Positions 1 to 64,000 of a stretch of DNA of 64,000 bases are shown one piece after another (the stretch's first letter is position 1; the number at the start of each line of letters is the position of its first letter). The notes beneath the pieces were generated by a model. That model was given only the letters and a program-made list of their open reading frames with translations. It did not search any database and was not told the DNA's origin. Where the stretch lies: the NCBI RefSeq assembly GCF_009909615.1, contig NZ_WWNE01000018.1, forward strand, positions 184,513 through 248,512. Direction: 5' to 3'. This DNA comes from Acidiluteibacter ferrifornacis (lineage in GTDB: Bacteria; Bacteroidota; Bacteroidia; Flavobacteriales_E; Vicingaceae). The position numbers were made by a program, and so were the translations under genes.

Positions 1-120
1 GCCATGTAAGATTTGTTGGGCGTAGATAAAAATAGTAATAATAAACCTTTATGAGACATTAAATAATGATGAAAAAACAACACCTGTATATCCCCAATGA
101 ATTTTACATTATGTTAGGGC
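1..120 (-). other. attC-like site of cassette A2 (partial, runs off the window)
   Basis: Read on the minus strand, the core GCCCTAAC (120 to 113) is followed after three bases by the arm ATGTAAAATT (109 to 100). About 86 bases later comes the near-complement AATCTTACAT (13 to 4). The core-to-arm spacing matches that of the complete sites at 784-917 and 51409-51543, although the arm sequence differs. The closing GTTRRRY core would lie beyond position 1. A further GCCCAAC-like core is visible on the minus strand at 21 to 15. Confidence 0.5.
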
Positions 121-161
121 AAGTTTTGTTTTAAATCTTGTGTCTTGTAATTATTTAAAAA

Positions 162-584
162 TTGAATATTAAAATGGGTCTAATAATAGTGAATCAAGAT
201 TTGTCAATATACAATGACAATGAGAAAATGTTTAGGTTAATTGAATGGGATAAAGATGGCGAGCTTTGTTCTATGTCGGAAGAAATGAAATTATTAATTG
301 ACAAATTTTCAAAAAAAGGTATTGAAATAGGTATTTCCTTAAAATATGAAAGAGATGAAATTCTTGATTTAATTTTAACTCCTAAATTAGAAGAAAGCGC
401 AATAATAGATAATTGTCTTCATTTTTCTGAACATTCAGAAAGTATTAATGAATTAATTGATGATTTTTTCAATAAATCTAGTTTACAAATACAATCTTTA
501 CTATCCGATAAAGATAATTTATTATTAAACGAAAAAGATAGTTTAAGAATCACTGTCAAGAAGTCCAACGACTCCACGAACTGA
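162..584 (+). CDS. Hypothetical acidic protein in cassette A2
   Basis: A small acidic protein of about 136-140 residues that I do not recognise. It has no signal peptide, membrane segment or clear motif, and it is rich in Asp, Glu, Ser and Asn. The longest frame starts at a TTG; an in-frame ATG at 174 is the likelier start. It lies inside cassette A2 on the strand opposite to the other cassette genes and overlaps the 3' end of the convergent minus-strand gene by 42 bp. An antisense-oriented cassette gene can carry its own promoter, but none is obvious here. Very AT-rich. Confidence 0.55.
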   Translation: MNIKMGLIIVNQDLSIYNDNEKMFRLIEWDKDGELCSMSEEMKLLIDKFSKKGIEIGISLKYERDEILDLILTPKLEESAIIDNCLHFSEHSESINELIDDFFNKSSLQIQSLLSDKDNLLLNEKDSLRITVKKSNDSTN

Positions 585-770
585 TAACTCATAAATAAAC
601 GATTTAATGTTTTGAATGTTACCTATTAGAGTTATTGAGTTATTATTATTTTTATAGCATTTAACATATTTATGGCGACTTTTCACTTTAGAAACTTTAT
701 CAAATACATTAACAGTATTCGTATTTGGTATGAGTTTGTATGTTTCAGTATATATAGTGTAATCTTCCAT
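543..770 (-). CDS. Small hypothetical cassette protein
   Basis: A 75-residue protein starting at the ATG at 770, which reads MEDYTIYTETYK. The frame is open further upstream to 824, but that stretch lies in the attC-like site, so the shorter start is preferred. The ATG is 21 nt inside the cassette opening end, a typical position for a cassette gene. The composition is mixed, with a Lys/Asn-rich middle (residues about 27-44), and no family is recognised. Its 3' end overlaps the convergent plus-strand gene. Function unknown. Confidence 0.55.
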   Translation of the reverse strand: MEDYTIYTETYKLIPNTNTVNVFDKVSKVKSRHKYVKCYKNNNNSITLIGNIQNIKSFIYELSVRGVVGLLDSDS

Positions 771-783
771 AGTTTTACAATTT

Positions 784-917
784 GCCCTAACGTCTGGGCT
801 ATGAGTAGTTGCGTGGGTTAGCACTCAACTTTGCAAGTACACACCAAACTGAAAATCCGCGAGGATTTTCAGAAGTAGGCGAGAACAAGCAATTACTTAT
901 AGCCATTGTTGGCGTGT
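784..917 (-). other. attC-like recombination site between cassettes A1 and A2
   Basis: The 134-bp site lies between core GCCCTAAC (784-791) and core GTTGGCGTG (908-916). Inner arms GGCTATGAGTAGTTGC (797-812) and GCAATTACTTATAGCC (889-904) are complementary at 14 of 16 positions. Between them is a perfect 10-bp hairpin, CTGAAAATCC/GGATTTTCAG (849-858/863-872) with loop GCGA. The layout of outer cores, inner arms and a central structured spacer is that of an integron attC site. Almost the same sequence recurs at 51409-51543. Confidence 0.75.
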
Positions 918-1665
918 CGTTATTTTTTTTCATATTCAGTTATTATTGGCATATGGTCGCTGGCACTCAACCAATTTTCAGCAGTTCCAACTTCCAATTT
1001 TGTCAATGTGTTTTCAAATTCTGATGAGCCAAAAACATAATCAATATGGTATGCTCTTTCAAGTTTTCTTTGAAAATATAGAGTTGGTTTACTTTCCTTT
1101 CCTTGTTTTTCTCCTGTAACTTTATGGTAAAAACTTTCAATACCAATTTCTTTAAGTTCATTCACGACATCAGAATGATTCCACCATCTATCCCATTCGT
1201 CCCATATTGTATTACTATTGAAATCTCCAATTAATAGAATGTTTTTCATTTTATTACGATTAACTTGAAGATATTTCCAAAATTGTCCCATATATCCAAA
1301 ATTCGGTGAATTGTTTCTGTGAGTCCAAACAGCTAATAAGTTAAATTCGTTGTTAATTTCGCACGGTAAAAAATGTTTCACTCTATGGTCTTTAAATTCG
1401 TTCGACCAATTCAACTTTTTTAATGTTATTTCTGGTTTAGCGAATATCGCAAGTCCTTTATTTTTAGTGTCTCCGTTCCAAATATAGTTTTTCGCCCAAT
1501 TTTGATATTCTTTGTGTTTTGATTCGGTTGGGTTTTCACATTCTTGGATTACATAAATATCAGCATTCAGTTCCGCAATTTGGTCGAACTTTTTTCTAAA
1601 TGCTCCATTACAATTCCAAGTTACTATTCTCAATTTCCAACAGTTTTTTTCTAATGCACGCCAAC
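908..1665 (-). mobile_element. Integron-like gene cassette A1
   Basis: On the minus strand it opens with GTTGGCGTGC (1665 to 1656) and closes with ACACGCCAAC (917 to 908); nine bases of the two ends are exact complements. The single gene fills the unit: its stop codon is three bases before the closing sequence. This is the first cassette after the head hairpin next to the integrase. Confidence 0.7.
920..1633 (-). CDS. Endonuclease/exonuclease/phosphatase (EEP) family protein
   Basis: A 237-residue EEP-superfamily protein (exonuclease III/DNase I-like fold). Visible family motifs are TWNCNG at residues 5-10, the metal-binding Glu31 in IQECE, GDFNS at 136-140 and SDHMP at 225-229 with the catalytic Asp-His pair. 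All key residues are present, so it is probably an active Mg-dependent hydrolase; DNA, RNA or phosphoester substrate cannot be told from sequence. There is no signal peptide. The start is a TTG at 1633, because the homology begins at MRIVTWN. It is the sole gene of cassette A1 and could serve in nucleic-acid defence or repair, which is inference. Confidence 0.85.
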   Translation of the reverse strand: MRIVTWNCNGAFRKKFDQIAELNADIYVIQECENPTESKHKEYQNWAKNYIWNGDTKNKGLAIFAKPEITLKKLNWSNEFKDHRVKHFLPCEINNEFNLLAVWTHRNNSPNFGYMGQFWKYLQVNRNKMKNILLIGDFNSNTIWDEWDRWWNHSDVVNELKEIGIESFYHKVTGEKQGKESKPTLYFQRKLERAYHIDYVFGSSEFENTLTKLEVGTAENWLSASDHMPIITEYEKK

Positions 1666-1699
1666 AAGTGGATATGACGCACTCTGTGCGTCATATCCA
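1656..1699 (-). other. attI-like head site of locus A (perfect hairpin plus core)
   Basis: TGGATATGACGCAC (1669-1682) and GTGCGTCATATCCA (1686-1699) form a perfect 14-bp stem with loop TCT. It lies five bases past the integrase stop and is followed, in cassette orientation, by ACTTG and the GTTGGCG core of cassette A1. An almost identical hairpin heads locus B at 53230-53260. It lacks a following T-run, which argues against a simple terminator. A role as the integration platform (attI equivalent) is inferred. Confidence 0.6.
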
Positions 1700-1703
1700 T
1701 ATT

Positions 1704-2852
1704 TTAAATTTGGCCTAAATTAATTAATTCAATTGGACTTTTTATTTTATGAATATGATTTGTAGCAATATGGGTGTATATTTCTGTAGTTTGACTCGAA
1801 TTGTGCCCCAGCAATACTTGTATTGATCGTAAATCAGTTCCATTTTCTAATAAATGGGTCGCAAATGAATGACGCAATGTATGAGCACTTATGTTTTTTC
1901 GAATACCAGCTATAGATGCCGCTCTTTTTATTAACTTATTGATACTTGATCCGGTATACGGTAAGCCCGTAGGACCCTCAAATAGATACTTCTTAGGTCG
2001 ATACCTTTTGTAATAAGTCCGTAAATCACTTAGTAGTCGTTCACTCAATAACGAAACTCGGTCTTTGTTACCCTTTGATTGCTTTATAGTTATCAATAGA
2101 CGCTTACTATCAATGTCTTCTAACCGCAGGTTAATTAATTCGCTCCTTCTTAATCCGGCTGAATAAAGTAAACTGATGATGCACCTGTGCTTAATGTTTC
2201 CTGTTGCCCAAATTAAGTTCTCCACCTCTTTTAAAGCCAATACAGTAGGGAGTTTGTGCTCTTTGTTGGGTCGATTGATCGAATAAAACCGATTAGGCAT
2301 GCCCATAACCACCTCGTAGTAGAATTTTATAGAATTGATAATCAGATTGAGGGAACTTTTGGATGCTCCTTGCCGTTGCTTCATTAAAAGGTATTCATGT
2401 ATCTCCTTTTCAGAGAGTTTATTGTAGTCGATTTCAAAATGATTGATAAAATTTTCAAAATGATAGATGTATGATTTTGCAGTAGCAAATGAATACATTT
2501 TTAATTCAAGTGTATCATAAAACGCTATGGGACAATATTTCACTCCAAACCGTTTCGGCCGATTCTTAAAGTCTGATAGAGTGATCATTTCATCGTTAAA
2601 CCCTGTTGCATTCCCGAAGAAATGCTTGCCATTAACCCAAGCTACACCTCTAAATGTATTGAATATGAGGTCTATGTTTGCTTCAGTGTTCAAAATGTAC
2701 GCCATTCCAAATTGATTGCTCCACCTCACATTTGGTAACCCTTTTACCAACGCATTTAGCACTTTATTGGGATAAAATTGTAAACCAATTTGCTTCTCAT
2801 TCTTGATAAACAAGTGTTTTAAGGTTATTTTATATAGAACAGAAGGATTCAT
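1704..2852 (-). CDS. Tyrosine recombinase/integrase of the cassette locus
   Basis: A 382-residue tyrosine recombinase. The N-terminal ~110 residues are a lineage-specific region (residues 11-80 contain KHLFIKNEKQIGLQFYPNK). A SAM-like core-binding domain follows at about 112-190 and a catalytic domain at 200-375. Catalytic residues are Arg235 (GLRRSEL), Lys259 or Lys263, His324 and Arg327 (HTLRHSF), His350 (LLGH) and Tyr359 (IYTH). The C-terminus IKSPIELI resembles ends seen in IntI and related enzymes. I see no IntI-type extra segment between motif II and the HxxR box, so it is closer to Xer enzymes. It points toward the cassettes, as in reverse-oriented integrons. It is distinct from the housekeeping XerD at 59933. 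Confidence 0.92.
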   Translation of the reverse strand: MNPSVLYKITLKHLFIKNEKQIGLQFYPNKVLNALVKGLPNVRWSNQFGMAYILNTEANIDLIFNTFRGVAWVNGKHFFGNATGFNDEMITLSDFKNRPKRFGVKYCPIAFYDTLELKMYSFATAKSYIYHFENFINHFEIDYNKLSEKEIHEYLLMKQRQGASKSSLNLIINSIKFYYEVVMGMPNRFYSINRPNKEHKLPTVLALKEVENLIWATGNIKHRCIISLLYSAGLRRSELINLRLEDIDSKRLLITIKQSKGNKDRVSLLSERLLSDLRTYYKRYRPKKYLFEGPTGLPYTGSSINKLIKRAASIAGIRKNISAHTLRHSFATHLLENGTDLRSIQVLLGHNSSQTTEIYTHIATNHIHKIKSPIELINLGQI

Positions 2853-2890
2853 TTGACATAATTCGTAATAATATAAACAATCAGCAGTCT

Positions 2891-2921
2891 AATAGTCGCT
2901 TAATAGACGACTATTAAGCGA
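2891..2921. promoter_or_regulatory. Overlapping alternative hairpins between integrase and zinc-finger gene
   Basis: In the 90-bp divergent intergenic region, AATAGTCG (2891-2898) pairs with CGACTATT (2908-2915). TCGCTTAATAG (2896-2906) pairs with CTATTAAGCGA (2911-2921). The two stems share bases and exclude each other. This could be an operator shared by the two divergent genes or a second recombination site; the structure is seen, the role is not. Confidence 0.5.
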
Positions 2922-2942
2922 TTAAATATTTATCTTTATCTG

Positions 2943-3320
2943 ATGGATTCCATTCAGTCGTGCCCCATTTGTAGCAACCCAATAGTTGGGAGAACAGATA
3001 AAATATACTGCTCCTTAGAATGTAAGCGAGCTTCCGATTATGAAAAAAGAAAAGTCGAAGAAAAACTCTTTATCAGCATTGATCGCCAGTTAAAAACCAA
3101 TCGTAAAATCTTAAAAAAGTACAATCGAGTAGGTAAAACCACATTGCGGAAAGAAGAATTAATCAAGGAAGGTTTTAATCCAAACTACTTCACCCATTAC
3201 TGGAAAAACAGTAATGGAGACATTTATTTGTTTGTATACGATTATGGTTTTTTAGCACTGAAAGAAAATTTAAAAGACAAATACCTCATCGTTCAGTGGC
3301 AAGCATATATGAGTAAATAA
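2943..3320 (+). CDS. Zinc-ribbon protein divergent from the integrase
   Basis: A 125-residue protein with an N-terminal Cys4 zinc-binding knuckle: CPIC at residues 7-10 and CSLEC at 23-27. A basic helical stretch follows at about 30-60, then a C-terminal aromatic-rich segment (FNPNYFTHYWKN at about 78-89). No catalytic motif is seen. From memory, close relatives sit beside this integrase type in other flavobacteria, so it may be a partner or regulator of the recombinase; that link is inference. It starts 90 bp from the integrase start across a hairpin-rich divergent region. Confidence 0.7.
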   Translation: MDSIQSCPICSNPIVGRTDKIYCSLECKRASDYEKRKVEEKLFISIDRQLKTNRKILKKYNRVGKTTLRKEELIKEGFNPNYFTHYWKNSNGDIYLFVYDYGFLALKENLKDKYLIVQWQAYMSK

Positions 3321-3325
3321 ATCAA

Positions 3326-4795
3326 TTATAAGTCAAACAATAAGCCGCCAAAGTGTGCATTGGCTGTTTCAGAGTGGGTAATCCAAACCAATTCATTCTC
3401 GTCGCACTTCCGCACGTATGCATTGATCAATACTTGAATGTCTTGGTCGTCGTAGCCATAATTGATATAATCCAACGCTTCCTCAACAGAAGTAATCACG
3501 GCATCTTTAGGAGCCTCACCATATCCTTTATATCTTCCCTTTTGTAGCAATACAATGCTGTTTACTTCATCGTTACGTCCTTTTCCCCTTATGATAAATG
3601 AATTATTCTCTTTGTCCGTTTCTAGTATCGCCTTTTCAAACCGTTGGTTATAATCCGTTACACTTTCTTCTTCTACACATGCTCCTTTGCACTCATCCAC
3701 TTCGTAACTGTAACAGCTAGTATGCTGCGGAGTTTGAAGGCTGCATAACTTTGGGCACAATTCGAACTGAGCACATAAAACTTCCAAATACTTCCGTGAT
3801 TCATATGCAGATCTAAAACTGATCAATGGGCGGTCGTGTTTGCCCGTTCTCCCCAACGTAAAGCGGCCATATCCATTCTGATCAATATAAGAATACAAAC
3901 CATAATTAAGGGTTACTTTCTTCATCGAACGATTATAAATCGGCCAGTGTTTTTTGATGGCATGAGCTTCAGTTAGCATCATAATCAGTTCATTGCTGCA
4001 AATTTCAACAGACACGTCGTGAATATTTTCAGCAAAATTATTTTTACTCTTGGTATTCGTATTTCCTGAAAAGTGAGCATGCACTCGCTTTTTTAAATCT
4101 ATTGCTTTACCTACATAAATTACTTTGCCTTTCTGATTATAAAATGAATAAACGCCCATTTCATTGGGGATAGATTCAAACTTTTCTTTATCCAAATGGG
4201 GGGGAAGTATGGCTTCTTTTGATCTTGGATTCAAAGATTCTTTGATAAAGCCTTTGGTGTCCTTTTCAACCAACAAATGCAGTAGTAAAGCGGTGGCATC
4301 GGCATCTCCCAAGGCTCGGTGCCTGTCTGTCAATGGAATACCTAGTTGGCCGCAAATCTTGCCTAAGCTATATGACGGAAAGCCAGGAATAATTTTTCGG
4401 CTCAAACGAACGGTGCAGAGTTTTTTACGCTGAAAACGTTCACCTGCTCTGTTGTATGATTCTCGAATAAATCCGTAATCAAAATTCACATTGTGCGCTA
4501 CAAAAATAGCTCCTTGAGTAAAGGATTCTATCTGAGGAATAATTTCGTGAAACAAGGGAGCATTAGCCACCATTTCATTCGTAATCCCAGTTAAATGGGT
4601 AATGTTTGGCGGAATGAGTTGCTCTGGATTAACTAAAGTTGAGAATCGATCAATTATTTGCTCCCCGTCGGTTAATACGATAGCAATTTCTGTAATTCGC
4701 CCGTGTGCAATACTGCCTCCCGTAGTTTCTATATCCGTTACGGCATATATCGCATGAGTAGGCTTCATTTTTTGTTTGTCAAAGGAGATCATCAA
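3326..4795 (-). CDS. DnaQ-like 3'-5' exonuclease with GIY-YIG nuclease domain
   Basis: A 489-residue two-domain nuclease. The N-terminal half is a DEDDh exonuclease of the DNA polymerase III epsilon type: DIETTGG (ExoI, about residues 21-27), HNVNFDYGF (ExoII) and HRALGDADAT (ExoIII). A GIY-YIG domain follows, with GVYSFYNQKG and VIYVGKAIDLKKRVHAHF, as in UvrC and Cho. A Cys-containing region near residues 350-375 follows. The architecture is that of the Bacteroidota DnaQ-Cho fusion presumed to act in excision repair. A likelier start is the ATG at 4792 or the one at residue 11. It overlaps the upstream pterin dehydratase gene by 17 bp, indicating co-transcription. Confidence 0.9.
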   Translation of the reverse strand: MMISFDKQKMKPTHAIYAVTDIETTGGSIAHGRITEIAIVLTDGEQIIDRFSTLVNPEQLIPPNITHLTGITNEMVANAPLFHEIIPQIESFTQGAIFVAHNVNFDYGFIRESYNRAGERFQRKKLCTVRLSRKIIPGFPSYSLGKICGQLGIPLTDRHRALGDADATALLLHLLVEKDTKGFIKESLNPRSKEAILPPHLDKEKFESIPNEMGVYSFYNQKGKVIYVGKAIDLKKRVHAHFSGNTNTKSKNNFAENIHDVSVEICSNELIMMLTEAHAIKKHWPIYNRSMKKVTLNYGLYSYIDQNGYGRFTLGRTGKHDRPLISFRSAYESRKYLEVLCAQFELCPKLCSLQTPQHTSCYSYEVDECKGACVEEESVTDYNQRFEKAILETDKENNSFIIRGKGRNDEVNSIVLLQKGRYKGYGEAPKDAVITSVEEALDYINYGYDDQDIQVLINAYVRKCDENELVWITHSETANAHFGGLLFDL

Positions 4796-5012
4796 TATTT
4801 TGAGCCATTTCGCGATCTTTCGCAGTTATCGTATTGCCTTCATCATGGGTGGTGAGCGTTATGTTCACTTGGTTGTAAATATTGCTCCACTCAGGGTGAT
4901 GATTTAGCTTTTCAGCAATTATCGCCACCTTGGACATAAACGCCCAGGCTTCGATAAAGTTTTTAAATTCAAATGTTCTCTTTAGAGAATTGTTTTCTTC
5001 TTTCCAGCTCAT
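4779..5012 (-). CDS. 4a-hydroxytetrahydrobiopterin dehydratase (pterin-4a-carbinolamine dehydratase)
   Basis: A protein of about 77 residues, the usual size for a PCD/DCoH enzyme, which recycles the pterin cofactor of aromatic amino-acid hydroxylases. The signature EKLNHHPEWSNIYNQV carries the catalytic HHP, and THDEGNTITAKD matches the C-terminal family block. The ATG at 5012 (MSWKEE) is preferred; the frame opens at a TTG at 5033. It sits between the lipoate ligase and the DnaQ-GIY-YIG gene on the same strand, overlapping the latter. Confidence 0.92.
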   Translation of the reverse strand: MSWKEENNSLKRTFEFKNFIEAWAFMSKVAIIAEKLNHHPEWSNIYNQVNITLTTHDEGNTITAKDREMAQNIDDLL

Positions 5013-5045
5013 AAATTCTACTTTTCCACTCAAGTTAATAAAAAC

Positions 5046-6026
5046 TTAAAACATTGATGCCAATAAATCTTCTTTAGAAACATTGTTAAAATAGGATTTT
5101 AAATCAAGCTCATCTAGTTTAGCCTCAATGGCTTTTTTGTCGTGAGCGCAGCCTACCAATGCATTTTCTACCGCGTCAATATCGTTGATATGGAAAAAAT
5201 CTCCTTCTATTTTCGCAGCTTGTATTATGCCTTTTTTTACGTCAAGATTCATTTCAATAACGCCTCCTGTTGTTTTTACTCCTTGCTTAAAGTTATAGTT
5301 TGGAGAATGTCCAAAATTCCATTCCCAAGTAGCGTATTTTTCATCTCTCAATTTTTGAATGGCTGCAATATCTTCTGGAGTGAACTCATAAAGCTTCGCA
5401 TCTTCAAAAGTGCTAAGGATATGATCCATAATTTTATCCGTAAAGGCATCCAAACTAAGCGGTTCTTTCAAATGCTCGGTTATGTTCGTAACTCTTTTAG
5501 GAATCGATTTGATGGCTCTGTCTTTGTATTTCAATGGACTCACTTTTAATCCTCCACTTACATTTTTCATTTCTGAAGAAAACAATAGCGTGCCATGATG
5601 CAAAACTTTATTTTTAAATACGTGTTCTGCATTTCCTGAAAATTTTCGACCATCAATAGTTAAGTCATTTCTTCCTTCAAATTTGGCATCAACTCCTAAT
5701 TTTTGCAACACTTCTATAATGGGCAAAGTATATCGCCTAAAATCTACCAAATTGGATTCTTCTCCCGTTCTGGTAAACGAAAAATTCAGGTTACCCAAAT
5801 CGTGATAAACAGCCCCACCACCGGAAAGTCGTCTAACCACTTTTATACCTTGTTTTTCAACATAGTCGGTATTTATTTCGGCTAAAGTGTTTTGATGTTT
5901 TCCTACGATAATGGCATTGTCGTTTCTCCAAAGCATAAAGCAATCTTCTTGAATATTTTTGAAGATATATTCATCGGTGGCAATATTGAAATAAGGATCA
6001 GTAGATTGGTGTTTGATACAAAGCAT
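5046..6026 (-). CDS. lplA: Lipoate--protein ligase A
   Basis: About 326 residues from the ATG at 6026 (MLCIKHQS); the frame is open 14 codons further but without homology. It activates free lipoate with ATP and attaches it to lipoyl domains of 2-oxoacid dehydrogenases and GcvH. The family motifs RRLSGGGAVYHDLGNLNFSF, the lysine-bearing GRKFSGNAEHVF and the HHGTLLFS block are present. A C-terminal accessory domain of about 90 residues is included, so it is the full bacterial LplA rather than a stand-alone catalytic unit. A glycine-cleavage T gene lies elsewhere in the window (35222). Confidence 0.93.
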   Translation of the reverse strand: MLCIKHQSTDPYFNIATDEYIFKNIQEDCFMLWRNDNAIIVGKHQNTLAEINTDYVEKQGIKVVRRLSGGGAVYHDLGNLNFSFTRTGEESNLVDFRRYTLPIIEVLQKLGVDAKFEGRNDLTIDGRKFSGNAEHVFKNKVLHHGTLLFSSEMKNVSGGLKVSPLKYKDRAIKSIPKRVTNITEHLKEPLSLDAFTDKIMDHILSTFEDAKLYEFTPEDIAAIQKLRDEKYATWEWNFGHSPNYNFKQGVKTTGGVIEMNLDVKKGIIQAAKIEGDFFHINDIDAVENALVGCAHDKKAIEAKLDELDLKSYFNNVSKEDLLASMF

Positions 6027-6272
6027 AACTTCTTTTTTTGTAAGGCTACAAAGGTAAACAAGGCTCAATGGAATTCAATTATTCCTTACAACAAATTGTA
6101 AAGTATATCAGTTCACTCTGAGACCATATAAAATGGGATTAGTTCTTTAGTTAGGGTAGGAGGCGGTCTCAGTTTCCATGTATTTCCCTATGAATATATT
6201 CCTCTAAGAGTTTCAAATTAGAAAGTTTTAATAACACACTTTTGGTGATGTACAGAATTGTTTAAAATGAAG

Positions 6273-6305
6273 CAAAAAAATAGGCTGCTCAATAGAACAG
6301 CCTAT
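6273..6305 (-). terminator. Rho-independent terminator
   Basis: ATAGGCTG (6280-6287) pairs with CAGCCTAT (6298-6305). Read on the minus strand the stem is followed by a run of seven T. It lies just downstream of the 38-residue membrane ORF at 6328. Confidence 0.8.
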
Positions 6306-6327
6306 CATAATCTTATATGATGTTGTA

Positions 6328-6444
6328 TTAAAGGTGAAAAACAACCTTAAGAATCACCACTAATACTATGACTAATCCAGTAAAAAAAATAACAGGACCA
6401 AACCCTTTTTTTATGGACTTTTGATTTTTTACTTCAGTATTCAT
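6328..6444 (-). CDS. Small single-span membrane protein (38 residues)
   Basis: A short frame starting MNTEVKNQKSIKKGFGP, then a hydrophobic stretch from VIFFTGL to VILKVVF that can span the membrane, ending in HL and a TAA. A Lys-rich N-terminus before the span suggests N-in topology. A convincing terminator follows 23 bp downstream. Function unknown; the terminator and the clean topology argue that it is a real gene. Confidence 0.5.
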   Translation of the reverse strand: MNTEVKNQKSIKKGFGPVIFFTGLVIVLVVILKVVFHL

Positions 6445-6527
6445 TTGAAATTGAATTAAATTAATAACACTTTTAAAAAGATGGTTAGTATTAGTGTACC
6501 AACCAATTGCAAGAAAATGAAGTATTA

Positions 6528-6872
6528 CTAATTTCTAAAGCATTGCACCCATATTGATAAGGATACTTTGCCATTCAAAAACTGATTAAAACAATAGTTG
6601 GGTAACAATTGAGGGTTCAATTGTTTGGTATATCGGTAAAAGCTAATAAAAGAGGTATTGTTTTTAATTACCTCCCAGCTGCGTTGCAATAATTGATGCA
6701 GAGAATTTCCCTCTAACTGCTGCTCGGCAGGTGTCATTTGAAAAAGTGCACTTTTTACAATGGAAGTCGGAAGTTGGTCATGGTAGTCTTGTTTCAACGA
6801 AGCTGGTGAAAACAAAATGGCCACGAAGAATAAGAATATTCCCAGACCGAAAGAAAGGTGCTCTTTTTTCAT
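6528..6872 (-). CDS. Hypothetical exported or anchored protein
   Basis: About 114 residues from the ATG at 6872 (MKKEHLSFG). The N-terminus is a signal-anchor (FGLGIFLFFVAILFSPA, about residues 8-24), so the rest probably lies outside the cytoplasm. The remainder has no recognised domain; it contains a Leu/Gln-rich segment (LEGNSLHQLLQRSW) and two Cys near the end. No operon partner is adjacent. Function unknown. Confidence 0.55.
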   Translation of the reverse strand: MKKEHLSFGLGIFLFFVAILFSPASLKQDYHDQLPTSIVKSALFQMTPAEQQLEGNSLHQLLQRSWEVIKNNTSFISFYRYTKQLNPQLLPNYCFNQFLNGKVSLSIWVQCFRN

Positions 6873-6988
6873 GAAGCACAAAGTTAGTTCATTCTTTGTT
6901 TGTCAATCAATTATTAATTAAAAATTGGTTGTTAAAAAGTTCAAAATGATTTTACACAATCGATACTTTCTAAAGTGTTATTTATGCG

Positions 6989-6996
6989 TACTTTTG
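6989..6996 (+). promoter_or_regulatory. Bacteroidota -7 box of ppa
   Basis: TACTTTTG fits the TAnnTTTG consensus and lies 43 bp before the ppa ATG. The upstream -33 element is not clear. Confidence 0.5.
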
Positions 6997-7038
6997 CCAC
7001 CCCAAAAAAATAGAGAAAACAGATTTAAGATAAATAAT

Positions 7039-7575
7039 ATGAAAAATCCATGGCATGATATTATACCTGGAGACGACGTTCCTAACGTTGTAAATGCATG
7101 TATTGAAATATCAAAGGGAAGTAAGGGAAAGTTTGAATTGCACAAAGAAAGTGGCTTGATTATGTTGGACCGAGTATTATTCTCGTCCGTACATTATCCA
7201 GCCAATTATGGTTTTATTCCACAGACGTACTGTGAAGACAATGATCCATTAGACATTTTAGTAATTACTTCAATAGAAGTTCCACCATTGTGTTTGCTTA
7301 ATGCAAAAGTGGTAGGTGTAATGCGAATGATAGATAATGGCGAGGCGGATGATAAAATTATTGCCGTTGCTGCCAATGATATGAGTGTGAACCACGTCAA
7401 TGATATCTCAGAATTGCCTCCTCACAACTTAAAAGAGATCAAACGTTTCTTTGAAGATTATAAAAAGTTGGAAAACAAAGAGGTGAAAGTTGATGATTTC
7501 TTGGGAAAGGAGAAAGCTTTTGAGATCATTAATGAAAGTATAGAATTATACAAAAAAACTTTTCTAAACAATTAA
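7039..7575 (+). CDS. ppa: Inorganic pyrophosphatase
   Basis: About 178 residues from the ATG at 7039 ([13 protein letters not shown]), the normal length for a family I soluble pyrophosphatase that hydrolyses PPi to phosphate. The frame opens further upstream but that part has no homology. The family signature [10 protein letters not shown], with its metal-binding aspartates, is intact. [21 protein letters not shown] and [16 protein letters not shown] are also typical. The stop TAA overlaps the ATG of the next gene by one base, so the two are probably translated together. Confidence 0.95.
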
Positions 7576-7937
7576 TGAAGCTCATTCTTGTTTATAACGC
7601 TAATTCAGATTTCTTTAGCAGCTCGTTGGATTTTATACATAAAATTGTCAGTCCGAAAACTTATAAATGCGAACTGTGTGCATTGACACATGGAAGTTTT
7701 AAAGAAAAACCGGAATGGAAAAATTTTGTAGATCAAACAGCTATCAAATTAGTGTTTCATCACATTGGAGACTTCGAAGAACGTTACCGCACTTCTTACG
7801 ACTACCCCGTGGTAGTAATGGAAGACGACGATCAGTTGAAGGTTGTTTTTAACAAAACACAGCTAGGGCAAATGAAGTCAACAAACGAGTTGATTCATGC
7901 CATTGAATCTTTAGCAGAGGTTTCTACAAAAAATTAA
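7575..7937 (+). CDS. Conserved hypothetical protein downstream of ppa
   Basis: A 120-residue soluble protein starting [16 protein letters not shown]. It contains an LCALTHGSF segment with a conserved Cys (a second Cys three residues earlier) and an acidic DYPVVVMEDDDQLKVV patch. The alternation of strands and helices suggests a small thioredoxin-like or alpha/beta fold, but no catalytic CxxC is present (the motif is CELC). From memory, similar proteins occur across Bacteroidota; no function is established. Coupled to ppa by a TAATG overlap. Confidence 0.7.
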   Translation: MKLILVYNANSDFFSSSLDFIHKIVSPKTYKCELCALTHGSFKEKPEWKNFVDQTAIKLVFHHIGDFEERYRTSYDYPVVVMEDDDQLKVVFNKTQLGQMKSTNELIHAIESLAEVSTKN

Positions 7938-8155
7938 TTGGAACTGACACTATCTAACTGCAGTTGGGTAGTGTCGGCTTCTTCTTCTACACCTTTACAC
8001 TTAGCCAATTCAGCGCTAACATTCAGTAACTGGGCTTCAGTGGCGGTTAGCTCTAATTTTAAAGCTTCCACAGTAGGGTCTTTTTCTTGTTTAGCCGCAC
8101 AACTCATTAATAATAAGGCAAAAACAGCAATAGGGAAGTGAAAATATTTTTTCAT
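7934..8155 (-). CDS. Small lipoprotein
   Basis: A 73-residue protein with a signal peptide (MKKYFHFPIAVFALLLMS) ending in a lipobox LLMSC, Cys19 being the likely lipidated residue. The mature part is a single predicted coiled coil (VEALKLELTATEAQLLNVS) with an acidic tail. It converges with the preceding gene, overlapping by 4 bp, and lies 12 bp downstream of the patatin-like gene on the same strand, so the two may be co-transcribed. Function unknown. Confidence 0.75.
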   Translation of the reverse strand: MKKYFHFPIAVFALLLMSCAAKQEKDPTVEALKLELTATEAQLLNVSAELAKCKGVEEEADTTQLQLDSVSSN

Positions 8156-8167
8156 GGTTATGGTCGG

Positions 8168-10420
8168 TTATTTTATCAAATCTAATACTTTATTAACAGC
8201 TTTTTTATTTTCTTCTAAATAGATGGCTTGCATTACTTTTTCTCGCTCGCTCTCAGTTAAATGCCAACTTAAAGAGATGCTTTTTTCTTCGTCTGAATTC
8301 AACACAAAGTCAACTAATTGAATTTTATTACCAGTCCAACCATTGGCGTATTCTACCAATGATGAATTGTTGTAATCTTGGATATTGAACAAATTGCCAT
8401 AAACACTGCCAAAAGGAGCAGTGAGGTCTTGGTAGATAGAGGTGTTATTATCTTTGGTGGGCAGTTTGGCCTGCTGCTTACCATAACGAACTTGTATGAT
8501 TACGACACCTGAGGTGTTTTTTTGAATCCAATCTCTAAAACTGTAAAGGTAACGGATACTTGTTTTTACGCCATAATTGTCTCTTAAGCCTGCGTCAATC
8601 AACTCTATCTTTGGTTCAGTTGGAAGTTCAATCGTGGGCATGATATATGGGAAAGTAGCACTCATTCTCAAAGCACTTAAAAATCGAATATTCAATGGTT
8701 GATGACCTTTCAGAAGTCGGCTATATTCTACATTTTCACCCAACTCAACGGTTTGGTTTTCAACGGCCGATTCATTTTGGCACATAAACCCCAATGGATG
8801 ATTAGCTGTCAATAATATTTTTCCATCATTGATAATAGAAGGGGACAGGATCATCATAGGAAGTTCAGAATTAAACTCTTTTAACTGATAGGCTCCTAGT
8901 GGCTTATCCATAAAGTATCGAGTATTTCGATTTAATCGTTGCTCGAATGCATAACCTCTATCTTTCCAATATTGCTGACCATCATACTCGAATTTTTGCA
9001 AACGAATGAAATAGTCATTTACGGCTAAACTAAAAACTATTGGATTTAAAATGTCCTTGCCTAAATCGTAGATGTATTTCGGATGATGAAGGTTGATTTT
9101 TTTTCCTTCTTGTTTGAGGTTTAACAATTCTCTAAAGTAAGCTGCTCCTATCATTCCTCCGGATGAACCTGTTATCAAGTGCATGTGTTTACTGCTTTCT
9201 CCTTCGCTGATGCTATCTAAGTATTGAACAACTCTAAATGCCCACATGGACGCGCGAGAACCTCCTCCACTTACATTGAATAAGACTAGTTTGGGTTTTC
9301 CTGTTCGTTGTTTATTTTTCTTGGCCCATTGATCCAAAATTTGAATGTGATAGAGGGAGTCTTGCGTAATGGTGTCCGGAGAAATTATTCCTAAATTATA
9401 ATCCACTGATTCGGTCTCATAATCCAATCCATAAGCTTTATTGGCATAGGTAAATTCTTCGAATTTAGATAAATAATTGACTAAGATGAAAAGCCCAATA
9501 AAGGCAACAAACGTCCAACCATAAAGCCAAGATCGAATGGCAGAAGTAAGCATGATTAAGATGGTAAAAAGCAGTAAAATGCTCGCTCCAGCAGGAATAA
9601 CAAAAACATCTACTTCTCTAAATAAACCCAAAACAAAAATGGAAATGAGCACTACAATTTCGAAAATTGAAGCATTGAAATTATTTTGTTTAAATACTTG
9701 ATTCAATTGAGATTTGTTATAGTGAGAAAAATCTCTTGCCAATCTAATTTTTAAGGGCTTAATCAAATAAGATTCTACATGCCAGGCTTTATTGTTGAAG
9801 GTCTCATTGAACCAAGTTTTATGCTTTTTATGGGATGCTAATCGGTAAATGCCTTCATCATCCTCCGCCTGATCGCCTACTGTTCCAAAAAGCTTTAAAT
9901 AGTCTTTATTGGTGTTGATGAAATAGGACATTGAGATTAAAATCACAATGATGTATCCTATCAGAAAACCAACGACATCGTAAAGTATTTGGATTTTATT
10001 AAACTGTAGATCCTCCATTTTAAAATCTACAACAGAGTAGCAATAGTAGATCAAGAAGGTGAGCGGTATAAACGAATTGTTGATACAGTATTTTAAAAAG
10101 GGCCGTGATTGAGTCGCTAGAAATGGAAACCTAAAGCCGTTGTTTACATAGCTAGAGATATTGTAAGCCATCACAAATCCACCAAAAGAAAAGCCCAAAA
10201 TGAGGTAGCTCATAAAATTGACTTTCCCAAGATATTCTGGGTCTAGGAGTAAAAATGGAATACCATATTTATGCCCAAAATTTCCGGAGATGGTGAGAAA
10301 AAGGATAATCCAAAAGATGAGAAGTTGTTGTGATTTTTTTAAATGCACGAAAACCAACTGTAGCGGGAAAAAATAAATGATTCGTGAGAACCATTTTTGA
10401 AGGTTGCTTGGTTGATTCAT
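8168..10420 (-). CDS. Patatin-like phospholipase membrane protein
   Basis: A 750-residue protein. The N-terminal ~330 residues hold several membrane spans in two clusters. The C-terminal half is a patatin-like acyl hydrolase domain: oxyanion-hole NVSGGGSRASMW (about residue 383), nucleophile elbow GSSGG (Ser in LITGSSGGMIGAAYF) and catalytic Asp in LIDAGLRDNYG. The Ser-Asp dyad is complete, so it is probably an active membrane-anchored lipase or phospholipase. The long membrane portion is not usual for small secreted patatins. It is followed at 12 bp by a small lipoprotein gene on the same strand. Confidence 0.85.
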   Translation of the reverse strand: MNQPSNLQKWFSRIIYFFPLQLVFVHLKKSQQLLIFWIILFLTISGNFGHKYGIPFLLLDPEYLGKVNFMSYLILGFSFGGFVMAYNISSYVNNGFRFPFLATQSRPFLKYCINNSFIPLTFLIYYCYSVVDFKMEDLQFNKIQILYDVVGFLIGYIIVILISMSYFINTNKDYLKLFGTVGDQAEDDEGIYRLASHKKHKTWFNETFNNKAWHVESYLIKPLKIRLARDFSHYNKSQLNQVFKQNNFNASIFEIVVLISIFVLGLFREVDVFVIPAGASILLLFTILIMLTSAIRSWLYGWTFVAFIGLFILVNYLSKFEEFTYANKAYGLDYETESVDYNLGIISPDTITQDSLYHIQILDQWAKKNKQRTGKPKLVLFNVSGGGSRASMWAFRVVQYLDSISEGESSKHMHLITGSSGGMIGAAYFRELLNLKQEGKKINLHHPKYIYDLGKDILNPIVFSLAVNDYFIRLQKFEYDGQQYWKDRGYAFEQRLNRNTRYFMDKPLGAYQLKEFNSELPMMILSPSIINDGKILLTANHPLGFMCQNESAVENQTVELGENVEYSRLLKGHQPLNIRFLSALRMSATFPYIMPTIELPTEPKIELIDAGLRDNYGVKTSIRYLYSFRDWIQKNTSGVVIIQVRYGKQQAKLPTKDNNTSIYQDLTAPFGSVYGNLFNIQDYNNSSLVEYANGWTGNKIQLVDFVLNSDEEKSISLSWHLTESEREKVMQAIYLEENKKAVNKVLDLIK

Positions 10421-10453
10421 AGAGGTGCTTTAATTCCTTAAAAATATCAAAAA

Positions 10454-11452
10454 TTAAAGCATAAACTCTATTATTCTTTCATTTGGGCGAAATTCATTTA
10501 AATCTGACAATCCCAACTCTTTAATGGCAGTTGCTATCAATTTGTCCTCTTCGGTTTGGTTGGGCTCGTAAAACTGACCAGCCATCAAAAGCGCCTCTTT
10601 CGGAATAAGTCCAATGAGTTCTGCTCCAGTTACTTTGCAATCGTGTTCGGCAGCCAATAATTTCACCATTTCATGCACTAAATGGAGAGGAGTTAATTGA
10701 TAGTCTGAAAAATTACAAGAAACTTGGGCAATTCCAAAATCTTTAATGAACCATCCAATCGACTTTAGAGCTTTGAATTTTCCTGGGGTATATAATTTCT
10801 TTCCTTGTTCGTTCTTACCGATGTATTTTCCACTTTCTCTTATCTGCTCTGCAATTGATCGAGCAATTGTGATGTTAGAGGTATTCAAATTGAAATTATA
10901 GGCAATTAGGAAGTTTCTTGCGCCCAAAATTGTGGCACCACTTTTAGGATTCAATATATTCGGGCCATAATCCGGTTGCCAATGGGGTAAACTCATTTTT
11001 AAAGGTAGTCCTTCGTATTCACCTTTGCGCACATTGGCCAATTGAACTCGCTCAGGTTGTTGAGCACTTTTTTCATACAAATACACAGGAATATTCAATT
11101 CCTCACCAACTCGTTTTCCTAATTGATGAGACAGATCAATCACTTCATTCATCGAAATGCCACTAACGGGAATCAACGGACAAACATCGCAAGCTCCCAT
11201 TCTGGGATGCTCACCTTTGTGGCTTCTCATGTCTATTAATTCAGCAGCAACTTTTATGGCTTGAAATGCTGCTTCCAATACACTAAGAGGGTTGCCAACA
11301 AATGTGTATACCGTTCTGTTGGCTGCAAATCCGCTATCGACGTGTAGCAAACGAACTCCTTTTATCTTTCGGATGGCAGAAGCAATTGCTTTGATGGTTT
11401 CATTGTTCTGTCCTTCACTAAAATTGGGTACACATTCAATGATGGGTTCCAT
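10454..11452 (-). CDS. ftcD: Glutamate formimidoyltransferase
   Basis: A 332-residue stand-alone formiminotransferase; the cyclodeaminase domain of the bifunctional animal enzyme is absent. It transfers the formimino group of formimidoylglutamate to tetrahydrofolate at the end of histidine degradation. Family features are IECVPNFSEG at the N-terminus, HKGEHPRMGACDVCPLIPVS and LAAEHDCKVTGAELIGLIP. It follows hutG by two bases on the same strand (hutI-hutG-ftcD). A HutG hydrolase and a transferase acting on the same intermediate are both present. Confidence 0.9.
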   Translation of the reverse strand: MEPIIECVPNFSEGQNNETIKAIASAIRKIKGVRLLHVDSGFAANRTVYTFVGNPLSVLEAAFQAIKVAAELIDMRSHKGEHPRMGACDVCPLIPVSGISMNEVIDLSHQLGKRVGEELNIPVYLYEKSAQQPERVQLANVRKGEYEGLPLKMSLPHWQPDYGPNILNPKSGATILGARNFLIAYNFNLNTSNITIARSIAEQIRESGKYIGKNEQGKKLYTPGKFKALKSIGWFIKDFGIAQVSCNFSDYQLTPLHLVHEMVKLLAAEHDCKVTGAELIGLIPKEALLMAGQFYEPNQTEEDKLIATAIKELGLSDLNEFRPNERIIEFML

Positions 11453-11454
11453 AC

Positions 11455-12462
11455 CTAATAGTTCTTTCTAGATTTCACAAAATCAGCAACTAAATAAGCT
11501 AGCAGTTTCCCAACTTGATCTGGATGAGCAGAAAGGCTCGGTGCTGCTTCACACAAGTGCAAATAACAAGCATTTGATGATGATCCTGAGTGGTGCACAA
11601 ACTGTCGAGCATTAGTGACTGAAACGCCACTTGGAGTCTGCGCACTAGATGCAATATTTTCTACAGCATCCAGGTCTACTTCTATACCATATTGACCATC
11701 GTTTACCACTCTTAATTCCTTCTCTACTGCGGATATGAAAGCCATGTTTTCTCGAATAAAAATATCCTCAAATGTAGTAAAGGAAACTTTTTTTTCATCC
11801 AATGCATTCAACATGTTCTCGGAATTGTAGCCTTCGTGCAGACCAACAATAGCATATTTATTCAAGTAACCTTCTTCAAAAGCATAACTAAATCCATTTC
11901 CGCTGTGTCTTCCTTCTAAAGGTCTAAAATCGGCATGTGGATCTATGTTGATGCAATTAATTTTTCCTTTTGGATGGTTAATAGCAGCTGCTTTTATGTT
12001 GCTATAACTGTTGTTGTGTCCCCCGCCTATGACGATAGGTATTTTTTTAGCCTGATGAATTGTATTCAATATCTCGGTTAGGATTTGATCGATTTTGGAT
12101 GTTGCCGCACGTAGGTTACCCAGTTCATTGGAATTAGCAAATCCATTCAAATCTATACTTCCTGCTATCAAACAGTCGCTGCCATTAAAAAAACGGTTGG
12201 ACTGCATGTTTAAGAATTTCGGTAAAAAGGCCTCCCATGCAGAATGAGCGCCTGCTCTTCCTAAGTTAGCCCTCGGACCAATATCTTCTTTTATGCCCAA
12301 TGTCACAAATCGGGCAGAAGAAGCATTCATGGCTTCTACTGAAAAGTCCGAAAGAGACTGAATGGTTTCACCAATTTTAGTTTCTCCTGCTCTTTCAGCA
12401 GTCAATTGGCGAATATCTTCTGAAGTGATGAGTTGAAATGCCATATTATTGAACTTTTCCAT
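11455..12462 (-). CDS. hutG: Formimidoylglutamase
   Basis: A 335-residue arginase/agmatinase-superfamily protein. Metal-ligand motifs are GGGHNNSYSN, NIDPHADFR and EVDLDAVEN, all present. In this context it most likely hydrolyses N-formimidoyl-glutamate to glutamate and formamide in histidine catabolism. The frame's MEKFNN start at 12462 overlaps hutI by 17 bp; an in-frame ATG at residue 7 (MAFQLI) at 12444 is equally plausible. Placed between hutI and ftcD with near-zero spacing, indicating one operon. Confidence 0.88.
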   Translation of the reverse strand: MEKFNNMAFQLITSEDIRQLTAERAGETKIGETIQSLSDFSVEAMNASSARFVTLGIKEDIGPRANLGRAGAHSAWEAFLPKFLNMQSNRFFNGSDCLIAGSIDLNGFANSNELGNLRAATSKIDQILTEILNTIHQAKKIPIVIGGGHNNSYSNIKAAAINHPKGKINCINIDPHADFRPLEGRHSGNGFSYAFEEGYLNKYAIVGLHEGYNSENMLNALDEKKVSFTTFEDIFIRENMAFISAVEKELRVVNDGQYGIEVDLDAVENIASSAQTPSGVSVTNARQFVHHSGSSSNACYLHLCEAAPSLSAHPDQVGKLLAYLVADFVKSRKNY

Positions 12463-13687
12463 TTAAGATGACAGTTTCTACATGATCAGAACCAAAAGAA
12501 TAGGGTAGGTATGAATAAGAAGGTATGGGTTTGGTAATGAAAAGATTGGCTACTTTTCCTTTGTCAATGCTACCATAATTTTCACCCAATTCCATTGCAA
12601 AAGCACCATTGATTGTTGCAGCATTAATTGCTTCTTCTGGTGTCATTCGCATGTAAATACACGCCAATGAAAGCACAAACGACATTTTCCCGGAAGGAGT
12701 AGAACCCGGATTATAATCCGTTGCTAAGGCCACAGGAACACCTGCTTCTATAATTTTACGAGCCGGAGGATAGTGGTCTCTTAAAAAGAAAGGTGCACTT
12801 GGCAGCAAGGTGGCGATGGTTGAAGAATTTTTTAAACATTCAATTTCTTCGTCTGTCAGCACCTCTAGGTGGTCCACCGATACAGCATTGTTGGCCACAC
12901 TCATCTCTATGCCGCCCATGCAGTTAAACTGATTGGTGTGAATCTTAGCTTTTAAGCCGATTTTAGCTCCAGCCTTCACAATTTGATCCGTTTCTTCTGG
13001 TGAAAATGCCACCTTCTCACAAAAAGCATCTATATAATCCGCTAAATTTTCTTTTTCGATTATAGGCAGCATTTCATGGATAATTTCATCAATGTATCCT
13101 TGATGATTTTCTTTGTACTTCAAAGGGTAGGTGTGAGCTCCAAGGAAAGTTGCTTTGATTTTTAGCGGACTTGTTTCCTTTAATCTTTTGATGACTCTGA
13201 GGATCTTTATTTCTGCATCTACCGTCAATCCATAACCACTTTTAATCTCTACAGCTCCTGTACCCATTCGCATAATTTCTTCCAGTCGAGCTGAAGCTTG
13301 TTCGAATAATTCCTCTTCTGATGCATCTTGCAATCGTTTGGCTGAATTTAAGATTCCACCGCCATTTGCGGCAATCTCTTCATATCCTAATCCATTTATT
13401 TTATCGACAAACTCAGCTTCTCTGCTTCCAGCGTAGACGATATGCGTGTGAGAATCGCACCAGGATGGAAAAACCATTTTGCCTGTTGCATCTAACAGCT
13501 GTACATTTTCAAAGTTTCCTGAATAGGGAGTGTTCATTGAACCAAAGTCTTCAATTGTTCCATCCTTAATCTTTACCCAAGCATTCAAAATACTTGATAA
13601 TTCGCCCATTTCTTTGCCTTTTAAAAGTTGAGAACTGGTTGTGTTTGTTTGAATAAGTTCTTTGATGTTTTGAATTAATATCTCCAT
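12446..13687 (-). CDS. hutI: Imidazolonepropionase
   Basis: A 413-residue amidohydrolase-superfamily enzyme that opens the imidazolone ring in the third step of histidine degradation. Visible motifs are the metal-binding CDSHTHIVYAG, EIKSGYGL, LGAHTYP, IHTNQF, VDHLEVL and ATDYNPGS. Length is normal for HutI. It is the first gene of a minus-strand hutI-hutG-ftcD run, with a divergent aroC 114 bp away. hutH and hutU are not in the window. Confidence 0.94.
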   Translation of the reverse strand: MEILIQNIKELIQTNTTSSQLLKGKEMGELSSILNAWVKIKDGTIEDFGSMNTPYSGNFENVQLLDATGKMVFPSWCDSHTHIVYAGSREAEFVDKINGLGYEEIAANGGGILNSAKRLQDASEEELFEQASARLEEIMRMGTGAVEIKSGYGLTVDAEIKILRVIKRLKETSPLKIKATFLGAHTYPLKYKENHQGYIDEIIHEMLPIIEKENLADYIDAFCEKVAFSPEETDQIVKAGAKIGLKAKIHTNQFNCMGGIEMSVANNAVSVDHLEVLTDEEIECLKNSSTIATLLPSAPFFLRDHYPPARKIIEAGVPVALATDYNPGSTPSGKMSFVLSLACIYMRMTPEEAINAATINGAFAMELGENYGSIDKGKVANLFITKPIPSYSYLPYSFGSDHVETVILNGKVQ

Positions 13688-13788
13688 TTCTGTCCGTTTC
13701 TTTTGAGTTTAGGATTGGTTGTTTACAAATATCCTGATTTTTATTACTGTTGTTGGTAAATAATCCAATAATCACCAATTAGAAATAT

Positions 13789-13796
13789 TATTTTTG
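13789..13796 (+). promoter_or_regulatory. -7 box of aroC
   Basis: TATTTTTG matches TAnnTTTG and ends six bases before the aroC ATG, which would give an almost leaderless transcript. No clear -33 element was found. Confidence 0.4.
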
Positions 13797-13801
13797 TTGA
13801 C

Positions 13802-14881
13802 ATGCGTGGAAATTCGATTGGTCAATTGTTCAAGTTGCATACGTTTGGAGAGAGTCATGGTGCTGCTATTGGTGGTATTATTGATGGAGTTCCTGCAGGT
13901 TTGCAGCTGGATATGGAGGCTATTCAAGTGGATTTGGACCGCCGAAAACCGGGGCAATCTAAAATTACGACGCAGCGTAAAGAGAGCGATCAAGTTCAAT
14001 TTCTATCAGGTATTTTTGAAGGTAAAACAACAGGAACACCAATAGGCTTCATGATTCCCAATGAAGATCAAAAGTCGAAGGATTATTCCCATGTTAAAGA
14101 TGTGTATCGTCCGTCTCATGCGGATTATACGTATGACCAAAAATTTGGTGATAGAGATTATAGAGGTGGAGGACGATCATCTGCCAGAGAAACAGCATGT
14201 AGAGTAGTGGCAGGAGCAATAGCTAAACAGGTGCTTAAAAAGGAAGGGGTTGTAATTCGTGCTTATGTTTCACAAGTAGAAGATATTCAATTGACCATTC
14301 CTGCAGAGCAATTGGATTTTTCTAAAACGGAAAGCAATATTGTTCGTTGTCCTGATTTAGACACTGCAACAAAGATGATTGAACGAATTGAAGCGGTTAG
14401 GAAAGAGGGAGACACCGTGGGGGGAGTGGTTTCAGCATTCATTACCGGTGTGCCTTCAGGGTTAGGAGAACCAGTGTTTGATAAATTACATGCTGATTTA
14501 GGAAAATCCATGTTGAGCATTAATGCTGTAAAGGGGTTCGAATACGGTTCTGGATTTAACGCTGCAAGTATGAGAGGTTCAGCTCACAATGATATTTTCG
14601 AAAAGGAAAACAATCAAGTGACTACCAGAACCAATTTTTCAGGAGGTATACAAGGTGGAATTAGTAATGGCTCACCCATCCATTTTAGAGTCGCTTTTAA
14701 GCCGGTAGCCACCATAATGAAAAATCAATCGACCATCGATAAAGATGGGAATCAAGCGGAAGTGCAAGGGAAAGGTCGTCATGATCCTTGTGTGGTACCA
14801 AGAGCAGTGGTTATTGTAGAGGCAATGGCTGCTTTGGTCTTAGTCGATCATTTATTAAGAAATAAAACGTCAAAAATTTAA
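13802..14881 (+). CDS. aroC: Chorismate synthase
   Basis: A 359-residue enzyme of the last common step of aromatic amino-acid synthesis, converting EPSP to chorismate with reduced FMN. Family signatures are [38 protein letters not shown] and [15 protein letters not shown], plus the C-terminal [12 protein letters not shown]. Length is normal. The next gene, a symporter, starts within a few bases of the stop codon, so they are probably co-transcribed. Another shikimate gene, aroQ, lies at 59470. Confidence 0.96.
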
Positions 14882-14889
14882 GTTTGAAT

Positions 14890-16191
14890 ATGAAGAAATT
14901 AGCGCTGCATTGGCAGATATTAATTGGGATGTTTTTAGGAATTATTTATGGATTGTTGGCCTCCAACGCGGGCTTGCAAGCATTTACTTCTGATTGGATC
15001 TCCCCTTTTGGAACCATCTTTATAAATATGTTAAAGATGATTGCTGTGCCATTAGTTTTAATTTCTCTGATCAATGGAGTCTCTGGATTAAAAGACATTT
15101 CGCAATTGTCATCCATGGGTGGGAAAACCATTGGGATTTATTTGGTAACAACCGTTATTGCGGTCTCTATTGGTTTGGTTGCGGTCAATTTAATTCAACC
15201 CGGAAAATCGTTTTCCAAAGAAACAAGAGACCAAATGGTTGTTGAAAATCAGCAAAAAGCAAGTCAAGTAGAGCAAAGTGCAAATGCTCAAAAGGAGAGT
15301 GGCCCCCTACAGTTTTTAGTGGATATGGTCCCTTCGAATATATTTGATTCAGCTAGTGACAATGGAAATATGCTCCAAGTCATATTCTTTGCACTGTTGT
15401 TTGGTATTGCGCTAATTATGGTTCCTGATCCGACTAAGGTAGAGGGGATTAAGAACTTTTTTGATGGTGCCAATGAGGTCATATTAAAAATGGTAGACAT
15501 CATTATGTTGTATGCACCAATTGGAGTATTCGCGCTTTTAGGAAACATTATGGTTGATCTTGCCGGAGATAATCCTGCCGCTGCAGCTGAAATACTAAAA
15601 GGACTAGCTGTATATGCCATTACTGTGATAATTGGTTTGGCGGTGATGATTTTTGCGGTATATCCTTTGTTTTTAAAGTTTTATGCAAAATTTTCCTACC
15701 GTAAGTTTTTCGAAGGATTAGCTCCTGCTCAGTTATTGGCCTTTTCTACCAGTTCCAGTGCTGCCACATTGCCACTCACTATGGAAAGATGTGAAGAAAA
15801 GTTAGGTGTTTCTAATAAAGTAGCCTCCTTTGTTTTACCTTTGGGTGCAACGATTAATATGGATGGTACTTCCTGCTACCAAGCAATTGCAGCAGTATTT
15901 ATTGCTCAAGTTTATGGCATGGATTTGGGATTGTCGGCGCAGTTGACAATTGTAATGACCGCTACATTAGCCTCTATTGGTTCAGCTGCCGTTCCAGGTG
16001 CTGGGATTATTATGTTGGCGATTGTATTGGGAGCTGTTGGTGTCCCATTAGAAGGAATTAGCTTGATATTTGCCGTTGATCGACCATTAGACATGTGTAG
16101 AACAGTGGTGAACGTAACTGGAGATGCTACTGTAGCTACAATCGTTGCATACACGGAAGGAGAATTGAATCCCAATCCTATTGAAAAATAA
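14890..16191 (+). CDS. Dicarboxylate/amino acid:cation symporter (DAACS family)
   Basis: About 433 residues with eight membrane segments and two re-entrant hairpins typical of the glutamate/aspartate/C4-dicarboxylate transporters (GltP, DctA, GltPh). The serine-rich re-entrant loop STSSSAATLPLTMERCEE and the substrate and sodium-binding NMDGTSCYQA are intact, as is the final DRPLDMCRTVVNVTGD. An insertion of about 35 residues (QMVVENQQKASQVEQSANAQ region) in the loop after TM3 is larger than in GltPh. The ATG at 14890 is chosen over a TTG at 14884. Substrate specificity (glutamate, aspartate or a C4 acid) cannot be told. Confidence 0.9.
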   Translation: MKKLALHWQILIGMFLGIIYGLLASNAGLQAFTSDWISPFGTIFINMLKMIAVPLVLISLINGVSGLKDISQLSSMGGKTIGIYLVTTVIAVSIGLVAVNLIQPGKSFSKETRDQMVVENQQKASQVEQSANAQKESGPLQFLVDMVPSNIFDSASDNGNMLQVIFFALLFGIALIMVPDPTKVEGIKNFFDGANEVILKMVDIIMLYAPIGVFALLGNIMVDLAGDNPAAAAEILKGLAVYAITVIIGLAVMIFAVYPLFLKFYAKFSYRKFFEGLAPAQLLAFSTSSSAATLPLTMERCEEKLGVSNKVASFVLPLGATINMDGTSCYQAIAAVFIAQVYGMDLGLSAQLTIVMTATLASIGSAAVPGAGIIMLAIVLGAVGVPLEGISLIFAVDRPLDMCRTVVNVTGDATVATIVAYTEGELNPNPIEK

Positions 16192-16204
16192 ATTGAATTA
16201 AGAC

Positions 16205-18916
16205 ATGAAAAAAGTATTGAAAGTATTAGCAGTAATTGTCGTTTTAATTTTTGCTGCATTGATTGCCATCCCAATTATTTTTAAAGATGACATCGTGAAA
16301 ATGGTTAAAGATTTGGCCAATGAAAATGTCAATGCTAAAGTAGAATTTGGTGATTTTGACCTCAGTTTGATTAAGAGTTTCCCCAATTTCTATTTTTCTA
16401 TTCAGGATATTAAAGTTATAGGAGTTGATGAGTTTGATGGATTGGCTTTAGCTGATATCGGCGAGGTGGCTTTAACGGTTGATGTCATGAGTATCATCAA
16501 TGGCGAGACGATTAAAGTGAAAAAGATAAAGATTGATAGAGCTAATTTGACTGCCAAAGTATTAGCAGACGGTAAAGCAAACTGGGACATAGCTAAAGTT
16601 GATACTTCAGCTGCGGAAGAAGTTCCTGAAGAAGTGGTTGAAACAGATACGTCAGGTGGTTTTCAATTGGCTTTGGAGCAATTGCAATTGATCAATTCAA
16701 CTATTATTTATGATGATGCTACCTTTCCTATGTTCACGGAATTAAGAGATATTAATTTCGAAATGACTGGTGATTTATCTGAAGATCTAACAACTATCAC
16801 CTTAGATGGTGTAATTGCTAAAGTTACCATAGATTATGACGGTGTCAAATACATTAAAGAGGCTAAATTTACTACTGCTTTGGCAATTGCTGCTGATATG
16901 GTTAATTCAAAATATACCATCGATAAGGGAAATATTGCGCTGAATGAACTTGAGTTAGGAATGGAAGGCTGGCTGGCCATGCTGGAAGATGAAAGCCAGG
17001 ATATGGATTTAAAATTTGCATTAACTAAAACAGATATCAGATCCATTATTTCTTTGATTCCTGCTGAGTTTGCTAAAGACATGGAAGGAATAAAAACTAC
17101 TGGTAAAGTTCAACTGGATGGATTTTTCAAAGGTAAATACATTGGCGAAAGCTATCCTGCTTTTGGAATGAACCTTTTGATGCAAGATGGTAGTTTCTCA
17201 TACACGGATTTGCCGGAATCTATTCAGGACATTCAAATAGATACAAAAGTAGCTAGCACCGGAGGCGACCTTGATAATATGGTTGTTGATGTAAATCGTT
17301 TTCACTTTTCAATGGCGAATAATCCTTTTGATTTGACGGCTCACATAAAGAATCCAATGACGGATACGTATATCGATGCTGGAGCAAAAGGTAAAATTAT
17401 CTTGGATAACGTGAAGGATATGATTCCAATGGAGGAAGGAGAGGAGATCGCAGGAACCATCGACATGGATGTTCAGTTGAAAGGAAGAGTATCAACTTTA
17501 GAGAAAGAAGATTACGAGAACTTTAATGCGAGTGGAAAGATGTTGGTGAGTCAATTGGTTTACAAAACAACTGCCACAGATTATCCAATAGCTATTAATA
17601 ACGGAAACTTAGTATTTGATACCAAATCAGCTAGTTTGAAAAGCTTAGATATGATTTTGGGAGGTTCAGACATAGCTATGAATGGACAATTGAGCAATTT
17701 TGTTGGGTATGCCCTATCAGATAACCAAACATTAAAAGGTTCACTGAATGTGATTTCAAATAAATTAGATATTACAGAGCTGATGGGTAGTGAAGAAGAG
17801 GCCGCATCTTCAGCCGAAACTGTTGCTGAGACTCCGTCAGAAGGTACAACAGCGACTGATACTGCTGCTATGGAAGTAGCATTAATTCCCAAATTTATTG
17901 ATTTTGTGATGACTGTTGATGTTAAGCAAATGATTTATGATGACATAGATATGAGAAATTTTAAAGGCAGTCTTGGGATAAAGGACCAAAAACTAGACTT
18001 CAATAAGGTGGGCTTAGATATCTTGGATGGCCATGTGGCTATGGATGGATATTATGAAACCACCGACTCTTTAAAACCTACTTATGCGATTGACTTTGGT
18101 CTAGATAAATTGGATCTGAACAAAACTGCAGTAATGTTTACCACAGTCGATAAGTTGATGCCCCTAGCTAAGAAAACTGTGGGTAAGTTCTCAGCTCAAA
18201 TGTATTTGCAAGGTGACTTAGATACTAAAATGGAACCCATCTACAATACTGTAAATGGAAAGGGAAAAATTTCGACTGATAACATTGAAATAAAAGATGT
18301 AAAAGCTTTAGAGAAAATAGCAGATGCTTTGAAGTATGATAAAATCAGAAAAATGAAGCTGCAGGATGTAAATGTTTCATTTGCGGTTGTAAATGGAAAA
18401 GTATTTACTGAACCTTTTGATATTAAATTGGATAAAAGTAAAGTCACCATTGCAGGTAGTAGCTCATTGGATCAAACAATAGATTACACAATGGCATTTG
18501 CTATTCCAAGAGAGGAGTTAGGTGGAGAAGCCAATAAAGCAATTGATGGCTTATTATCTCAAGCCAATAAAAATGGATTAAACATTGGAATGAGTGAAAC
18601 GATTAACATTGATGTTAAAGTGGTGGGTACAATGGATGATCCAAAAATCACTACAGATTTCAAAAAGATGGCCGGTAATGCTGTACAGGATGCAAAGCAG
18701 CAAATCAAGGAGGAAATCAATAAAGAAATCGATAAACAGAAAGAAGAACTAGAGCGAAAAGCAAGGGAAGAAGCAGAACGATTGAAAAAGGAAGCTGAAG
18801 CAAAAGCAAAAGAAGAGGCAGACAAACTCAAAAAGGAATTGGAAGAAAAAGGAAAAAAGGAAATGGATAAGCTGAAAGAAGATGCAGCTAAAAAGTTGAA
18901 AGGATTATTCAAGTAA
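16205..18916 (+). CDS. AsmA family protein
   Basis: A 903-residue protein with one N-terminal membrane anchor (VLAVIVVLIFAALIAIPII, residues about 7-25). A long periplasmic region of beta-strand repeats follows, of the AsmA/bridge-like type thought to help lipid transport or outer-membrane protein assembly. The N-terminal AsmA block and a C-terminal AsmA_2-like block (about residues 640-810) are recognisable. The last ~90 residues are a Lys/Glu/Ala-rich coiled coil (repeats like EAERLKKEAEAKAKEEA). It starts 13 bp after the symporter stop. Confidence 0.85.
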   Translation: MKKVLKVLAVIVVLIFAALIAIPIIFKDDIVKMVKDLANENVNAKVEFGDFDLSLIKSFPNFYFSIQDIKVIGVDEFDGLALADIGEVALTVDVMSIINGETIKVKKIKIDRANLTAKVLADGKANWDIAKVDTSAAEEVPEEVVETDTSGGFQLALEQLQLINSTIIYDDATFPMFTELRDINFEMTGDLSEDLTTITLDGVIAKVTIDYDGVKYIKEAKFTTALAIAADMVNSKYTIDKGNIALNELELGMEGWLAMLEDESQDMDLKFALTKTDIRSIISLIPAEFAKDMEGIKTTGKVQLDGFFKGKYIGESYPAFGMNLLMQDGSFSYTDLPESIQDIQIDTKVASTGGDLDNMVVDVNRFHFSMANNPFDLTAHIKNPMTDTYIDAGAKGKIILDNVKDMIPMEEGEEIAGTIDMDVQLKGRVSTLEKEDYENFNASGKMLVSQLVYKTTATDYPIAINNGNLVFDTKSASLKSLDMILGGSDIAMNGQLSNFVGYALSDNQTLKGSLNVISNKLDITELMGSEEEAASSAETVAETPSEGTTATDTAAMEVALIPKFIDFVMTVDVKQMIYDDIDMRNFKGSLGIKDQKLDFNKVGLDILDGHVAMDGYYETTDSLKPTYAIDFGLDKLDLNKTAVMFTTVDKLMPLAKKTVGKFSAQMYLQGDLDTKMEPIYNTVNGKGKISTDNIEIKDVKALEKIADALKYDKIRKMKLQDVNVSFAVVNGKVFTEPFDIKLDKSKVTIAGSSSLDQTIDYTMAFAIPREELGGEANKAIDGLLSQANKNGLNIGMSETINIDVKVVGTMDDPKITTDFKKMAGNAVQDAKQQIKEEINKEIDKQKEELERKAREEAERLKKEAEAKAKEEADKLKKELEEKGKKEMDKLKEDAAKKLKGLFK

Positions 18917-18972
18917 TACTCCATTAAAAGCCTTATTTTTATCGCCTTTTAGAATAATAGAATAGTTGATTG

Positions 18973-20982
18973 ATGGATTTTAAATTCAATTTTAACAGTG
19001 TTTACTGTGGGATTTTCGTGTTTTTTATTGGGGTTTTAAATATTCAGACTATTTCTGCCCAATCGGAGAGTTGTGCGGAGCCGAATAAAAAGGCAGTAAA
19101 ATTATTTGAAAAGGCTGCTCAAGTCCGATTTAAAGGAAGTGAAGCTTATGGCGATTTAGTAGAGGCCACTAAGATTGATGAAAATTATGTAGATGCATTT
19201 TTTGTGTTGGCCGACATTAATATGCAGAAATATAAGAACGACCCTTTACGTTATCAAGGAGAGGGAAATAAGGCCTTGAAATATTGGCTAAATGCCATTC
19301 AAGCATGTCCTTCCTTTAGAAACTATGAGGTGAGCTATTTGTTGGCAGATCATTATTTTGTGCGGAAACAATACAAAGAAGCACAACCGTTATTGGAGAG
19401 TTATGTTAAAAATGCCAATCCCAATAAACGAAATGAATTACCAAAGGCAAAGGAGCGTTTAGAATCGATTAATTCCTATTTGAAGTTGATGGAAGAACCA
19501 GTTCCGTTTAATCCAATTCAATTGAAAGGACCAGGTACTGCTGATGATGAATATTTACCAATGTTGTCTCCTGACAATCGCTATTTGTTCTTTACCAGAA
19601 AATCTGAGGTTAATGATAGAAATAGCGCTTTTGGACCAAAGATAAAAGAACAATTAACACAAGCTTCTCAAATGACTTTGGACTCTTTTAGCCGTGGAAT
19701 ACCAATGCCACAGCCATTTAACCAAGGAGAATATCAGGGTGGAAACTGTATGTCAGTGGACAATAAAATGATGTTTGTGACTGTGGTACAAATGGAAAAT
19801 ATTCAAGGGAGAGGATTTGCGAATGCAGATATCTATTACTCTGAAATGAAAGATGGACGGTGGACAGACTTGAAAAGTATTGGAGCCAACATTAACGGTA
19901 GAACCACTTGGGAAGGTCAGCCGAGTATTTCTGCAGACAATAAAACCTTGTATTTTGCGAGTGCCCGTGGAGAGAATAACTTCGGAGGGATGGATATATA
20001 TAAAGTGGAGCGAAAGTCAGACGGAAGTTGGTCTAACCCAATCAATTTAGGAGAAAATATTAATACCTCTGGTAATGATAAAAGTCCATTTGTTCATTCT
20101 GATTCTTATACCCTTTATTTCGCATCAGATGGTCATGTTGGAGTAGGTGGTTTCGATATATACTATGCTAAAATTGATCAAGAAGGAAATTTTTTGAAGC
20201 CGACCAATATTGGTTACCCAATCAATACTGAAAAGGATGAACACGGATTCATTGTAAGTTCTGATGGGAAATATGGCTACTTTTCTTCCAATATGGGAGG
20301 CAAAAGTCTTGATATTTATTCTTTCGAATTATATGAGGAAGCTCGTCCTGAGGAGATTATTTTCTTAAGGGGAAAAATTAGTAGTAAATCACCTGACGCT
20401 GCTAAGGGAATGACCATTGAATTAAAAAATACGAAAACCAATAAAGTAACGGAAGGGGTGGTTGATGAATCTACCGGAGAATATGTAGCCGTTATTGCAG
20501 CCAAAGATAAAGAGCCAGTGATGATGATGGCGAAAAAGGATGGTTATGCCTTTACTTCTCAATACATTGATTCTGATAAGGATGTAATTGGCCGACCTAT
20601 GAAAATGGGAGATTTAGAGGTGAATCCAATTGAGGAAGGTCAAACTTATCGTATCAATGACATTACTTTTGATACCGATTCTTACTTGTTGAGTCAGAAA
20701 GTAATGACGATTTTAGATGAGTTTATAGACTTTCTAGAAAGCAACCCATCGGTGAGTGTTTCTATTCAAGGGCATACCGATAGCAAAGGAGATGCAAAAA
20801 GGAATCTAGAATTATCAGAACAAAGAGCAAAAGCCGTAAATGATTATTTGATTATAGAAGGGATAGATCCTGGACGTTTAGCTTACAAAGGTTTTGGTGC
20901 ATCTAAACCATTAGTTAGCAATGCTACAGAGGAAGGAAGAGCAAAAAATAGACGAACTGAATTTGTGATTCGTTCCAAGTAA
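18973..20982 (+). CDS. OmpA-family protein with TPR-like and PD40 propeller regions
   Basis: About 669 residues. A signal peptide ends near residue 30 (IQTISAQS). TPR-like helices follow at about 35-165, then PD40/TolB-like beta-propeller repeats (LSPDNRYLFFTRKS, ISADNKTLYFASARG, SSDGKYGYFSSN) and a short CarboxypepD-regulatory-like segment. A C-terminal OmpA peptidoglycan-binding domain ends the protein (IQGHTDSKGDAKRNLELSEQ, with RAKAVNDYL and NRRTEFVI). This is a common Bacteroidota outer-membrane or gliding-associated architecture (PorE-like). The ATG at 18973 is used instead of a TTG at 18970. Confidence 0.9.
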   Translation: MDFKFNFNSVYCGIFVFFIGVLNIQTISAQSESCAEPNKKAVKLFEKAAQVRFKGSEAYGDLVEATKIDENYVDAFFVLADINMQKYKNDPLRYQGEGNKALKYWLNAIQACPSFRNYEVSYLLADHYFVRKQYKEAQPLLESYVKNANPNKRNELPKAKERLESINSYLKLMEEPVPFNPIQLKGPGTADDEYLPMLSPDNRYLFFTRKSEVNDRNSAFGPKIKEQLTQASQMTLDSFSRGIPMPQPFNQGEYQGGNCMSVDNKMMFVTVVQMENIQGRGFANADIYYSEMKDGRWTDLKSIGANINGRTTWEGQPSISADNKTLYFASARGENNFGGMDIYKVERKSDGSWSNPINLGENINTSGNDKSPFVHSDSYTLYFASDGHVGVGGFDIYYAKIDQEGNFLKPTNIGYPINTEKDEHGFIVSSDGKYGYFSSNMGGKSLDIYSFELYEEARPEEIIFLRGKISSKSPDAAKGMTIELKNTKTNKVTEGVVDESTGEYVAVIAAKDKEPVMMMAKKDGYAFTSQYIDSDKDVIGRPMKMGDLEVNPIEEGQTYRINDITFDTDSYLLSQKVMTILDEFIDFLESNPSVSVSIQGHTDSKGDAKRNLELSEQRAKAVNDYLIIEGIDPGRLAYKGFGASKPLVSNATEEGRAKNRRTEFVIRSK

Positions 20983-20991
20983 TCAAATTGC

Positions 20992-20999
20992 TATATTTG
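20992..20999 (+). promoter_or_regulatory. -7 box of the DUF4920 gene
   Basis: TATATTTG matches TAnnTTTG and lies 20 bp before the ATG at 21020, in the short gap after the OmpA-like gene. Confidence 0.55.
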
Positions 21000-21019
21000 C
21001 AAAAATTAAATTTATAAAA

Positions 21020-21535
21020 ATGAAAAAAATGTATTTCGTATTGGTTGGTGCTGCTGCTTTAATGGCATGTTCTCAACCAGAGAAGTCTGGTGAAGCAGTT
21101 GAAGATACTGCAATGGCAGATACAACAATTGTTGAAGAAAGCACTGAGACCAATATTTTTGGTGAAAGTATTAATGTGGACGCAGCTATTTCAGTTGAAG
21201 AATTAGCAACAATGATGGCTACTGCAGATTCAGTTCCTGCTACTGTTAAAGCTACAGCTACTGATGTTTGTGCGAAGAAAGGTTGTTGGATGAAAGTGGC
21301 AATGAATGACAGTACAGAGATGAGAATCACTTTCAAAGATTATGGATTTTTTGTTCCAAAGGATATCGCAGGAAAGCAAATCGTTTTTGAAGGGTTTGCT
21401 AAAAAAGAAATTACTTCAGTGGAAGACCTAAAGCATTTTGCTGAAGATGGTGGACAATCTCCTGAAGAAATTGCCAAAATTACAGAACCAGAAGAAGCAA
21501 TTACTTTTGAAGCTACAGGTGTAGTGATCATGTAA
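21020..21535 (+). CDS. DUF4920 lipoprotein
   Basis: A 171-residue lipoprotein: signal MKKMYFVLVGAAALMAC with the lipobox Cys17. An acidic linker (residues about 20-50) follows, then a DUF4920 domain with the hallmark CAKKGCWMKV and a FKDYGFFVPKD block. The C-x4-C pair in CAKKGC suggests metal or redox binding, but the function of DUF4920 is not established. It has its own promoter box and a strong bidirectional terminator after it. Confidence 0.85.
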   Translation: MKKMYFVLVGAAALMACSQPEKSGEAVEDTAMADTTIVEESTETNIFGESINVDAAISVEELATMMATADSVPATVKATATDVCAKKGCWMKVAMNDSTEMRITFKDYGFFVPKDIAGKQIVFEGFAKKEITSVEDLKHFAEDGGQSPEEIAKITEPEEAITFEATGVVIM

Positions 21536-21553
21536 TCTCTGATTAACAGATAT

Positions 21554-21590
21554 AACAAAGTCCCGATTGAATTTCAATCGGGACTTTGTT
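21554..21590. terminator. Bidirectional terminator
   Basis: AACAAAGTCCCGATTGA (21554-21570) and its perfect complement (21574-21590) form a 17-bp stem with a 3-base loop. T-rich sequence lies on both sides. It sits between the convergent DUF4920 gene and fmt. Confidence 0.9.
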
Positions 21591-21593
21591 GTT

Positions 21594-22547
21594 TTATACT
21601 AATTCAAACTCGCTAATCTTAAATCCGTTTAGCAATGTTCTTGTTTCCATCGCCTTTTTTCCTTCCAACTGAATTTTATTCAATTGAATAAAGCCTCCTT
21701 TTACTGCAATTTTAATTTCCGTTTTATCATCAGTGATAATGGTCCCTACTTCTAGATTATGACGATCTATAATCTTATCGACTTCTTGGATTTTGAAGGT
21801 GAGTTTTTTGCCGCCCTCTTTGGCTTGGATTGTACTCCACGCCGCAGGGTAAGGACTTAATCCTCTTATAAAATTGTGAATTTGATCAATGGGTTGCGAC
21901 CAGTCAATTTTACAATCTGCTTTAAAAATTTTTGGAGCAGCCTTTAACTTTAGGTCTTGTTGTGGTTTTGGATTAGTGGTTCCATTAGCAATAGCTGAGG
22001 TAGATTGTACCACTAATCGAGCACCAACTTCCATCAGAATATCGTGTAACTCTCCGGCAGTCATGTTTGGATCAATCGTTACTTTTTCTTGTTCCAATAA
22101 ATCGCCAGTATCAATTTCATGCTTCAATAAAAAGGTAGAAACTCCAGTTTCTTTCTCTCCATTTATAATGGCCCAATTAATCGGTGCCGCTCCTCTGTAT
22201 TGCGGCAGGAGAGAAGCATGCAAGTTCATCGTTCCATGCTCTGGCATGTTCCAAACTATTTCTGGCAACATACGGAAAGCCACTACAATTTGGAAATTAG
22301 CATTCAACGCTTTTAACTCCTCAATGAACTCAGGGTTCTTAAGATTAGTTGGTTGTAAGGTTTTTAGTTCATATTGATCTGCAAATTGCTTTACTGCAGA
22401 CTGCATAATTTTCTGACCTCTTCCAGCTGGTTTATCAGGCGAAGTGATTACTCCCACAATATTGAAACCTTCTTCAATCAATGCTTTTAATGGAGCCACT
22501 GCAAAATCAGGCGTTCCCATGTATATAATTCTCAAATCTTGTTTCAT
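21594..22547 (-). CDS. fmt: Methionyl-tRNA formyltransferase
   Basis: About 317 residues from the ATG at 22547 (MKQDLRIIYMGTPDFAV). It formylates initiator Met-tRNA with 10-formyl-THF. The formyltransferase signature is present: MGTPDFAVAPL, HASLLPQYRGAAPINWAI with catalytic His, and KHEIDTGDLL with catalytic Asp. The C-terminal OB-like domain (PAAWS to the end) is complete. The frame's 12 extra N-terminal residues overlap the MATE gene's end and are not used. Confidence 0.95.
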   Translation of the reverse strand: MKQDLRIIYMGTPDFAVAPLKALIEEGFNIVGVITSPDKPAGRGQKIMQSAVKQFADQYELKTLQPTNLKNPEFIEELKALNANFQIVVAFRMLPEIVWNMPEHGTMNLHASLLPQYRGAAPINWAIINGEKETGVSTFLLKHEIDTGDLLEQEKVTIDPNMTAGELHDILMEVGARLVVQSTSAIANGTTNPKPQQDLKLKAAPKIFKADCKIDWSQPIDQIHNFIRGLSPYPAAWSTIQAKEGGKKLTFKIQEVDKIIDRHNLEVGTIITDDKTEIKIAVKGGFIQLNKIQLEGKKAMETRTLLNGFKISEFELV

Positions 22548-22549
22548 TG

Positions 22550-23893
22550 TCAAATTGTTTTTTGTTGCCAATTGTATTTCCATAGATAGATAAAAGAGAA
22601 AAGACCCATTCCACCGAAGTAGATAAATTCAGAACACCATACCGTTGCGATAGAGAAGTCGTATTTAACTCCAATCAGGTAGGCTCCATATAAATAGGCA
22701 ATAATTGTTATCACTTCAATCGCAAGGGAGTGCAACGTATTGCCAGTCCCTGTAACAGCACTAAATAATATATAGGCAATGCTGAACATAAACATTGTGG
22801 CTGTGATGACACGCAACACAGGAAGGCATGCGTTTATTAAATCAACATCTTGTGTATACACTGATAAAATTTGAATAGGAAAACTAAGGTTGATTATCAT
22901 CATTATAACTGTCGCGCTGACACTTAGTATAATAATATTTCTGACCAATTTAAATACATGATTCACACCACCTTCTCCAATAACGTTGGACACTAAAGAG
23001 CTGGTTGCTGAGCTAAATCCAAAAAGAGGAATCATCATTACCATGTAGATGCTTCTAACGATATGAGAAATGGCTAATTCTCGTTCGCCCATTTGCTCAA
23101 TAATCAAAAAAAAGATAAACCATGAACTCAATGAAATGGTATTCTGGAGCATTATAGGACTCGCAATTTTATATGCTCTTTTAAGTGCTGAGAATTCTAA
23201 TCGGTTGAATTGAAATAATCCGTATTTTTTTAAATCGACGAACTTTAACGTATAAAAAACAAATAGCAGGGATGCTGAAGCCTCAGAAATTACAGAAGCA
23301 ATGGCGGCTCCCTCTATGCCTAACTCTGGCAGTCCAAAGTTTCCGAATATTAATCCATAATCGAGAAAAACGTTGACAACTGATTGTACCAATGTTATAA
23401 AAATCAATATTTTAGTCTTGGTGATTCCTGTAAAGAAAGCCATGAATAACACATTGATATACACAAAAATAATCCCTATAGATCGATAATCGAGATAGGC
23501 AATGGCATTTTCAAGAATTCGTGGAGAGGCGGTAAAATTGGACAAAAAAGCTCCAGAACCAAAGCGGAGCAATAGAAACATCACAATTCCCATTCCTACT
23601 GAAGCGAAAAGACTAACGTTGAATAGCTTTCCAATGGCCGTAAAATTCTCTTCTCCATTTCGTCGGCCGATAAGAATCTGACAACCCACAGAAAACCCAA
23701 AACCCAGCATCACCATTACGAAATAGAAAATACCAGCATTTCCTGCAGCTCCTAGTTCTATTTCTCCTACATGACCCAGAAAAGCTGTATCAGTTACATT
23801 CACAATATTCTGTGCGACATTGCTCAAAATAATTGGAAAACTGACCAACCAAATGTTTTTAAAGGATATGGTATTGAGAGCTTTAATCGACAT
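22550..23893 (-). CDS. MATE family efflux transporter
   Basis: About 447 residues with 12 membrane segments. The N-terminal lobe contains the family block NIVNVTDTAFLGHVGEIELG and the second lobe repeats the architecture. It most likely exports cationic drugs or metabolites using Na+ or H+. The ATG at 23893 (MSIKALNT) is chosen over a TTG at 23902. It overlaps the upstream methyltransferase gene by about 11 bp and ends 2 bp before the fmt start, so the three minus-strand genes form an operon. Confidence 0.9.
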   Translation of the reverse strand: MSIKALNTISFKNIWLVSFPIILSNVAQNIVNVTDTAFLGHVGEIELGAAGNAGIFYFVMVMLGFGFSVGCQILIGRRNGEENFTAIGKLFNVSLFASVGMGIVMFLLLRFGSGAFLSNFTASPRILENAIAYLDYRSIGIIFVYINVLFMAFFTGITKTKILIFITLVQSVVNVFLDYGLIFGNFGLPELGIEGAAIASVISEASASLLFVFYTLKFVDLKKYGLFQFNRLEFSALKRAYKIASPIMLQNTISLSSWFIFFLIIEQMGERELAISHIVRSIYMVMMIPLFGFSSATSSLVSNVIGEGGVNHVFKLVRNIIILSVSATVIMMIINLSFPIQILSVYTQDVDLINACLPVLRVITATMFMFSIAYILFSAVTGTGNTLHSLAIEVITIIAYLYGAYLIGVKYDFSIATVWCSEFIYFGGMGLFSFIYLWKYNWQQKTI

Positions 23894-25085
23894 ATACAAC
23901 AAGGCCTTTTAAATAGGCACCTTCAGGATGATACATGCTAACTGGGTGATCAGCTGGTTGTGATAAATGCTCCATCACACGCACATTTCTCCCTGATTCT
24001 ATCGCTGCTGCCATGATAGTATTATAAAATGTTTGACGATCCACCACTTGGGAGCAAGAGAAAGTAAACAATACACCACCCTTTTTCATCATTTTGAATG
24101 CTCTTGCATTTAGTCGTTTATAGCCTTGAATCGCATTGTGAAGCGACTTCTTATTCTTGGCATAAGCTGGAGGATCTAAGATGATTACATCGTAATCTTC
24201 TTCACATTTGTTTAAGAAAGTGATGGTATCAGCAACAATGCTTTTATGCTTGATTTTTTTATCAAAATTGATTTCTATATTTCTATCTGTCAGTGTAATT
24301 GCTTTTTCAGAACTGTCTAATGAATGCACTTCTTTTGCACCAGCTTCCAATGCATAAACTGAAAATCCACCTGAATAACAGAAGGTGTTCAATAGTTTTT
24401 TTCCATTGACGTATTTCTGCAACAATTTTCTATTTTCTCGCTGATCGATGAAGAAACCCGTCTTTTGACCGCTAACCCAATCAATTTCAAAAGACATTCC
24501 GTTTTCTTTTACCAATTGTTTGCCTTCGTGCTCACCGATTAAGTATCCATTTTCAATGGTCGCTGCATAATCTGCAGGCAATGTTTCAGCACTTTTGTCG
24601 TAGATGGCTTTTAGTTTTCCTTTGGAAGCTTTTACAATCGCTGCAGCGATTTCATTTCGCACTTTGTGCATTCCGATAGAGTGCGCTTGATAAACGGCCA
24701 CATCTCCGTATACATCTATAATTAATCCACTAAAACCATCACCTTCACCGTGAATTAAACGGTAAGTGGTGGTTTCTTCAGAATCGAATAAACCGATGGT
24801 TTTACGGTATTCAATGGCATTTTTAACTTTATCTTCCCAGAACTTTGCCGATGGGGTAACATCTTCAAAACTAAAGATTCGTACGGCAATAGAACCATTG
24901 TGGTAGTGTCCTAATGCTAAAAAATTGCCATTATTAGCCACCACTTTTACAATCTCACCATCCATTAAATCTTCTTTATCCTCATCGATTAGAATACGTT
25001 CGATGGCACCAGAAAAAATCCACGGGTGTTTACGAATAATTGATGCTTCTTTTTTATGCTTCAGGGTAATGATTGGAATGGCCAT
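23883..25085 (-). CDS. RlmI-type class I SAM-dependent rRNA methyltransferase
   Basis: About 400 residues from the ATG at 25085 (MAIPIITLKHKKE). An N-terminal PUA domain (IRKHPWIFSGAIERI) precedes a central EEHEE-like region and a Rossmann methyltransferase domain. Motifs are GFFIDQRENR, LNTFCYSGGFSVYALEAGA and the active-site DPPAYAKNKK, with a Cys in the later FTFSCSQ block as in 23S rRNA m5C1962 methyltransferase RlmI. The exact target nucleotide is inferred. First gene of the rlmI-like-MATE-fmt run. Confidence 0.88.
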   Translation of the reverse strand: MAIPIITLKHKKEASIIRKHPWIFSGAIERILIDEDKEDLMDGEIVKVVANNGNFLALGHYHNGSIAVRIFSFEDVTPSAKFWEDKVKNAIEYRKTIGLFDSEETTTYRLIHGEGDGFSGLIIDVYGDVAVYQAHSIGMHKVRNEIAAAIVKASKGKLKAIYDKSAETLPADYAATIENGYLIGEHEGKQLVKENGMSFEIDWVSGQKTGFFIDQRENRKLLQKYVNGKKLLNTFCYSGGFSVYALEAGAKEVHSLDSSEKAITLTDRNIEINFDKKIKHKSIVADTITFLNKCEEDYDVIILDPPAYAKNKKSLHNAIQGYKRLNARAFKMMKKGGVLFTFSCSQVVDRQTFYNTIMAAAIESGRNVRVMEHLSQPADHPVSMYHPEGAYLKGLVVYVD

Positions 25086-25118
25086 CTTGTTTATTTTATG
25101 AATTGCAAATTTACCCAA

Positions 25119-25422
25119 AGCGATAGGATTGGGGGTTAATCAGAATTAAAAAGTAAATACCAATTTCTTAGGTAGAGTTAATAAAGAATCGTTCGCTTCG
25201 CTATTTGACGTTAGACCACTTTGCTGTTAGAGGCTAGACTGCTTCGCTAGTAGAGTTTAGATACTAGACATTAGACTATAGATGTTAGATAGTTATTATT
25301 GAATTAGTAAGCTATCTTTTTCTTTGTGTACGTTGCGAAATCCTTTGCGCCCTTTGTGGTTAATTAAAGAAGAAGTAAGTTGCTTTGGGTGTATAGTTTA
25401 GACTAATTTAATGCTATTGCTG
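25119..25422. repeat. Intergenic stretch with a dispersed repeat
   Basis: No gene is seen. About 25200-25290 holds imperfect TTAGA/CTAGA-type words. 25315-25364 carries, in reverse orientation, a copy of the AACCACAAAGG...GCAAAGG element also found at 62777 and 63581. Confidence 0.5.
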
Positions 25423-25463
25423 AAAACAAAAAAAGCCCTTTCTCAACAGAGAAAGAGCTTTCA
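25423..25463 (-). terminator. Terminator of ndk
   Basis: On the minus strand AAAGCTCTTTCTC pairs with GAGAAAGGGCTTT around loop TGTT, followed by a T-run. It lies 21 bp after the ndk stop. Confidence 0.85.
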
Positions 25464-25483
25464 ATATTTTTAATTTTCAATGA

Positions 25484-25903
25484 CTAGAAACGCTCTAAAC
25501 TAGAAAAGAAGAAATTTCCTTCAATTGCAGCATTCTCATCGCTATCTGAACCGTGAACTGCGTTAGCAGAAATAGACTCAGCATATAGTTTACGGATAGT
25601 TCCTTCAGCAGCTTCAGCTGGATTAGTAGCACCAATTAAAGTTCTAAAATCAGCAACAGCATTTTCTTTTTCAAGAATAGCAGCAACGATAGGACCATTA
25701 CTCATGTAATCTACTAATTCGCCGTAGAAAGGACGCTCGCTGTGAACCGCGTAAAACTCACCTGCTTCTTCTTTAGAAAGTTTTGTGTACTTCATTGCAA
25801 CGATTCTAAATCCTGCTGCATTAATTTTGTCTAAAATTCCACCGATGTAGTTCTTCTCAACTGCATCAGGCTTAATCATTGTAAATGTTCTGTTTGTAGC
25901 CAT
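25484..25903 (-). CDS. ndk: Nucleoside diphosphate kinase
   Basis: A 139-residue enzyme of normal length that phosphorylates NDPs to NTPs. It starts [19 protein letters not shown] and contains the active-site His in [12 protein letters not shown] together with the family's [14 protein letters not shown] block. It stands alone between a promoter box upstream and a terminator downstream. Confidence 0.96.
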
Positions 25904-26311
25904 TTTATTGTTATTTATTCTAAATCTATTTGAGGGTGCAAAATTAGATAATCCAATAGATAATAACTAATGTTGGTTGTAAATTAATAAAACGAATTCA
26001 TGAAAAATGGGTGGGTGAGTTAACTTTTTATATAGAAGCGTTTTAGCTTATAATGTGTTGGTCGGTAGTCGTATTCCAATTTGGAGATCAAACAAAACGC
26101 TTCTCCATATTTCGCTAAACATACTCATTTACCAATAGAGGTTGGTTTGAGCACTAAATATGATCTAGCATGCAAGGGATAAACTTTCAATGCATAAAGA
26201 ACTGATTGATAATATTTTTATTTATTTTCGGGAGTAGGAAATTAAGACGCTTTTTTATTAGATGAATATCAATCATTTTAAGCGACTATTTTACAATGTA
26301 ATTGCTTATTT
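25904..26311. promoter_or_regulatory. Divergent intergenic region with ndk promoter box
   Basis: 408 bp without a gene I can support. On the minus strand TAATTTTG (25946 to 25939) matches TAnnTTTG and lies about 35 bp before the ndk start. The remainder, upstream of the plus-strand membrane gene at 26312, is AT-rich with no recognised repeat or RNA. Confidence 0.45.
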
Positions 26312-27803
26312 ATGTTCAAAATTATTGACGTTAAACGTGTCTTAATACTATGTTTTTTAGGTTCACTTTTCAGGATTATATATGGGTTAAGGTATGAGCC
26401 ATGGTTACTAGCGCCTGATCATTCTGCTTGGGAGTTAATCATAGAAAAAGGTGTTTTTCGTTATGACCACCTTATTCATTATCCACATGAAGGAGGAACA
26501 ATTCTTGTTTCATTGATTAGTCTCCTAGTTGAATTTGTTACAGACTTTAGCTCACTAGCTATTTCGGCTATCTTAATAGACTTTGTAGTTAGGTTTTTGC
26601 AGATTAGTGTTGTGGAGAAGGTGTTCGGGAAATCAATTGGCTTATTGTTCGGTGTTTGGACTATTTTTTCTACGCCAACCATCATTCCTTGGGGAGTATT
26701 AAATTTTGGATTACATTCTATTTCAAGTGTTTTTCCTTTTCTACTTATTCTTTTTTTTTCCCAAAAGGAACAAAGTATAAAACAGAACCTGTGCGCTGGA
26801 ATTTTTCTTGGTTTGACAGTATGGTTTTCGTACAGCAATTTGATATTAATTCCTGCTTTTTTTATTTTCAAACTGTTTGAACCGAATAAAACCAGAAACC
26901 TGTTTTATGCACTACTTAGCTTAATAGGAGTGCTTATATTTCATTTAATGGTTCGTGCATTTTTTGATGCAGGATTTCATTTAAGTCAAATAGGATTGAT
27001 GTCCATACGAGGTGAGTCATTTTCACTGACTGAAATTGATTTTCTTGATAGATTAACTAGCCTTCCGAGAATAATAGCGAATTCAGGGATTGCTTTAGAA
27101 GATCCTTTAATCCCTGTAAAGGCAAGTCGTTTAATTTATTACCTCTATGGGGTTTTGTCAATAGTTGGGTTTTATGCCATCTATAAAAGGGAGATAATTA
27201 ATCAGAGTATTTACTTCATCTGTGGAGTTGTTATATTGTTTCTTTTAAGCTATATTTTTAGTCCATTTTTTCATTTAGAAAAATCGATTCATTTTATTTC
27301 TTTTCGACACCTGACGTATATACTCCCTTTAATTGCGTTAATAATTATTAATGGTCTTGCCCCGTTAAAACAGAGGTGGATGGTGATCACATTTTTTGGT
27401 TTTCGTTTTTTTTCAATCTATTCAAATGTTTACAATGAGAAAACCACCAGTGGATGTCATCAATAAAAAAGCAATAGGATGGGTTTTAGGAACAAAGTTC
27501 GGACACGATCCGCATCAATTAATTGCAATTATTGAAGACAATAAAGCAGAAAGTCAAATGCTTATTCAGGGAATAGGTTGGGGAATTTCTACTGCAATCA
27601 TGACTAATGATCAGATAAAATTCCAAGATAAGATTAACCAACAAGTAGATTTATTTTTCAAATACCCCATTTCCTATCATGAAGATTTATTAGAAGGAAT
27701 TGAATTTTCATATAGCGACAAAGTAAAACCGAAGTTGGATCAAGGTCTTATGAATGAAGTTGAAGAGGAAATTAGGAAAAGATCGGCAACTCCATCAAAT
27801 TAG
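26312..27803 (+). pseudogene. Polytopic membrane protein, GT-C-like, broken by a frameshift
   Basis: The first frame (26312-27466) encodes about 10 membrane segments starting MFKIIDVKRVLILCFLG. It resembles GT-C glycosyltransferase-like or dolichyl-phosphate-mannose transferase-like proteins, but no motif proves it. It ends in a short non-homologous tail. The second frame (27396-27803) overlaps it and encodes a soluble, charged continuation (VDVINKKAIGWVLGTKFG onward). A T8 run at about 27406-27413 is where the frames meet: one T fewer would fuse them into one protein of about 497 residues. This could be a true mutation, slippage or a sequencing error. Confidence 0.6.
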
Positions 27804-28099
27804 TTTTTTTAGAATGAGTGATTATCTTTAATCGATGGTTATTATCGGTATTCAATCAATTGGATGGCACCTATTCGATCGGACTTGTAGTCTGTTTGCG
27901 TCTATATCAGGATTATCTTCTCCTGATTTTTTAGTTTAGAGATTGAGTTCAACTTCAACCAAAAACATCTAACTATCTTCATTTTTATCCATCAGGTGTT
28001 TATACCCTTTTCACTAAAACGGGTATTTGTACTATTTCTTTACGAATTCATAGAGTCTAGCTTTGATCAAAATATTAACTATCAATTAAACTTAAAGCT
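27804..28099. other. Intergenic region upstream of the GH-A gene
   Basis: Nearly 300 bp without a gene. An imperfect hairpin lies near 28000-28025 (ATACCC-TTTT against AAAA-CGGGTAT) with unknown role; no clear TAnnTTTG box was picked out. Confidence 0.35.
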
Positions 28100-29230
28100 A
28101 TGTCAACAAAACACGCAATAGACAATATTCCAGGTCTTAAAAACATTAAAGGAATCTGTTACTCACCAGCACCATCCGATGATGCGCCTGCTCCACCACA
28201 AAAATTTTTCGATACAGATTTTACCAATTCTTGTTTCCCGTTACTTTGGGACGATGCAAATAGTGGGAGAGGAGATATTAAGAACCTAGCAAGCATGGGT
28301 GTTAATTTTATCCATTTGTACAATTGGAGTGTTCCTCCAGCACCTGGTGCAGCTTTAGGTAGTTATCAACGATCTCATACTACTTTTCTGAAGAAGTGTG
28401 GCGATGAAGGGATTAATGTGTTTATTCCTATTTCTAATTACTTTTTAGAGCAAATCCATAGTGGTAATGGTTCAACTGTTAAAACTCAAATTGCAGCAAT
28501 GGTGAATGAGGCCTATAATGGAGGCACCACTCCTTATGGTGGAGCGGCAATGTGGGGAATTGGAAATGAGTATGATTTAGCTCCCTCGTCTGAATTTGGT
28601 GTTGACGATGTGGTGACAGCAATGGAATATTTGGTAGATGCTGAAAAATTACAAAAAATAGAATCCGCTAATTTGCTACCGGTTACATCTCCTGTTTCTT
28701 TCGCAGTGCTTAAAGGTGCTAGTGGGCCAGGTATTGAGGGAGTTAAAGCACTAAAGACTGCCATTGAAGCAAGTTCTAAACTTGGTAAATCATTTTGGCA
28801 AACACGATTTGTAGCTTCAACAAATCCAAATAACAGTGGGTCTTTTGTTAATAATTACATTGCCAATACATTCCCTCAAGCTTTTCCTGATACTTATTTT
28901 TTCTTTTCAGAAATGGGAATAGATATTTTGGCAGGCTCATCTGTCACCACAGAAAAAGAGCAAGCTGATTACGTTTTGGATCAATTGAACAATACCTCTC
29001 CAAGTGGAAATTTTGTAGGTCGTTGCGTGTTCCAATTTTTAGATCAAACTGCTATGAAATCCGGATCTCAGGCAACATTTGGTATGAATAAGTTTTCAGG
29101 TAATTCAACTGAAGGAATCATTCAACCTCAAAATTATGTACCAGGTGGAGGAGCTTCTTACAAGGTGGATACTCTTACAAAAAAACCATTATATAATTCG
29201 GTAATGTCTTCCTATAATCCATTGAAATAG
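28100..29230 (+). CDS. Clan GH-A TIM-barrel glycoside hydrolase-like protein
   Basis: A 376-residue protein. DIKNLASMGVNFIHLYNW (about 59-76) and WGIGNEYD (152-159, candidate acid/base Glu157) recall clan GH-A enzymes, especially beta-1,3-glucanosyltransferase-like GH72 or GH17 families. FFFSEMGID has candidate nucleophile Glu271. There is no signal peptide at the N-terminus (MSTKHAIDNIPGLKN), unusual for an enzyme acting on polymers. A start further upstream was not found. Substrate unknown. It stands alone, followed by a strong terminator. Confidence 0.65.
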   Translation: MSTKHAIDNIPGLKNIKGICYSPAPSDDAPAPPQKFFDTDFTNSCFPLLWDDANSGRGDIKNLASMGVNFIHLYNWSVPPAPGAALGSYQRSHTTFLKKCGDEGINVFIPISNYFLEQIHSGNGSTVKTQIAAMVNEAYNGGTTPYGGAAMWGIGNEYDLAPSSEFGVDDVVTAMEYLVDAEKLQKIESANLLPVTSPVSFAVLKGASGPGIEGVKALKTAIEASSKLGKSFWQTRFVASTNPNNSGSFVNNYIANTFPQAFPDTYFFFSEMGIDILAGSSVTTEKEQADYVLDQLNNTSPSGNFVGRCVFQFLDQTAMKSGSQATFGMNKFSGNSTEGIIQPQNYVPGGGASYKVDTLTKKPLYNSVMSSYNPLK

Positions 29231-29255
29231 ATCTTATTTGCTTTGATAATGTTTG

Positions 29256-29288
29256 GCCCTACAAGTACAAATACTTGTAGGGCTTTTT
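29256..29288 (+). terminator. Rho-independent terminator after the GH-A gene
   Basis: GCCCTACAAGTA (29256-29267) pairs perfectly with TACTTGTAGGGC (29272-29283), loop CAAA, followed by TTTTT. Confidence 0.9.
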
Positions 29289-29581
29289 AATAGTGTTAAA
29301 TCTGTTTTATCAACACAATTGAATGGTAATTTGACAATTAAAAAGACTTCTCAATACAATGGGGATATATAGTATCATAGTCAAACCAGTTTAAAGGTTT
29401 TCGATCAGGAAAAAAGTGAGTCATTTATAGCTATCATGTATGCTTTTGTAGTTATTAGCTAGATGGGCAAGTTTAGTTATCTTTGTCCCCTTGTTTTAAA
29501 AATTAAAAGGCCAGGATACTCTTATTTTGGCATTTTTCAGTTTTTAGACTTTCTATACCACACAACTTTTAGTTAAAATAA
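29289..29581 (+). promoter_or_regulatory. Upstream region of the sulfatase-GDPD gene
   Basis: About 290 bp without a gene. TATCTTTG at 29478-29485 matches TAnnTTTG and would leave a leader of roughly 90 nt before the ATG at 29582. Nothing else stands out. Confidence 0.45.
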
Positions 29582-31804
29582 ATGATTGAGAGAATTACTT
29601 TTTTTATAGATCAGTTTGGAGATAATTATAATCTATTCTATATCCTTTTGTTCTACACAGCTTTTCTATTTCTGAATGCTAGTATTTCTTCCAAAATAGT
29701 TCGGTCCATCACTGCAATAACTACCTCATTATTCCTGATTCTGCAACTTTCTTCGCTTTACATCACACAAACCTTTATTGGTTATCAATTTTTTGTGCAC
29801 TTCAATGTTAGGGGAGTTCAGGGTTTTAAAGGATTTTTCATTGCTCACATTAGTCTTGCTGTTGTCCTTTTTATTTTTTCAGTCTACACTTATATTCAAT
29901 CAAATAATTGGTTAAGAAAGTTGAAAATTAAGTACTTAAAATTATACGCAATCCTTTTGTCGATTGTATTATTGTTTATAGTGCTAAATAAAAGTAGTTT
30001 TTTAACAGATAGCAAACCCTTACTTTCTATATTAAAGGCAAGAGAAAGTTCATTTGCTGAAGTCATGAAGAAAAATGACTTTCAAGGTTATATCACACCC
30101 GACCAAACCATAGCCAAACAAGGTAAGAATATTATTATTATTTCCATGGAATCTTTGGAAATGGGATTTCTTAAAGGAAAATTCGCTTCTTTAACACCGA
30201 ATCTTCAACGTTTGATGAAGTATTGGAATTTCTATCCTGTACAACAAAATTTTGGCAGTGAGTGGACTAGTGGGTCACTTTATACCTATTTAACGGGGTT
30301 TCCGGCTTTTTTTGGAGGACACGCTAACGAAATTTTTGAGACCGCATATAAGTCTGACATCAATAGCATTACTTATGCTTTAGAGAAGGCAGATTATACA
30401 ATGACCTATATGAATGGGGATGCTAATCACTCTGGTGTAAAAGAAATACTCAACACTTTAAATATCGATAAAGTAATAGATCGACAGAATAGTGAGGGTA
30501 ACCATACGTTTAGTTTTTATGGGTTGCGAGATAAGGATTTGTTTGATTTAGCTAAAAATGAAGTGAAGGAATTAAAGCAAGAAGAGGAGCCATTTGCCTT
30601 GATTATTTCAACCACAGACACCCATTTTCCAAACGGGATTTATGATGATCGATTTGAAGGTATAATTGGAGAAAAGGACTCAGAATTAGAGTTTATGGTA
30701 GCTGCTTTGGATTACATGATTGCTGAATTTATAGATTTTTTGGAGGAAGAAGGAGTTTTAGAAAATACGGTGGTATATCTATTTCCTGATCACCTAAAGA
30801 TGGGTAATCCCAGAATGTTTAATGGAACAGGAAAAAGGGAATTGTATTTAATAACTAACGCTTCAAAGAGAAAATTGAAGATTGATACCACAAATGAACT
30901 TTACCAAATTGATTTACCAAGAATTATTCTAAATGGAGCAGAGGTTGAGAATAATTTAAAGTTTCTTTCTGATTATATTCCTCATGATGAGGATAAAAAT
31001 GAATATTTAAAAAGAAATGTGGATTTAATCACTCAAATCAATACAAATGGAATTTATCGATATGGAGACAAGTCAACGCATAAAATATCAGAACGGTATG
31101 AAGAATATAAGAAAGATACAATGCGATTTATCGCTCATGCAGGAGGGAAGATAAACGGATATTTTTATACCAATTCTAAAGAAGCTTTAGATCAATCTTA
31201 TAAAAAGGGATTTAGGATGTTTGAATTGGATTTCTTAAAAACTTCGGATAACAAATTCGTTGCAGCTCATGACTGGGAGAGCTGGGCAAAACATGCCAAG
31301 TACACTGGAACTATTCCTCCTACACATTCAGAATTTCTAGCTCACCCCATTTATGATATTTTTACTCCTTTAGATATGGATAGTGTGAACTTATGGTTTC
31401 AAAATCACCCTGAAGCTATTTTGGTTAGCGATAAGGTTAACGAACCATTAGCATTTTCTAGTCTTTTTATTGATCGATCTCGCTTAATTATGGAGTTGTT
31501 TGATTCTACATCTGTAAGTGAAGGATTAAAAGCAGGACTACTTTCGGTAATGCCCTCCCAAACCGTCGTACAAAACTTGAAATTAGAAGATGTTATAAAA
31601 TGGAAGCAAGCAGGAATTAGGTATGCTGCGGTTTCAAGAAAATTTATACTCTCAAATGAGAAATTATTAGAAGAGTTAAGAAAGAATGAAATTAAAGTAT
31701 ATGTATACAATGTTAATCAGGAATATGACAAGGATGAAGACTTTGTCGCAAAATTTGAATTAGACTATGTTTTCGGGATGTACGCCGACAAATGGAGTTT
31801 TTAA
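29582..31804 (+). CDS. LtaS-like sulfatase-superfamily transferase fused to a GDPD domain
   Basis: A 740-residue fusion. Residues 1-140 hold about four membrane spans. Residues 180-470 form an alkaline-phosphatase/sulfatase domain of the LtaS/MdoB type: ISMESLEMGF (Glu190), candidate nucleophile Thr229 in GSEWTSGS, STTDTHFP and FPDHLKMGN (Asp403, His404). Residues about 515-740 resemble glycerophosphodiester phosphodiesterase: FIAHAGG (His519), FELDFLKTSDNK (Glu548, Asp550) and AAHDWESW (His563). One half could transfer and the other hydrolyse phosphoglycerol groups. The fusion is seen; the joint function is inferred. No frameshift is visible. Confidence 0.8.
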   Translation: MIERITFFIDQFGDNYNLFYILLFYTAFLFLNASISSKIVRSITAITTSLFLILQLSSLYITQTFIGYQFFVHFNVRGVQGFKGFFIAHISLAVVLFIFSVYTYIQSNNWLRKLKIKYLKLYAILLSIVLLFIVLNKSSFLTDSKPLLSILKARESSFAEVMKKNDFQGYITPDQTIAKQGKNIIIISMESLEMGFLKGKFASLTPNLQRLMKYWNFYPVQQNFGSEWTSGSLYTYLTGFPAFFGGHANEIFETAYKSDINSITYALEKADYTMTYMNGDANHSGVKEILNTLNIDKVIDRQNSEGNHTFSFYGLRDKDLFDLAKNEVKELKQEEEPFALIISTTDTHFPNGIYDDRFEGIIGEKDSELEFMVAALDYMIAEFIDFLEEEGVLENTVVYLFPDHLKMGNPRMFNGTGKRELYLITNASKRKLKIDTTNELYQIDLPRIILNGAEVENNLKFLSDYIPHDEDKNEYLKRNVDLITQINTNGIYRYGDKSTHKISERYEEYKKDTMRFIAHAGGKINGYFYTNSKEALDQSYKKGFRMFELDFLKTSDNKFVAAHDWESWAKHAKYTGTIPPTHSEFLAHPIYDIFTPLDMDSVNLWFQNHPEAILVSDKVNEPLAFSSLFIDRSRLIMELFDSTSVSEGLKAGLLSVMPSQTVVQNLKLEDVIKWKQAGIRYAAVSRKFILSNEKLLEELRKNEIKVYVYNVNQEYDKDEDFVAKFELDYVFGMYADKWSF

Positions 31805-31947
31805 CGTGAAGGCATGCCAAGTTTTTGTAGCCGTTTAAAAGGGATAGTTTTATTTTAGATGCAATTCATAATGGACTGCACTTTTCATTTTCTGATTAAT
31901 TCTATATACCTCCATATTATTTTACTTTCAGATTCCTTCTAGAATTC

Positions 31948-31955
31948 TATCTTTG
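31948..31955 (+). promoter_or_regulatory. -7 box of the glycosyltransferase operon
   Basis: TATCTTTG matches TAnnTTTG and lies 21 bp before the TTG start at 31977. Confidence 0.55.
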
Positions 31956-31976
31956 TAGGCTTTAAAACCTTATTCG

Positions 31977-33194
31977 TTGGCTCATAAACGCGTTTTATAT
32001 ATTTCATATGATGGATTAACCGATCCGCTAGGTCAATCTCAGATTATTCCCTATTTATCAGGACTCTCTAACAAAGGCTACCGAATTACGATTTTGAGCA
32101 ACGAAAAGCCACAAAATTATCATGAGAATAAAGCGGTAGTGGAAGAGAAGTTAGAAGCCGCCAACATTCAGTGGAAATTTACCTTTTATTCCAATAAACC
32201 TCCAGTTGTATCTACAGCTTTTGGCGTTAGACGTATGCGAAAAATGGCTTTTCATTTGGCTAAAAAACAGTCTTTTGATATTATTCATTGTCGTTCTATT
32301 TTAGCAACTATGGTAGGCGATAGTGTCCGTAAAAAGTTGGGTGGAAAACTCATTTTTGATATCAGAGGATTTTGGGCAGACGAGCGGGTTGAAGGTGGTT
32401 TATGGAAATTGGATAATAAATTGTACAACGCCATTTACACCTATTTTAAAAAGAAGGAAAAGGAATTTTTTAAAACAGCAGATGCAGTTATTACCTTGAC
32501 AGAGAACGCTAAAAATCATGTTTTAGAGCACTTCAAAACCAAGGAGAATTTCCAAGTAGTCCCATGTGCGGTAGATTTGGATCATTTTAACCCCGATCAT
32601 TTAAATCAGACACTGATAAGTGATTTGAAAACCAAATGGGGGGTACAACCAGATGATTTTGTTTTGAGTTATGTAGGCTCGTTAGGAACACGATACCGTT
32701 TAAAGGAAATGTTGCAGTTTTTTAAGCACTTACTTACTTTAGAGCCTAAGTCTAAGTTTTTATTTATTACCAAAAGTGATACTTCTCAGATTTATAAATA
32801 TTGCGATGAACTAAAAATTAATACCAATAAAATCATAATTGATAGTTGCTCGTATGGAGAAATACCCAATTATATCGCTGTTAGTCAGGCATCCATTTTT
32901 TTTATTGTAACTTCATTTTCTGGAAAGGCAGTCAGTCCAACCAAGCAAGGCGAAATTATGAGCTTAGGTCTGCCTATAGTATGCAATGCAAATTTGGGTG
33001 ATTCGGATACGATTTTAAAGGAAACAAATACTGGAATTGTTCCTCCAGATTATTCAGATCAATCTTTAAAAAACAGTGCAGAAGAGTTGTTGAGTTTTAC
33101 TACTAATGCAGCAACTATTCGTGCAGCAGCCAACGAATACTTTGCTCTTGACAAAGCAGTGGAAAAGTATCATTCAGTTTATAAAAATCTTTAG
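31977..33194 (+). CDS. Glycosyltransferase, GT4-like
   Basis: A 405-residue GT-B fold glycosyltransferase. The N-terminal Rossmann half begins KRVLYISYDGLTDPLGQSQ, and HCRSILATMVGD and FDIRGFWADERVEGG are typical. The C-terminal half has FVLSYVGSLGTRYRLKEML and SPTKQGEIMSLGLPIVCN with the family E-x7-E-like region. Probably transfers a sugar from a nucleotide donor in surface glycan synthesis. The start is a TTG at 31977: no in-frame ATG precedes the homologous region, and a promoter box lies just upstream. First of three surface-glycan-type genes. Confidence 0.85.
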   Translation: MAHKRVLYISYDGLTDPLGQSQIIPYLSGLSNKGYRITILSNEKPQNYHENKAVVEEKLEAANIQWKFTFYSNKPPVVSTAFGVRRMRKMAFHLAKKQSFDIIHCRSILATMVGDSVRKKLGGKLIFDIRGFWADERVEGGLWKLDNKLYNAIYTYFKKKEKEFFKTADAVITLTENAKNHVLEHFKTKENFQVVPCAVDLDHFNPDHLNQTLISDLKTKWGVQPDDFVLSYVGSLGTRYRLKEMLQFFKHLLTLEPKSKFLFITKSDTSQIYKYCDELKINTNKIIIDSCSYGEIPNYIAVSQASIFFIVTSFSGKAVSPTKQGEIMSLGLPIVCNANLGDSDTILKETNTGIVPPDYSDQSLKNSAEELLSFTTNAATIRAAANEYFALDKAVEKYHSVYKNL

Positions 33195-33218
33195 TTTTTT
33201 TGCACCAAATTCATCCCT

Positions 33219-34118
33219 ATGGTTCCCTACAATCGGCAAGCTGAAACAACCAAAGAAATTAATGGAAAACCCATTGCCTGTTTCGGAGCAGGGACAGAAA
33301 ATATAGATACTGTTACAGTTGCTTCTTTTGGAGATGAATGGCTCAAGTTTGACGCTTTTTCAGCAGAAGAAATCAAAAATGCTGGAGACCAGTATTTCGA
33401 TATTGTTAGTAGTAAAATGTTGAATTCTAGTTCTAAAGTGCTGGATTTAGGTTGTGGGTCAGGACGATGGACCAAATACATGGCCGACAAAGCAGGTTTT
33501 ATAGAAGCAGTAGATCCAAGTGAGGCTGTTTTTAGTGCTGCGGCTGTTTATGGCGATTTGCCGAACGTTCGTTTTTCTCAAGCAGGCGTTGATACGATTC
33601 CTTTTGCAGATGAAAGTTTTGATTTTGTGATTTCATTAGGTGTTTTGCACCATATACCTGATACTGCAAAGGCCTTGGCAACGCTAATGAAGAAGGTTAA
33701 AACAGGTGGCTTCGCCTTAATTTATTTGTATTACGCATTAGATAATCGAGGGTTTTTATACCGATTAATATTTAATCTAAGCACATTAATTCGTAGAGTC
33801 GTTTCAGCACTTCCTAAAGGATTGAAACACTTTGTGTGCGATTTGTTAGCTATTTTTATTTATTTACCTTTTGTCGGACTTTCAAAATTGGTCAAAGCGC
33901 TGATACCAGGGAAAATGTATATGAAAATACCTTTGGCCTATTACCGCGATAAAAGTTGGAATATCATCCGAAATGATGCATTGGATCGCTTTGGAACACC
34001 ATTGGAACAACGCTTTTCCAAGCAACAGATTACTGATATGCTAGAGCTAGCAGGAATGCATAATTTTCAATTTTCTGAAGGGGAGCCCTATTGGCATGTC
34101 GTAGCTCAGAAAAAGTAA
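33219..34118 (+). CDS. Class I SAM-dependent methyltransferase
   Basis: A 299-residue protein. The SAM-binding motif I VLDLGCGSGRWTKYMA (residues about 72-87), acidic loop EAVDPSEAV and post-motif ISLGVLHHIPD match Methyltransf_11/UbiE-like enzymes. The C-terminal ~130 residues include a hydrophobic stretch around LLAIFIYLPFVGLSKLVKAL, possibly membrane-associating. It sits between two glycosyltransferase genes, so a glycan or lipid-linked sugar substrate is plausible but unproven. Confidence 0.82.
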   Translation: MVPYNRQAETTKEINGKPIACFGAGTENIDTVTVASFGDEWLKFDAFSAEEIKNAGDQYFDIVSSKMLNSSSKVLDLGCGSGRWTKYMADKAGFIEAVDPSEAVFSAAAVYGDLPNVRFSQAGVDTIPFADESFDFVISLGVLHHIPDTAKALATLMKKVKTGGFALIYLYYALDNRGFLYRLIFNLSTLIRRVVSALPKGLKHFVCDLLAIFIYLPFVGLSKLVKALIPGKMYMKIPLAYYRDKSWNIIRNDALDRFGTPLEQRFSKQQITDMLELAGMHNFQFSEGEPYWHVVAQKK

Positions 34119-34127
34119 TAGACAGTT

Positions 34128-35225
34128 ATGAGAAAAAGAGTATTGTTTATCGCAAATCATCGTTTGGATCGGTCGCCTGGTCAGCGATTTCGCTTTGAAC
34201 AGTATTTAGATTTTTTAAAAGCAAATGGATACGATTGGGAACTGTCAAATATCATTTCAGAAAAAGACGATAAAATACTTTATCAGAAAGGAAAGTATTT
34301 TCAAAAAGCATTAATCGCTTTTAAATCGTGGTGGAAACGATGGAAAGATGCCAAAAGAGCAGATGATTTCGATCTTATTTTTGTGTTTAGAGAAGCATTG
34401 TTAACTGGAAGTTCCTATTTTGAAAAGCGATTTGGACAATCAAAAGCAAAAGTTATTTTTGACTTTGATGATGCTATATGGTTACCTAATGTATCAGCTG
34501 GAAATAAAGCGCTTCAAATATTAAAGAAGCCGTCCAAAACCGAATCTATCATTGGATTTGCAGATATGGTTTTTGCAGGAAACCCATACTTGGCCAAATT
34601 TGCAAAACATTACTGTCGGAATGTAAAAGTGATTCCAACAACGATAGACACGGCGTATCACATCCGGAAGAGCCAAAACCCTTCAGATCGGATATGCATA
34701 GGTTGGACAGGAACTCAAACGACTTTGAAATACTTGGACCCATTGAAACCAATATTTATTGAGCTACAGAAAAAGTATGGTCGCAAAATTTATTTTAAAA
34801 TCATTTGTGATCAACCATGGAGTCTTGAAGGAATTGATTTGGTCAATGAAAAGTGGAATAAGACCAAAGAAATTGATCAGTTGAATACCATTGATATAGG
34901 TGTAATGCCTTTGACCGAAGATGCTTGGAGTTTAGGGAAGTGTGGATTCAAAGGTTTGCAATACATGGCCATGGAATCAGCTGCTATTTTATCACCTGTT
35001 GGTGTAAATAAAGAAATTATAGAACACGAAAAGAACGGCTTTTTAGCAGAAACTTCAGAAGATTGGATGAGAACATTATCTTTGCTCATCGAAAATGAAG
35101 ATTTGAGAAATCAGATAGGTAAAGAAGCACGGAAAACGATAGAACAACGCTACTCTGTTAAGGCTTATCAACTGAATTACTTAAATTATTTTAATGAACT
35201 AACTGAACAAAAAATAGATAAATGA
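34128..35225 (+). CDS. Glycosyltransferase, GT4-like
   Basis: A 365-residue GT-B type protein. [21 protein letters not shown] opens the N-terminal domain, [11 protein letters not shown] follows, and [16 protein letters not shown] starts the C-terminal nucleotide-sugar domain. The [20 protein letters not shown] and [19 protein letters not shown] region supplies the donor-binding part. It follows the methyltransferase by 9 bp and overlaps gcvT by 4 bp (ATGA), so translation of gcvT is coupled to it. Confidence 0.83.
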
Positions 35226-36298
35226 AGACAACAGCTTTAACACAAAAACACATAGAATTAGGAGCTAAGATGGTTCCTTTTGCAGGATATAATATGCCAT
35301 TACAGTATACTGGGCTGACAGATGAGCATTTAGCAGTAAGAAATAGTGTAGGCGTTTTCGACGTGTCTCACATGGGAGAATTTATTGTAAGAGGAAGTGG
35401 AGCGTTAGAGTTGATCCAAAAAATTTCTACTAACGATGCGGCTAAGTTAGTACCTGGTAAAGTACAGTATTCATGCATGCCCAATGGGAAAGGTGGAATA
35501 GTAGATGATTTATTGATCTATATGTTAAGCGATGATAGCTATTTGCTAGTCGTAAATGCTTCTAACATTGAGAAAGATTGGCAGTGGATTTCGGCTCAAA
35601 ATACTTTTGGAGCAGAAATGATTGATATTTCAGAAAAAACTACATTGTTGGCCGTTCAAGGTCCTAAAGCAGCAGCAGCTCTGCAGTCATTGACGGATAT
35701 TAATCTGTCTGAAATGGTCTATTACACCTTTGAGCGTGGAAAGTTCGCAGGTTGTGATAATGTCATTGTTTCAGCAACAGGATATACAGGTTCGGGTGGT
35801 TTTGAGTTATATTTTGATAACGAACATGCAGATAAGGTTTGGGACGCCATTTTTAAAGCAGGTGCCGGAGAAGGAATTGTGCCAGCAGGATTAGGTTGTA
35901 GAGATACTTTAAGACTAGAAAAAGGTTTTTGCCTATATGGTAATGATATCGACGATACCACTTCTCCGATAGAAGCAGGTTTAGGATGGGTAACTAAGTT
36001 CACCAAAGACTTTATCGATGCAGAAACATTTAAAAAGCAAAAAGAAGAAGGCGTTGCTAGGAAATTAGTAGGCTTTAAAATGGAAGATAGGGGAATTCCT
36101 CGTCAGCATTATAAGGTAATGGACGCTGATGGAAATGAGATTGGTGAAGTAACATCGGGAACGAGCTCTCCTTCATTGAAAGTTGGTTTGGGTTTAGCTT
36201 ATGTTAAGACTGAATTTGCAAAGGCCGATACAGAAATCTATATTGACATCAGAAATAAGGCAGCTAAAGCGGTAGTTACCAAAACTCCATTTTTATAA
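35222..36298 (+). CDS. gcvT: Glycine cleavage system T protein (aminomethyltransferase)
   Basis: A 358-residue T protein that releases ammonia and transfers the one-carbon unit from aminomethyl-lipoyl-GcvH to tetrahydrofolate. The N-terminal [13 protein letters not shown] and FDVSHMGEF, the folate-binding [14 protein letters not shown] and [19 protein letters not shown] are all typical. Length is normal. It overlaps the preceding glycosyltransferase by four bases. gcvH and gcvP are not in the window; the lipoate ligase at 5046 would serve the same system. Confidence 0.95.
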
Positions 36299-36320
36299 AT
36301 AGAATTTAAATTTTTAGCGA

Positions 36321-37058
36321 TTGGAAAATCCAGATGCAGCACATTTAAGAAAAGTGGAGGTGTGTTTATCACCTGCACTTTTTCCAGTATATTATAGCAA
36401 TAAGAATTGTGTGGTAGTAGTAATCGATGTTTTTCGAGCTACTTCTGCCATTGTAACGGCTTTCGATAATGGAATAAAGGAAATTATTCCTGTAAGTTCT
36501 ATTGAAGAAGCTAAAGAATACAAAGAGAAAGGTTACTTCGTAGGAGCAGAGCGAAAAGGCGAAATTATTGAAGGGTTTGACTTCGGTAATTCACCATTTA
36601 GCTATATGCAAGATCAGTTGAAAGGGCAAACAGTAGTTTTAACCACGACTAATGGGACTAAAGCTTTGAATAGAGCGAAGGCAGCAGATCGAGTGATTGT
36701 TGGTTCTTTTTTAAATTTAACTGCGGTAATCAATTATTTACGTGAGCAGAAAAAAGACGTTTTACTCTTGTGTGCTGGGTGGAGAGATAGGTTTAACATG
36801 GAAGATACTTTATTTGCGGGTGCAGTGGTAGAAGGATTAATTGAAGATCCTTTATTTGGAAATTTGGCAGATAGTGCGACCGCAAGTATGCATTTATACC
36901 AAGTGGCGAAAGATGATCTTAATGAATACTTAAAGAATACATCGCACAGAAGACGATTAGCACGTTTAAATTTGGAAAAAGATATTGCTTATTGCCTCCA
37001 ACGAGACATTAGTTCTAATGTGCCCGAATTAGTGGGAAATGCATTAACAGTAAAATAA
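36321..37058 (+). CDS. comB: 2-phosphosulfolactate phosphatase (ComB family)
   Basis: A 245-residue ComB-family protein. VVVIDVFRATSAIVTAFDNG, FVGAERKGEIIEGFDFGNSP and TTTNGTKAL are the family hallmarks. ComB removes phosphate from 2-phosphosulfolactate; in a non-methanogen the likely purpose is sulfolactate or another sulfonate, which is inference. The frame's start is a TTG at 36321; a GTG at 36354, closer to the conserved EVCLSPALF, is an alternative. It follows gcvT closely and precedes the phospholipase gene by 3 bp. Confidence 0.85.
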   Translation: MENPDAAHLRKVEVCLSPALFPVYYSNKNCVVVVIDVFRATSAIVTAFDNGIKEIIPVSSIEEAKEYKEKGYFVGAERKGEIIEGFDFGNSPFSYMQDQLKGQTVVLTTTNGTKALNRAKAADRVIVGSFLNLTAVINYLREQKKDVLLLCAGWRDRFNMEDTLFAGAVVEGLIEDPLFGNLADSATASMHLYQVAKDDLNEYLKNTSHRRRLARLNLEKDIAYCLQRDISSNVPELVGNALTVK

Positions 37059-37061
37059 TAG

Positions 37062-38057
37062 ATGAAATCAAAGATTACCATATGGGGAGTGTTATTTAGT
37101 GTGCTGTTGGTTTTTCCAATTCAAACACTCAACTCATGGGGATTTTTTGGACATATACGGATCAATAAAATGGCAGTTTTTACTTTGCCACCTGAAATGA
37201 TTGGATTCTACAAACGTTACATCGACTACATTTCAGAACATGCAGTAGATCCAGATAAACGAAGGTATGCTTCAGCAGTAGAAGCTCCAAGACATTATAT
37301 TGATATCGATCATTATGGAAACGATAGCATTGATCCTTTTGAGGCAGTTCCAAAAAGATGGAACGATGCTGTGGCCAAGTATTCTGAAGACACTTTACAA
37401 GCATATGGTATTGTACCATGGCATATCAATCGGATGGTGTATCGTTTGACGGATGCCTTCAAAGAAAAGAATACGGAACGCATCTTATACTTGTCTGCTG
37501 ATTTAGGACACTATATCGGTGATGCACATGTTCCCTTGCACACGACGAAGAATTACAATGGACAAATGACAGGACAACGTGGAATTCACGGGTTTTGGGA
37601 ATCACGAATTCCTGAGTTAACTGCGGATGAATACGACTATTTTGTTGGACGTGCGGTATTTGTTAAAAGTGCACTTGATTTGGCCTGGGAAACTGTAAAG
37701 GCAAGTCACGCAGGAGTAGACTCCGTGTTGTCTTTTGAACGAGAGTTGAACAGTAGATTTCCGACAGATCAAAAATATACTTACGAAAATAGGGGAGCTT
37801 CTATTATGAAGCAATATTCTACCAATTATTCGATGGAGTACAATAGGATGCTGGACGGAATGGTTGAGCGCAGAATGCGAAAAGCAGTGATAGCTGTTGG
37901 AAGTCTGTGGTATACGGCATGGGTAAATGCTGGAGAACCTGATTTAGACGAATTATTATTGTCAGAAAGAGATATTGCTCAGATGGAAAAAGAGGCCAAA
38001 GAATTAGAAGAACAATTCCAAGGAAAAACCATCAAAGGTAGGGAGCATGACCATTGA
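37062..38057 (+). CDS. Zinc-dependent phospholipase C/S1-P1 nuclease-fold protein
   Basis: A 331-residue secreted protein: signal peptide to about residue 25 (LLVFPIQTLNS), then WGFFGHIRINKMAVF at the start of the mature protein. The metal-binding pattern of the zinc PLC/S1-P1 nuclease fold is visible: the N-terminal Trp and first His, HYIDIDHYG, DLGHYIGDAHVPLH and HGFWESRIPEL. Substrate could be phospholipid or nucleic acid. A charged C-terminal tail (DIAQMEKEAKELEEQ) follows the domain. It starts 3 bp after comB. Confidence 0.82.
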   Translation: MKSKITIWGVLFSVLLVFPIQTLNSWGFFGHIRINKMAVFTLPPEMIGFYKRYIDYISEHAVDPDKRRYASAVEAPRHYIDIDHYGNDSIDPFEAVPKRWNDAVAKYSEDTLQAYGIVPWHINRMVYRLTDAFKEKNTERILYLSADLGHYIGDAHVPLHTTKNYNGQMTGQRGIHGFWESRIPELTADEYDYFVGRAVFVKSALDLAWETVKASHAGVDSVLSFERELNSRFPTDQKYTYENRGASIMKQYSTNYSMEYNRMLDGMVERRMRKAVIAVGSLWYTAWVNAGEPDLDELLLSERDIAQMEKEAKELEEQFQGKTIKGREHDH

Positions 38058-38199
38058 ATTGGTTATGTAATTGGAGCAAAAGGTTAGTAATGATATAAAT
38101 GTCTTTTTATTTTGTTGATTATTTTTTTTCCGAAATAATAAAATAAGAATAAAATGGTGTAGTTTAGGGGATTTTTAATCTCTGAACTATTAGCTACTT

Positions 38200-40266
38200 A
38201 TGAAAAGAATTCAATTCAGCATACTTGTGGTGCTTGCTGTTTGTTTAACAACGCCACTTTTTTCTACATCCCTATCTGAAACTTTCATACTTAAAGAGGA
38301 GAATCGAATTGACGTAGTTGGAAAGAAGTCCAATTTTATAACCATCTCAATTACAAAGAAAGTAAGGATAAAGATTAACGATTTAAAAGGAGTTGAACGT
38401 TTTTCTAAAATTTCCTTACCAGAAACATTTGATCCTACTTATTTTGCGCATTTTTCTAAAATAAGGAATTATCAATACGCATTGTCTGAGGTGAAAATAC
38501 TTTCATTTAGCGCCAATAAGATTACTAAGTCAGGGGTTAAATTGCCAATCAACTATAAAGATAAGTACCGTGCAATTGTGATGGAAAGGGGAGATGATCA
38601 AGCGGGAGGTTATGATTTATGGGACTATACCACCACAGAAATTAATATAGGCGATGAAATAGAAATTGTTTATTCTTATACAGTCCCCTTCGACATCAAT
38701 TTTTACAATTTTATTTCGTTCAGAATATTTTTTCATAAAAATATTGATATTAAGGAGTATACATTGGAATTGGCGCATCATCCATCTTTGAATATTAATG
38801 TAGAAGAGAAGAATGGTGCTAGTCCAGATAGTATTTATGAATTGGAGAATCAATATACCTATAGATGGAGTCGCAAAAATCTTAAAGGATGCATTGATGA
38901 GGTAGGAGGGAGAGCTTATACTCAACTACCATTTATTGTGATGGCTATTTTACCCATTGATTTATACTACAAAGTGCCCGATTCTTTCAAAGAGAAATAC
39001 ATTCCTACCTACGCCTTTTTTGCTAGTAGAAGAGAAAATGCCCATATGACTACAAAAATGTCAATTGATCAGGGGTTGAGAACCGCTGATTTGGGAAAGC
39101 TTTATAGTTACATTGATTCTCATTCTAGTAAATTTCCCGATGATGAAAATGGATATCAATCTTTAAAATCAATTCATACAGATATTACAGATCGTTTTAC
39201 CTATGACAATGATAAAGAAAGTTTATTCGGAATAGATAATCGAAAGGATCGGTTAGGAGCCTTTATTGACCAGGGCGTTGTAAGAGAAATCAATCGGTAC
39301 TCTAATTATGTAGCAATCACCAGAAAGTTAGGATTGCATTATTTCACTTCCTATTTATGTGATGTTAGGACTGGGGAGCTGAGTGGAAATTTCTATACCC
39401 CAATGTTGCACAGTGATTATCTGATTGCTGTAGTTTTAAAGGATTATCATTTGCAATACATTTATCCAAAGAATTCAAATTTTGGTTATTACATCAATGA
39501 AATTCCATTCTATTTTGAAAATGCGAAGTCTAGACTTATTCAGCCATTGGATTATTTGGTGGTGAATCGGCAGATAGAAGAAGAAGCAAAGGAAGTTCGA
39601 ATATTTTCAAGTACAGAAAATGAAAATATCAGAAGAGCAAATGTTTTGGTAAAAGTTGATTTGGATAAATCAAGTTTAGCTTTTCAAGCTAAAATTGATT
39701 TAACAGGACAATTTTCAACTATTACGAGAGGGATTTATCAAAAAAACGTAAAAAACCAATACGTCAATAAAATTTATAATGAAAAACTCTGGTCCTTTGA
39801 TAAGGACATTGAAGTTCAAAGTGAAAAGTTTGTGATGAAGGACAACCAATTTCCTTTTCAAGCCAATATTAATGCTCAATACTCTGGGGCGCATTTAATG
39901 AAAAAGGATGGAGATGACTATACGATAAATATGAAGAACTGGTTTAATCATGTGATATACGAGAACTTTCAAGCGAAGGACAGACAGCTAGACTTTTATG
40001 CAGACTTTAAATCAAAAGATTCTTATGTTTATTATTTCCAGTTTTCTAAAGATGTTCAATTGACTTCAGTCGAGAGTAACGTAAACATTGAAAATGAATA
40101 TGGAATTTATAATTTCTCAGTGACTCAAATAAATCCAACTACCATAAAAGTTTCTAGTTTTTATGAAGTGAACTCAACAAGTATTGCTGCTTCCAAAACT
40201 AAAATGGTAGAAGATATATTTACAGCGATAGAAAAATCTAATTTGATGGAATTGAGGTTTCAATAA
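38200..40266 (+). CDS. Large exported protein, DUF3857/transglutaminase-like
   Basis: A 688-residue protein with a signal peptide (MKRIQFSILVVLAVCLTT, cleavage near residue 22). A beta-rich N-terminal half is followed by a transglutaminase-like middle (about 300-420) recalling the DUF3857-transglutaminase pairs of Bacteroidota. The catalytic Cys-His-Asp triad is not clearly complete: CDVRTGEL holds a Cys but the usual context is weak, so it may be non-enzymatic. A beta-rich C-terminal domain follows. It stands alone, ending in front of a perfect palindrome terminator. Confidence 0.6.
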   Translation: MKRIQFSILVVLAVCLTTPLFSTSLSETFILKEENRIDVVGKKSNFITISITKKVRIKINDLKGVERFSKISLPETFDPTYFAHFSKIRNYQYALSEVKILSFSANKITKSGVKLPINYKDKYRAIVMERGDDQAGGYDLWDYTTTEINIGDEIEIVYSYTVPFDINFYNFISFRIFFHKNIDIKEYTLELAHHPSLNINVEEKNGASPDSIYELENQYTYRWSRKNLKGCIDEVGGRAYTQLPFIVMAILPIDLYYKVPDSFKEKYIPTYAFFASRRENAHMTTKMSIDQGLRTADLGKLYSYIDSHSSKFPDDENGYQSLKSIHTDITDRFTYDNDKESLFGIDNRKDRLGAFIDQGVVREINRYSNYVAITRKLGLHYFTSYLCDVRTGELSGNFYTPMLHSDYLIAVVLKDYHLQYIYPKNSNFGYYINEIPFYFENAKSRLIQPLDYLVVNRQIEEEAKEVRIFSSTENENIRRANVLVKVDLDKSSLAFQAKIDLTGQFSTITRGIYQKNVKNQYVNKIYNEKLWSFDKDIEVQSEKFVMKDNQFPFQANINAQYSGAHLMKKDGDDYTINMKNWFNHVIYENFQAKDRQLDFYADFKSKDSYVYYFQFSKDVQLTSVESNVNIENEYGIYNFSVTQINPTTIKVSSFYEVNSTSIAASKTKMVEDIFTAIEKSNLMELRFQ

Positions 40267-40296
40267 GTCAAATTGAGAAAGAATAGGAGAGCAAAC

Positions 40297-40328
40297 AATA
40301 AGGGCGGTCAATATTGACCGCCCTTATT
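40297..40328. terminator. Bidirectional terminator (32-bp perfect palindrome)
   Basis: AATAAGGGCGGTCA (40297-40310) and TGACCGCCCTTATT (40315-40328) form a perfect palindrome between two convergent genes. Confidence 0.88.
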
Positions 40329-40329
40329 A

Positions 40330-42204
40330 TTAAATACTATTCACAAAATCTAAAAAGACTTTTTTATGTTTTTCTAAATCCATATTTGCAGAAAGTGAAG
40401 CCCTAACGATATAATCTTTATCGCCTTCTTTTGTAGTTCCTTGCGTAGAAGTGGCAGGAATAGTCCAATAACAACCTTTTAATTGACCGTAACTCACACA
40501 GAATTTACTTTCTTCTGGGATTTCAGTAATCATGAGGTTAATCAACTTTAGGTTAAGGGCACGTTTATACATTTCCCTTTCTTCATCTGTGTTTCCTCGT
40601 GTAGGCAGATCCAATGAAAATACAGAAGGAGTGAAACCTTGAGCCGCTAATTCTTCTGAAACAAAGTTAATTTTTGCATCAGGCAGTGTTGAATGTATAT
40701 AGTTTACGAATTCTCTAGTGTTTTTGTATGCATCTATAATTCGTTGGGTCATTGATGGTAATTGCTCTGCCAAAATGGCGTATTGCAATTCCGTAGCTTC
40801 ATTGTCACACAAGTGTAGATGTAACTCAATTTTATCCATCAAATTGACAGTATTTTTATTTCCAACACAATAGCCAGCGGTACATTTTCCACCACTAGGA
40901 AACTTAGAGCCACTTGCAAATGAAATGGTTCTAATTGCTGAAAGCGCTTCTCCTTCGCCTAAGAAATGTACATTCGGACAGAAAGTTTGGTCTAAAATAA
41001 AGACAGGGTCTATCGCAATTTGTCCACCAGTAGTTTTGCGCTCTTGACTCAGTACAGCCTTTAACTGATTAAGATTAGGTACTTCTACTCTTGGGTTAGT
41101 TGGAATTTCTGCAATGATATATGGTATCGCATCTTCTGATGCAATTTTTGTCAGTACTTGATCAATACTTTTCACCATATCATTTCCACCATCCACTGGT
41201 AAATCAACGATGGATACATTTTCAGTACAAGCAGCTACACGCCTAGCTTGATCGTTTGTACCTCCATAACAATTCGGTGGAACTATTATTTTAATCGCTT
41301 TTCCTTGATGTTTTTCCTTTGCATCGTGGATGAGTCCCATCAATATAGCATATTGTATAGATAGTCCGCTAGAGGCAACTAGCGACTTGGTAGTGGTTCC
41401 TGTAATCAGATTAATTAGATTTTGAACCTTGATTTTGTTTTCTCTTTTGTCATCAGTGTTTGAAATTTCGTAAGGAGTATTTACAAGCAATTGTAAGGCA
41501 GTCAAGCTGTTTGCAGGAGTCATTGCAATGGTCTCTCTTCTTCTGACATGTTGAATATTAGAGATATATCTTTCGTTTTTTTCTCCATTAACTAAAAGGA
41601 CACTCCCTAAATCCCCTGTATAATTGCCGCAGTGCAGACTGATAAAAAAGTCAATATGGGGAGCATTTGGATGATTGAGATCAAAGCAACCAATCTTTTC
41701 GCTGTTCGTGATAAAAACGGTGCTGTTCAATTCGGATGGCTTAATCGAAGACAAGGAATCAACTTGTATTAATTCAAATGGGTATCCATAAATTTTTTGG
41801 ATTAAATCTGGATCAAAGCTATCAGGAAGTTCTCCGTTAAAATAGATTTGAGTGTTTTTGTTTTCCATCGCATTTGTCCGGAGTATCGCCATAATTGGCA
41901 TTGTCTGAGAAGAAAACGCAATTACATTTTTAGCAGGAATATCATTTAATTTTGCAATTCCCCATTCCAATACACAAGAAAGAGGGTGACCTAAACGGAT
42001 ATAATCATATGCTGTTGGCAGTCCATTCAAGGCTTCAGCTGTCACTACATTTTTTTGGTATAAACCCTCAAGCTGGTCTAAAAATTCAGTTTTTGCCAGT
42101 TCTTCATTATATATGTCTAATCGGTGTGTGGTAATATTCAACCAGCCGGTCGGTAAGTTTTGAATTAAATCTTGAATATATTGAAGGGTTTTCGAATTTT
42201 CCAT
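40330..42204 (-). CDS. PLP-dependent Cys/Met metabolism-type enzyme
   Basis: A 624-residue fold-type I PLP enzyme of the trans-sulfuration (Cys/Met metabolism) class. The PLP lysine lies in SFASGSKFPSGGKCTAGYCVG. An upstream Asp in AIDPVFILDQTF and the IAEIPTNPRVEVPN substrate/cofactor block are typical of cystathionine gamma-synthase or lyase-like enzymes. At about 220 residues longer than the usual 400, it has an extra N-terminal region (residues 1-220) with no clear motif. Specificity cannot be assigned. It ends at a shared terminator. Confidence 0.8.
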   Translation of the reverse strand: MENSKTLQYIQDLIQNLPTGWLNITTHRLDIYNEELAKTEFLDQLEGLYQKNVVTAEALNGLPTAYDYIRLGHPLSCVLEWGIAKLNDIPAKNVIAFSSQTMPIMAILRTNAMENKNTQIYFNGELPDSFDPDLIQKIYGYPFELIQVDSLSSIKPSELNSTVFITNSEKIGCFDLNHPNAPHIDFFISLHCGNYTGDLGSVLLVNGEKNERYISNIQHVRRRETIAMTPANSLTALQLLVNTPYEISNTDDKRENKIKVQNLINLITGTTTKSLVASSGLSIQYAILMGLIHDAKEKHQGKAIKIIVPPNCYGGTNDQARRVAACTENVSIVDLPVDGGNDMVKSIDQVLTKIASEDAIPYIIAEIPTNPRVEVPNLNQLKAVLSQERKTTGGQIAIDPVFILDQTFCPNVHFLGEGEALSAIRTISFASGSKFPSGGKCTAGYCVGNKNTVNLMDKIELHLHLCDNEATELQYAILAEQLPSMTQRIIDAYKNTREFVNYIHSTLPDAKINFVSEELAAQGFTPSVFSLDLPTRGNTDEEREMYKRALNLKLINLMITEIPEESKFCVSYGQLKGCYWTIPATSTQGTTKEGDKDYIVRASLSANMDLEKHKKVFLDFVNSI

Positions 42205-42409
42205 AATTTTTCTTTTAAAGCCCCAAAATTATACATTATAGATTAACTGAACTTAATTTTATCCAGTTGGGCGATGCTTGTTTGATGTGAACGAAAGTCT
42301 CACAAACATTTGATAAAATCTAAACAATGTGTGCTAATCGTAGATGGAAAAGATGAGCATAAAAAAAGGAGAATGTCACCACTCTCCTTTTGATTTTTAA
42401 TGGATAGAC

Positions 42410-42841
42410 TTATGCAGTCAACTCCAATGTTTTTAGTTCGTTTACCACGTCCACAATTTCAGCCTTATGAGTAGCTAGTTTACTTGATAATGGATTGCTT
42501 TTTAATTCATTTACTGCACTTTGATAATCTTCTAGGGCTGTAGTTTGACCTCTTTCACACTCTTCAATTAAGGCCTCATCTGTATTTCCAGCTACTGCTG
42601 CCTTAACACTCAACCATCCTCGGTGCAAATCACCTTCAATTGAAGTTCCTTTGTCGATTTTACCACCTAAATGAGTAATTTCTTGTTTCAGCTCATGACC
42701 AAATTTATTGTGCATTCTGCTGTTCTTTTCAAAGTAGTTTTTCAATACCGGGTTTTTCGTTTTTTCTGCCACTAACTGAAACCCTTTTTCTGCATCGTAA
42801 TTTCTACTTAAAAGGTTATTTAATGTTTTTATCGTTTCCAT
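42410..42841 (-). CDS. DUF2383/PA2169-family four-helix-bundle protein
   Basis: A 143-residue all-helical protein starting METIKTLNNLLSRNYDAEKGF, matching the DUF2383 ferritin-like family. The ALEDYQSAV and HNKFGHELKQEI segments contribute acidic and His residues at ferritin-like positions. Members are linked to stress, but the activity is not established. It lies 55 bp downstream of the DJ-1/PfpI gene on the same strand, and a joint stress role is plausible. Confidence 0.85.
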   Translation of the reverse strand: METIKTLNNLLSRNYDAEKGFQLVAEKTKNPVLKNYFEKNSRMHNKFGHELKQEITHLGGKIDKGTSIEGDLHRGWLSVKAAVAGNTDEALIEECERGQTTALEDYQSAVNELKSNPLSSKLATHKAEIVDVVNELKTLELTA

Positions 42842-42895
42842 GATTTCTATTGTTTTAATTAATAATGTGTTGTATTTTTTGTATACAGTAGCTGA

Positions 42896-43462
42896 TTAAG
42901 CTGATTCAGACATTTTTGCATGTTTACCTTCTGCAATTTCTTCTACTACTTTTTTGCAGAATGCTGGTAAATCATTTGGAGATCTTGAAGTAGTCAATCC
43001 ATGATCTACTACTACTTCTTCATCGACCCAATGGGCTCCTGCGTTTATTAAGTCAGTTTTAATGCTCGAGAAGGAGGTGATTTTTCGCCCTTTGAGTACA
43101 CCAGCCTCTGCAAGAAGCCATGGGCCATGACAAATTGCTGATACAGGTTTTTCTTGTTCAACGAAACTCTTTACAAAATTTACTGCTTTGCTGTTTCTCC
43201 TTAATTTGTCTGGGTTAATTACTCCTCCAGGAAGAATTAAAGAATCGTAATCTGATGCAGAAACTTCATCTAGTGTTTTATCTACTTGAAATTCACTTCC
43301 CCAATTCCCATCGATCCATGATTTAATAGGACCGTTTTCTAAACTTACTACATGAACTTTTGCTCCTGCAGTTTCTACTGCTTTTTTTGGTTCTGTAAAT
43401 TCGGATTGTTCGAAACCATCTGTAACAAGGATGGCTACTTTCTTTTCGCTTAAATTTTTCAT
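42896..43462 (-). CDS. DJ-1/PfpI family protein (type 1 glutamine amidotransferase-like)
   Basis: About 188 residues from the ATG at 43462 (MKNLSEKKVAILVTDGFEQSEF). The nucleophile-elbow Cys is in SAICHGPWLLAEAG, with the Glu of FEQSEFTEP and the His next to Cys completing the active site as in YhbO/YajL and PfpI. Probably a protease-like or deglycase/glyoxalase stress enzyme; the biochemical role of the family is debated. The 29 extra residues upstream lack homology. Confidence 0.88.
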   Translation of the reverse strand: MKNLSEKKVAILVTDGFEQSEFTEPKKAVETAGAKVHVVSLENGPIKSWIDGNWGSEFQVDKTLDEVSASDYDSLILPGGVINPDKLRRNSKAVNFVKSFVEQEKPVSAICHGPWLLAEAGVLKGRKITSFSSIKTDLINAGAHWVDEEVVVDHGLTTSRSPNDLPAFCKKVVEEIAEGKHAKMSESA

Positions 43463-43595
43463 TTTGTTTTCGTTTTTTAGTTTCCCTTGATAAAGAAAAG
43501 AATGTTCCAAAACGAAAATAGTAGGATAGGGCGTGCTTATTGGTTGCAAACCGTTGAATCAATTGGACAGGCTGTAGAATATATTAGAAAAGCGA

Positions 43596-44075
43596 TTATT
43601 TTTTGAATGCGATTTTGTGAACGGCATTACTAAGAGCTTGAGGTTGCTGAGTACCCACTAAGATTTTATTGCCATTTTTTAATGTTATGGCCAAGCCCTT
43701 ACGGCCTCTAATATTATAGACAGTACCGTATGAGGTAAACAGCCGAATTCCCCAACCACCAACAAATCCATAATCAAGGACTTCCACTTTTTCAATGGCT
43801 TCCCATTTGATGGACTTATTTACGAAAGGTGAAAAATTTATTTGGATTTCTTTTGCTGTAATAGTTGTAGTTAGGCGGATAAAGGCGAAAAAAAGGAGTA
43901 AAAGGAGGGTAAGAATGGCAAATGTTACCAGTCCTCCATCACTCATGGGTTGATCTCCAAAGGATTGATCCAAAATAGTCTGTTGGTATATCCCCATGAA
44001 TGGAATAGTAGCTATCGATAGTAATATCAGCCACAACCACCATTGTGTAAACCTTTGTACTTCTTTATACAGCAT
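43596..44075 (-). CDS. Two-span membrane protein with PH-like domain
   Basis: A 159-residue protein with two membrane spans (about 13-30 and 48-67). A soluble domain of about 80 residues (ITAKEIQINFSPFVNKSIKWEAIEKVEVLDYG onward) resembles bacterial bPH domains. No catalytic motif. It starts 10 bp after the pseudouridine synthase gene on the same strand. Function unknown. Confidence 0.6.
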   Translation of the reverse strand: MLYKEVQRFTQWWLWLILLSIATIPFMGIYQQTILDQSFGDQPMSDGGLVTFAILTLLLLLFFAFIRLTTTITAKEIQINFSPFVNKSIKWEAIEKVEVLDYGFVGGWGIRLFTSYGTVYNIRGRKGLAITLKNGNKILVGTQQPQALSNAVHKIAFKK

Positions 44076-44085
44076 TATTGCTAAT

Positions 44086-44655
44086 TTAAACTTTTAACTG
44101 ATTCACTTCAAGTGTTGCTCCTACATTTAAATCTCCTAAATGCAATTTCCCAATTCTCACTCTCACTAATCGAAGAGTGGGAAAACCGACTGCAGCGGTC
44201 ATCTTTCTCACCTGTTTAAATTTTCCTTCTGTTAATGTTATCGCTATCCATGAGGTAGGTCCATGCCTTTCTGATCTAATTTTGAATTCTGAATGGGGGA
44301 TTTGACTGCTGTCTGAAATTCTCTTGGCTTTAGCAGTTTTAGTGGAGTACAGAGTGCCTTCTATTCCTATTGTAACCCCTTTTTCTAACCTTTCTATGGC
44401 CTCATCTGTGATAATGCCATCTAATTGAGCCCAGTATTCTTTTTCAATAGAAGCTCCTGTAATTCTTGCGCTTTCTCTACCATCGGTGGTGAGTAATAAT
44501 AGTCCTTCTGTCTTACTATCTAAACGACCGATAGCCATAGTGCCATTTGGGAAGTCATGTAATTCATTCAACAGCTTCTTTTTACGGGTTCTGTTGTTGA
44601 TAAACTGGCTAATCATTCCCGCTGGCTTATTAACGATGAAGTGACGATGAGGCAT
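44086..44655 (-). CDS. rluE: RsuA/RluE-family pseudouridine synthase
   Basis: A 189-residue enzyme with the catalytic block GRLDSKTEGLLLLTTDG (Asp as nucleophile), the N-terminal VNKPAGMISQF and the C-terminal EGKFKQVRKMTAAVGFPTLRLVR. The S4 domain of RsuA is absent and the size is that of RluE (23S U2457) or a related short RsuA-type enzyme. Target inferred from size only. Confidence 0.88.
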   Translation of the reverse strand: MPHRHFIVNKPAGMISQFINNRTRKKKLLNELHDFPNGTMAIGRLDSKTEGLLLLTTDGRESARITGASIEKEYWAQLDGIITDEAIERLEKGVTIGIEGTLYSTKTAKAKRISDSSQIPHSEFKIRSERHGPTSWIAITLTEGKFKQVRKMTAAVGFPTLRLVRVRIGKLHLGDLNVGATLEVNQLKV

Positions 44656-44693
44656 AAGTTGAAATAATCAATTCTGCTCAAAGTTAGGATAAA

Positions 44694-44732
44694 GCAAATA
44701 AAAAACGGCTGAAGTATTTACTGCAGCCGTTT
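44694..44732 (-). terminator. Terminator of the lipoprotein gene
   Basis: AAACGGCTG (44703-44711) pairs with CAGCCGTTT (44724-44732); on the minus strand a T-rich run follows. It lies 29 bp after the lipoprotein stop. Confidence 0.8.
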
Positions 44733-44760
44733 GAAAAAAAGAAGATTAATGAATGATTGT

Positions 44761-45669
44761 TTAACCGTTTTCGCTCAATACTTTCAATTGTTTTACCCAA
44801 TTGTCTAGCAATAGCTTTTGTGTATCATAATCTTCTATAAAAGGACCACACATGATTTGTAGTTCAGTAGTTGAGGAGTCTTCTTTACTCAACACTAGGA
44901 ATTTTTCAGTAAAATTGGATTGGCTATAATCGTTTTGTACATAATAATTTCCAAATAAATCATCGGCATAGGTAGCCGTTAATTTTCCTGCATGAGGATA
45001 ATGATAGTTGACGTTGGTCGTGTTTCTCCAATTTGATTTTAAAGGAAGGGATTTTTCTAATATGCTTTGAAATTGAATCACATTCTCTGGCTTGATTAAT
45101 ATTTTTTTAACTACATCTGCAGAGGCATCAATACTGACGGTCTGTGTATAAAATTTTGCTTCCTCTAAGTTGGTCGTTTCTTCATCTGATATTAAAGTAA
45201 TTTCATCTAAACGAGCACTTCCATTTCCGCCATTTAAGTATCGGAAACCAACCACCGAGTCATTGTCAATATTTAATGCTTGGATGACAATGATGAGTTC
45301 TTCTCTTTTACTGTATGGACTCTGAAATGTTGCTAATCTCGGCATTTTTATATCCAATGGTTTAGCATTAGGGTATTTCTCAGTATCTACTAATATAAGT
45401 GAAGCTTCGGTTTGAGTTTCTTCTTTTGTTGCCAACCTTCCATTGATTACTGGTACATCTCTCCAATCGGCTAAATTAACAGGTGGAAAACCTTTTAGAT
45501 TATCTGGGCAATACCATCCACCATATCTGTGAGATGGGACTTTCACTTTCTTAATAGCCGGCTTTACTTTTTCTACTTCTTGATTATTGGCGGTTTTGTT
45601 GTTGGGTGAGCATGCTAGCAAAACGACTAGGCCAATTGCTCCAATTCCATTTAATGCTTTAGTTTTCAT
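44761..45669 (-). CDS. Hypothetical lipoprotein divergent from the wHTH regulator
   Basis: About 302 residues from the ATG at 45669: signal and lipobox (MKTKALNGIGAIGLVVLLAC). The mature protein is soluble with no recognised domain; a CPDN segment follows near residue 54. The gene is divergent from the membrane-anchored regulator at 45812, across an intergenic region holding tandem TGTAAA-type repeats, so it is a candidate target of that regulator. Confidence 0.65.
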   Translation of the reverse strand: MKTKALNGIGAIGLVVLLACSPNNKTANNQEVEKVKPAIKKVKVPSHRYGGWYCPDNLKGFPPVNLADWRDVPVINGRLATKEETQTEASLILVDTEKYPNAKPLDIKMPRLATFQSPYSKREELIIVIQALNIDNDSVVGFRYLNGGNGSARLDEITLISDEETTNLEEAKFYTQTVSIDASADVVKKILIKPENVIQFQSILEKSLPLKSNWRNTTNVNYHYPHAGKLTATYADDLFGNYYVQNDYSQSNFTEKFLVLSKEDSSTTELQIMCGPFIEDYDTQKLLLDNWVKQLKVLSENG

Positions 45670-45733
45670 GTTTTCGTATTTTGTGATTGTGGTCATAAAA
45701 GTAAATGGAGGGACTAAAGCAATGGTTTAATTA

Positions 45734-45760
45734 ATGTAAATTAATGTAAAATCGATGTAA
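45734..45760. promoter_or_regulatory. Candidate operator of tandem ATGTAA repeats
   Basis: ATGTAAA recurs at 45734 and 45744, and ATGTAA at 45755, on the plus strand, i.e. with 10-11 bp periods, one helical turn. OmpR/PhoB-type winged-helix proteins bind such direct repeats. It lies between the lipoprotein gene and the regulator gene it diverges from. Confidence 0.5.
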
Positions 45761-45811
45761 TTTATTGCTAAAACCATTTTAATACCGCATCTATTCGAAT
45801 AGATTTGTTTC

Positions 45812-46654
45812 ATGAACCGGATTCAAACTTTCTTTTTACTGCTATTTTCACTGATAGCTTCCATTCAAGTTTCAGCTGAAACTAAAGAACAGCAACTTAA
45901 AGTCATCTTGCGAGGCATCGGGCATGAATTTTTAATGCAGCTTAATGACGATACTTCGCTTGTATTGCCAATTGAAAAAGTAGGTAATCGCTATGCCTTA
46001 AAATTTGGTAGGTCCTTTTCTTTTGAGCCTGATAATTTGTTTCTTTCGACTTATAAAGTGATGGAAGAATTTGAAATTATAGATCAATACATTGTAGAGG
46101 TGGAATCATGTGATACCTCAATTGTGATTCATAGCTTTGAAGCGAATCTTCTTAAAGATAAGGAGAGTATTGCTTGCAAAATGCGAGCACTTCCAATAGC
46201 CTGCTATGTGTTTTATTTTACTCTAGTAGAAAATTCAACCTCTCATGCAACCACTGAAGAAAATAACAGCGTATGGTGGATGGTGCCAATAGGAGTGGTG
46301 GGCTTGACCCTTTTATTGGTCTGGTGGAGAAGACGTAAGAGACTTCAGGCTGATAATCATCTAATCACAATCGGTCAGTTTCAATTTGATCAAAAAGGAA
46401 TGAAGTTGAACCTTAAAGCCCAATCAATAGAACTGTCAAGTAAAGAAACGGATTTACTTTATTTGCTGTATACCAATGAAAATGAAACTCTAGAAAGAGA
46501 GTATATTCTTAAAGTTGTTTGGGGCGACGAGGGTGATTATGTAGGAAGAACGTTAGATGTTTTTATCTCTAAACTGCGTAAAAAGTTAGAAGCCGATTCC
46601 AGTATCAAAATCATAAACGTAAGAGGTGTAGGGTATAGGATGGTGGTTGGATAA
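45812..46654 (+). CDS. Membrane-anchored OmpR/PhoB-type winged-helix regulator
   Basis: A 280-residue protein: signal peptide (residues 1-22), an extracytoplasmic domain (about 25-145), one membrane span (WWMVPIGVVGLTLLLVWW, about 152-169) and a cytoplasmic C-terminal Trans_reg_C domain (LSSKETDLLYLLYTNENETL, with GRTLDVFISKLRKKL and VRGVGYRM). This is a ToxR-like one-component layout but with the DNA-binding domain at the C-terminus. It could sense an envelope signal and control transcription directly. Divergent from a lipoprotein gene across tandem repeats. Confidence 0.85.
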   Translation: MNRIQTFFLLLFSLIASIQVSAETKEQQLKVILRGIGHEFLMQLNDDTSLVLPIEKVGNRYALKFGRSFSFEPDNLFLSTYKVMEEFEIIDQYIVEVESCDTSIVIHSFEANLLKDKESIACKMRALPIACYVFYFTLVENSTSHATTEENNSVWWMVPIGVVGLTLLLVWWRRRKRLQADNHLITIGQFQFDQKGMKLNLKAQSIELSSKETDLLYLLYTNENETLEREYILKVVWGDEGDYVGRTLDVFISKLRKKLEADSSIKIINVRGVGYRMVVG

Positions 46655-47051
46655 GAAACGGTTAGTAGAAATCTGTCTTTTTTATTAAAAACACAAAAAG
46701 AATTGTTTACAATCTTTTAGAGTATTTGTTTTGATTTTTAGCCTGTAGACCATCGTCTTTAGCTTACCAATTTCATAAAATAATAATATTTACTATTTAG
46801 AATTAATGATGTATGAGCATAAATAATGCTTGATTGATGGATTGAGCTCATTAAGAGTGATTTTAGTGGATTTAACTTTTTAAATTAACCCAAAAATTTA
46901 AATTGCGAAAAGATAAATCTTCCAATCAACCAAGGAGTTTATACAAAGCATGAATATTGTTTATAAATGAAATAGGCCGCGAAGTGACTTTGTGATTTAT
47001 CGTTTATTTCGAAGTATACAAACAGATTATTGAAGATTAGGAAGAAACTTA
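46655..47051. other. Intergenic region without a gene
   Basis: About 400 bp of AT-rich sequence following the regulator gene. I see no gene, RNA or recognised repeat in it; a hairpin lies at its right end (47052-47088). Confidence 0.4.
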
Positions 47052-47088
47052 CCATACTGCATTATTCAAAATTAACAATGCAGTATGG
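47052..47088 (-). terminator. Hairpin after the NmrA-like gene, terminator-like
   Basis: CCATACTGCATT (47052-47063) pairs with AATGCAGTATGG (47077-47088), a perfect 12-bp stem. On the minus strand only a weak T-rich stretch follows. It lies 13 bp after the stop at 47101. Confidence 0.5.
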
Positions 47089-47100
47089 AGTGCTTAGATT

Positions 47101-47925
47101 TTACACTTTTAAATTCAACCAGTCGCGCAATGTTGTACTTGGTGCTCCAAGAAGATTATTGATGTCATTTGCATCTCCGGCTTCTGGTGTTTTTTCAAAG
47201 TATTCAAACATTGGAATTATGCTTTTTAACTCCTTATTTCCGCTAATAAATGCAATGAATTTAAGTAGTCCAAATGGAGCATTCCCAACTTTTTTAATAT
47301 AAGGATGATTTACCCGAACATATTGTTCTAAAGCTTCTTTTAGCGTTAAAGATTCTGGTCCATATGAGTAGAATTCTTTATTCAGGGATTCATTCATACC
47401 ATAGGCTCTACTTAATTGTTTTGCAAAATCTTTTGAGCTAATCCAATGCAGTTTCAGTGGTTGTTTGCCCATAATGTTTGCCTTTCCATTTTGAATCATC
47501 ATCTCTAAGGATTCCATGAACCAGGTAGGTCTAAAAATCATGTATGGAATGCCACTAGATTTAAGCACTTGTTCGGCCTTGTATTTATTCCCTACCATTT
47601 CGAACCAACTATTATTTTTTGTAACGGTTGCTCCACTTACATAACTTATTCGTTTAATGTTGTGCGATTGCGCAATACTCACAATGTTGTCAACAGCTTT
47701 TGACTCATCAGGAGTGTTAATGGTAATATGTACTGCATCGTAGCCATTCATAGCTTTTTCAAGATCAGATTTTTTAAGTACATCACCTGGTGTAACATCG
47801 TGGTTTGGATAATTTTCTGCTTTAATATTTCTTGAGAACAATCGTAGTTCATTTCCAGCTTTAGCTAATTCATTAATTGTTTCTTGTGCAATCATACCTG
47901 AGGCACCGATAATTAATATTTTCAT
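47101..47925 (-). CDS. NmrA-like NAD(P)-binding Rossmann protein
   Basis: A 274-residue atypical short-chain-dehydrogenase-like protein. The dinucleotide motif IIGASGMIAQETINELAKAG opens it, then the SYVSGATV and NKYKAEQVLKSSGIPYMIFRPT blocks match NmrA/NAD-dependent epimerase-type families. Substrate unknown; members act as reductases or redox sensors. Third gene of the DoxX-DODA-NmrA run, separated from the dioxygenase gene by two bases. Confidence 0.8.
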   Translation of the reverse strand: MKILIIGASGMIAQETINELAKAGNELRLFSRNIKAENYPNHDVTPGDVLKKSDLEKAMNGYDAVHITINTPDESKAVDNIVSIAQSHNIKRISYVSGATVTKNNSWFEMVGNKYKAEQVLKSSGIPYMIFRPTWFMESLEMMIQNGKANIMGKQPLKLHWISSKDFAKQLSRAYGMNESLNKEFYSYGPESLTLKEALEQYVRVNHPYIKKVGNAPFGLLKFIAFISGNKELKSIIPMFEYFEKTPEAGDANDINNLLGAPSTTLRDWLNLKV

Positions 47926-47927
47926 TA

Positions 47928-48872
47928 TTAAATTTTTTCTGGTGTTATTATAAAACTTCGTTCACTAAAAGCAGGTATAGATGGTGCCTCCTCATAAAAG
48001 AACTCGAGTCGGTCTTTAGAATCCATCATGCCTAAACTATAGAGCAATGGCACATAATGATCAGGAGTAGGTGAGGCCATTTTGCCAAGTTTATGGCTTG
48101 TTAAATAGTTCGTTAAGTTTTTAAAGTTTCTTGACTCCAATTGTTGTTTAAGCCATGCATCATATTCAATTTCCCAACCAAAGATTGATCTGTCTCCCGA
48201 ATGCATTTTTTGCATTACAAGATTCAAATTGTGAATCAATGAGCCGCTACCAATTACAAGAACTCCCTTTTCTCTTAAAGATTTCAGCTGCCGACCAAGA
48301 TTAAAATGATATTCTGGTTGTGCATTATAATTAATGCTCATTTGAAAAACAGGAACATCAGCCTTTGGAAACAAATGCATAAGCATTGGCCATGCGCCAT
48401 GATCTAAACCCCACTCATCTGTTTCTTCGATTGTAGTAACTAACTTACTAATTTCTTTTGCTGTTTCTGGTGAACCATGTGCATTGTACTTGGGGTCGTA
48501 GTAATGTTCAGGAAAGCCATAGTAATCATAAATCTGCTTTTGTTGAACAGAGTTGTTGACTAATGTTTGATTGTTGGTGCACCAATGGGCAGAAACGACC
48601 AACGCTGCCTTCACTTCGTATGTTTCTTTCAACTCCTTTCCCAATTGGTATAATTTCATCCAAAATGCTCGTTCCTCCCGGCCAACAGGAATATCCATTG
48701 GATTTCCATGAGAAGTAAAGAGTACAGGCATTTTTTTACTTTGCTTGGGTAAAAGATCTGTGTACTTTTTAAGATCTGCTAATTTGTTCATATGATTTAA
48801 TGCGTAAACTCCACCAAAAGATAGTCCTCCACCAATTATTAATGAGTGTTTTAGAAAGTTTTTTCTGTTCAT
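47928..48872 (-). CDS. ygiD: DODA-type extradiol dioxygenase family protein (YgiD-like)
   Basis: A 314-residue protein. An N-terminal hydrophobic segment preceded by RK (NRKNFLKHSLIIGGGLSFGG) suggests export, perhaps Tat-like though without RR. The mature domain has metal-binding His in VLFTSHGNPM and VVSAHWCTN, then HYYDPKYNAHGSPETAK, WGLDHGAWPML and GSGSLIHNLN as in 4,5-DOPA dioxygenase YgiD. Located between a truncated DoxX gene and the NmrA-like gene. Confidence 0.83.
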   Translation of the reverse strand: MNRKNFLKHSLIIGGGLSFGGVYALNHMNKLADLKKYTDLLPKQSKKMPVLFTSHGNPMDIPVGREERAFWMKLYQLGKELKETYEVKAALVVSAHWCTNNQTLVNNSVQQKQIYDYYGFPEHYYDPKYNAHGSPETAKEISKLVTTIEETDEWGLDHGAWPMLMHLFPKADVPVFQMSINYNAQPEYHFNLGRQLKSLREKGVLVIGSGSLIHNLNLVMQKMHSGDRSIFGWEIEYDAWLKQQLESRNFKNLTNYLTSHKLGKMASPTPDHYVPLLYSLGMMDSKDRLEFFYEEAPSIPAFSERSFIITPEKI

Positions 48873-48886
48873 GTTTTAGATTTATT

Positions 48887-49130
48887 TTAAGACTTGACTT
48901 CAATAGGAACTTTTTTTGTGCGTCCCCATACAACAAAACTTAGTAGTGCGATTAACAAGAAGTTTAGGCCAATCACATTTGCCTCACCTCTTGATAGATG
49001 GAAGACTATTCCTGCTAGCATAAGAAGAATACCTCCGTAAGCTGCAAGAGTCGTTAGTTTTGGCTGAATGCGTAATGCTGCAAGAAGTATCAATCCCAAG
49101 GCACCTAATAAGTCTGCAATTCCTGCAACT
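48887..49130 (-). pseudogene. DoxX family membrane protein, 5' part lost at the IS110 boundary
   Basis: The remaining reading frame ends in GRTKKVPIEVKS and contains VAGIADLLGALGLILLAALRI, a DoxX hallmark, and two to three membrane spans. Going upstream the frame meets a TAA immediately before the GTT codon, at about 49131, exactly where IS-type sequence begins. The missing N-terminal half is not found on the other side of the IS. An ORF from 49099 remains but lacks the start. The DoxX-DODA-NmrA set was probably an operon. Confidence 0.7.
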
Positions 49131-49139
49131 TAAGCTTGT

Positions 49140-49338
49140 ACTTTAATTAACTTACATTATTTAATAGAAAGAACAAAGAGAGGATTAAGGTTATTATATA
49201 CGCAGAGACCTAGATCTCGTCAACATTGAAAATCCCCTCTCTTCTCTACTTAAAATTCGTACAGTTCTTTGAGACTACAGATCTCGTTTTTAAGTTGTTG
49301 ATTTAAAAGTAGAATGTCCTTTCCAAAACTAATTTATT
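49140..49338 (+). ncRNA. Candidate bridge RNA of the IS110 element
   Basis: The region upstream of the transposase has a long stem (AAGAGAGGATT at 49176-49186 against AATCCCCTCTCTT at 49231-49243). It also has two look-alike hairpins with GAGA/TCTC ends: GAGACCTAGATCTCGT at about 49205 and GAGACTACAGATCTCGT at about 49271. The word ACAGTTCTTTG at 49261-49271 recurs exactly at the right IS edge (50380-50390). IS110 elements encode such bridge RNAs with target- and donor-binding loops; the assignment here is by position and structure. Confidence 0.5.
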
Positions 49339-50307
49339 ATGAATAAAGATATAAAATATTATGGTATAGACATCAGCAAAGATGTATTTGATGTTTGCGA
49401 TAGTACAGGAGAAAGTTCTCAATACGAGAATAACGTAAAGGGGTTTAAGCAGTTTGTAAAAACTCTGAGTGTCAACTCTCATTGCGTTATGGAGGCTACA
49501 GGTTATTATCATTATCAGTTAGCCTACTATTTATTAGAATCAGCAGTAAAGGTATCGGTAGAAAATCCACTATCAATAAAGCGTTTTATACAGATGAAGT
49601 TATCAAAAGTAAAGACGGATAAATCAGATGCAAAAATGATATGCGAGTATGCGCAAAAAGTAGAAATGAGGTTATGGGAGGGTCACTCTAAGAATCAAGT
49701 GGAATGCCTGCAAATTAGCAGATTATTAGATTTATACTTCAAACAAAGCACAGCAGTAAAAAATAAAATTCATGGAGAGAACGTATTGGGAAAGCCAAGT
49801 AGTTTAGTGATGAAGTCACTTCAACAAAGCAAAAGAAATATAGAAAAGCTCATCAAAGAGTTAGAGGCTAGACTAACTGAATTAGTAAAAAGTGAACATC
49901 AAGAGTTATTGACATTATTAGAAAGCATACCCGGTATGGGGCGTAAAACTTCTATGATGTTAATTGTACTAACTGATGGGTTTAATCGATTTGATAATGC
50001 CAAGCAATTATGCTGTTATTCAGGTTTAACACCTACTATAAGGCAATCAGGGAGCAGTGTTAGAGGTAAGTCACGAATAAGTAAAGTAGGTAACAGGAAA
50101 CTCAGAAATTTACTCTTCATGTGCAGCTTTACTGCTTGCAAGCATAATAAATCATGCAAACAGATGTATGACAGAATAGTAGCAAAAGGAAAGAGTAAAA
50201 AGTTAGCATTGATTGCTATATGTAATAAGTTATTAAAACAAGCATTTGCAATAGCAAAGTCAGGTATACCATTTGATCAATCATATAGAAGTAAATTAGG
50301 AATATAG
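49339..50307 (+). CDS. IS110-family transposase
   Basis: A 322-residue transposase. The N-terminal RuvC-like domain has YYGIDISKDVFDV (Asp11), VMEATGYYHYQ (Glu52) and VKTDKSDAKMICEYA (Asp94, Asp97). The C-terminal transposase_20 domain has IPGMGRKTSMML and YSGLTPTIRQSGSSVRGKSR with the catalytic Ser near residue 237, then VGNRKLRNLLFMC. Length fits the family. The frame is intact, so the element may be active. Confidence 0.93.
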   Translation: MNKDIKYYGIDISKDVFDVCDSTGESSQYENNVKGFKQFVKTLSVNSHCVMEATGYYHYQLAYYLLESAVKVSVENPLSIKRFIQMKLSKVKTDKSDAKMICEYAQKVEMRLWEGHSKNQVECLQISRLLDLYFKQSTAVKNKIHGENVLGKPSSLVMKSLQQSKRNIEKLIKELEARLTELVKSEHQELLTLLESIPGMGRKTSMMLIVLTDGFNRFDNAKQLCCYSGLTPTIRQSGSSVRGKSRISKVGNRKLRNLLFMCSFTACKHNKSCKQMYDRIVAKGKSKKLALIAICNKLLKQAFAIAKSGIPFDQSYRSKLGI

Positions 50308-50315
50308 CTCTTGAG

Positions 50316-50377
50316 CAGTTATTCTAATATTTTTTGCCCTTAAAGCATAAAAAATATTGGAAATAACTGGGTTTTTA
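50316..50377 (+). terminator. Long hairpin after the transposase gene
   Basis: CAGTTATT (50316-50323) and AATATTTTTT (50326-50335) pair with AAAAAATATT (50349-50358) and AATAACTG (50362-50369), an imperfect 18-bp stem followed by GGTTTTT. It begins nine bases after the transposase stop. It is probably a terminator in the IS right end. Confidence 0.6.
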
Positions 50378-50389
50378 GCACAGTTCTTT

Positions 50390-51417
50390 GTTAGGCACTT
50401 TATTTTTTTTCTTTTTTTCTGATTGCTCGTAAATTAGTTATTAAATCATCTCCTTTGGGGGTTAATTTCCAATATGTATTATTGTCTTTTAGGGATCTTT
50501 TTTTAATACTTTTTTCAATTAAACCTAACGCTTTTAATTGTATTAAGATAGACCGAAAATTATCTATAATAATTCTTACTCCTATTGGCTTACGACTCGC
50601 TTCTTTTGAAAGCAAGTGATATAGGTAATCACTAATTTGAGTTTGATAATCTTCTTCAGGAGCTTCGTCGATTAATATAGTTGCTGTTTTCGAGAATATT
50701 TCATTCCAAGTTAATTTTAAGCTGTCTCTATATAGTTCGCCATATTCAGTTTTCTTATAAGTGTATTGAACATTATATGTATCGTCTCCTTGAGATAAAG
50801 AATCAGTATCTGTAATAGCACTGGTCTTTAACTCATCTTCTAACTCTTTAATTTTTTCTTTTAATTTCAATATTTCGACGTTAGCTGCTGTCGAGCTGAT
50901 TCTATCAGCTTTGACCCAACCTGTTCTTGGTTTAGTTTTTATCAATTTTACAAGACTTCTACTAACTACCGAGCCTAACTCCTCAGGAGTTTGCCAAAAT
51001 TTAATATGCTTTTTAGATGCTAATTCTCTAAAAGTTAAAAGTTGTTTTGCTTTTTCTTCGTTTTTATCTGTTTTGGAAACGGATATGTCATCTACTGATT
51101 TTATTAAAAAGGAAATAATTGGAATACCAATTTTTAAAGCATATTCATATTCCATTTGTGTGTAACTGATACCTTCTGAGTTTAGAGAACCATATCTTCC
51201 ACCGATTATTAAAATATAGTAGTCTGATTCGTCAATAAGTTCTTTAATGAGTGTCCATTGGTCATCATCTGTAGCCGGAAAGAGTTCCATTCCAACAGGT
51301 ATGCAATCTAACTCTAAAAGAGCCTGAATTACTTCTTTCCTTTCATTTTTTAAATCTTGATAAGTTGAACTAACGAATACCTGATATTTTTTCATTGATT
51401 AAGATATTGTGCCTAAC
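50390..51417 (-). mobile_element. Integron-like gene cassette B2
   Basis: On the minus strand it opens with GTTAGGCAC (51417 to 51409) and closes with the exact complement GTGCCTAAC (50398 to 50390), then the IS110 element begins. One gene (DUF4062) fills it; the stop codon is about two bases before the closing core. The attC site that should follow is missing, apparently replaced by the IS. Confidence 0.65.
50400..51395 (-). CDS. DUF4062 domain protein (TIR-like N-terminus)
   Basis: A 331-residue protein. Residues 3-90 form a DUF4062 domain (KYQVFVSSTYQDLKNERKEV, GGRYGSLNSEGISYTQMEY), a TIR-related fold found in bacterial antiphage proteins. A coiled coil follows at about 165-190 (VEILKLKEKIKELEDELK). 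The C-terminal ~100 residues resemble a winged-helix-like region ending in a Lys/Arg-rich tail. Possible defence effector; whether the NADase or other activity exists is not shown. It is the only gene of cassette B2. Confidence 0.8.
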   Translation of the reverse strand: MKKYQVFVSSTYQDLKNERKEVIQALLELDCIPVGMELFPATDDDQWTLIKELIDESDYYILIIGGRYGSLNSEGISYTQMEYEYALKIGIPIISFLIKSVDDISVSKTDKNEEKAKQLLTFRELASKKHIKFWQTPEELGSVVSRSLVKLIKTKPRTGWVKADRISSTAANVEILKLKEKIKELEDELKTSAITDTDSLSQGDDTYNVQYTYKKTEYGELYRDSLKLTWNEIFSKTATILIDEAPEEDYQTQISDYLYHLLSKEASRKPIGVRIIIDNFRSILIQLKALGLIEKSIKKRSLKDNNTYWKLTPKGDDLITNLRAIRKKEKK

Positions 51418-51543
51418 GGTCTCGGCTATGAGTAGTTGCGTGGTTTATCACTTAACTTTGCAAGTACACACCAAACTGAAAATCCGCGAGGATTTTCAGA
51501 AGTAGGCGAGAACAAGCAATTACTTATAGCCATTGTTGTATGC
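51409..51543 (-). other. attC-like recombination site between cassettes B1 and B2
   Basis: A 135-bp site between cores GTGCCTAAC (51409-51417) and GTTGTATGC (51535-51543). The inner arms GGCTATGAGTAGTTGC (51424-51439) and GCAATTACTTATAGCC (51516-51531) are identical to those of the locus A site, as is the central CTGAAAATCC/GGATTTTCAG hairpin (51476-51485/51490-51499). Only a few positions differ over the whole site. Homogeneous sites of this kind are typical of chromosomal integrons. Confidence 0.78.
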
Positions 51544-52602
51544 AGTTTTTATTGATTCTATTATCATTTTACTCAATCTGTTTTGTTGCTGAGCATTAGA
51601 AGGAAAATCTTTACTAGTTAATTCAAGATTTTCTTTTTCTAAATAGTTTTTAAAGCTTGTGAAACATTTTTTAAAATGATTATATGTCAAGTCATTATGT
51701 TTATCTCCTAAATCATACATTGCATTGAAAGAATTTAAAATAGCAACATAGCCAGTTGTTTTCCATAAAATATTCTCCAAAGGTGATTCCCAATATTCAG
51801 GAAATGTATCTCTTAAAGAATTAAATACGTTTAAAAATATCTTTAAAATTACACTGTCTTCATTATTTAAAAAATATGTCCTCAATGGAAGTGAAGGAAC
51901 TTGAGGAAGTTCTTCATTTCTTTTTGATAATCTATAGTCCAAATCAGGATCTTTAGTTAACAAGAATATTAGATGCTTTACAAAAGTACCTTGAGATAAA
52001 GTTGCTAAATCTTGACTTTCTTCCTTTTTACCTAACATTTTCAATCTATTGTAAAAAGGTGATTCAGTATTTTTATTTAAAGCACGTGCAATTTCGTGTG
52101 CAGTCTTTTGAGGACTTCTATGTTTTGATAAAGCAAACAAATCATATATAAGACTCATACTAACCTTTGTTTGCTTACTATTAATAATAGAAAAAACATA
52201 AGCTTTTTCTTCTTCTGTTAAGTTGAACATAAGAATTATAGGAAGTTCAAACCTATCTTTAAAATCAGATTTTAAAATTCCTTTTAATCTATGTTGACCA
52301 TCAATAACTTCCCCAATTTTTTTATTATTATTCAAGGGTATCTCGAAGTTATTGTTGTTTAGCGTAATATTAGCATCTTCATAAACGCTAATGATTATTG
52401 GTGTTGGAAAAGTAGCATCAGGGTCAGAACAATATTTTGCTATTTCATTAATTCTTTGACTTGATTCATCTCTCTGAATTGCACTAGGACTAGCAGACCT
52501 AGGTGTGACGTGTACTAATTGTCCTAAATCAGTAGCTTTCATTTTACTAAAATAGAAGCTCCCAATAGGTTGATTTATTTCTATGTAAGGTGCTACTATC
52601 AT
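51520..52602 (-). CDS. DGQHR-domain protein
   Basis: A 360-residue protein with the diagnostic DGQHRLKGI (residues 101-109) of the DGQHR/DndB-like family, linked to DNA phosphorothioation (Dnd) and related defence systems. The N-terminal half (residues 1-140) matches the family; the C-terminal half is helical with no motif. The stop codon TAA lies inside the attC-like arm, so the last residues (YNNGYK) are encoded by the recombination site. It overlaps the upstream membrane protein gene by four bases (ATGA). Confidence 0.8.
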   Translation of the reverse strand: MIVAPYIEINQPIGSFYFSKMKATDLGQLVHVTPRSASPSAIQRDESSQRINEIAKYCSDPDATFPTPIIISVYEDANITLNNNNFEIPLNNNKKIGEVIDGQHRLKGILKSDFKDRFELPIILMFNLTEEEKAYVFSIINSKQTKVSMSLIYDLFALSKHRSPQKTAHEIARALNKNTESPFYNRLKMLGKKEESQDLATLSQGTFVKHLIFLLTKDPDLDYRLSKRNEELPQVPSLPLRTYFLNNEDSVILKIFLNVFNSLRDTFPEYWESPLENILWKTTGYVAILNSFNAMYDLGDKHNDLTYNHFKKCFTSFKNYLEKENLELTSKDFPSNAQQQNRLSKMIIESIKTAYNNGYK

Positions 52603-53226
52603 ATTTTATTTCCTTTAGAATCGGTTTTTAAATCTTCTGTTTTGTTGTTCATTTCGTCAACTTTTGCATCATCTTTTGAAGCAAAATTGTCATCTAACTC
52701 TTTATATTTATCATAATTATTTTCCAATCTTATTACACTAAAGGAATAAACAGAAATAATTATTGAAAGTAATAAGAATGTTAATTGCCACCAATCGATA
52801 TTGTAAGTAAGATTCTTTAATTTCTCAATATTTATGTCATTAGGTGAACTAGAATAAAAAACACCAGCAAAAAATAATGTAAAGATTGAAACAATAATTG
52901 TTAGAATTTTAATGGATTTAAATTTTGTTGGATGATTTTCGATTAGGTTAACAAATAAAGGACCTAAAACAGAAGCAAGTAAAGCTATTGAATAAGTATA
53001 GAAACTTCCATTTATACTATCTAGAAATAAAGATTGTGAGAAGCTTAAATTTCCGTTAATTACTCTAATAATAAAATTTGAGATAACTCCAATTTGTCCT
53101 GCTAGTATTGTGAATAAAAACCAGGTAAAAAAAATAAGCTTATTTTCACTTATTACTTCAAATGGTTTGGTTGATAATTGCCAAATGTTTTTCATTATTT
53201 TTTTTGTTTCTCAAATTGCATACAAC
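51535..53226 (-). mobile_element. Integron-like gene cassette B1 (two genes)
   Basis: On the minus strand it opens with GTTGTATGC (53226 to 53218) and closes with the exact complement GCATACAAC (51543 to 51535). It carries two overlapping genes, a membrane protein and a DGQHR protein, both transcribed toward the attC-like site. Two-gene cassettes are uncommon in integrons but known. Confidence 0.65.
52599..53195 (-). CDS. Four-span membrane protein in cassette B1
   Basis: A 198-residue protein with four hydrophobic spans (about 21-43, 68-90, 97-118 and 134-155) and a charged cytoplasmic tail (KYKELDDNFASKDDAKVDEM to the end). No family recognised. It is translated ahead of, and overlaps by ATGA, the DGQHR protein gene, so the two products may act together at the membrane; this is inferred from the coupling. 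Confidence 0.65.
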   Translation of the reverse strand: MKNIWQLSTKPFEVISENKLIFFTWFLFTILAGQIGVISNFIIRVINGNLSFSQSLFLDSINGSFYTYSIALLASVLGPLFVNLIENHPTKFKSIKILTIIVSIFTLFFAGVFYSSSPNDINIEKLKNLTYNIDWWQLTFLLLSIIISVYSFSVIRLENNYDKYKELDDNFASKDDAKVDEMNNKTEDLKTDSKGNKI

Positions 53227-53260
53227 AAGTGCATATGACGCACTTTGTGCGTCATATGCA
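53218..53260 (-). other. attI-like head site of locus B
   Basis: TGCATATGACGCAC (53230-53243) and GTGCGTCATATGCA (53247-53260) form a perfect 14-bp stem with loop TTT. It is followed in cassette orientation by CTTG and the core GTTGTATGC. Only a few bases differ from the hairpin at 1669-1699, and the flanking TTTAAAATATG is shared. No integrase gene is adjacent here. Confidence 0.6.
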
Positions 53261-53276
53261 TATTTTAAAATGTTAA

Positions 53277-53463
53277 TTTTTTATTTCAATAAAACTACTA
53301 ATTGATTTAAAATCAACTATAAAATCATTTATTAGTCGTTTGTTGTCGTTTAAAAACGGATAAATGGTAGTTTTCAATTCGTAGTTAGTTTTTTTACAAA
53401 CCCGAAGATAAGCCAAAAAGTCAAATGATTTTACAGTATGTTGAAAAGTAATGCATTAAAATA
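53277..53463 (-). pseudogene. Possible 3' gene fragment at the head of locus B
   Basis: On the minus strand an open frame ends ...ISSFIEIKN and a TAA at about 53277, just before the head hairpin of locus B. It lacks a good start (an in-frame stop lies about 60 codons upstream). It reads TVKSFDFLAYLRV near its beginning and matches nothing I know. It occupies the place where locus A has its integrase, so it may be a decayed or cassette-like gene; weak evidence. Confidence 0.3.
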
Positions 53464-53481
53464 AAGGTGTCTGTCTATTTC

Positions 53482-54351
53482 CTATGGAAATGGAATGTAC
53501 GTATCGTCTCCAGGTACTTTTGGGAACAGCTTGTTTTGCCAGTCCGCTTTGGCTTGTTGCAGTTTTTCCTTTTCTGCAGACACAAAATTCCACAACAATA
53601 ATGGTTCGTCTTCAAGTGGCTCGCCGCCAAACAGCAACACCTGTGTGCCTTCTTGCAGCTCTATACAACATTGTTCGTCGGTTTTGCTAATCAGCATTTG
53701 TCCGGCTTCTATCGTTTCTCCTTCATGAGTAATGCCTCCTTTTACAATCACAAAAGCCACTTCGCCTTTCAGTTGGTCTTTCAAATACAAATGAGTGGCT
53801 TTTTTGGCCAATACATCCACCATAAATAGGGGAGAGTAGCCCCTTAATGGCGCTTTCCGTCCAAAACCTTCTCCGGCAACCAAGGTAATCACCAAGTCGT
53901 TTTCTTCCCATTTCGGCAAGTCAGCAGCACCGTAAAAGTCAAACTGTGGCTTCATGTCTTCCAATGCTTTGGGCAACGCCACCCAAATCTGATAACCATG
54001 CATAATGGAGGTTTTACCATTTCTCAAATGTGCAGGCGTTCGCTCGGTATGCGTAACTCCTGAGCCGGAGGTCATAAAGCCCACATCACCCGGTCGAATC
54101 ACTTGTACCGTTCCTGTGCTATCTCGATGCTCTATTTCTCCTTCAAACAAATACGTGAGCGTAGAGAGCCCAATGTGCGGGTGTTGGTCCACGTCTAAAT
54201 AAGAGCCTTCAAACAATTTTGCCGGCCCCATATGGTCAATGAAAGTAAAGGGGCCTACTTGTCGTTTTTTCTTAAAAGGGAGTAGTCGCCCCACCATAAA
54301 GTTTCCCAAGTCACGTTGACGTTCTTCTACGAGCATTGTAGTGTTGTTCAT
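53482..54351 (-). CDS. Pirin family protein
   Basis: A 289-residue bicupin pirin. DQHPHIGLSTLTYLFEGEI and EHRDSTG hold the N-terminal metal-binding His and Glu, and the C-terminal pirin_C domain (about 180-275) follows. Members act as quercetin dioxygenases or redox-linked regulators; the role here is open. Its base composition looks noticeably richer in G and C than the surrounding genes, hinting at recent acquisition. It stands alone. Confidence 0.9.
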   Translation of the reverse strand: MNNTTMLVEERQRDLGNFMVGRLLPFKKKRQVGPFTFIDHMGPAKLFEGSYLDVDQHPHIGLSTLTYLFEGEIEHRDSTGTVQVIRPGDVGFMTSGSGVTHTERTPAHLRNGKTSIMHGYQIWVALPKALEDMKPQFDFYGAADLPKWEENDLVITLVAGEGFGRKAPLRGYSPLFMVDVLAKKATHLYLKDQLKGEVAFVIVKGGITHEGETIEAGQMLISKTDEQCCIELQEGTQVLLFGGEPLEDEPLLLWNFVSAEKEKLQQAKADWQNKLFPKVPGDDTYIPFP

Positions 54352-54437
54352 AGTCGTTTGTTTTTTTGGTGGTAATTTAAGGAATTTGTCTAGAAGGGGG
54401 CATTGTATTTTTGATTAAACAATATGACCTGTTTGCA

Positions 54438-54557
54438 TTTCGACGATAGTCGAAAAAGGCGCCATATCATTAAAAAATGAAGAAATGATTTTTTTAAAAT
54501 GACTTCACAGGACGAATTTTTCTTTGTTTCTTTCTTTTCATGGCGAAAAGAAAGAAA
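54438..54557. repeat. Intergenic inverted repeats between pirin and map
   Basis: TTTCGAC/GTCGAAA (54438-54444/54449-54455) forms a short hairpin. Further on, TTTCTTTCTTTTC (54527-54539) pairs perfectly with GAAAAGAAAGAAA (54545-54557), loop ATGGC, flanked by more Lys-codon-like A/G and T/C runs. The latter resembles a dispersed element common in Bacteroidota intergenic DNA and could also terminate map. Confidence 0.55.
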
Positions 54558-54580
54558 AAGAAACTATTCCTTATATAAAT

Positions 54581-55336
54581 TTAAATCCCATTAGAAGCAG
54601 TTAAAATAACTGGTTCACCATCAGTAATTAGAATGGTATGCTCGTGTTGCGTGACATAACCTCCTTTATTTCCAACCAACGTCCACCCATCTTTCATTTC
54701 GTTGGCAATATTAGATTTAGTAGAAATAAACGTTTCCACTGCAACGACTGAGTTCTTTTTGAAGATTTCTTTGTTGTGAGGATCGCCGTAGTTTAAAATA
54801 TCTGGAGATTCATGCAAGCTTCGTCCAACTCCGTGTCCTGCCAAATTCTCGATAACTACATATCCTGATCGGATGGCCTCTGTTTCTATCAGATGTCCAA
54901 TTTCTGCAACAGGTACGCCATCTCTAATTTGACTAATGGCTTTTTTTAGAATACGATGAGAAGCATCTACTAACTTTTGGTGTCCATTGAGGTCTTTTCC
55001 CAACACAAAAGAGCCGCCATTGTCTGCCCAAAATCCATTCATTTCAGCCGACACATCTATATTGACTAAATCACCTTCTTTCAGTATTTTGTGACTTGCA
55101 GGAATACCATGAGCAATTTCATGATTCAAGCTAATGCAAGTCCAACCTGGAAATTCATACGTTTCATATGGTGCCGATTTGGCTCCGTAGCTTCTCAACA
55201 GCTCACCACCGTATTCGTCTAGCTCCTTGGTGCTCATTCCGACTTTGGCGTATTCTCGCATTTGCTTGAGGGTAATTGCGACCACTTCGCTTATGGCTTT
55301 CATTCCTTCTAATTCAGACGCTTTAGTAATGGACAT
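54581..55336 (-). CDS. map: Methionine aminopeptidase, type I
   Basis: A 251-residue type I enzyme removing N-terminal Met. Metal ligands and catalytic residues are visible: ISLNHEIAHG (His), NIDVSAEMNGFWADNGGSF (two Asp), GHGVGRSLHESP (His), AVETFIS (Glu) and QHEHTILI (Glu). Length is normal. It is a single gene. Confidence 0.93.
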   Translation of the reverse strand: MSITKASELEGMKAISEVVAITLKQMREYAKVGMSTKELDEYGGELLRSYGAKSAPYETYEFPGWTCISLNHEIAHGIPASHKILKEGDLVNIDVSAEMNGFWADNGGSFVLGKDLNGHQKLVDASHRILKKAISQIRDGVPVAEIGHLIETEAIRSGYVVIENLAGHGVGRSLHESPDILNYGDPHNKEIFKKNSVVAVETFISTKSNIANEMKDGWTLVGNKGGYVTQHEHTILITDGEPVILTASNGI

Positions 55337-55378
55337 GTTGTAGAAATTTAAGATGTAAAATTAGAGAATTTAGAGCCC

Positions 55379-55783
55379 TTATTCTAGAGAATAATCATAT
55401 CCTATTCGCAGGAGTTCAAAGAACTCAGAGTCCAATTGTTCTACTTCTTGAATTCTTAAATGGTGGGCGTACTTCCCAGAGAAGAAACTTACTTTATGGA
55501 ATCGATCAGATTGAATGGCCTCGGGGTAATAGAATTTTACATCCAATACTGATTTCATAGGTTTGATAATCAACCAAGCTTTTTGACTCGTAAAGACGAT
55601 GGTGTGAACAGAAGCACCGACTGAATTTGGTTCCCATTGGGAAGTTACTTGTAATATTTGATCAAATGCTAACACCAATTCGTCAGGTTTACCTAAGAAA
55701 AGTTCTCCAATGTCTTTGGTCGTGCAGTAATGCGACTGGTTGGTCATTTTGAAATTTCGATTACATTTTAGACAGGTCCACAT
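55379..55783 (-). CDS. DUF5655 domain protein with N-terminal zinc ribbon
   Basis: A 134-residue protein. The N-terminal WTCLKCNRNFKMTNQSHYC has a CxxC plus a later H/C pair typical of a zinc ribbon. The rest (FDQILQVTSQWEPNSVGASVHTIVF, KPMKSVLDVKFYYPE) matches DUF5655, a predicted nucleic-acid or transport-linked domain of unknown function. It follows map's promoter side with its own start. Confidence 0.75.
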   Translation of the reverse strand: MWTCLKCNRNFKMTNQSHYCTTKDIGELFLGKPDELVLAFDQILQVTSQWEPNSVGASVHTIVFTSQKAWLIIKPMKSVLDVKFYYPEAIQSDRFHKVSFFSGKYAHHLRIQEVEQLDSEFFELLRIGYDYSLE

Positions 55784-55809
55784 TTGTTTTGGTTTTTATC
55801 TTATTTATT

Positions 55810-55975
55810 GTCCTTGAGAATTCTTTAAGAAATTCGAAATGAAGTCTTAGAAAGTTCGTCTAGCTCCGAAGAATTGAGGAGATCCGACGAACGTCTTAGG
55901 CTTTGAGAAGAAATTCGTAGAAGAATCCTCAAAGACTTGAATTTTTGGTTCATTTTGGTTCAAGCCAAAAGAACA
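55810..55975. repeat. Multi-hairpin intergenic element
   Basis: A compact set of nested stems: GTTCGTC..CTCC (55854-55867) with GGAG..GACGAAC (55878-55892), CTTTGAG (55901-55907) with CTCAAAG (55927-55933), and TTTTGG near 55943 with CCAAAA near 55966. No reading frame of note. Looks like a dispersed structured repeat; I found no second copy by eye. Confidence 0.5.
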
Positions 55976-56004
55976 TAGAGAGTAATTATCATTGAATTAT
56001 TCAA

Positions 56005-56382
56005 CTACTCTTCAAAAAACTCTTTCAAATTTCCAAAATACTCCACGTTCCAACCTTCCACAATATCTTCATAATCATCAGTAGGAATGTTGCTGTGCCT
56101 TAATTCTAGAGAAGTGCGTTGTTTATCTTCATGTAACTTTATGGTAACGATAGAAGGTGCTTCCTCACCAAAATACCACTGTTGTACGATTTTCTTATTC
56201 GGTTCAAATTCTAGGTTTTTTCCAGTAATGGCTCCTTCCCATAAGCTAAACTCACTTCCTGGCTCGGTGCTCATTTCGGCTTCTTCGCCACTCCATAAAT
56301 AGATCGTGGTGGGAGTGGTCAGTGCTAAGTACACTTCCTCAGGTGAAGCATTGATGGTATAATAAGCTTTATAATCTTTCAT
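56005..56382 (-). CDS. SRPBCC/AHSA1-type domain protein
   Basis: A 125-residue protein with the AHSA1/SRPBCC helix-grip profile: INASPEEVYLALTTPTTIYLWSG at the start, GSEFSLWEGAITGKNLEFEP and IVQQWYFGEEAPS in the middle, WNVEYFGNLKEFFEE at the end. Likely binds a small hydrophobic ligand; the ligand is unknown. It abuts the nitroreductase gene (1 bp spacing). Confidence 0.85.
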   Translation of the reverse strand: MKDYKAYYTINASPEEVYLALTTPTTIYLWSGEEAEMSTEPGSEFSLWEGAITGKNLEFEPNKKIVQQWYFGEEAPSIVTIKLHEDKQRTSLELRHSNIPTDDYEDIVEGWNVEYFGNLKEFFEE

Positions 56383-56973
56383 TTATCTCCATTCTATTTT
56401 ATGAGAAATATCGGTTAACGGGTTTTTATCCAATAAGTTTAAGTTTTCCAACGGAATCCCCAATTGAAACAAACCCATGCAGTTTTCGTTTTCTTTTAAG
56501 TTTAAATAATGCTTGAAATCAACGCCCAATACGAGTGATCCAGTTCCCCAATAGCCGCCAACTCCATGCGATTCGCAACTTAAATAGATGTTCTGAACGG
56601 CACAGGCTACAGCCCATTCTTCTTCAAACTTTGGAACTTGCTGTTGTTCGTCATAGCTGACAATGATCGCAATAGCATGAGAGACCTTTCTAGCTTTCAT
56701 TTGCATTTTCTTCACTTTTACCTCTGAGAATTCTTCAGAAGGAGTGATGTGCTTATAAATTCGAATCTGCTCTTCAAATAGCTGTTCCAATGCCTCTTCA
56801 GAGAAAACGATAAAGCGCCAAGGTTCTGTTCTTTTATGTGATGGCGCATGGTTGGCATTCTCCAGAATGGAAAGAATCACATCCGGTTTAATCTTTTTGG
56901 TTTCGTCAAATTGCAATGGAAAAAGCGAACGTCTGTTGCGAATCCATTGATTAACTTCAATAGAATTGTTCAT
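56383..56973 (-). CDS. Nitroreductase family protein
   Basis: A 196-residue FMN-binding nitroreductase-like protein: IRNRRSLFPLQFDE at the start (FMN-phosphate contacts), ENANHAPSHKRTEPWRFIVFS (active-site region) and ACAVQNIYLSCESHGVGGYWGTGS. Uses NAD(P)H to reduce nitro or quinone-like substrates; real substrate not known. It lies between the trmN6 and SRPBCC genes with 1-2 bp spacing. Confidence 0.9.
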   Translation of the reverse strand: MNNSIEVNQWIRNRRSLFPLQFDETKKIKPDVILSILENANHAPSHKRTEPWRFIVFSEEALEQLFEEQIRIYKHITPSEEFSEVKVKKMQMKARKVSHAIAIIVSYDEQQQVPKFEEEWAVACAVQNIYLSCESHGVGGYWGTGSLVLGVDFKHYLNLKENENCMGLFQLGIPLENLNLLDKNPLTDISHKIEWR

Positions 56974-56975
56974 AA

Positions 56976-57677
56976 TTAGGCGAATAGATAAAAGTCTTTC
57001 ACCAAAGTTAAATATTGTGCGGTGTATTCGTGGCGTTTATTGGTTTCAATTGTCAAAGAATTGCTAATAAGTTCACTTGAACGTTTAGAAAACAATAATA
57101 ATTCACGCTTATATGGTTTGTCGGGATGACCTTTTACACGAAGCTCTTGATTGAGAAATAAATGAGAAAATTGGGCTTCTTGTATATAGACAGCTTTGTG
57201 CTCAGTTGGAACAATGCAACAAAAATGGCCGTCCTTATTGAGCAGTTCTGCTACTTTCTGAAACAATAGTGCAGGGGGAAGAGAGTCATTTTGTCGGGCA
57301 GTATCTCGTTCAGTGTTTCCACTAAAATAGGTGCCGTTAAAAAATGGAGGATTGCTTACGATTAAATCAAAATTGTCGGATTGAAATTGACCCAGATCTG
57401 AATTTTGAACGGTTAGTCGATCATTCCAATTGGAACGGCTAAAATTTTCATTAGCTTGCTCAATGGCAGAATTCTCAATGTCGATTCCAATAATTTTAGC
57501 ATTGTCGAAACGTTGCGCCAACATTAAGGCAATCAATCCACTGCCTGTTCCTATGTCAAGTATTGTTTGAGGTGAAAAGTGATTAGCCCAAGCGCCCAAT
57601 AATACGCCATCGGTCCCTACTTTCATGGCACATTTATCGTGGGCTACTTCGAATTGTTTGAAACGAAAGGCGTTCAT
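56976..57677 (-). CDS. trmN6: tRNA1(Val) (adenine(37)-N6)-methyltransferase
   Basis: A 233-residue N6-adenine methyltransferase: GTDGVLLGAWANHFSPQTIL, SAM-binding ILDIGTGSGLIALMLAQR and the active-site VSNPPFFNGTYFSGN, as in YfiC/TrmN6. Start ATG overlaps the RimM stop region (MNAFRFKQFEVAH), with 1-bp overlap. Co-transcription with rimM and rpsP fits a tRNA and ribosome maturation cluster. Confidence 0.9.
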   Translation of the reverse strand: MNAFRFKQFEVAHDKCAMKVGTDGVLLGAWANHFSPQTILDIGTGSGLIALMLAQRFDNAKIIGIDIENSAIEQANENFSRSNWNDRLTVQNSDLGQFQSDNFDLIVSNPPFFNGTYFSGNTERDTARQNDSLPPALLFQKVAELLNKDGHFCCIVPTEHKAVYIQEAQFSHLFLNQELRVKGHPDKPYKRELLLFSKRSSELISNSLTIETNKRHEYTAQYLTLVKDFYLFA

Positions 57678-58216
57678 TAACCTTCGAGGTAGAGTTCAAT
57701 TAGGCCTTCGGTGGTTTGCACATGAATGGCTTTATTTTCTCGATCTACTTTGAGAATGGTGTCTTCTAAAATAGGAATCAGCACTTCTTTATCGCCAACT
57801 GTAATTTGAAAAATATCTTGTGATGGATAATCGAGAACAGTTTCAATGGTTCCTACTTTTCCGAAACGTTCGTCGTGCACTTCCCATCCTTTTACTTCGT
57901 GATAATAAAATTGATCACCTTTTAGTTTGGGTAGGGCAGCAGCAGGTAAATAAAGTTCTTTACCCACTAATTCTTTGGCTTCTTCTTGAGAGGTGATTCC
58001 TTCAACGGTAACACGTAAAATTCCTTTCTGCTGTAGTTTGGATTGGCTTAGGAAGAAAGGCACTAAAGTGTCGTCATTTTTATGGATGCGAATAAATACG
58101 GCATCCAACCCTTCATATGAAGAAGGGGAATCAACATCCAATTTGAATGCTAATTCCCCTCTGTTTCCAATGATTTTGGAAGAATACCCTAAATAAAAGC
58201 AATCTGCTATTTTCAA
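57677..58216 (-). CDS. rimM: Ribosome maturation factor RimM
   Basis: A 179-residue factor with an N-terminal RimM beta-barrel (residues 1-95) and a C-terminal PRC-barrel (VLIPILEDTILKVD). It matures 16S rRNA and the S19/S13 region of the 30S head. Preceded by rpsP at a 12-bp spacing and followed by trmN6 at 1 bp. Length is normal. Confidence 0.93.
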   Translation of the reverse strand: MKIADCFYLGYSSKIIGNRGELAFKLDVDSPSSYEGLDAVFIRIHKNDDTLVPFFLSQSKLQQKGILRVTVEGITSQEEAKELVGKELYLPAAALPKLKGDQFYYHEVKGWEVHDERFGKVGTIETVLDYPSQDIFQITVGDKEVLIPILEDTILKVDRENKAIHVQTTEGLIELYLEG

Positions 58217-58228
58217 GGTCTTCGTATA

Positions 58229-58771
58229 TTATTCAGCTGTTGGCTCCTCGTCTGAAGATGCTTCAGTAGCTTCAGCAGCAGGTGCTTCTTCTTCTGGAGT
58301 TTCTTCAACTGCTGGTGCATTTTTAGCAGCTACTTCTTGAGCTTTCTTCTCGTTTGCAGCAGCTTCAGCTTCAGCTCTTTTCTTTCTTTCAGCAACTTCA
58401 GCAGCAGATAATCCGTCTACTTTTGCTTGAACTTTGTTTGCTTTTTCTTCTAACCAAGCGTTAAATTTCTCATCAGCTTGTTCTTGAGTTAAAGCTCCTT
58501 TAGCAACACCTTTTGCTAAGTGATTTTTGTAAAGGATTCCTTTGTAAGAAAGAATAGCTCTAACTGTATCAGTTGGTTGAGCTCCTTTATTTAACCAATC
58601 AAAAGCTTTATCGAAATCTAATTCGATTGTAGCAGGGTTAGTGTTTGGGTTATACGTGCCTAATTTTTCAATAAACCTCCCATCTCGTGGGGCACGACTG
58701 TCAGCAACAACAAGGTGAAAAAAAGCATTTTGCTTTCTACCGTGTCTTTGCAATCTCATCTTTACAGGCAT
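58229..58771 (-). CDS. rpsP: 30S ribosomal protein S16 with long C-terminal tail
   Basis: A 180-residue S16: the N-terminal ~80 residues are canonical (MPVKMRLQRHGRKQNAFFHL, PRDGRFIEKLGTYNP). The last ~100 residues are an Ala/Glu/Lys-rich extension (KKRAEAEAAANEKKAQEVAA), found across Bacteroidota. First gene of the rpsP-rimM-trmN6 run. Confidence 0.95.
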   Translation of the reverse strand: MPVKMRLQRHGRKQNAFFHLVVADSRAPRDGRFIEKLGTYNPNTNPATIELDFDKAFDWLNKGAQPTDTVRAILSYKGILYKNHLAKGVAKGALTQEQADEKFNAWLEEKANKVQAKVDGLSAAEVAERKKRAEAEAAANEKKAQEVAAKNAPAVEETPEEEAPAAEATEASSDEEPTAE

Positions 58772-58902
58772 AAGTCTTGTTTAATAATGATTAATAAATA
58801 AATTTTTCGAATGGCAAATGTCCGCTTTATATTCCAATTATAAAACAGCCTTATTAAATATTTTCTTTCGAATTAAGTTGTTAGATATCAGTTTGTTTTA
58901 AA

Positions 58903-59433
58903 TTAATCTTCCACTAGGTCGCTAATTTCTTCCATTTTTTTTCGAGTATATCTGCCCGAAGTAGTGTAAATTATGGTACCTTCTTTGTCTAAAACATATA
59001 GATAAGGTACTTTACGATCTTCCATAGCCAATTCATCTCTTAAATCACCCATCTCTCCCTTATATAAAAGAATATTATCTCTATATGTGTCTGTGGTTCC
59101 TTCTTTAATCATTTTTTCTGCTTTGTTGTATGCTGCCTTATTTACTCCTGTAAATAAAAGTACCAATTGTACATTGACGTCGTAAACCATCGCATTTAAA
59201 CCATTTTCGTCTAAGAATAAGTCATAAACAGGAGCTCCCCAAGAATATAAGTCTTCTTGAGCATCTTCTGAAAATGCAACGCCAATTAAAGTGAATTTTC
59301 CTTTGGTATCTGATGGAATAGAAACAGTTTGGTCATTTAGGTTGGCTGCGTCTAATTCAGGAAAAGGGTTGCCTTCTTGCGCTTTGGCAAAAAATGTAGC
59401 AATCATAAGGATTGGGAATAGGATTTTTTTCAT
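58903..59433 (-). CDS. Secreted thioredoxin-like protein
   Basis: A 176-residue protein with a signal peptide (MKKILFPILMIATFFAKAQ). A thioredoxin-like fold follows (GKFTLIGVAFSEDAQEDLYSW, VPYLYVLDKEGTIIYTTSGR). No CxxC motif is present, so it is not a dithiol oxidoreductase. Probably periplasmic; partner unknown. Confidence 0.72.
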   Translation of the reverse strand: MKKILFPILMIATFFAKAQEGNPFPELDAANLNDQTVSIPSDTKGKFTLIGVAFSEDAQEDLYSWGAPVYDLFLDENGLNAMVYDVNVQLVLLFTGVNKAAYNKAEKMIKEGTTDTYRDNILLYKGEMGDLRDELAMEDRKVPYLYVLDKEGTIIYTTSGRYTRKKMEEISDLVED

Positions 59434-59469
59434 GTGCTGTAATTTGTAATGTATACGCTAAAATTCGGA

Positions 59470-59895
59470 TTATATTTTGGTAGATTCGAAATATTGAATC
59501 GCTAATTGATAAGATAAAAATCCAAATCCACTGATGCATCCAACACAGTTTTTTGCAATTAAGCTAGTGTGTCGTTCTGCTTCCCTTGCCATGATATTCG
59601 ATAGGTGAACTTCAACTACCGGCACTGAAATGGCTGCTATAGCATCTGCTATGGCAATACTCGTATGCGTATAAGCTGCAGCATTTAAAACAATTCCATC
59701 ATATTGTCCGTCTGCTGCCTGAATGTAATTCACCAATTCGCCTTCTATATTCGATTGTTGAAAGCTCAATTCCATTGCTGAAAACTGTTTTTTCAAACCA
59801 TCCAAAATTTCTTCAAAAGTTTGTTTGCCGTAAATGTTGATTTCACGTTTTCCCAACAAATTCAAATTTGGGCCGTTGATAAGTAGAATTTTCAT
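59470..59895 (-). CDS. aroQ: 3-dehydroquinate dehydratase, type II
   Basis: A 141-residue type II enzyme of the shikimate pathway. It begins MKILLINGPNLNLLGKRE. The catalytic Tyr lies in REINIYGKQT, GIVLNAAAYTHTSIAIADAI holds the active-site Asn and His, and VEVHLSNIMAREAERH the second His. Adjacent and divergent to xerD with a 37-bp gap. Chorismate synthase lies at 13802. Confidence 0.95.
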   Translation of the reverse strand: MKILLINGPNLNLLGKREINIYGKQTFEEILDGLKKQFSAMELSFQQSNIEGELVNYIQAADGQYDGIVLNAAAYTHTSIAIADAIAAISVPVVEVHLSNIMAREAERHTSLIAKNCVGCISGFGFLSYQLAIQYFESTKI

Positions 59896-59899
59896 ACAT

Positions 59900-59928
59900 C
59901 AAAGATAAGGTACAAAGTTATAATTTTG
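59900..59928. promoter_or_regulatory. Divergent -7 boxes of aroQ and xerD
   Basis: On the minus strand TATCTTTG (59907 to 59900) lies about four bases before the aroQ ATG. On the plus strand TAATTTTG (59921-59928) lies about four bases before the xerD ATG. Both match TAnnTTTG, and each predicted transcript would be almost leaderless. Confidence 0.5.
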
Positions 59929-59932
59929 AAGC

Positions 59933-60832
59933 ATGAACTGGACACCAGACCTAAATGGGTTTAAAGCATATTTACAATTGGAACGATCGCTTTCAGAGAA
60001 TTCGATTGAGGCTTATTTGAGGGATGTCGATAAGTTGGTGCAGTTTTTTGAAACCATTTCTCTAGAAATTTCGCCCACTAAAGTCACCGATCAGCACCTT
60101 TCTGATTTTATCAATTGGATTGGGGAGATTGGACTAGGCGCTCGTTCTCAGGCACGAATTATTTCTGGACTGAAGGCTTTTTTTAATTACTTAATCATGG
60201 AGGATCGGATCACTGTTGATCCAACGGAGCTGATTTCAATGCCACAAATGGGGCGAAAGTTACCAGAAGTGCTGAGTATTGAAGAAATCAATGCCATGAT
60301 AGCTGCAATAGATTTAAGCAAGGCAGAGGGAGAACGCAATCGGGCTATAATAGAAACACTCTATAGTTGTGGATTGCGAGTGAGTGAGTTGGTGAATCTA
60401 AGGTTGTCTCATGTGCTTTTTGAGGAGGGTTTTTTAAGGGTGATAGGTAAGGGAAACAAGGAACGGTTGGTGCCTATGGGTAAGGTAGCGATAAAGTACA
60501 TCCACTATTACTTAGAATCGACTCGAAATCATCTAGATATAAAACAAGGAGATCATGATGTTTTGTTTTTGAATAGGCGTGGCGGTCGATTAACACGAGT
60601 GATGATTTTTACAATTGTGAAAAACTTGGCGCTTTTGGCAGATATCGATAAAACCGTTAGTCCACATACATTTCGGCATTCTTTTGCGACTCATTTAATT
60701 GATGGAGGAGCTGATTTACGGGCAGTCCAAGAAATGTTGGGACACGAAAGCATCACCACTACGGAGATCTATACACATCTAGATGTAGGATATTTGAAAG
60801 ATACAATCACTCAGTTTCATCCGAGAGCTTGA
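59933..60832 (+). CDS. xerD: Site-specific tyrosine recombinase XerD (chromosome dimer resolution)
   Basis: A 299-residue XerD: an N-terminal SAM-like domain (residues 1-85) and a catalytic domain. RVSELVNLRLSHV (Arg), GKGNKERLVPMG (Lys), SPHTFRHSFATHLIDGGADLR (His and Arg), MLGHESITTTEIYTH (His and Tyr). Normal size, no extra N-terminal domain. It is the housekeeping dif recombinase, distinct from the cassette integrase at 1704. Confidence 0.92.
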   Translation: MNWTPDLNGFKAYLQLERSLSENSIEAYLRDVDKLVQFFETISLEISPTKVTDQHLSDFINWIGEIGLGARSQARIISGLKAFFNYLIMEDRITVDPTELISMPQMGRKLPEVLSIEEINAMIAAIDLSKAEGERNRAIIETLYSCGLRVSELVNLRLSHVLFEEGFLRVIGKGNKERLVPMGKVAIKYIHYYLESTRNHLDIKQGDHDVLFLNRRGGRLTRVMIFTIVKNLALLADIDKTVSPHTFRHSFATHLIDGGADLRAVQEMLGHESITTTEIYTHLDVGYLKDTITQFHPRA

Positions 60833-60841
60833 TTTCAATGT

Positions 60842-60924
60842 ATCAATTTAACAATGAATCAATTTAACAATAAGTCAATGGATCAATTTAACAATAAGTC
60901 AATGTAATAATGTACCAATGAACA
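60842..60924 (+). repeat. Short tandem repeats after xerD
   Basis: ATCAATTTAACAAT followed by AAGTCAATG recurs as two full copies and one partial copy in tandem, about 24 bp per period. The words AATGAATCAATTTAACAA typical of Bacteroidota spacers are visible. No coding signal. Confidence 0.6.
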
Positions 60925-61047
60925 TTGCTTTGCAATGTTGTTATACAACTCTACAAGGGTTAGTAGAAAGAATGTACTTGATTCTACCATAAAAGGACAT
61001 CGAGTGATCGCGCTTTTCACACGATTGTATCGAGATGCGCTTTTAAC

Positions 61048-61623
61048 CTACCATTTCTTTAATTCATCATACAGCAAATGCATCGGCATGCCCATTACGG
61101 TGTAATACGATCCAGTCATTTTTTGAATGGCAATGTATCCTATCCATTCCTGAACGCCATAAGCACCGGCTTTGTCTAGCGGTTGAAACTGATTGATGTA
61201 AAACTCAATTTCTTCTTCGTCTAATGGTTTGAAAGTGACTTCTGTTTGATCACAGAAAACGATTTTTTTCTTGGTATCCAACAAACATACTGCAGAATAA
61301 ACGGTATGTGTCTGTCCGGATAATTCCCGCAACATCTGTTTGCCTTCGTCCAATGATTTTGGCTTTTCCAATACTTTACCATTCAGACAAACCACGGTGT
61401 CAGAAGTGATCAGTAATTCATCTGCTTCTAAGTCATCTGCAAATGCTGCTGCTTTTTTTTCGCTGATAAATGATGGAATTTCTGCTTCTTGTAAATGATT
61501 GGGATAGCTTTCGTCAATGTCTTTGGTTCTGATTTCAAAATCAATACACAAGCCTTTCAGCAGTTCTTGACGACGAGGAGATTTGGAAGCTAATATGACC
61601 TTTTTGTTGAGTTTATTGAGCAT
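61048..61623 (-). CDS. maf: Maf-like nucleoside triphosphate pyrophosphatase
   Basis: A 191-residue protein of the Maf/YhdE family: LASKSPRRQELLKGLCIDF (with the basic nucleotide-binding part), TSDTVVCLNGKVLEKPKS (metal ligands) and DKAGAYGVQEW. Hydrolyses noncanonical or canonical NTPs as a housecleaning or division-linked enzyme. It overlaps the UbiA gene by 11 bp, so they are co-transcribed. Confidence 0.92.
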   Translation of the reverse strand: MLNKLNKKVILASKSPRRQELLKGLCIDFEIRTKDIDESYPNHLQEAEIPSFISEKKAAAFADDLEADELLITSDTVVCLNGKVLEKPKSLDEGKQMLRELSGQTHTVYSAVCLLDTKKKIVFCDQTEVTFKPLDEEEIEFYINQFQPLDKAGAYGVQEWIGYIAIQKMTGSYYTVMGMPMHLLYDELKKW

Positions 61624-62632
61624 TCATGAAAAATTCTTGGAAGTAAATCACAGAGGTAAATAAAATACCAAAAAGCATAATCAATTTAGTCAATCGACTA
61701 GCCCACGCGTATTCGTTTTTCTTTTTAGCACTGAATAGTTTAACCATTAATAAAATCAACGGCAACTGGATAAATAATGAAAAGTAGGCGAATGAAATAA
61801 ATTCGGAGCTGATCAATTGCATGTATTGCACCAATGCTAAAAATACAAATGTGATACTGCTAATAATAATCGCTGTATTGTTAGCAACACTAATTCCTGC
61901 AACGATAGGCAAGGTTTTACAGCCTTGTTCCAAATCGCCTTCGTAATCTTCTATGTCTTTTATGATTTCACGAATGAAGGTCAATAGGAAAGCGAAAAGT
62001 GCATAACCAGCAATCCATAATCCGATGTTTTGGAGCACATCCTTGAAGAATACTGCTGCATAAATTGGGTTTTCATTGGGGAATAGGGTAGTGTAGTGTT
62101 GCAACTGCTCTACCAAGTGATTTTTTAACTCGACAAATTCGTACAATCCTGCTGAAATAGGCACCAAAGCTGTTAGACTCGCAATGATGAAATTACCGAC
62201 TAGCATTCTACGTTTGAAATTTACGGAGTAATACCACAATGCTAAAACACTACTTATTTGAATCAGTGCCAACCAAGGAGATTTTAAATACAATGCGATG
62301 TAAATAGAGATGATGATGGCAATTAAACTTATTACGATGTGAGCGCCCATGGCCACTCTGCGTTTAATTAAGTTGCCAACAATGACCTTTTTGGGCTTGT
62401 TGATGATGTCAATTTTGGTATCGAAATAATCGTTGATAATGTACCCAGCTGCTGCTACCATTACGGTGGCGAGCACTAACAGAAAGAATAATGACTCACT
62501 TAGCGCCAAGGTGAATCCTGATCCATTAAGCATTGGGAACATGAGGCCGAAGCGAATGGCATATTGCGTTAATGCAATGATGATAAGGTTGGGTAAACGA
62601 ATGAGGCGAAAAAAGGCAGAGAAGCTTTTCAT
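61613..62632 (-). CDS. UbiA-family prenyltransferase
   Basis: A 339-residue integral-membrane prenyltransferase: nine spans, first Asp-rich motif NDYFDTKIDIINKPKK and second DIEDYEGDLEQGCKTLPI. In Bacteroidota such proteins are often annotated as geranylgeranylglycerol-phosphate geranylgeranyltransferase, but menaquinone or other prenylation is equally possible. Overlaps maf by 11 bp. Confidence 0.87.
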   Translation of the reverse strand: MKSFSAFFRLIRLPNLIIIALTQYAIRFGLMFPMLNGSGFTLALSESLFFLLVLATVMVAAAGYIINDYFDTKIDIINKPKKVIVGNLIKRRVAMGAHIVISLIAIIISIYIALYLKSPWLALIQISSVLALWYYSVNFKRRMLVGNFIIASLTALVPISAGLYEFVELKNHLVEQLQHYTTLFPNENPIYAAVFFKDVLQNIGLWIAGYALFAFLLTFIREIIKDIEDYEGDLEQGCKTLPIVAGISVANNTAIIISSITFVFLALVQYMQLISSEFISFAYFSLFIQLPLILLMVKLFSAKKKNEYAWASRLTKLIMLFGILFTSVIYFQEFFMNAQ

Positions 62633-62776
62633 ATTCGATTGGATGTTTTGCCAAAATTACCTAATCGAGAGTAAAGATGGACTATGGTTGAATACTATTT
62701 TTTTGTTAAGAAAGAATAAATAATGAACTGTTTTTAATTGATTTAATGATAGAGAAGCAACTCTTTTCAGCTCAAT

Positions 62777-62835
62777 TAACCACAAAGGATGCAAAGGGAA
62801 TGTCACAAAGGTCGCAAAGAAGGGAAGTGGTTTTA
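62777..62835 (+). repeat. Dispersed AACCACAAAGG repeat, copy 2
   Basis: TTAACCACAAAGG followed at regular 11-12 bp intervals by GCAAAGGG, CACAAAGG, CGCAAAG and then AAGGGAAGTGGTTTTA. It is one of three copies in the window (25315-25364 reversed, 63581-63640). Confidence 0.7.
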
Positions 62836-62890
62836 ATAGTTAACTCGACTAAACTACTAGACCTATTGTATTCTTAGGTCTTTGTTGATA

Positions 62891-63403
62891 TTATTTTTTT
62901 AATCTATAAGAAACAATAATTATTAATAAGATTAATGGAATAAGAATTACTGAATATTCAAAATATCCTTTTCCAAATCCCTTTAGGCCACTATCAACTG
63001 ATAGATAAACTTTATCATTAGACTTGATTGAAAATGTTCGAACCCTTTCATTGAATTTGAATAAACTCTCCAAGTCGTTTTTTGAAATATTAAAGGTTAT
63101 TCTATCTCCGTATTTTGCGTTCTTACTAAATGATTTGCTATCCCATTTTTTATAACTTACCTGAAAAAAGCATGGGAATTCATTGAGTCTTATGTGGTAA
63201 GTAGAATCATTTTCAGTTTTCTTAATCTTCTTGAAGTAAACTAATACTTGGTCTACTGATTTGAGAGTTCCGTTTATTTCTATAAGGTCAGATTTGCTTT
63301 TTACGTCAGGTCGTTTTACTAGTAAGTAGATTCCACCAATAAAAACTAGTGATAGAAAGAATAGAAATTGAGAATCCCAAATTGTCCGTAAAATATGTTT
63401 CAT
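62891..63403 (-). CDS. Two-span membrane protein of unknown function
   Basis: A 170-residue protein with a hydrophobic segment near each end (about 12-30 and 147-167). A soluble ~110-residue middle part (EINGTLKSVDQVLVYFKKIKK, NDKVYLSVDSG) is probably outside the cytoplasm. No recognised domain. Single gene. Confidence 0.5.
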   Translation of the reverse strand: MKHILRTIWDSQFLFFLSLVFIGGIYLLVKRPDVKSKSDLIEINGTLKSVDQVLVYFKKIKKTENDSTYHIRLNEFPCFFQVSYKKWDSKSFSKNAKYGDRITFNISKNDLESLFKFNERVRTFSIKSNDKVYLSVDSGLKGFGKGYFEYSVILIPLILLIIIVSYRLKK

Positions 63404-63761
63404 TTAGCTTGTTATCAAAAGCTTATTAGAAATAAAGGAGACTTAAATCACTTTTTAAATCGATTCCAAATTAACTAAATTATTTAAAATTATTACTTTA
63501 TGATATTAAACTTTAGAAATATCATAAGTGGTAAGAAAGTGAACATGAACTGATTAATGATGTGAGTAAAACCAACTTAATTAACCGCAAAGTTCTCAAA
63601 GGAAGTGTCGCAAAGGTCACAAAGAAGGGAAGTGGTTTTATATAAAACCTTGGAGGTTTAGTGTTGAGCTTGAAAGTAAATCTTCTAGGTTTGGAGTGTC
63701 AATTGGTATTCGGCTTCACAGACTCTAAGTCCAAGCGAACGTAGGAGGTATAAATATTTTT
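63404..63761. repeat. Intergenic region with dispersed repeat copy 3
   Basis: 358 bp with no gene. 63581-63640 carries a third copy of the TTAACCGCAAAG...CGCAAAGGTCACAAAG element. The flanks are AT-rich. Confidence 0.6.
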
Positions 63762-64000
63762 CTATAAAACTTGTTGCCATTTATTAGATTCCGCAAAATC
63801 TTTTATAATCTCATTTCTATGAGTTAAAAACTTTGACATGTAGTTTTTTAGAAAAACAAAGTCAGCAACCTTACCGATAATCCCAAATGGAGAAGTGTAA
63901 TCGAAGATATCTGTCATTTGTGTAATCCCATTTTTGAATTCAAAAAAATGCTCATGTTTGAATTTTTTGAATACTCCTTTTTTCATTTCGTCAACGAAAT
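63762..64000 (-). CDS. SRPBCC-family protein, partial (5' end outside the window)
   Basis: On the minus strand the C-terminal ~80 residues are visible (FVDEMKKGVFKKF at the edge, HEHFFEFKNGITQMTDIFDY, SPFGIIGKVADFVFLKNYM). The frame stays open to the right edge. The SPFGIIGKVAD block is a hallmark of small SRPBCC ligand-binding proteins. Ligand unknown. Confidence 0.7.
   Translation of the reverse strand, partial: FVDEMKKGVFKKFKHEHFFEFKNGITQMTDIFDYTSPFGIIGKVADFVFLKNYMSKFLTHRNEIIKDFAESNKWQQVL

Follow-up and report, generated by a model that had tools for sequence, protein, structure and literature searches.

A probable chromosomal integron with an integrase lacking the I2 insertion in Acidiluteibacter ferrifornacis

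To judge by its layout and logic, the left end of the stretch of DNA analysed here (the window, 64,000 nt; C14:184513-248512 of a 3.5-Mb, 99.9% complete Bacteroidota genome) very probably belongs to a sedentary chromosomal integron whose integrase lacks I2 and is sister to IntI. Comparisons made at the sequence level demonstrate that the cassettes are units bounded by G^TT, that they are exchanged at the head, that one of them has passed between families, and that I2 and the extrahelical bases of attC are both absent. The layout is known, and the enzyme and its substrate are new.

Layout of the locus and its cassettes

The sequence-only reading had described a recombinase, a head hairpin and a string of units separated by structured sites at 1-3320, and the recombinase, the hairpin, a structured site and the start of a second cassette were found there. 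With the recombinase read from left to right, the order is stop codon, hairpin, CTT, GTT, cassette 1, attC, cassette 2, and then DNA beyond the window edge.

1..790, minus: cassette 2, starting with GTTAGGGCAA; own R'' TTGCCCTAAC, 10-bp perfect complement
122-113: R'' of the cassette 2 attC; an assembly gap at the window edge interrupts this site
162-584, plus, and 543-770, minus: overlapping ORFs of cassette 2
about 782..920, minus: attC-like site of cassette 1; R'' at 910, R' GTT at 791, two A/G mismatches 5 nt apart in the stem
791..1664, minus: cassette 1, starting with GTTGGCGTG; R'' of its own attC CACGCCAAC, 9-bp perfect complement
920-1633: gene of cassette 1, endonuclease/exonuclease/phosphatase (PF03372, E 4.8e-10)
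1663..1699, minus: attI-like head, a hairpin with 14-bp arms (1669-1699) plus CTT and GTT; z -6.4 against shuffles
1704..2852, minus: tyrosine recombinase (integrase), 382 aa; PF00589, E 4.5e-39; SAM-like core-binding domain
2613..2852, minus: extra N-terminal domain of the recombinase (residues 1-80), beta-beta-alpha-beta-beta-alpha in an AlphaFold2 model
2943..3320, plus: divergent neighbour gene, 125 aa, with a zinc-ribbon-like start (CPIC...CSLEC)

As had been read from the letters, the recombinase gene points into the array. A near-perfect hairpin directly follows its stop codon, and a structured attC-like site of roughly the expected 134 bp is present (z -2.9 on one strand and -3.9 on the other). 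The presence of an array was also correctly recognised, but 1-3320 covers only its first two or so cassettes. Likewise, the one- or two-gene units are real, but the two ORFs of cassette 2 overlap and lie on opposite strands, and the gene at 2943-3320 is no cassette. This gene stands beside about 35 related recombinases (32-70% identity) and, judged by sequence, is a conserved part of the platform; the small zinc-ribbon-like protein is possibly a regulator or accessory protein.

The home array comprises at least 13 cassettes and 13 attC-like sites and runs from window position 910 to -11,026 (locus L006), about 11 kb past the left window edge; it is an array of one- and two-gene cassettes between attC-type sites, as integrons have. 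Two of the 13 sites are cut by assembly gaps. Single-N scaffold joins lie inside the array at -0 and -7415 (L006 20000 and about 12585). A gene end is nearly repeated on the two sides, and the assembly may have lost or misjoined cassettes at these points. Arrays were detected by a stem together with the cassette's own start, because BLAST for near-identical sites finds them poorly: a search with the 141-bp site returned only 3 copies in the genome, and the copies of the cassette 1 site at window 51412 and C9:324676 are 95-96% identical. IntI arrays, used as positive control, were recovered by this detector. An Rfam scan gave no match.

The key test compared the start of each cassette, after the G^TT of the preceding site, with the R'' box in the site downstream of that same cassette. 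Complementarity between these two is expected only if cassettes were circular and cut at G^TT. A perfect complement of 9-10 bp was found in 10 of the 11 testable home-array cassettes, while the eleventh, which adjoins an assembly gap, has a run of 4. The mean was 9.0 bp for own pairs versus 3.9 bp for non-own pairs, and none of 200,000 permutations reached the observed sum. The cassette genes are mostly of unknown function; DUF4238, DUF6794, an exo/endonuclease and a HigBA toxin-antitoxin pair are among them. The HigBA cassette (PF05015, L006 9310-9904) is found close to the far end of the array, a likeness to Vibrio superintegrons.

An attI site beside the integrase, with cassette entry at G^TT, is a further integron feature, and the head at 1663-1699 has this position. 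Its insertion point is G^TT at 1665/1664, as deduced from platform identity that ends at GTT. The arms of the head hairpin vary in sequence with their pairing kept in about 20 relatives, and ATAAACAA-GTT is the form of the head in the more distant clade. The head pattern ending in GTT occurs at 13 places in the genome (C9, C14, C15, C18, C20) and nowhere in the controls. Behind twelve of these 13 heads lies a cassette whose start complements its own R'' over 8-10 bp, and one of the twelve is a solo head further along the window:

50390..51416, minus: next cassette, with a DUF4062 gene (50400-51395), own R'' GTGCCTAAC at 50398-50390 and a 9-bp complement
51417..53225, minus: cassette behind the solo head, with genes at 52599-53195 and 51520-52602 (DndB-like, PF14072) and attC at about 51407-51549
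53224..53260, minus: solo attI-like head with no recombinase beside it (exact pattern match C14:237736-237769), followed by a cassette with a 10-bp complement to its own R''
53261..53419, minus: unit upstream of solo heads, with promoter-like TTATCTTCGGG and an ORF of about 34 aa

About 190 bp containing the promoter-like box and the ORF of about 34 aa are common to 8 solo heads. Heads were also found in other genomes, four in G042, at least four in G012 and one in G338. The DndB-like and DUF4062 genes are possible phage-defence cargo.

The recombinase and the structure of its attC-like sites

All catalytic residues are present in the window recombinase (R235, K260/K263, H324, R327, H350, Y359). 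Across the family they are kept in 72 of 72 proteins (K263 in 70), and a C-terminal SP-x-[DE] motif is common to these recombinases and IntI. Among NCBI models, NF040815 ('XerA / integron integrase') gave 210 bits against a cut-off of 220, and TIGR02249 (integron integrase) matched in two stretches with 193 bits against a cut-off of 265; the scores for the XerC and XerD models were also below their cut-offs. In the alignment, the I2 insertion of IntI is absent, the spacing being 59 aa versus 101 in IntI. The distance from KxDR to HxLRH is 58-64 residues in 72/72 recombinases versus 101 in 13/13 IntI. By this spacing and the TIGR02249 score, the protein is not an IntI-family integrase with the additional (I2) domain, by which integrons are defined. 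The absence of an IntI-type insertion and the extra N-terminal region, about 105 aa long, had both been noticed in the first reading.

A tree of 89 proteins, with phage integrases left out, separated the recombinases and IntI from XerC/XerD (SH-aLRT 100). IntI formed one clade (SH-aLRT 100) inside or beside the I2-less group, with long branches whose order is easily over-read. Neither this separation nor the model scores place the recombinase with Xer proteins. It had been called Xer-type, which holds for its compact form without I2 but not for its position in the tree. The cassette-capture system that had been suspected is likewise there, but since the recombinase groups with IntI and away from Xer, it would be an I2-less sister of IntI rather than an independent invention from Xer. 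In a structure search with the full-length protein, the best match was XerA (4a8e, Z 24.9).

Most family members carry about 100 extra N-terminal residues. Since recombinase cores filled the full-length structure search, the N-terminal domain was modelled alone (AlphaFold2, pLDDT 78). Foldseek ranked the HARP domain of SMARCAL1 first (4o66), weakly at E 0.47, and comparison by VIA gave archaeal XPB damage-recognition domains at Z 5-5.6 (2fz4, XPB: Z 5.6, rmsd 1.8 over 56), with other folds scoring similarly (CASTOR1, Z 6.1). A Pfam search of the N-terminal domains returned nothing firm. The model thus appears weakly HARP- or XPB-DRD-like, which we take as a lead only. The array-associated recombinase of Chryseobacterium (L036, 278 aa) is without the domain, which therefore cannot be generally required.

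Extrahelical bases in the 5' arm are a textbook feature of attC sites in IntI arrays. We compared the sites of the I2-less arrays with canonical attC arrays that accompany IntI in genomes of the same phylum. The number of extra 5'-arm bases per site was 0.16 in the I2-less arrays versus 2.49 in the IntI arrays, and 55 of 63 sites were bulge-free versus 1 of 39 (p 6e-19). Sites within a genome are not independent; the test by locus, which addresses this in part, gave 24/28 versus 1/13 (p 3e-6), with a detector that favours ungapped stems in both sets. The extrahelical stem bases that belong to the definition of attC are thus lacking in the I2-less arrays. The absence of the I2 helix is thus matched by the absence of these bases, its ligand. 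One IntI-bearing locus (L202, G426) has two scored attC sites that are nearly bulge-free, the sole exception among the 13 IntI loci.

The I2-less sites contain 1.7 A/G differences per site versus 0.13 in IntI arrays, often exactly 5 nt apart. These correspond to A.C mismatches on the top strand and G.T wobbles on the bottom strand. The mismatch pair is frequent and not universal (29 of 63 sites, 14 of 28 loci). The bottom strand folded better than the top strand in 61/88 sites (p 4e-6). Canonical IntI attC sites of the contrast set showed no strand bias in folding stability, and the strand can therefore not be decided from folding energy alone.

Relatives, cassette exchange and alternative explanations

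Relatives of the recombinase, counted at E<=1e-60, are present in 26 of 46 genomes of the family and 135 of 396 of the class. Downstream of the recombinase 75 sites were detected in 322 kb (0.233 sites/kb), distributed over 29 of 54 loci across Bacteroidia families. Upstream there were 8 sites in 190 kb counted on both strands (0.021 per kb per strand), and shuffled downstream DNA had 0 sites in 644 kb. Arrays of different cassettes downstream of related recombinases, which had been proposed as a check, are thus a recurrent finding. The 134-bp site, for which a search of genomes had been proposed as well, is no universal marker, and attC sequences vary by genome. Sites distant from the recombinase are CALIN-like clusters or arrays behind dispersed heads of the same genome, and therefore the link between sites and recombinase, which would have failed had the two been unassociated everywhere, holds. 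For 25 of the 54 loci no site was detected downstream, which may reflect contig ends, the strict detector or the lack of an array; many recombinase genes stop at a contig end, as repeats would cause. Only a part of the relatives yielded long arrays in a search for downstream self-repeats. Single-contig genomes (L166, L168) have arrays, and so do isolates, namely Aquimarina agarilytica (L028, L030) and Chryseobacterium sp. Leaf394 (L036). In the latter, a six-cassette array (about 2575-8810) lies on the 5' side of the I2-less recombinase, in classical orientation.

Comparisons between genomes revealed exchange at the head. In G045 and G004 recombinase and head are identical over 1,714 bp (100%), and the identity ends exactly at the head GTT, with unrelated cassettes beyond. 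A second head of the window genome (C15), located after a C-terminal recombinase remnant, diverges from the first at the same GTT. Furthermore, an 832-bp cassette is 99.3% identical in G002, a genome of the window's genus (family f1), and G093 (family f5), and GTT bounds the identity on both sides. In both genomes it lies in an array, and the two recombinases, very unlike in sequence, are 53% and 34% identical to that of the window. Among the matches listed for a class-wide sample of 395 genomes, where G002 is absent, the cassette occurred only in G093. Cassettes are thus mobile between genomes as units, as in integrons. The system has the array, attI and mobility of the known integron family and lacks the enzyme and site structure that define it.

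CALINs are frequent, the window genome has sites remote from the recombinase, and the GTT/AAC core and R''/R' logic are as in classical attC. These facts would fit ordinary CALIN-type clusters that were moved in trans by a classical IntI from other cells, the recombinase being an unrelated neighbour. We consider this unlikely, since in many genomes the first cassette starts at a fixed short distance (33-99 nt) from the recombinase stop and platform identity stops at that GTT. Moreover, the extrahelical bases read by IntI are missing from the sites. No IntI exceeded the NCBI cut-off in the window genome or the 46 family genomes, and a phylum sample with IntI in 105 of 395 genomes had just one from this class among the matches listed.

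Could the sites be worked by another enzyme, or the repeats be of another kind? The genome encodes two other Xer-like recombinases (32-35% identity to that of the window), and a real integron might be served by host XerC/XerD with the local protein accessory or decayed. This is very improbable, as neither Xer gene has attC-like sites near it and the local family keeps all its catalytic residues and is kept, patchily but widely, with the head. Slightly less probable still is a phage- or element-type integrase that has the hairpin head as its own att site, with REP-like DNA or tandem insertions as downstream repeats. The head hairpin is palindromic with dif-like geometry, and mobile elements hold many tyrosine recombinases of Bacteroidia; however, the units are 0.8-1.7 kb blocks of one or two genes, mostly in one direction and each with a matched R''/start pair, and a cassette is shared singly between families. 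The viral contigs scanned contained only one relative (42% over the core). On plasmids a class 1 IntI was found at 26%, and one relative at 44% on a Persicobacter megaplasmid, with no sites detected. An integron operated by its own I2-less integrase remains the reading that we prefer, and on the sequence evidence we hold with high confidence that the local recombinase is the agent of the cassette reaction.

Proposed mechanism and comparison with known systems

In the proposed mechanism the recombinase would cut the attI-like heads and the folded attC-like sites at G^TT, insert circular cassettes at the head and also excise them. In the circular cassette the first bases would pair with the cassette's own R'' box. 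The folded bottom strand is probably the substrate. Because the I2 helix is absent, the enzyme would read the folded site differently: the A.C (top) or G.T (bottom) mismatches may serve in place of protruding bases, and the added N-terminal domain, weakly HARP/XPB-like, may read structure. That mismatches, the domain or both replace the contact between I2 and bases is a tentative idea, to which we give somewhat less than even weight. It is likely that the other heads are served in trans, so that one recombinase would supply a dozen dispersed attI-like heads. Taken as a whole, we lean slightly towards a sister integron lineage, widespread in Bacteroidia, that would perform single-strand recombination without I2 or extrahelical bases by reading A.C/G.T mismatches, with a HARP/XPB-like domain in many members and, in some genomes, one integrase feeding a dozen dispersed promoter-attI pads in trans.

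According to an earlier paper, cassette capture requires the I2 helix, which occurs only in integron integrases and probably made the use of single strands possible; the paper also states that direct proof of its causality is missing (PMC7790495). Bona fide cassettes in a sister lineage with neither I2 nor the bases read by I2 make this question directly testable, and such a lineage offers either the state before I2 or a second solution. There seems to be a second, undescribed mode of recognition on which integrons can run. In Bacteroidetes, an earlier survey had found only In0, and IntegronFinder 2 then found one complete integron, in Salinibacter ruber; complete integrons are also reported in Chlorobi and Ignavibacteriae (PMC9024848). 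That surveys requiring the IntI domain have recovered almost no complete integrons from Bacteroidetes may be due to I2-less integrases. Their arrays suggest that Bacteroidia hold many mobile genes that have so far gone unseen, and attI heads dispersed over a genome would represent a new layout in which cassettes are expressed. Our literature search, with preprints and most subscription journals outside it, found no description of I2-less integrons in Bacteroidia.

Among known systems, the Xer recombinases (XerA, XerC, XerD and XerH; 4a8e, 1a0p, 5hxy and 5jk0 among their structures) have the same compact catalytic core without I2, but XerC/XerD are apart in the tree, and Xer proteins have no such N-terminal domain and no cassettes. 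The HARP domain of SMARCAL1 and the archaeal XPB damage-recognition domain appear to share the topology of the extra N-terminal domain, but the match is weak and the host proteins are unrelated. In the reverse-oriented integrons of Spirochaetota (Treponema type) the recombinase likewise faces the cassettes, and this orientation is general for typical Spirochaetota IntIs (PMC9668308). Those integrases are counted as IntI by their additional domain, which archaeal IntIs also keep (PMC9668308), whereas the recombinase described here is without it.

The closest likeness is to sedentary chromosomal integrons such as the Vibrio superintegron (integrase IntI4, PDB 2a3v). Shared features are the attI-like head beside the recombinase, co-oriented attC cassettes, the inferred G^TT crossover, complementarity of R'' and the cassette's own start, a HigBA cassette, similar attC sites within the genome and CALIN-like clusters elsewhere. 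In contrast to these integrons, the integrase here has an additional N-terminal domain but no I2 helix, the attC arms have A.C/G.T mismatches in place of extrahelical bases, the array lies 3' of the recombinase, and there are many dispersed attI-like heads per genome.

Follow-up and report, generated by a model that had tools for sequence, protein, structure and literature searches.

A rare, conserved fusion of a sulfatase-type phosphoglycerol transferase domain and a divergent GDPD-type domain in three genera of one Bacteroidota family

The window, the whole stretch of 64,000 nucleotides of Acidiluteibacter ferrifornacis DNA that was analysed, encodes a membrane protein that joins a sulfatase-type phosphoglycerol transferase domain to a C-terminal domain of the glycerophosphodiesterase (GDPD) type (Table 1). 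This fusion is genuine, conserved and rare, and represents a new domain architecture built from known enzyme families. That a transferase and a phosphodiesterase share a single chain suggests a coupled role for the two. The reading that we favour, at slightly less than even confidence, is that a membrane-anchored enzyme attaches phosphoglycerol to a surface glycan and uses its divergent GDPD domain to tailor phosphodiesters of the same pathway.

The reading frame is unbroken over all 740 residues, and the opposite strand carries many stops in the frame read. Hydropathy reveals four hydrophobic segments (residues 17–36, 43–61, 79–106 and 114–143). Both Pfam cut-offs are passed, by Sulfatase (E 9.8e-16, 58.4 bits against a cut-off of 25) and by GDPD (PF03009; E 1.6e-6, 28.9 bits against 23.6, strongest over residues 526–564). 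The preliminary description had proposed a one-chain membrane protein of this length and domain content, and this holds; the domain identities and the fusion itself are corroborated by the Pfam matches, by alignments to LTA-synthase structures, by a profile–profile GDPD match and by full-length homologues in two other genera.

Table 1 Coordinates of the fusion gene, its domains and the surrounding features in the window
Feature	Position	Strand	Description and basis
Block missing from two congeners	25972..31919		5.95 kb; ORFs 26312, 27396 and 28100 and the fusion; DNA flanks 83–88% identical
Terminator-like hairpin, 13 pairs	29255..29284	+	3' of the preceding gene; longest stem of 4 sites
TATCTTTG, possible Bacteroidota-type -7 element	29478..29485	+	Upstream of the fusion
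Fusion ORF P0001	29582..31804	+	740 residues: membrane anchor, sulfatase-type phosphoglycerol transferase domain, GDPD domain
Membrane region, residues 17–143	29630..30010	+	Hydropathy; PRK12363 match begins at residue 20
Sulfatase-fold transferase domain, residues 182–416	30125..30829	+	Pfam; alignments to 4uop, 3lxq, 4uoo and 2w5q; invariance in three sequences
GDPD-type C-terminal domain, residues 508–740	31103..31801	+	Pfam, hhalign, PDB profile search, model and fold comparison, residue table
Transferase codons E190, T229, H348, D403, H404	starts 30149, 30266, 30623, 30788, 30791	+	
GDPD codons H519, E548, D550, H563, D617	starts 31136, 31223, 31229, 31268, 31430	+	

Proteins that align with the fusion end to end are encoded in two other genera of the family (L002, 748 residues, 49% identical; L003, 749 residues, 44% identical), and all three full-length homologues match both Pfam families (E ≤ 0.01). 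Because L002 and L003 encode the whole fusion protein, a sequencing or assembly error is very unlikely. A survey across Bacteroidota genomes, which the preliminary description had set as a check, found the fusion in three genera and showed it to be rare: a profile of its C-terminal domain matches 3 of the family's 46 genomes and, at E ≤ 1e-8, 3 of 395 sampled genomes of the class. Among sampled genomes of the phylum, this profile matches 1 of 395, the window's own. A wider C-domain profile (A3) matches 6 of 395 phylum genomes; the five matches besides the window's own are frames of 262–300 residues, therefore too short for the fusion, and two of them (L028 and L030) are GDPDs of the ordinary kind. 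When 60 relatives were searched with the fusion protein, 14 had a match, three of them full length; a search of the order (46 genomes) gave 11 matches, three full length and eight inside profile positions 90–416. Among the matches listed for a whole-protein profile in the 395 class genomes, 26 matches in 23 genomes, three are full length and 23 lie inside positions 92–476. These fusion searches would overlook a sulfatase joined to a canonical GDPD.

One sulfatase-type match (G068:C8:92342-93139) lies in a 908-residue open frame, longer than the others, and may be another fusion. In the plasmid collection 13 records matched, none of which covers 80% of the query, and the phage collection contained no match to the C-terminal domain of the fusion. 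A scan of genome contigs returned one locus, a relative of the sulfatase part at 22%, and a search of viral contigs a single locus (L042) with a match that spans 16 residues, which was left aside; viral contigs searched for the GDPD subfamily and for one GDPD of the window's genome yielded none. A literature search, with most subscription journals outside its reach, found no paper on a sulfatase–GDPD fusion.

For the transferase half, the search of solved structures identified LTA primase (4uop, 3.8e-16) and VP1736 (3lxq, 1.4e-13), as well as the LTA synthases 4uoo and 2w5q. E190, T229, D403 and H404 align with the Glu, Thr and Asp-His of LTA synthases that we take to be metal and nucleophile residues, the Thr presumably being the nucleophile, and H348 aligns with the His of an H-x-P motif. 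In the T229 column, 2w5q carries Thr and 2w5r carries Ala. All five positions are invariant across the three fusions, in which 99 of 241 columns are invariant (chance 0.011). The recognizable catalytic residues first attributed to this domain are thus found on the LTA-synthase pattern.

The nearest NCBIfam models are phosphoglycerol transferase I (PRK12363, 5.1e-26, residues 20–410) and OpgB (9.5e-17), and phosphoglycerol transferases are the best-matching curated transferase models for all three fusion members. The fusion fails the PRK12363 equivalog cut-off (91.5 against 572 bits), which makes it a relative outside that equivalog, and its score on the OpgB model is also far below the equivalog cut-off. 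The breadth of the Sulfatase Pfam family and these low bit scores would suit a transferase half that transfers a different group (phosphoethanolamine, for example) or that is a plain sulfatase or phosphatase. We consider this very unlikely: the membrane and catalytic parts align together with phosphoglycerol transferase I, and the best solved relatives are the LTA primase, the LTA synthases and VP1736.

Comparison of profiles of five members of the GDPD half and three ordinary GDPDs (hhalign) gives a probability of 98.5 and an E of 2.8e-15 over 211 columns, and aligns H519, E548, D550 and H563 with the catalytic His and metal residues of GDPDs. The earlier claim that this domain, too, keeps its catalytic residues stands for these four but not for the rest of the site. 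A520 stands in place of the Arg of the HRG motif, a residue with a role in the GDPD family, and no residue corresponds exactly to the third metal Glu: hhalign places S616 in its column, next to the invariant D617. At the Arg position every fusion has Ala, and the five sequences as a whole have Ala or Gly; the Prevotella relative has Asp at the E548 position, and in L002 the second His is followed by Asn (HN for HD). The five sequences share 19 invariant positions out of 233, including three of the four canonical catalytic positions (chance 0.0018); with D617, picked after inspection, the count becomes four of five (H519, D550, H563 and D617; chance 1.5e-4).

The change from HRG to HAG and the displacement of the third metal Glu mean that hydrolysis by the GDPD half is not assured. 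The domain may still be active without the Arg, since lysoplasmalogen phospholipase D (7ym0), in the available part of its record an active enzyme, also has AHAGG, with Ala at the Arg position. The altered motif, the displaced Glu and the HN of L002 would fit a GDPD half that has lost catalysis and that binds or positions a phosphoglycerol-bearing glycan. This we judge distinctly unlikely, given that H519, D550, H563 and D617 are invariant in all five sequences, among so few invariant columns, and that HAGG is also found in an active relative.

The fold of the C-terminal domain was assessed in several ways. A PDB search with a profile of the three C-domains matched GDPDs (9f49 at 6.2e-6, the rest weaker). 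In the window's own genome, the Pfam GDPD search picked up two other genes but not the GDPD domain of the fusion, which is therefore highly divergent. A model of the domain (mb8529bd7668a) is of modest quality (pLDDT 59.1, pTM 0.52), and its input alignment included nine ordinary GDPDs from viral contigs that served solely as fold input. It matches 3no3 (Foldseek E 5.0e-8; Z 13.9, r.m.s.d. 3.8, 201 residues), although the input GDPDs may steer the model; because GDPDs were in the alignment, the match is support for the TIM-barrel fold of GDPDs and not proof of it. The top row of the fold comparison that is neither a GDPD nor a glucanase stands at 10.8. The VIA comparison placed a multidomain glucanase (7wwc, 7ww4) among the GDPDs, a likeness on which the literature search found nothing. 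A fold predicted from the single sequence was too poor for use (pLDDT 37.8). One weak match had suggested a particular tie to AvrBs2-like phosphodiester enzymes, an idea that was dropped because ordinary GDPDs outscore the fusion on that model in three of four cases.

The fusions sit in or near glycan loci. Two glycosyltransferase genes (31977 and 34128) and one methyltransferase gene lie downstream in the window. Of the other two, one is part of a polysaccharide locus (L034) that encodes glycosyltransferases, a flippase and a pair of acyltransferases, of which one immediately precedes the fusion; the other (L033) lies downstream of PorP/SprF and upstream of a GWxTD protein and, two genes on, a GT2. 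The PorP/SprF gene speaks for the Bacteroidota identity on which the preliminary description's premise, a Gram-negative devoid of classic lipoteichoic acid, would rest. The neighbours thus differ among the three fusions, so that no acceptor is indicated.

Two stand-alone relatives of the C-terminal domain were found in the plasmid collection (tblastn). In Acetoanaerobium noterae (L026 4533-7636), the gene for a 401-residue GDPD is followed after about 90 bases by that for a 602-residue LTA-synthase-type sulfatase. In Prevotella sp. oral taxon 299 (L027 3800-6195), a gene for a 343-residue stand-alone GDPD lies between LicD and cytidylyltransferase genes. These split relatives, one case each, hint that transferase and GDPD may be functionally coupled. 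The Acetoanaerobium GDPD also bears a copper-amine-oxidase-N-type domain. The genome of the window encodes two further sulfatase-type genes (frames of 625–626 residues) and two stand-alone GDPDs; no GDPD lies beside either sulfatase-type gene in the flanks examined.

The fusion gene lies in a block that is missing from two congeners, one of them a genome 69% complete. In these, the nucleoside diphosphate kinase gene and the 31977-type glycosyltransferase gene are 187 and 175 bases apart, against 6.07 kb in the window. The DNA flanks align to the congeners until 25971 and again from 31920, with approximately 5.95 kb replacing about 61 congener bases. The block was either gained in the window's genome or lost from the congeners. 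Five of its six 1-kb segments have a G+C content of 31–34% and one of 38%, and the DNA on either side 35–40%. Integration linked to a tRNA was rejected, as the window has none, and no direct repeats stood out at the edges of the block. In one congener (G002; L041 13431-15741), the genes that correspond to glycosyltransferases 31977 and 34128 look disrupted or shortened.

Within the block, ORF 26312 (26312-27803 region) encodes a polytopic membrane protein of 384 residues with a faint PMT-type Pfam match far below the cut-off. It seems to run on in another frame as ORF 27396, and the T run near 27410 appears to be a frameshift, a phase-variable site or a sequencing error. ORF 28100-29230 encodes 376 residues with nothing over the Pfam cut-off and no PDB match; by eye it looks like a glycosidase-type barrel, which is an impression only. 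ORFs 26312 and 28100 do not travel with the fusion and were rejected as its partners, since the other 45 genomes of the family contain no homologue of either.

The hairpin upstream of the fusion is one of four terminator-like sites found, against a shuffle mean of 3.4. A second TATCTTTG word, which we take to be a Bacteroidota-type -7 motif, is located at 31948, upstream of the next gene. Together, the hairpin and the two words suggest that the fusion gene may form a separate transcription unit. Sites resembling sigma-70 promoters are uninformative (25 found against 26.7 in shuffles), and a longer word of promoter type occurs in the window about as often as chance predicts (12 times, against 11.6 expected).

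In the reading that we favour, the protein would be an inner-membrane enzyme with both catalytic domains facing the periplasm. The OpgB/LtaS-type domain would take phosphoglycerol from phosphatidylglycerol, with T229 as the nucleophile, and then place it on an extracytoplasmic glycan. The divergent GDPD domain would cleave phosphoglycerol diesters that belong to this pathway and so trim the decoration or turn it over, and both domains may act on one substrate. That one half might remove what the other half builds, as the preliminary description suggested, is a plausible hypothesis.

Stereochemistry is the main difficulty. According to the available part of PMC7086022, GlpQ-type GDPDs have a strict specificity for sn-glycerol-3-phosphoryl groups and do not cut intact LTA, whose sn-glycerol-1-phosphate units derive from phosphatidylglycerol. 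On this basis, a canonical GDPD would not reverse what the transferase makes. The GDPD half of the fusion is non-canonical (HAG for HRG, shifted third ligand) and may therefore have another specificity. Its action could be sn-1-specific, it could be directed at other diesters (lyso-phosphatidylglycerol, for instance), or the domain could do no more than bind.

In a sharper form of the same idea, which we regard as unlikely, the protein would be both writer and editor: the transferase would add sn-glycerol-1-phosphate from phosphatidylglycerol, and an sn-1-specific GDPD (or one that cyclizes or transfers without hydrolysing) would control how dense its own partner's decoration of a Gram-negative surface glycan becomes, with the new specificity arising from the changes to the canonical GDPD site. 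A GDPD half that cuts phosphoglycerol derived from phosphatidylglycerol would have a stereospecificity absent from the GlpQ enzymes of PMC7086022, as its available part describes them, and would show Gram-negative regulation of a teichoic-acid-like decoration on surface glycans.

The stereochemical problem is escaped if the GDPD half acts on the donor side, cleaving lyso-phosphatidylglycerol, glycerophosphoglycerol or similar co-made diesters to free glycerol phosphate and leaving the glycan untouched. Such recycling, which we see as somewhat unlikely, has a precedent in the Staphylococcus aureus GDPD relative LpgD, which turns lyso-phosphatidylglycerol into LPA via a cyclic intermediate (PMC10404611, available part), and the AHAGG motif shared with 7ym0, active as far as its record goes, fits it too. 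However, the Prevotella relative lies in a glycan locus (LicD, cytidylyltransferase) where the donor is probably not phosphatidylglycerol, and LpgD and LyPls-PLD, although present in the fold comparison, are not near the top.

Among known systems, OpgB/MdoB, phosphoglycerol transferases I and II of Escherichia coli, are like the fusion in layout, as the PRK12363 match reflects: OpgB has three to four membrane segments, then a periplasmic sulfatase-type catalytic domain (PMC3818809, available part). They differ in their genomic setting and in that this part of the description has no GDPD domain, and the fusion scores far below their equivalog cut-off. A capsule locus containing a phosphoglycerol transferase gene is reported in the available part of PMC12111749. 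LtaS and LtaP share the catalytic Glu, Thr, His and Asp-His pattern (2w5q, 4uoo and 4uop), whereas the fusion carries an attached GDPD, belongs to a family with T9SS genes and aligns with them in the catalytic half alone. GlpQ/GDPD phosphodiesterases have the His, E-x-D and His in common with its C-terminal domain, which differs in HAG for HRG, in the displaced third metal Glu and in being joined to a transferase. Lysoplasmalogen-specific phospholipase D (7ym0) has the same AHAGG in a GDPD-type enzyme, but acts on lysolipids and has no fused transferase in the available part of its entry. WhyD of Streptococcus pneumoniae, a membrane-anchored hydrolase of wall teichoic acid with a GlpQ domain, has seven membrane segments and, in the available part of PMC9208761, no transferase domain; like the fusion, it holds a GDPD-type domain at the membrane, and it provides a precedent for the tailoring of a polymer by such a domain.
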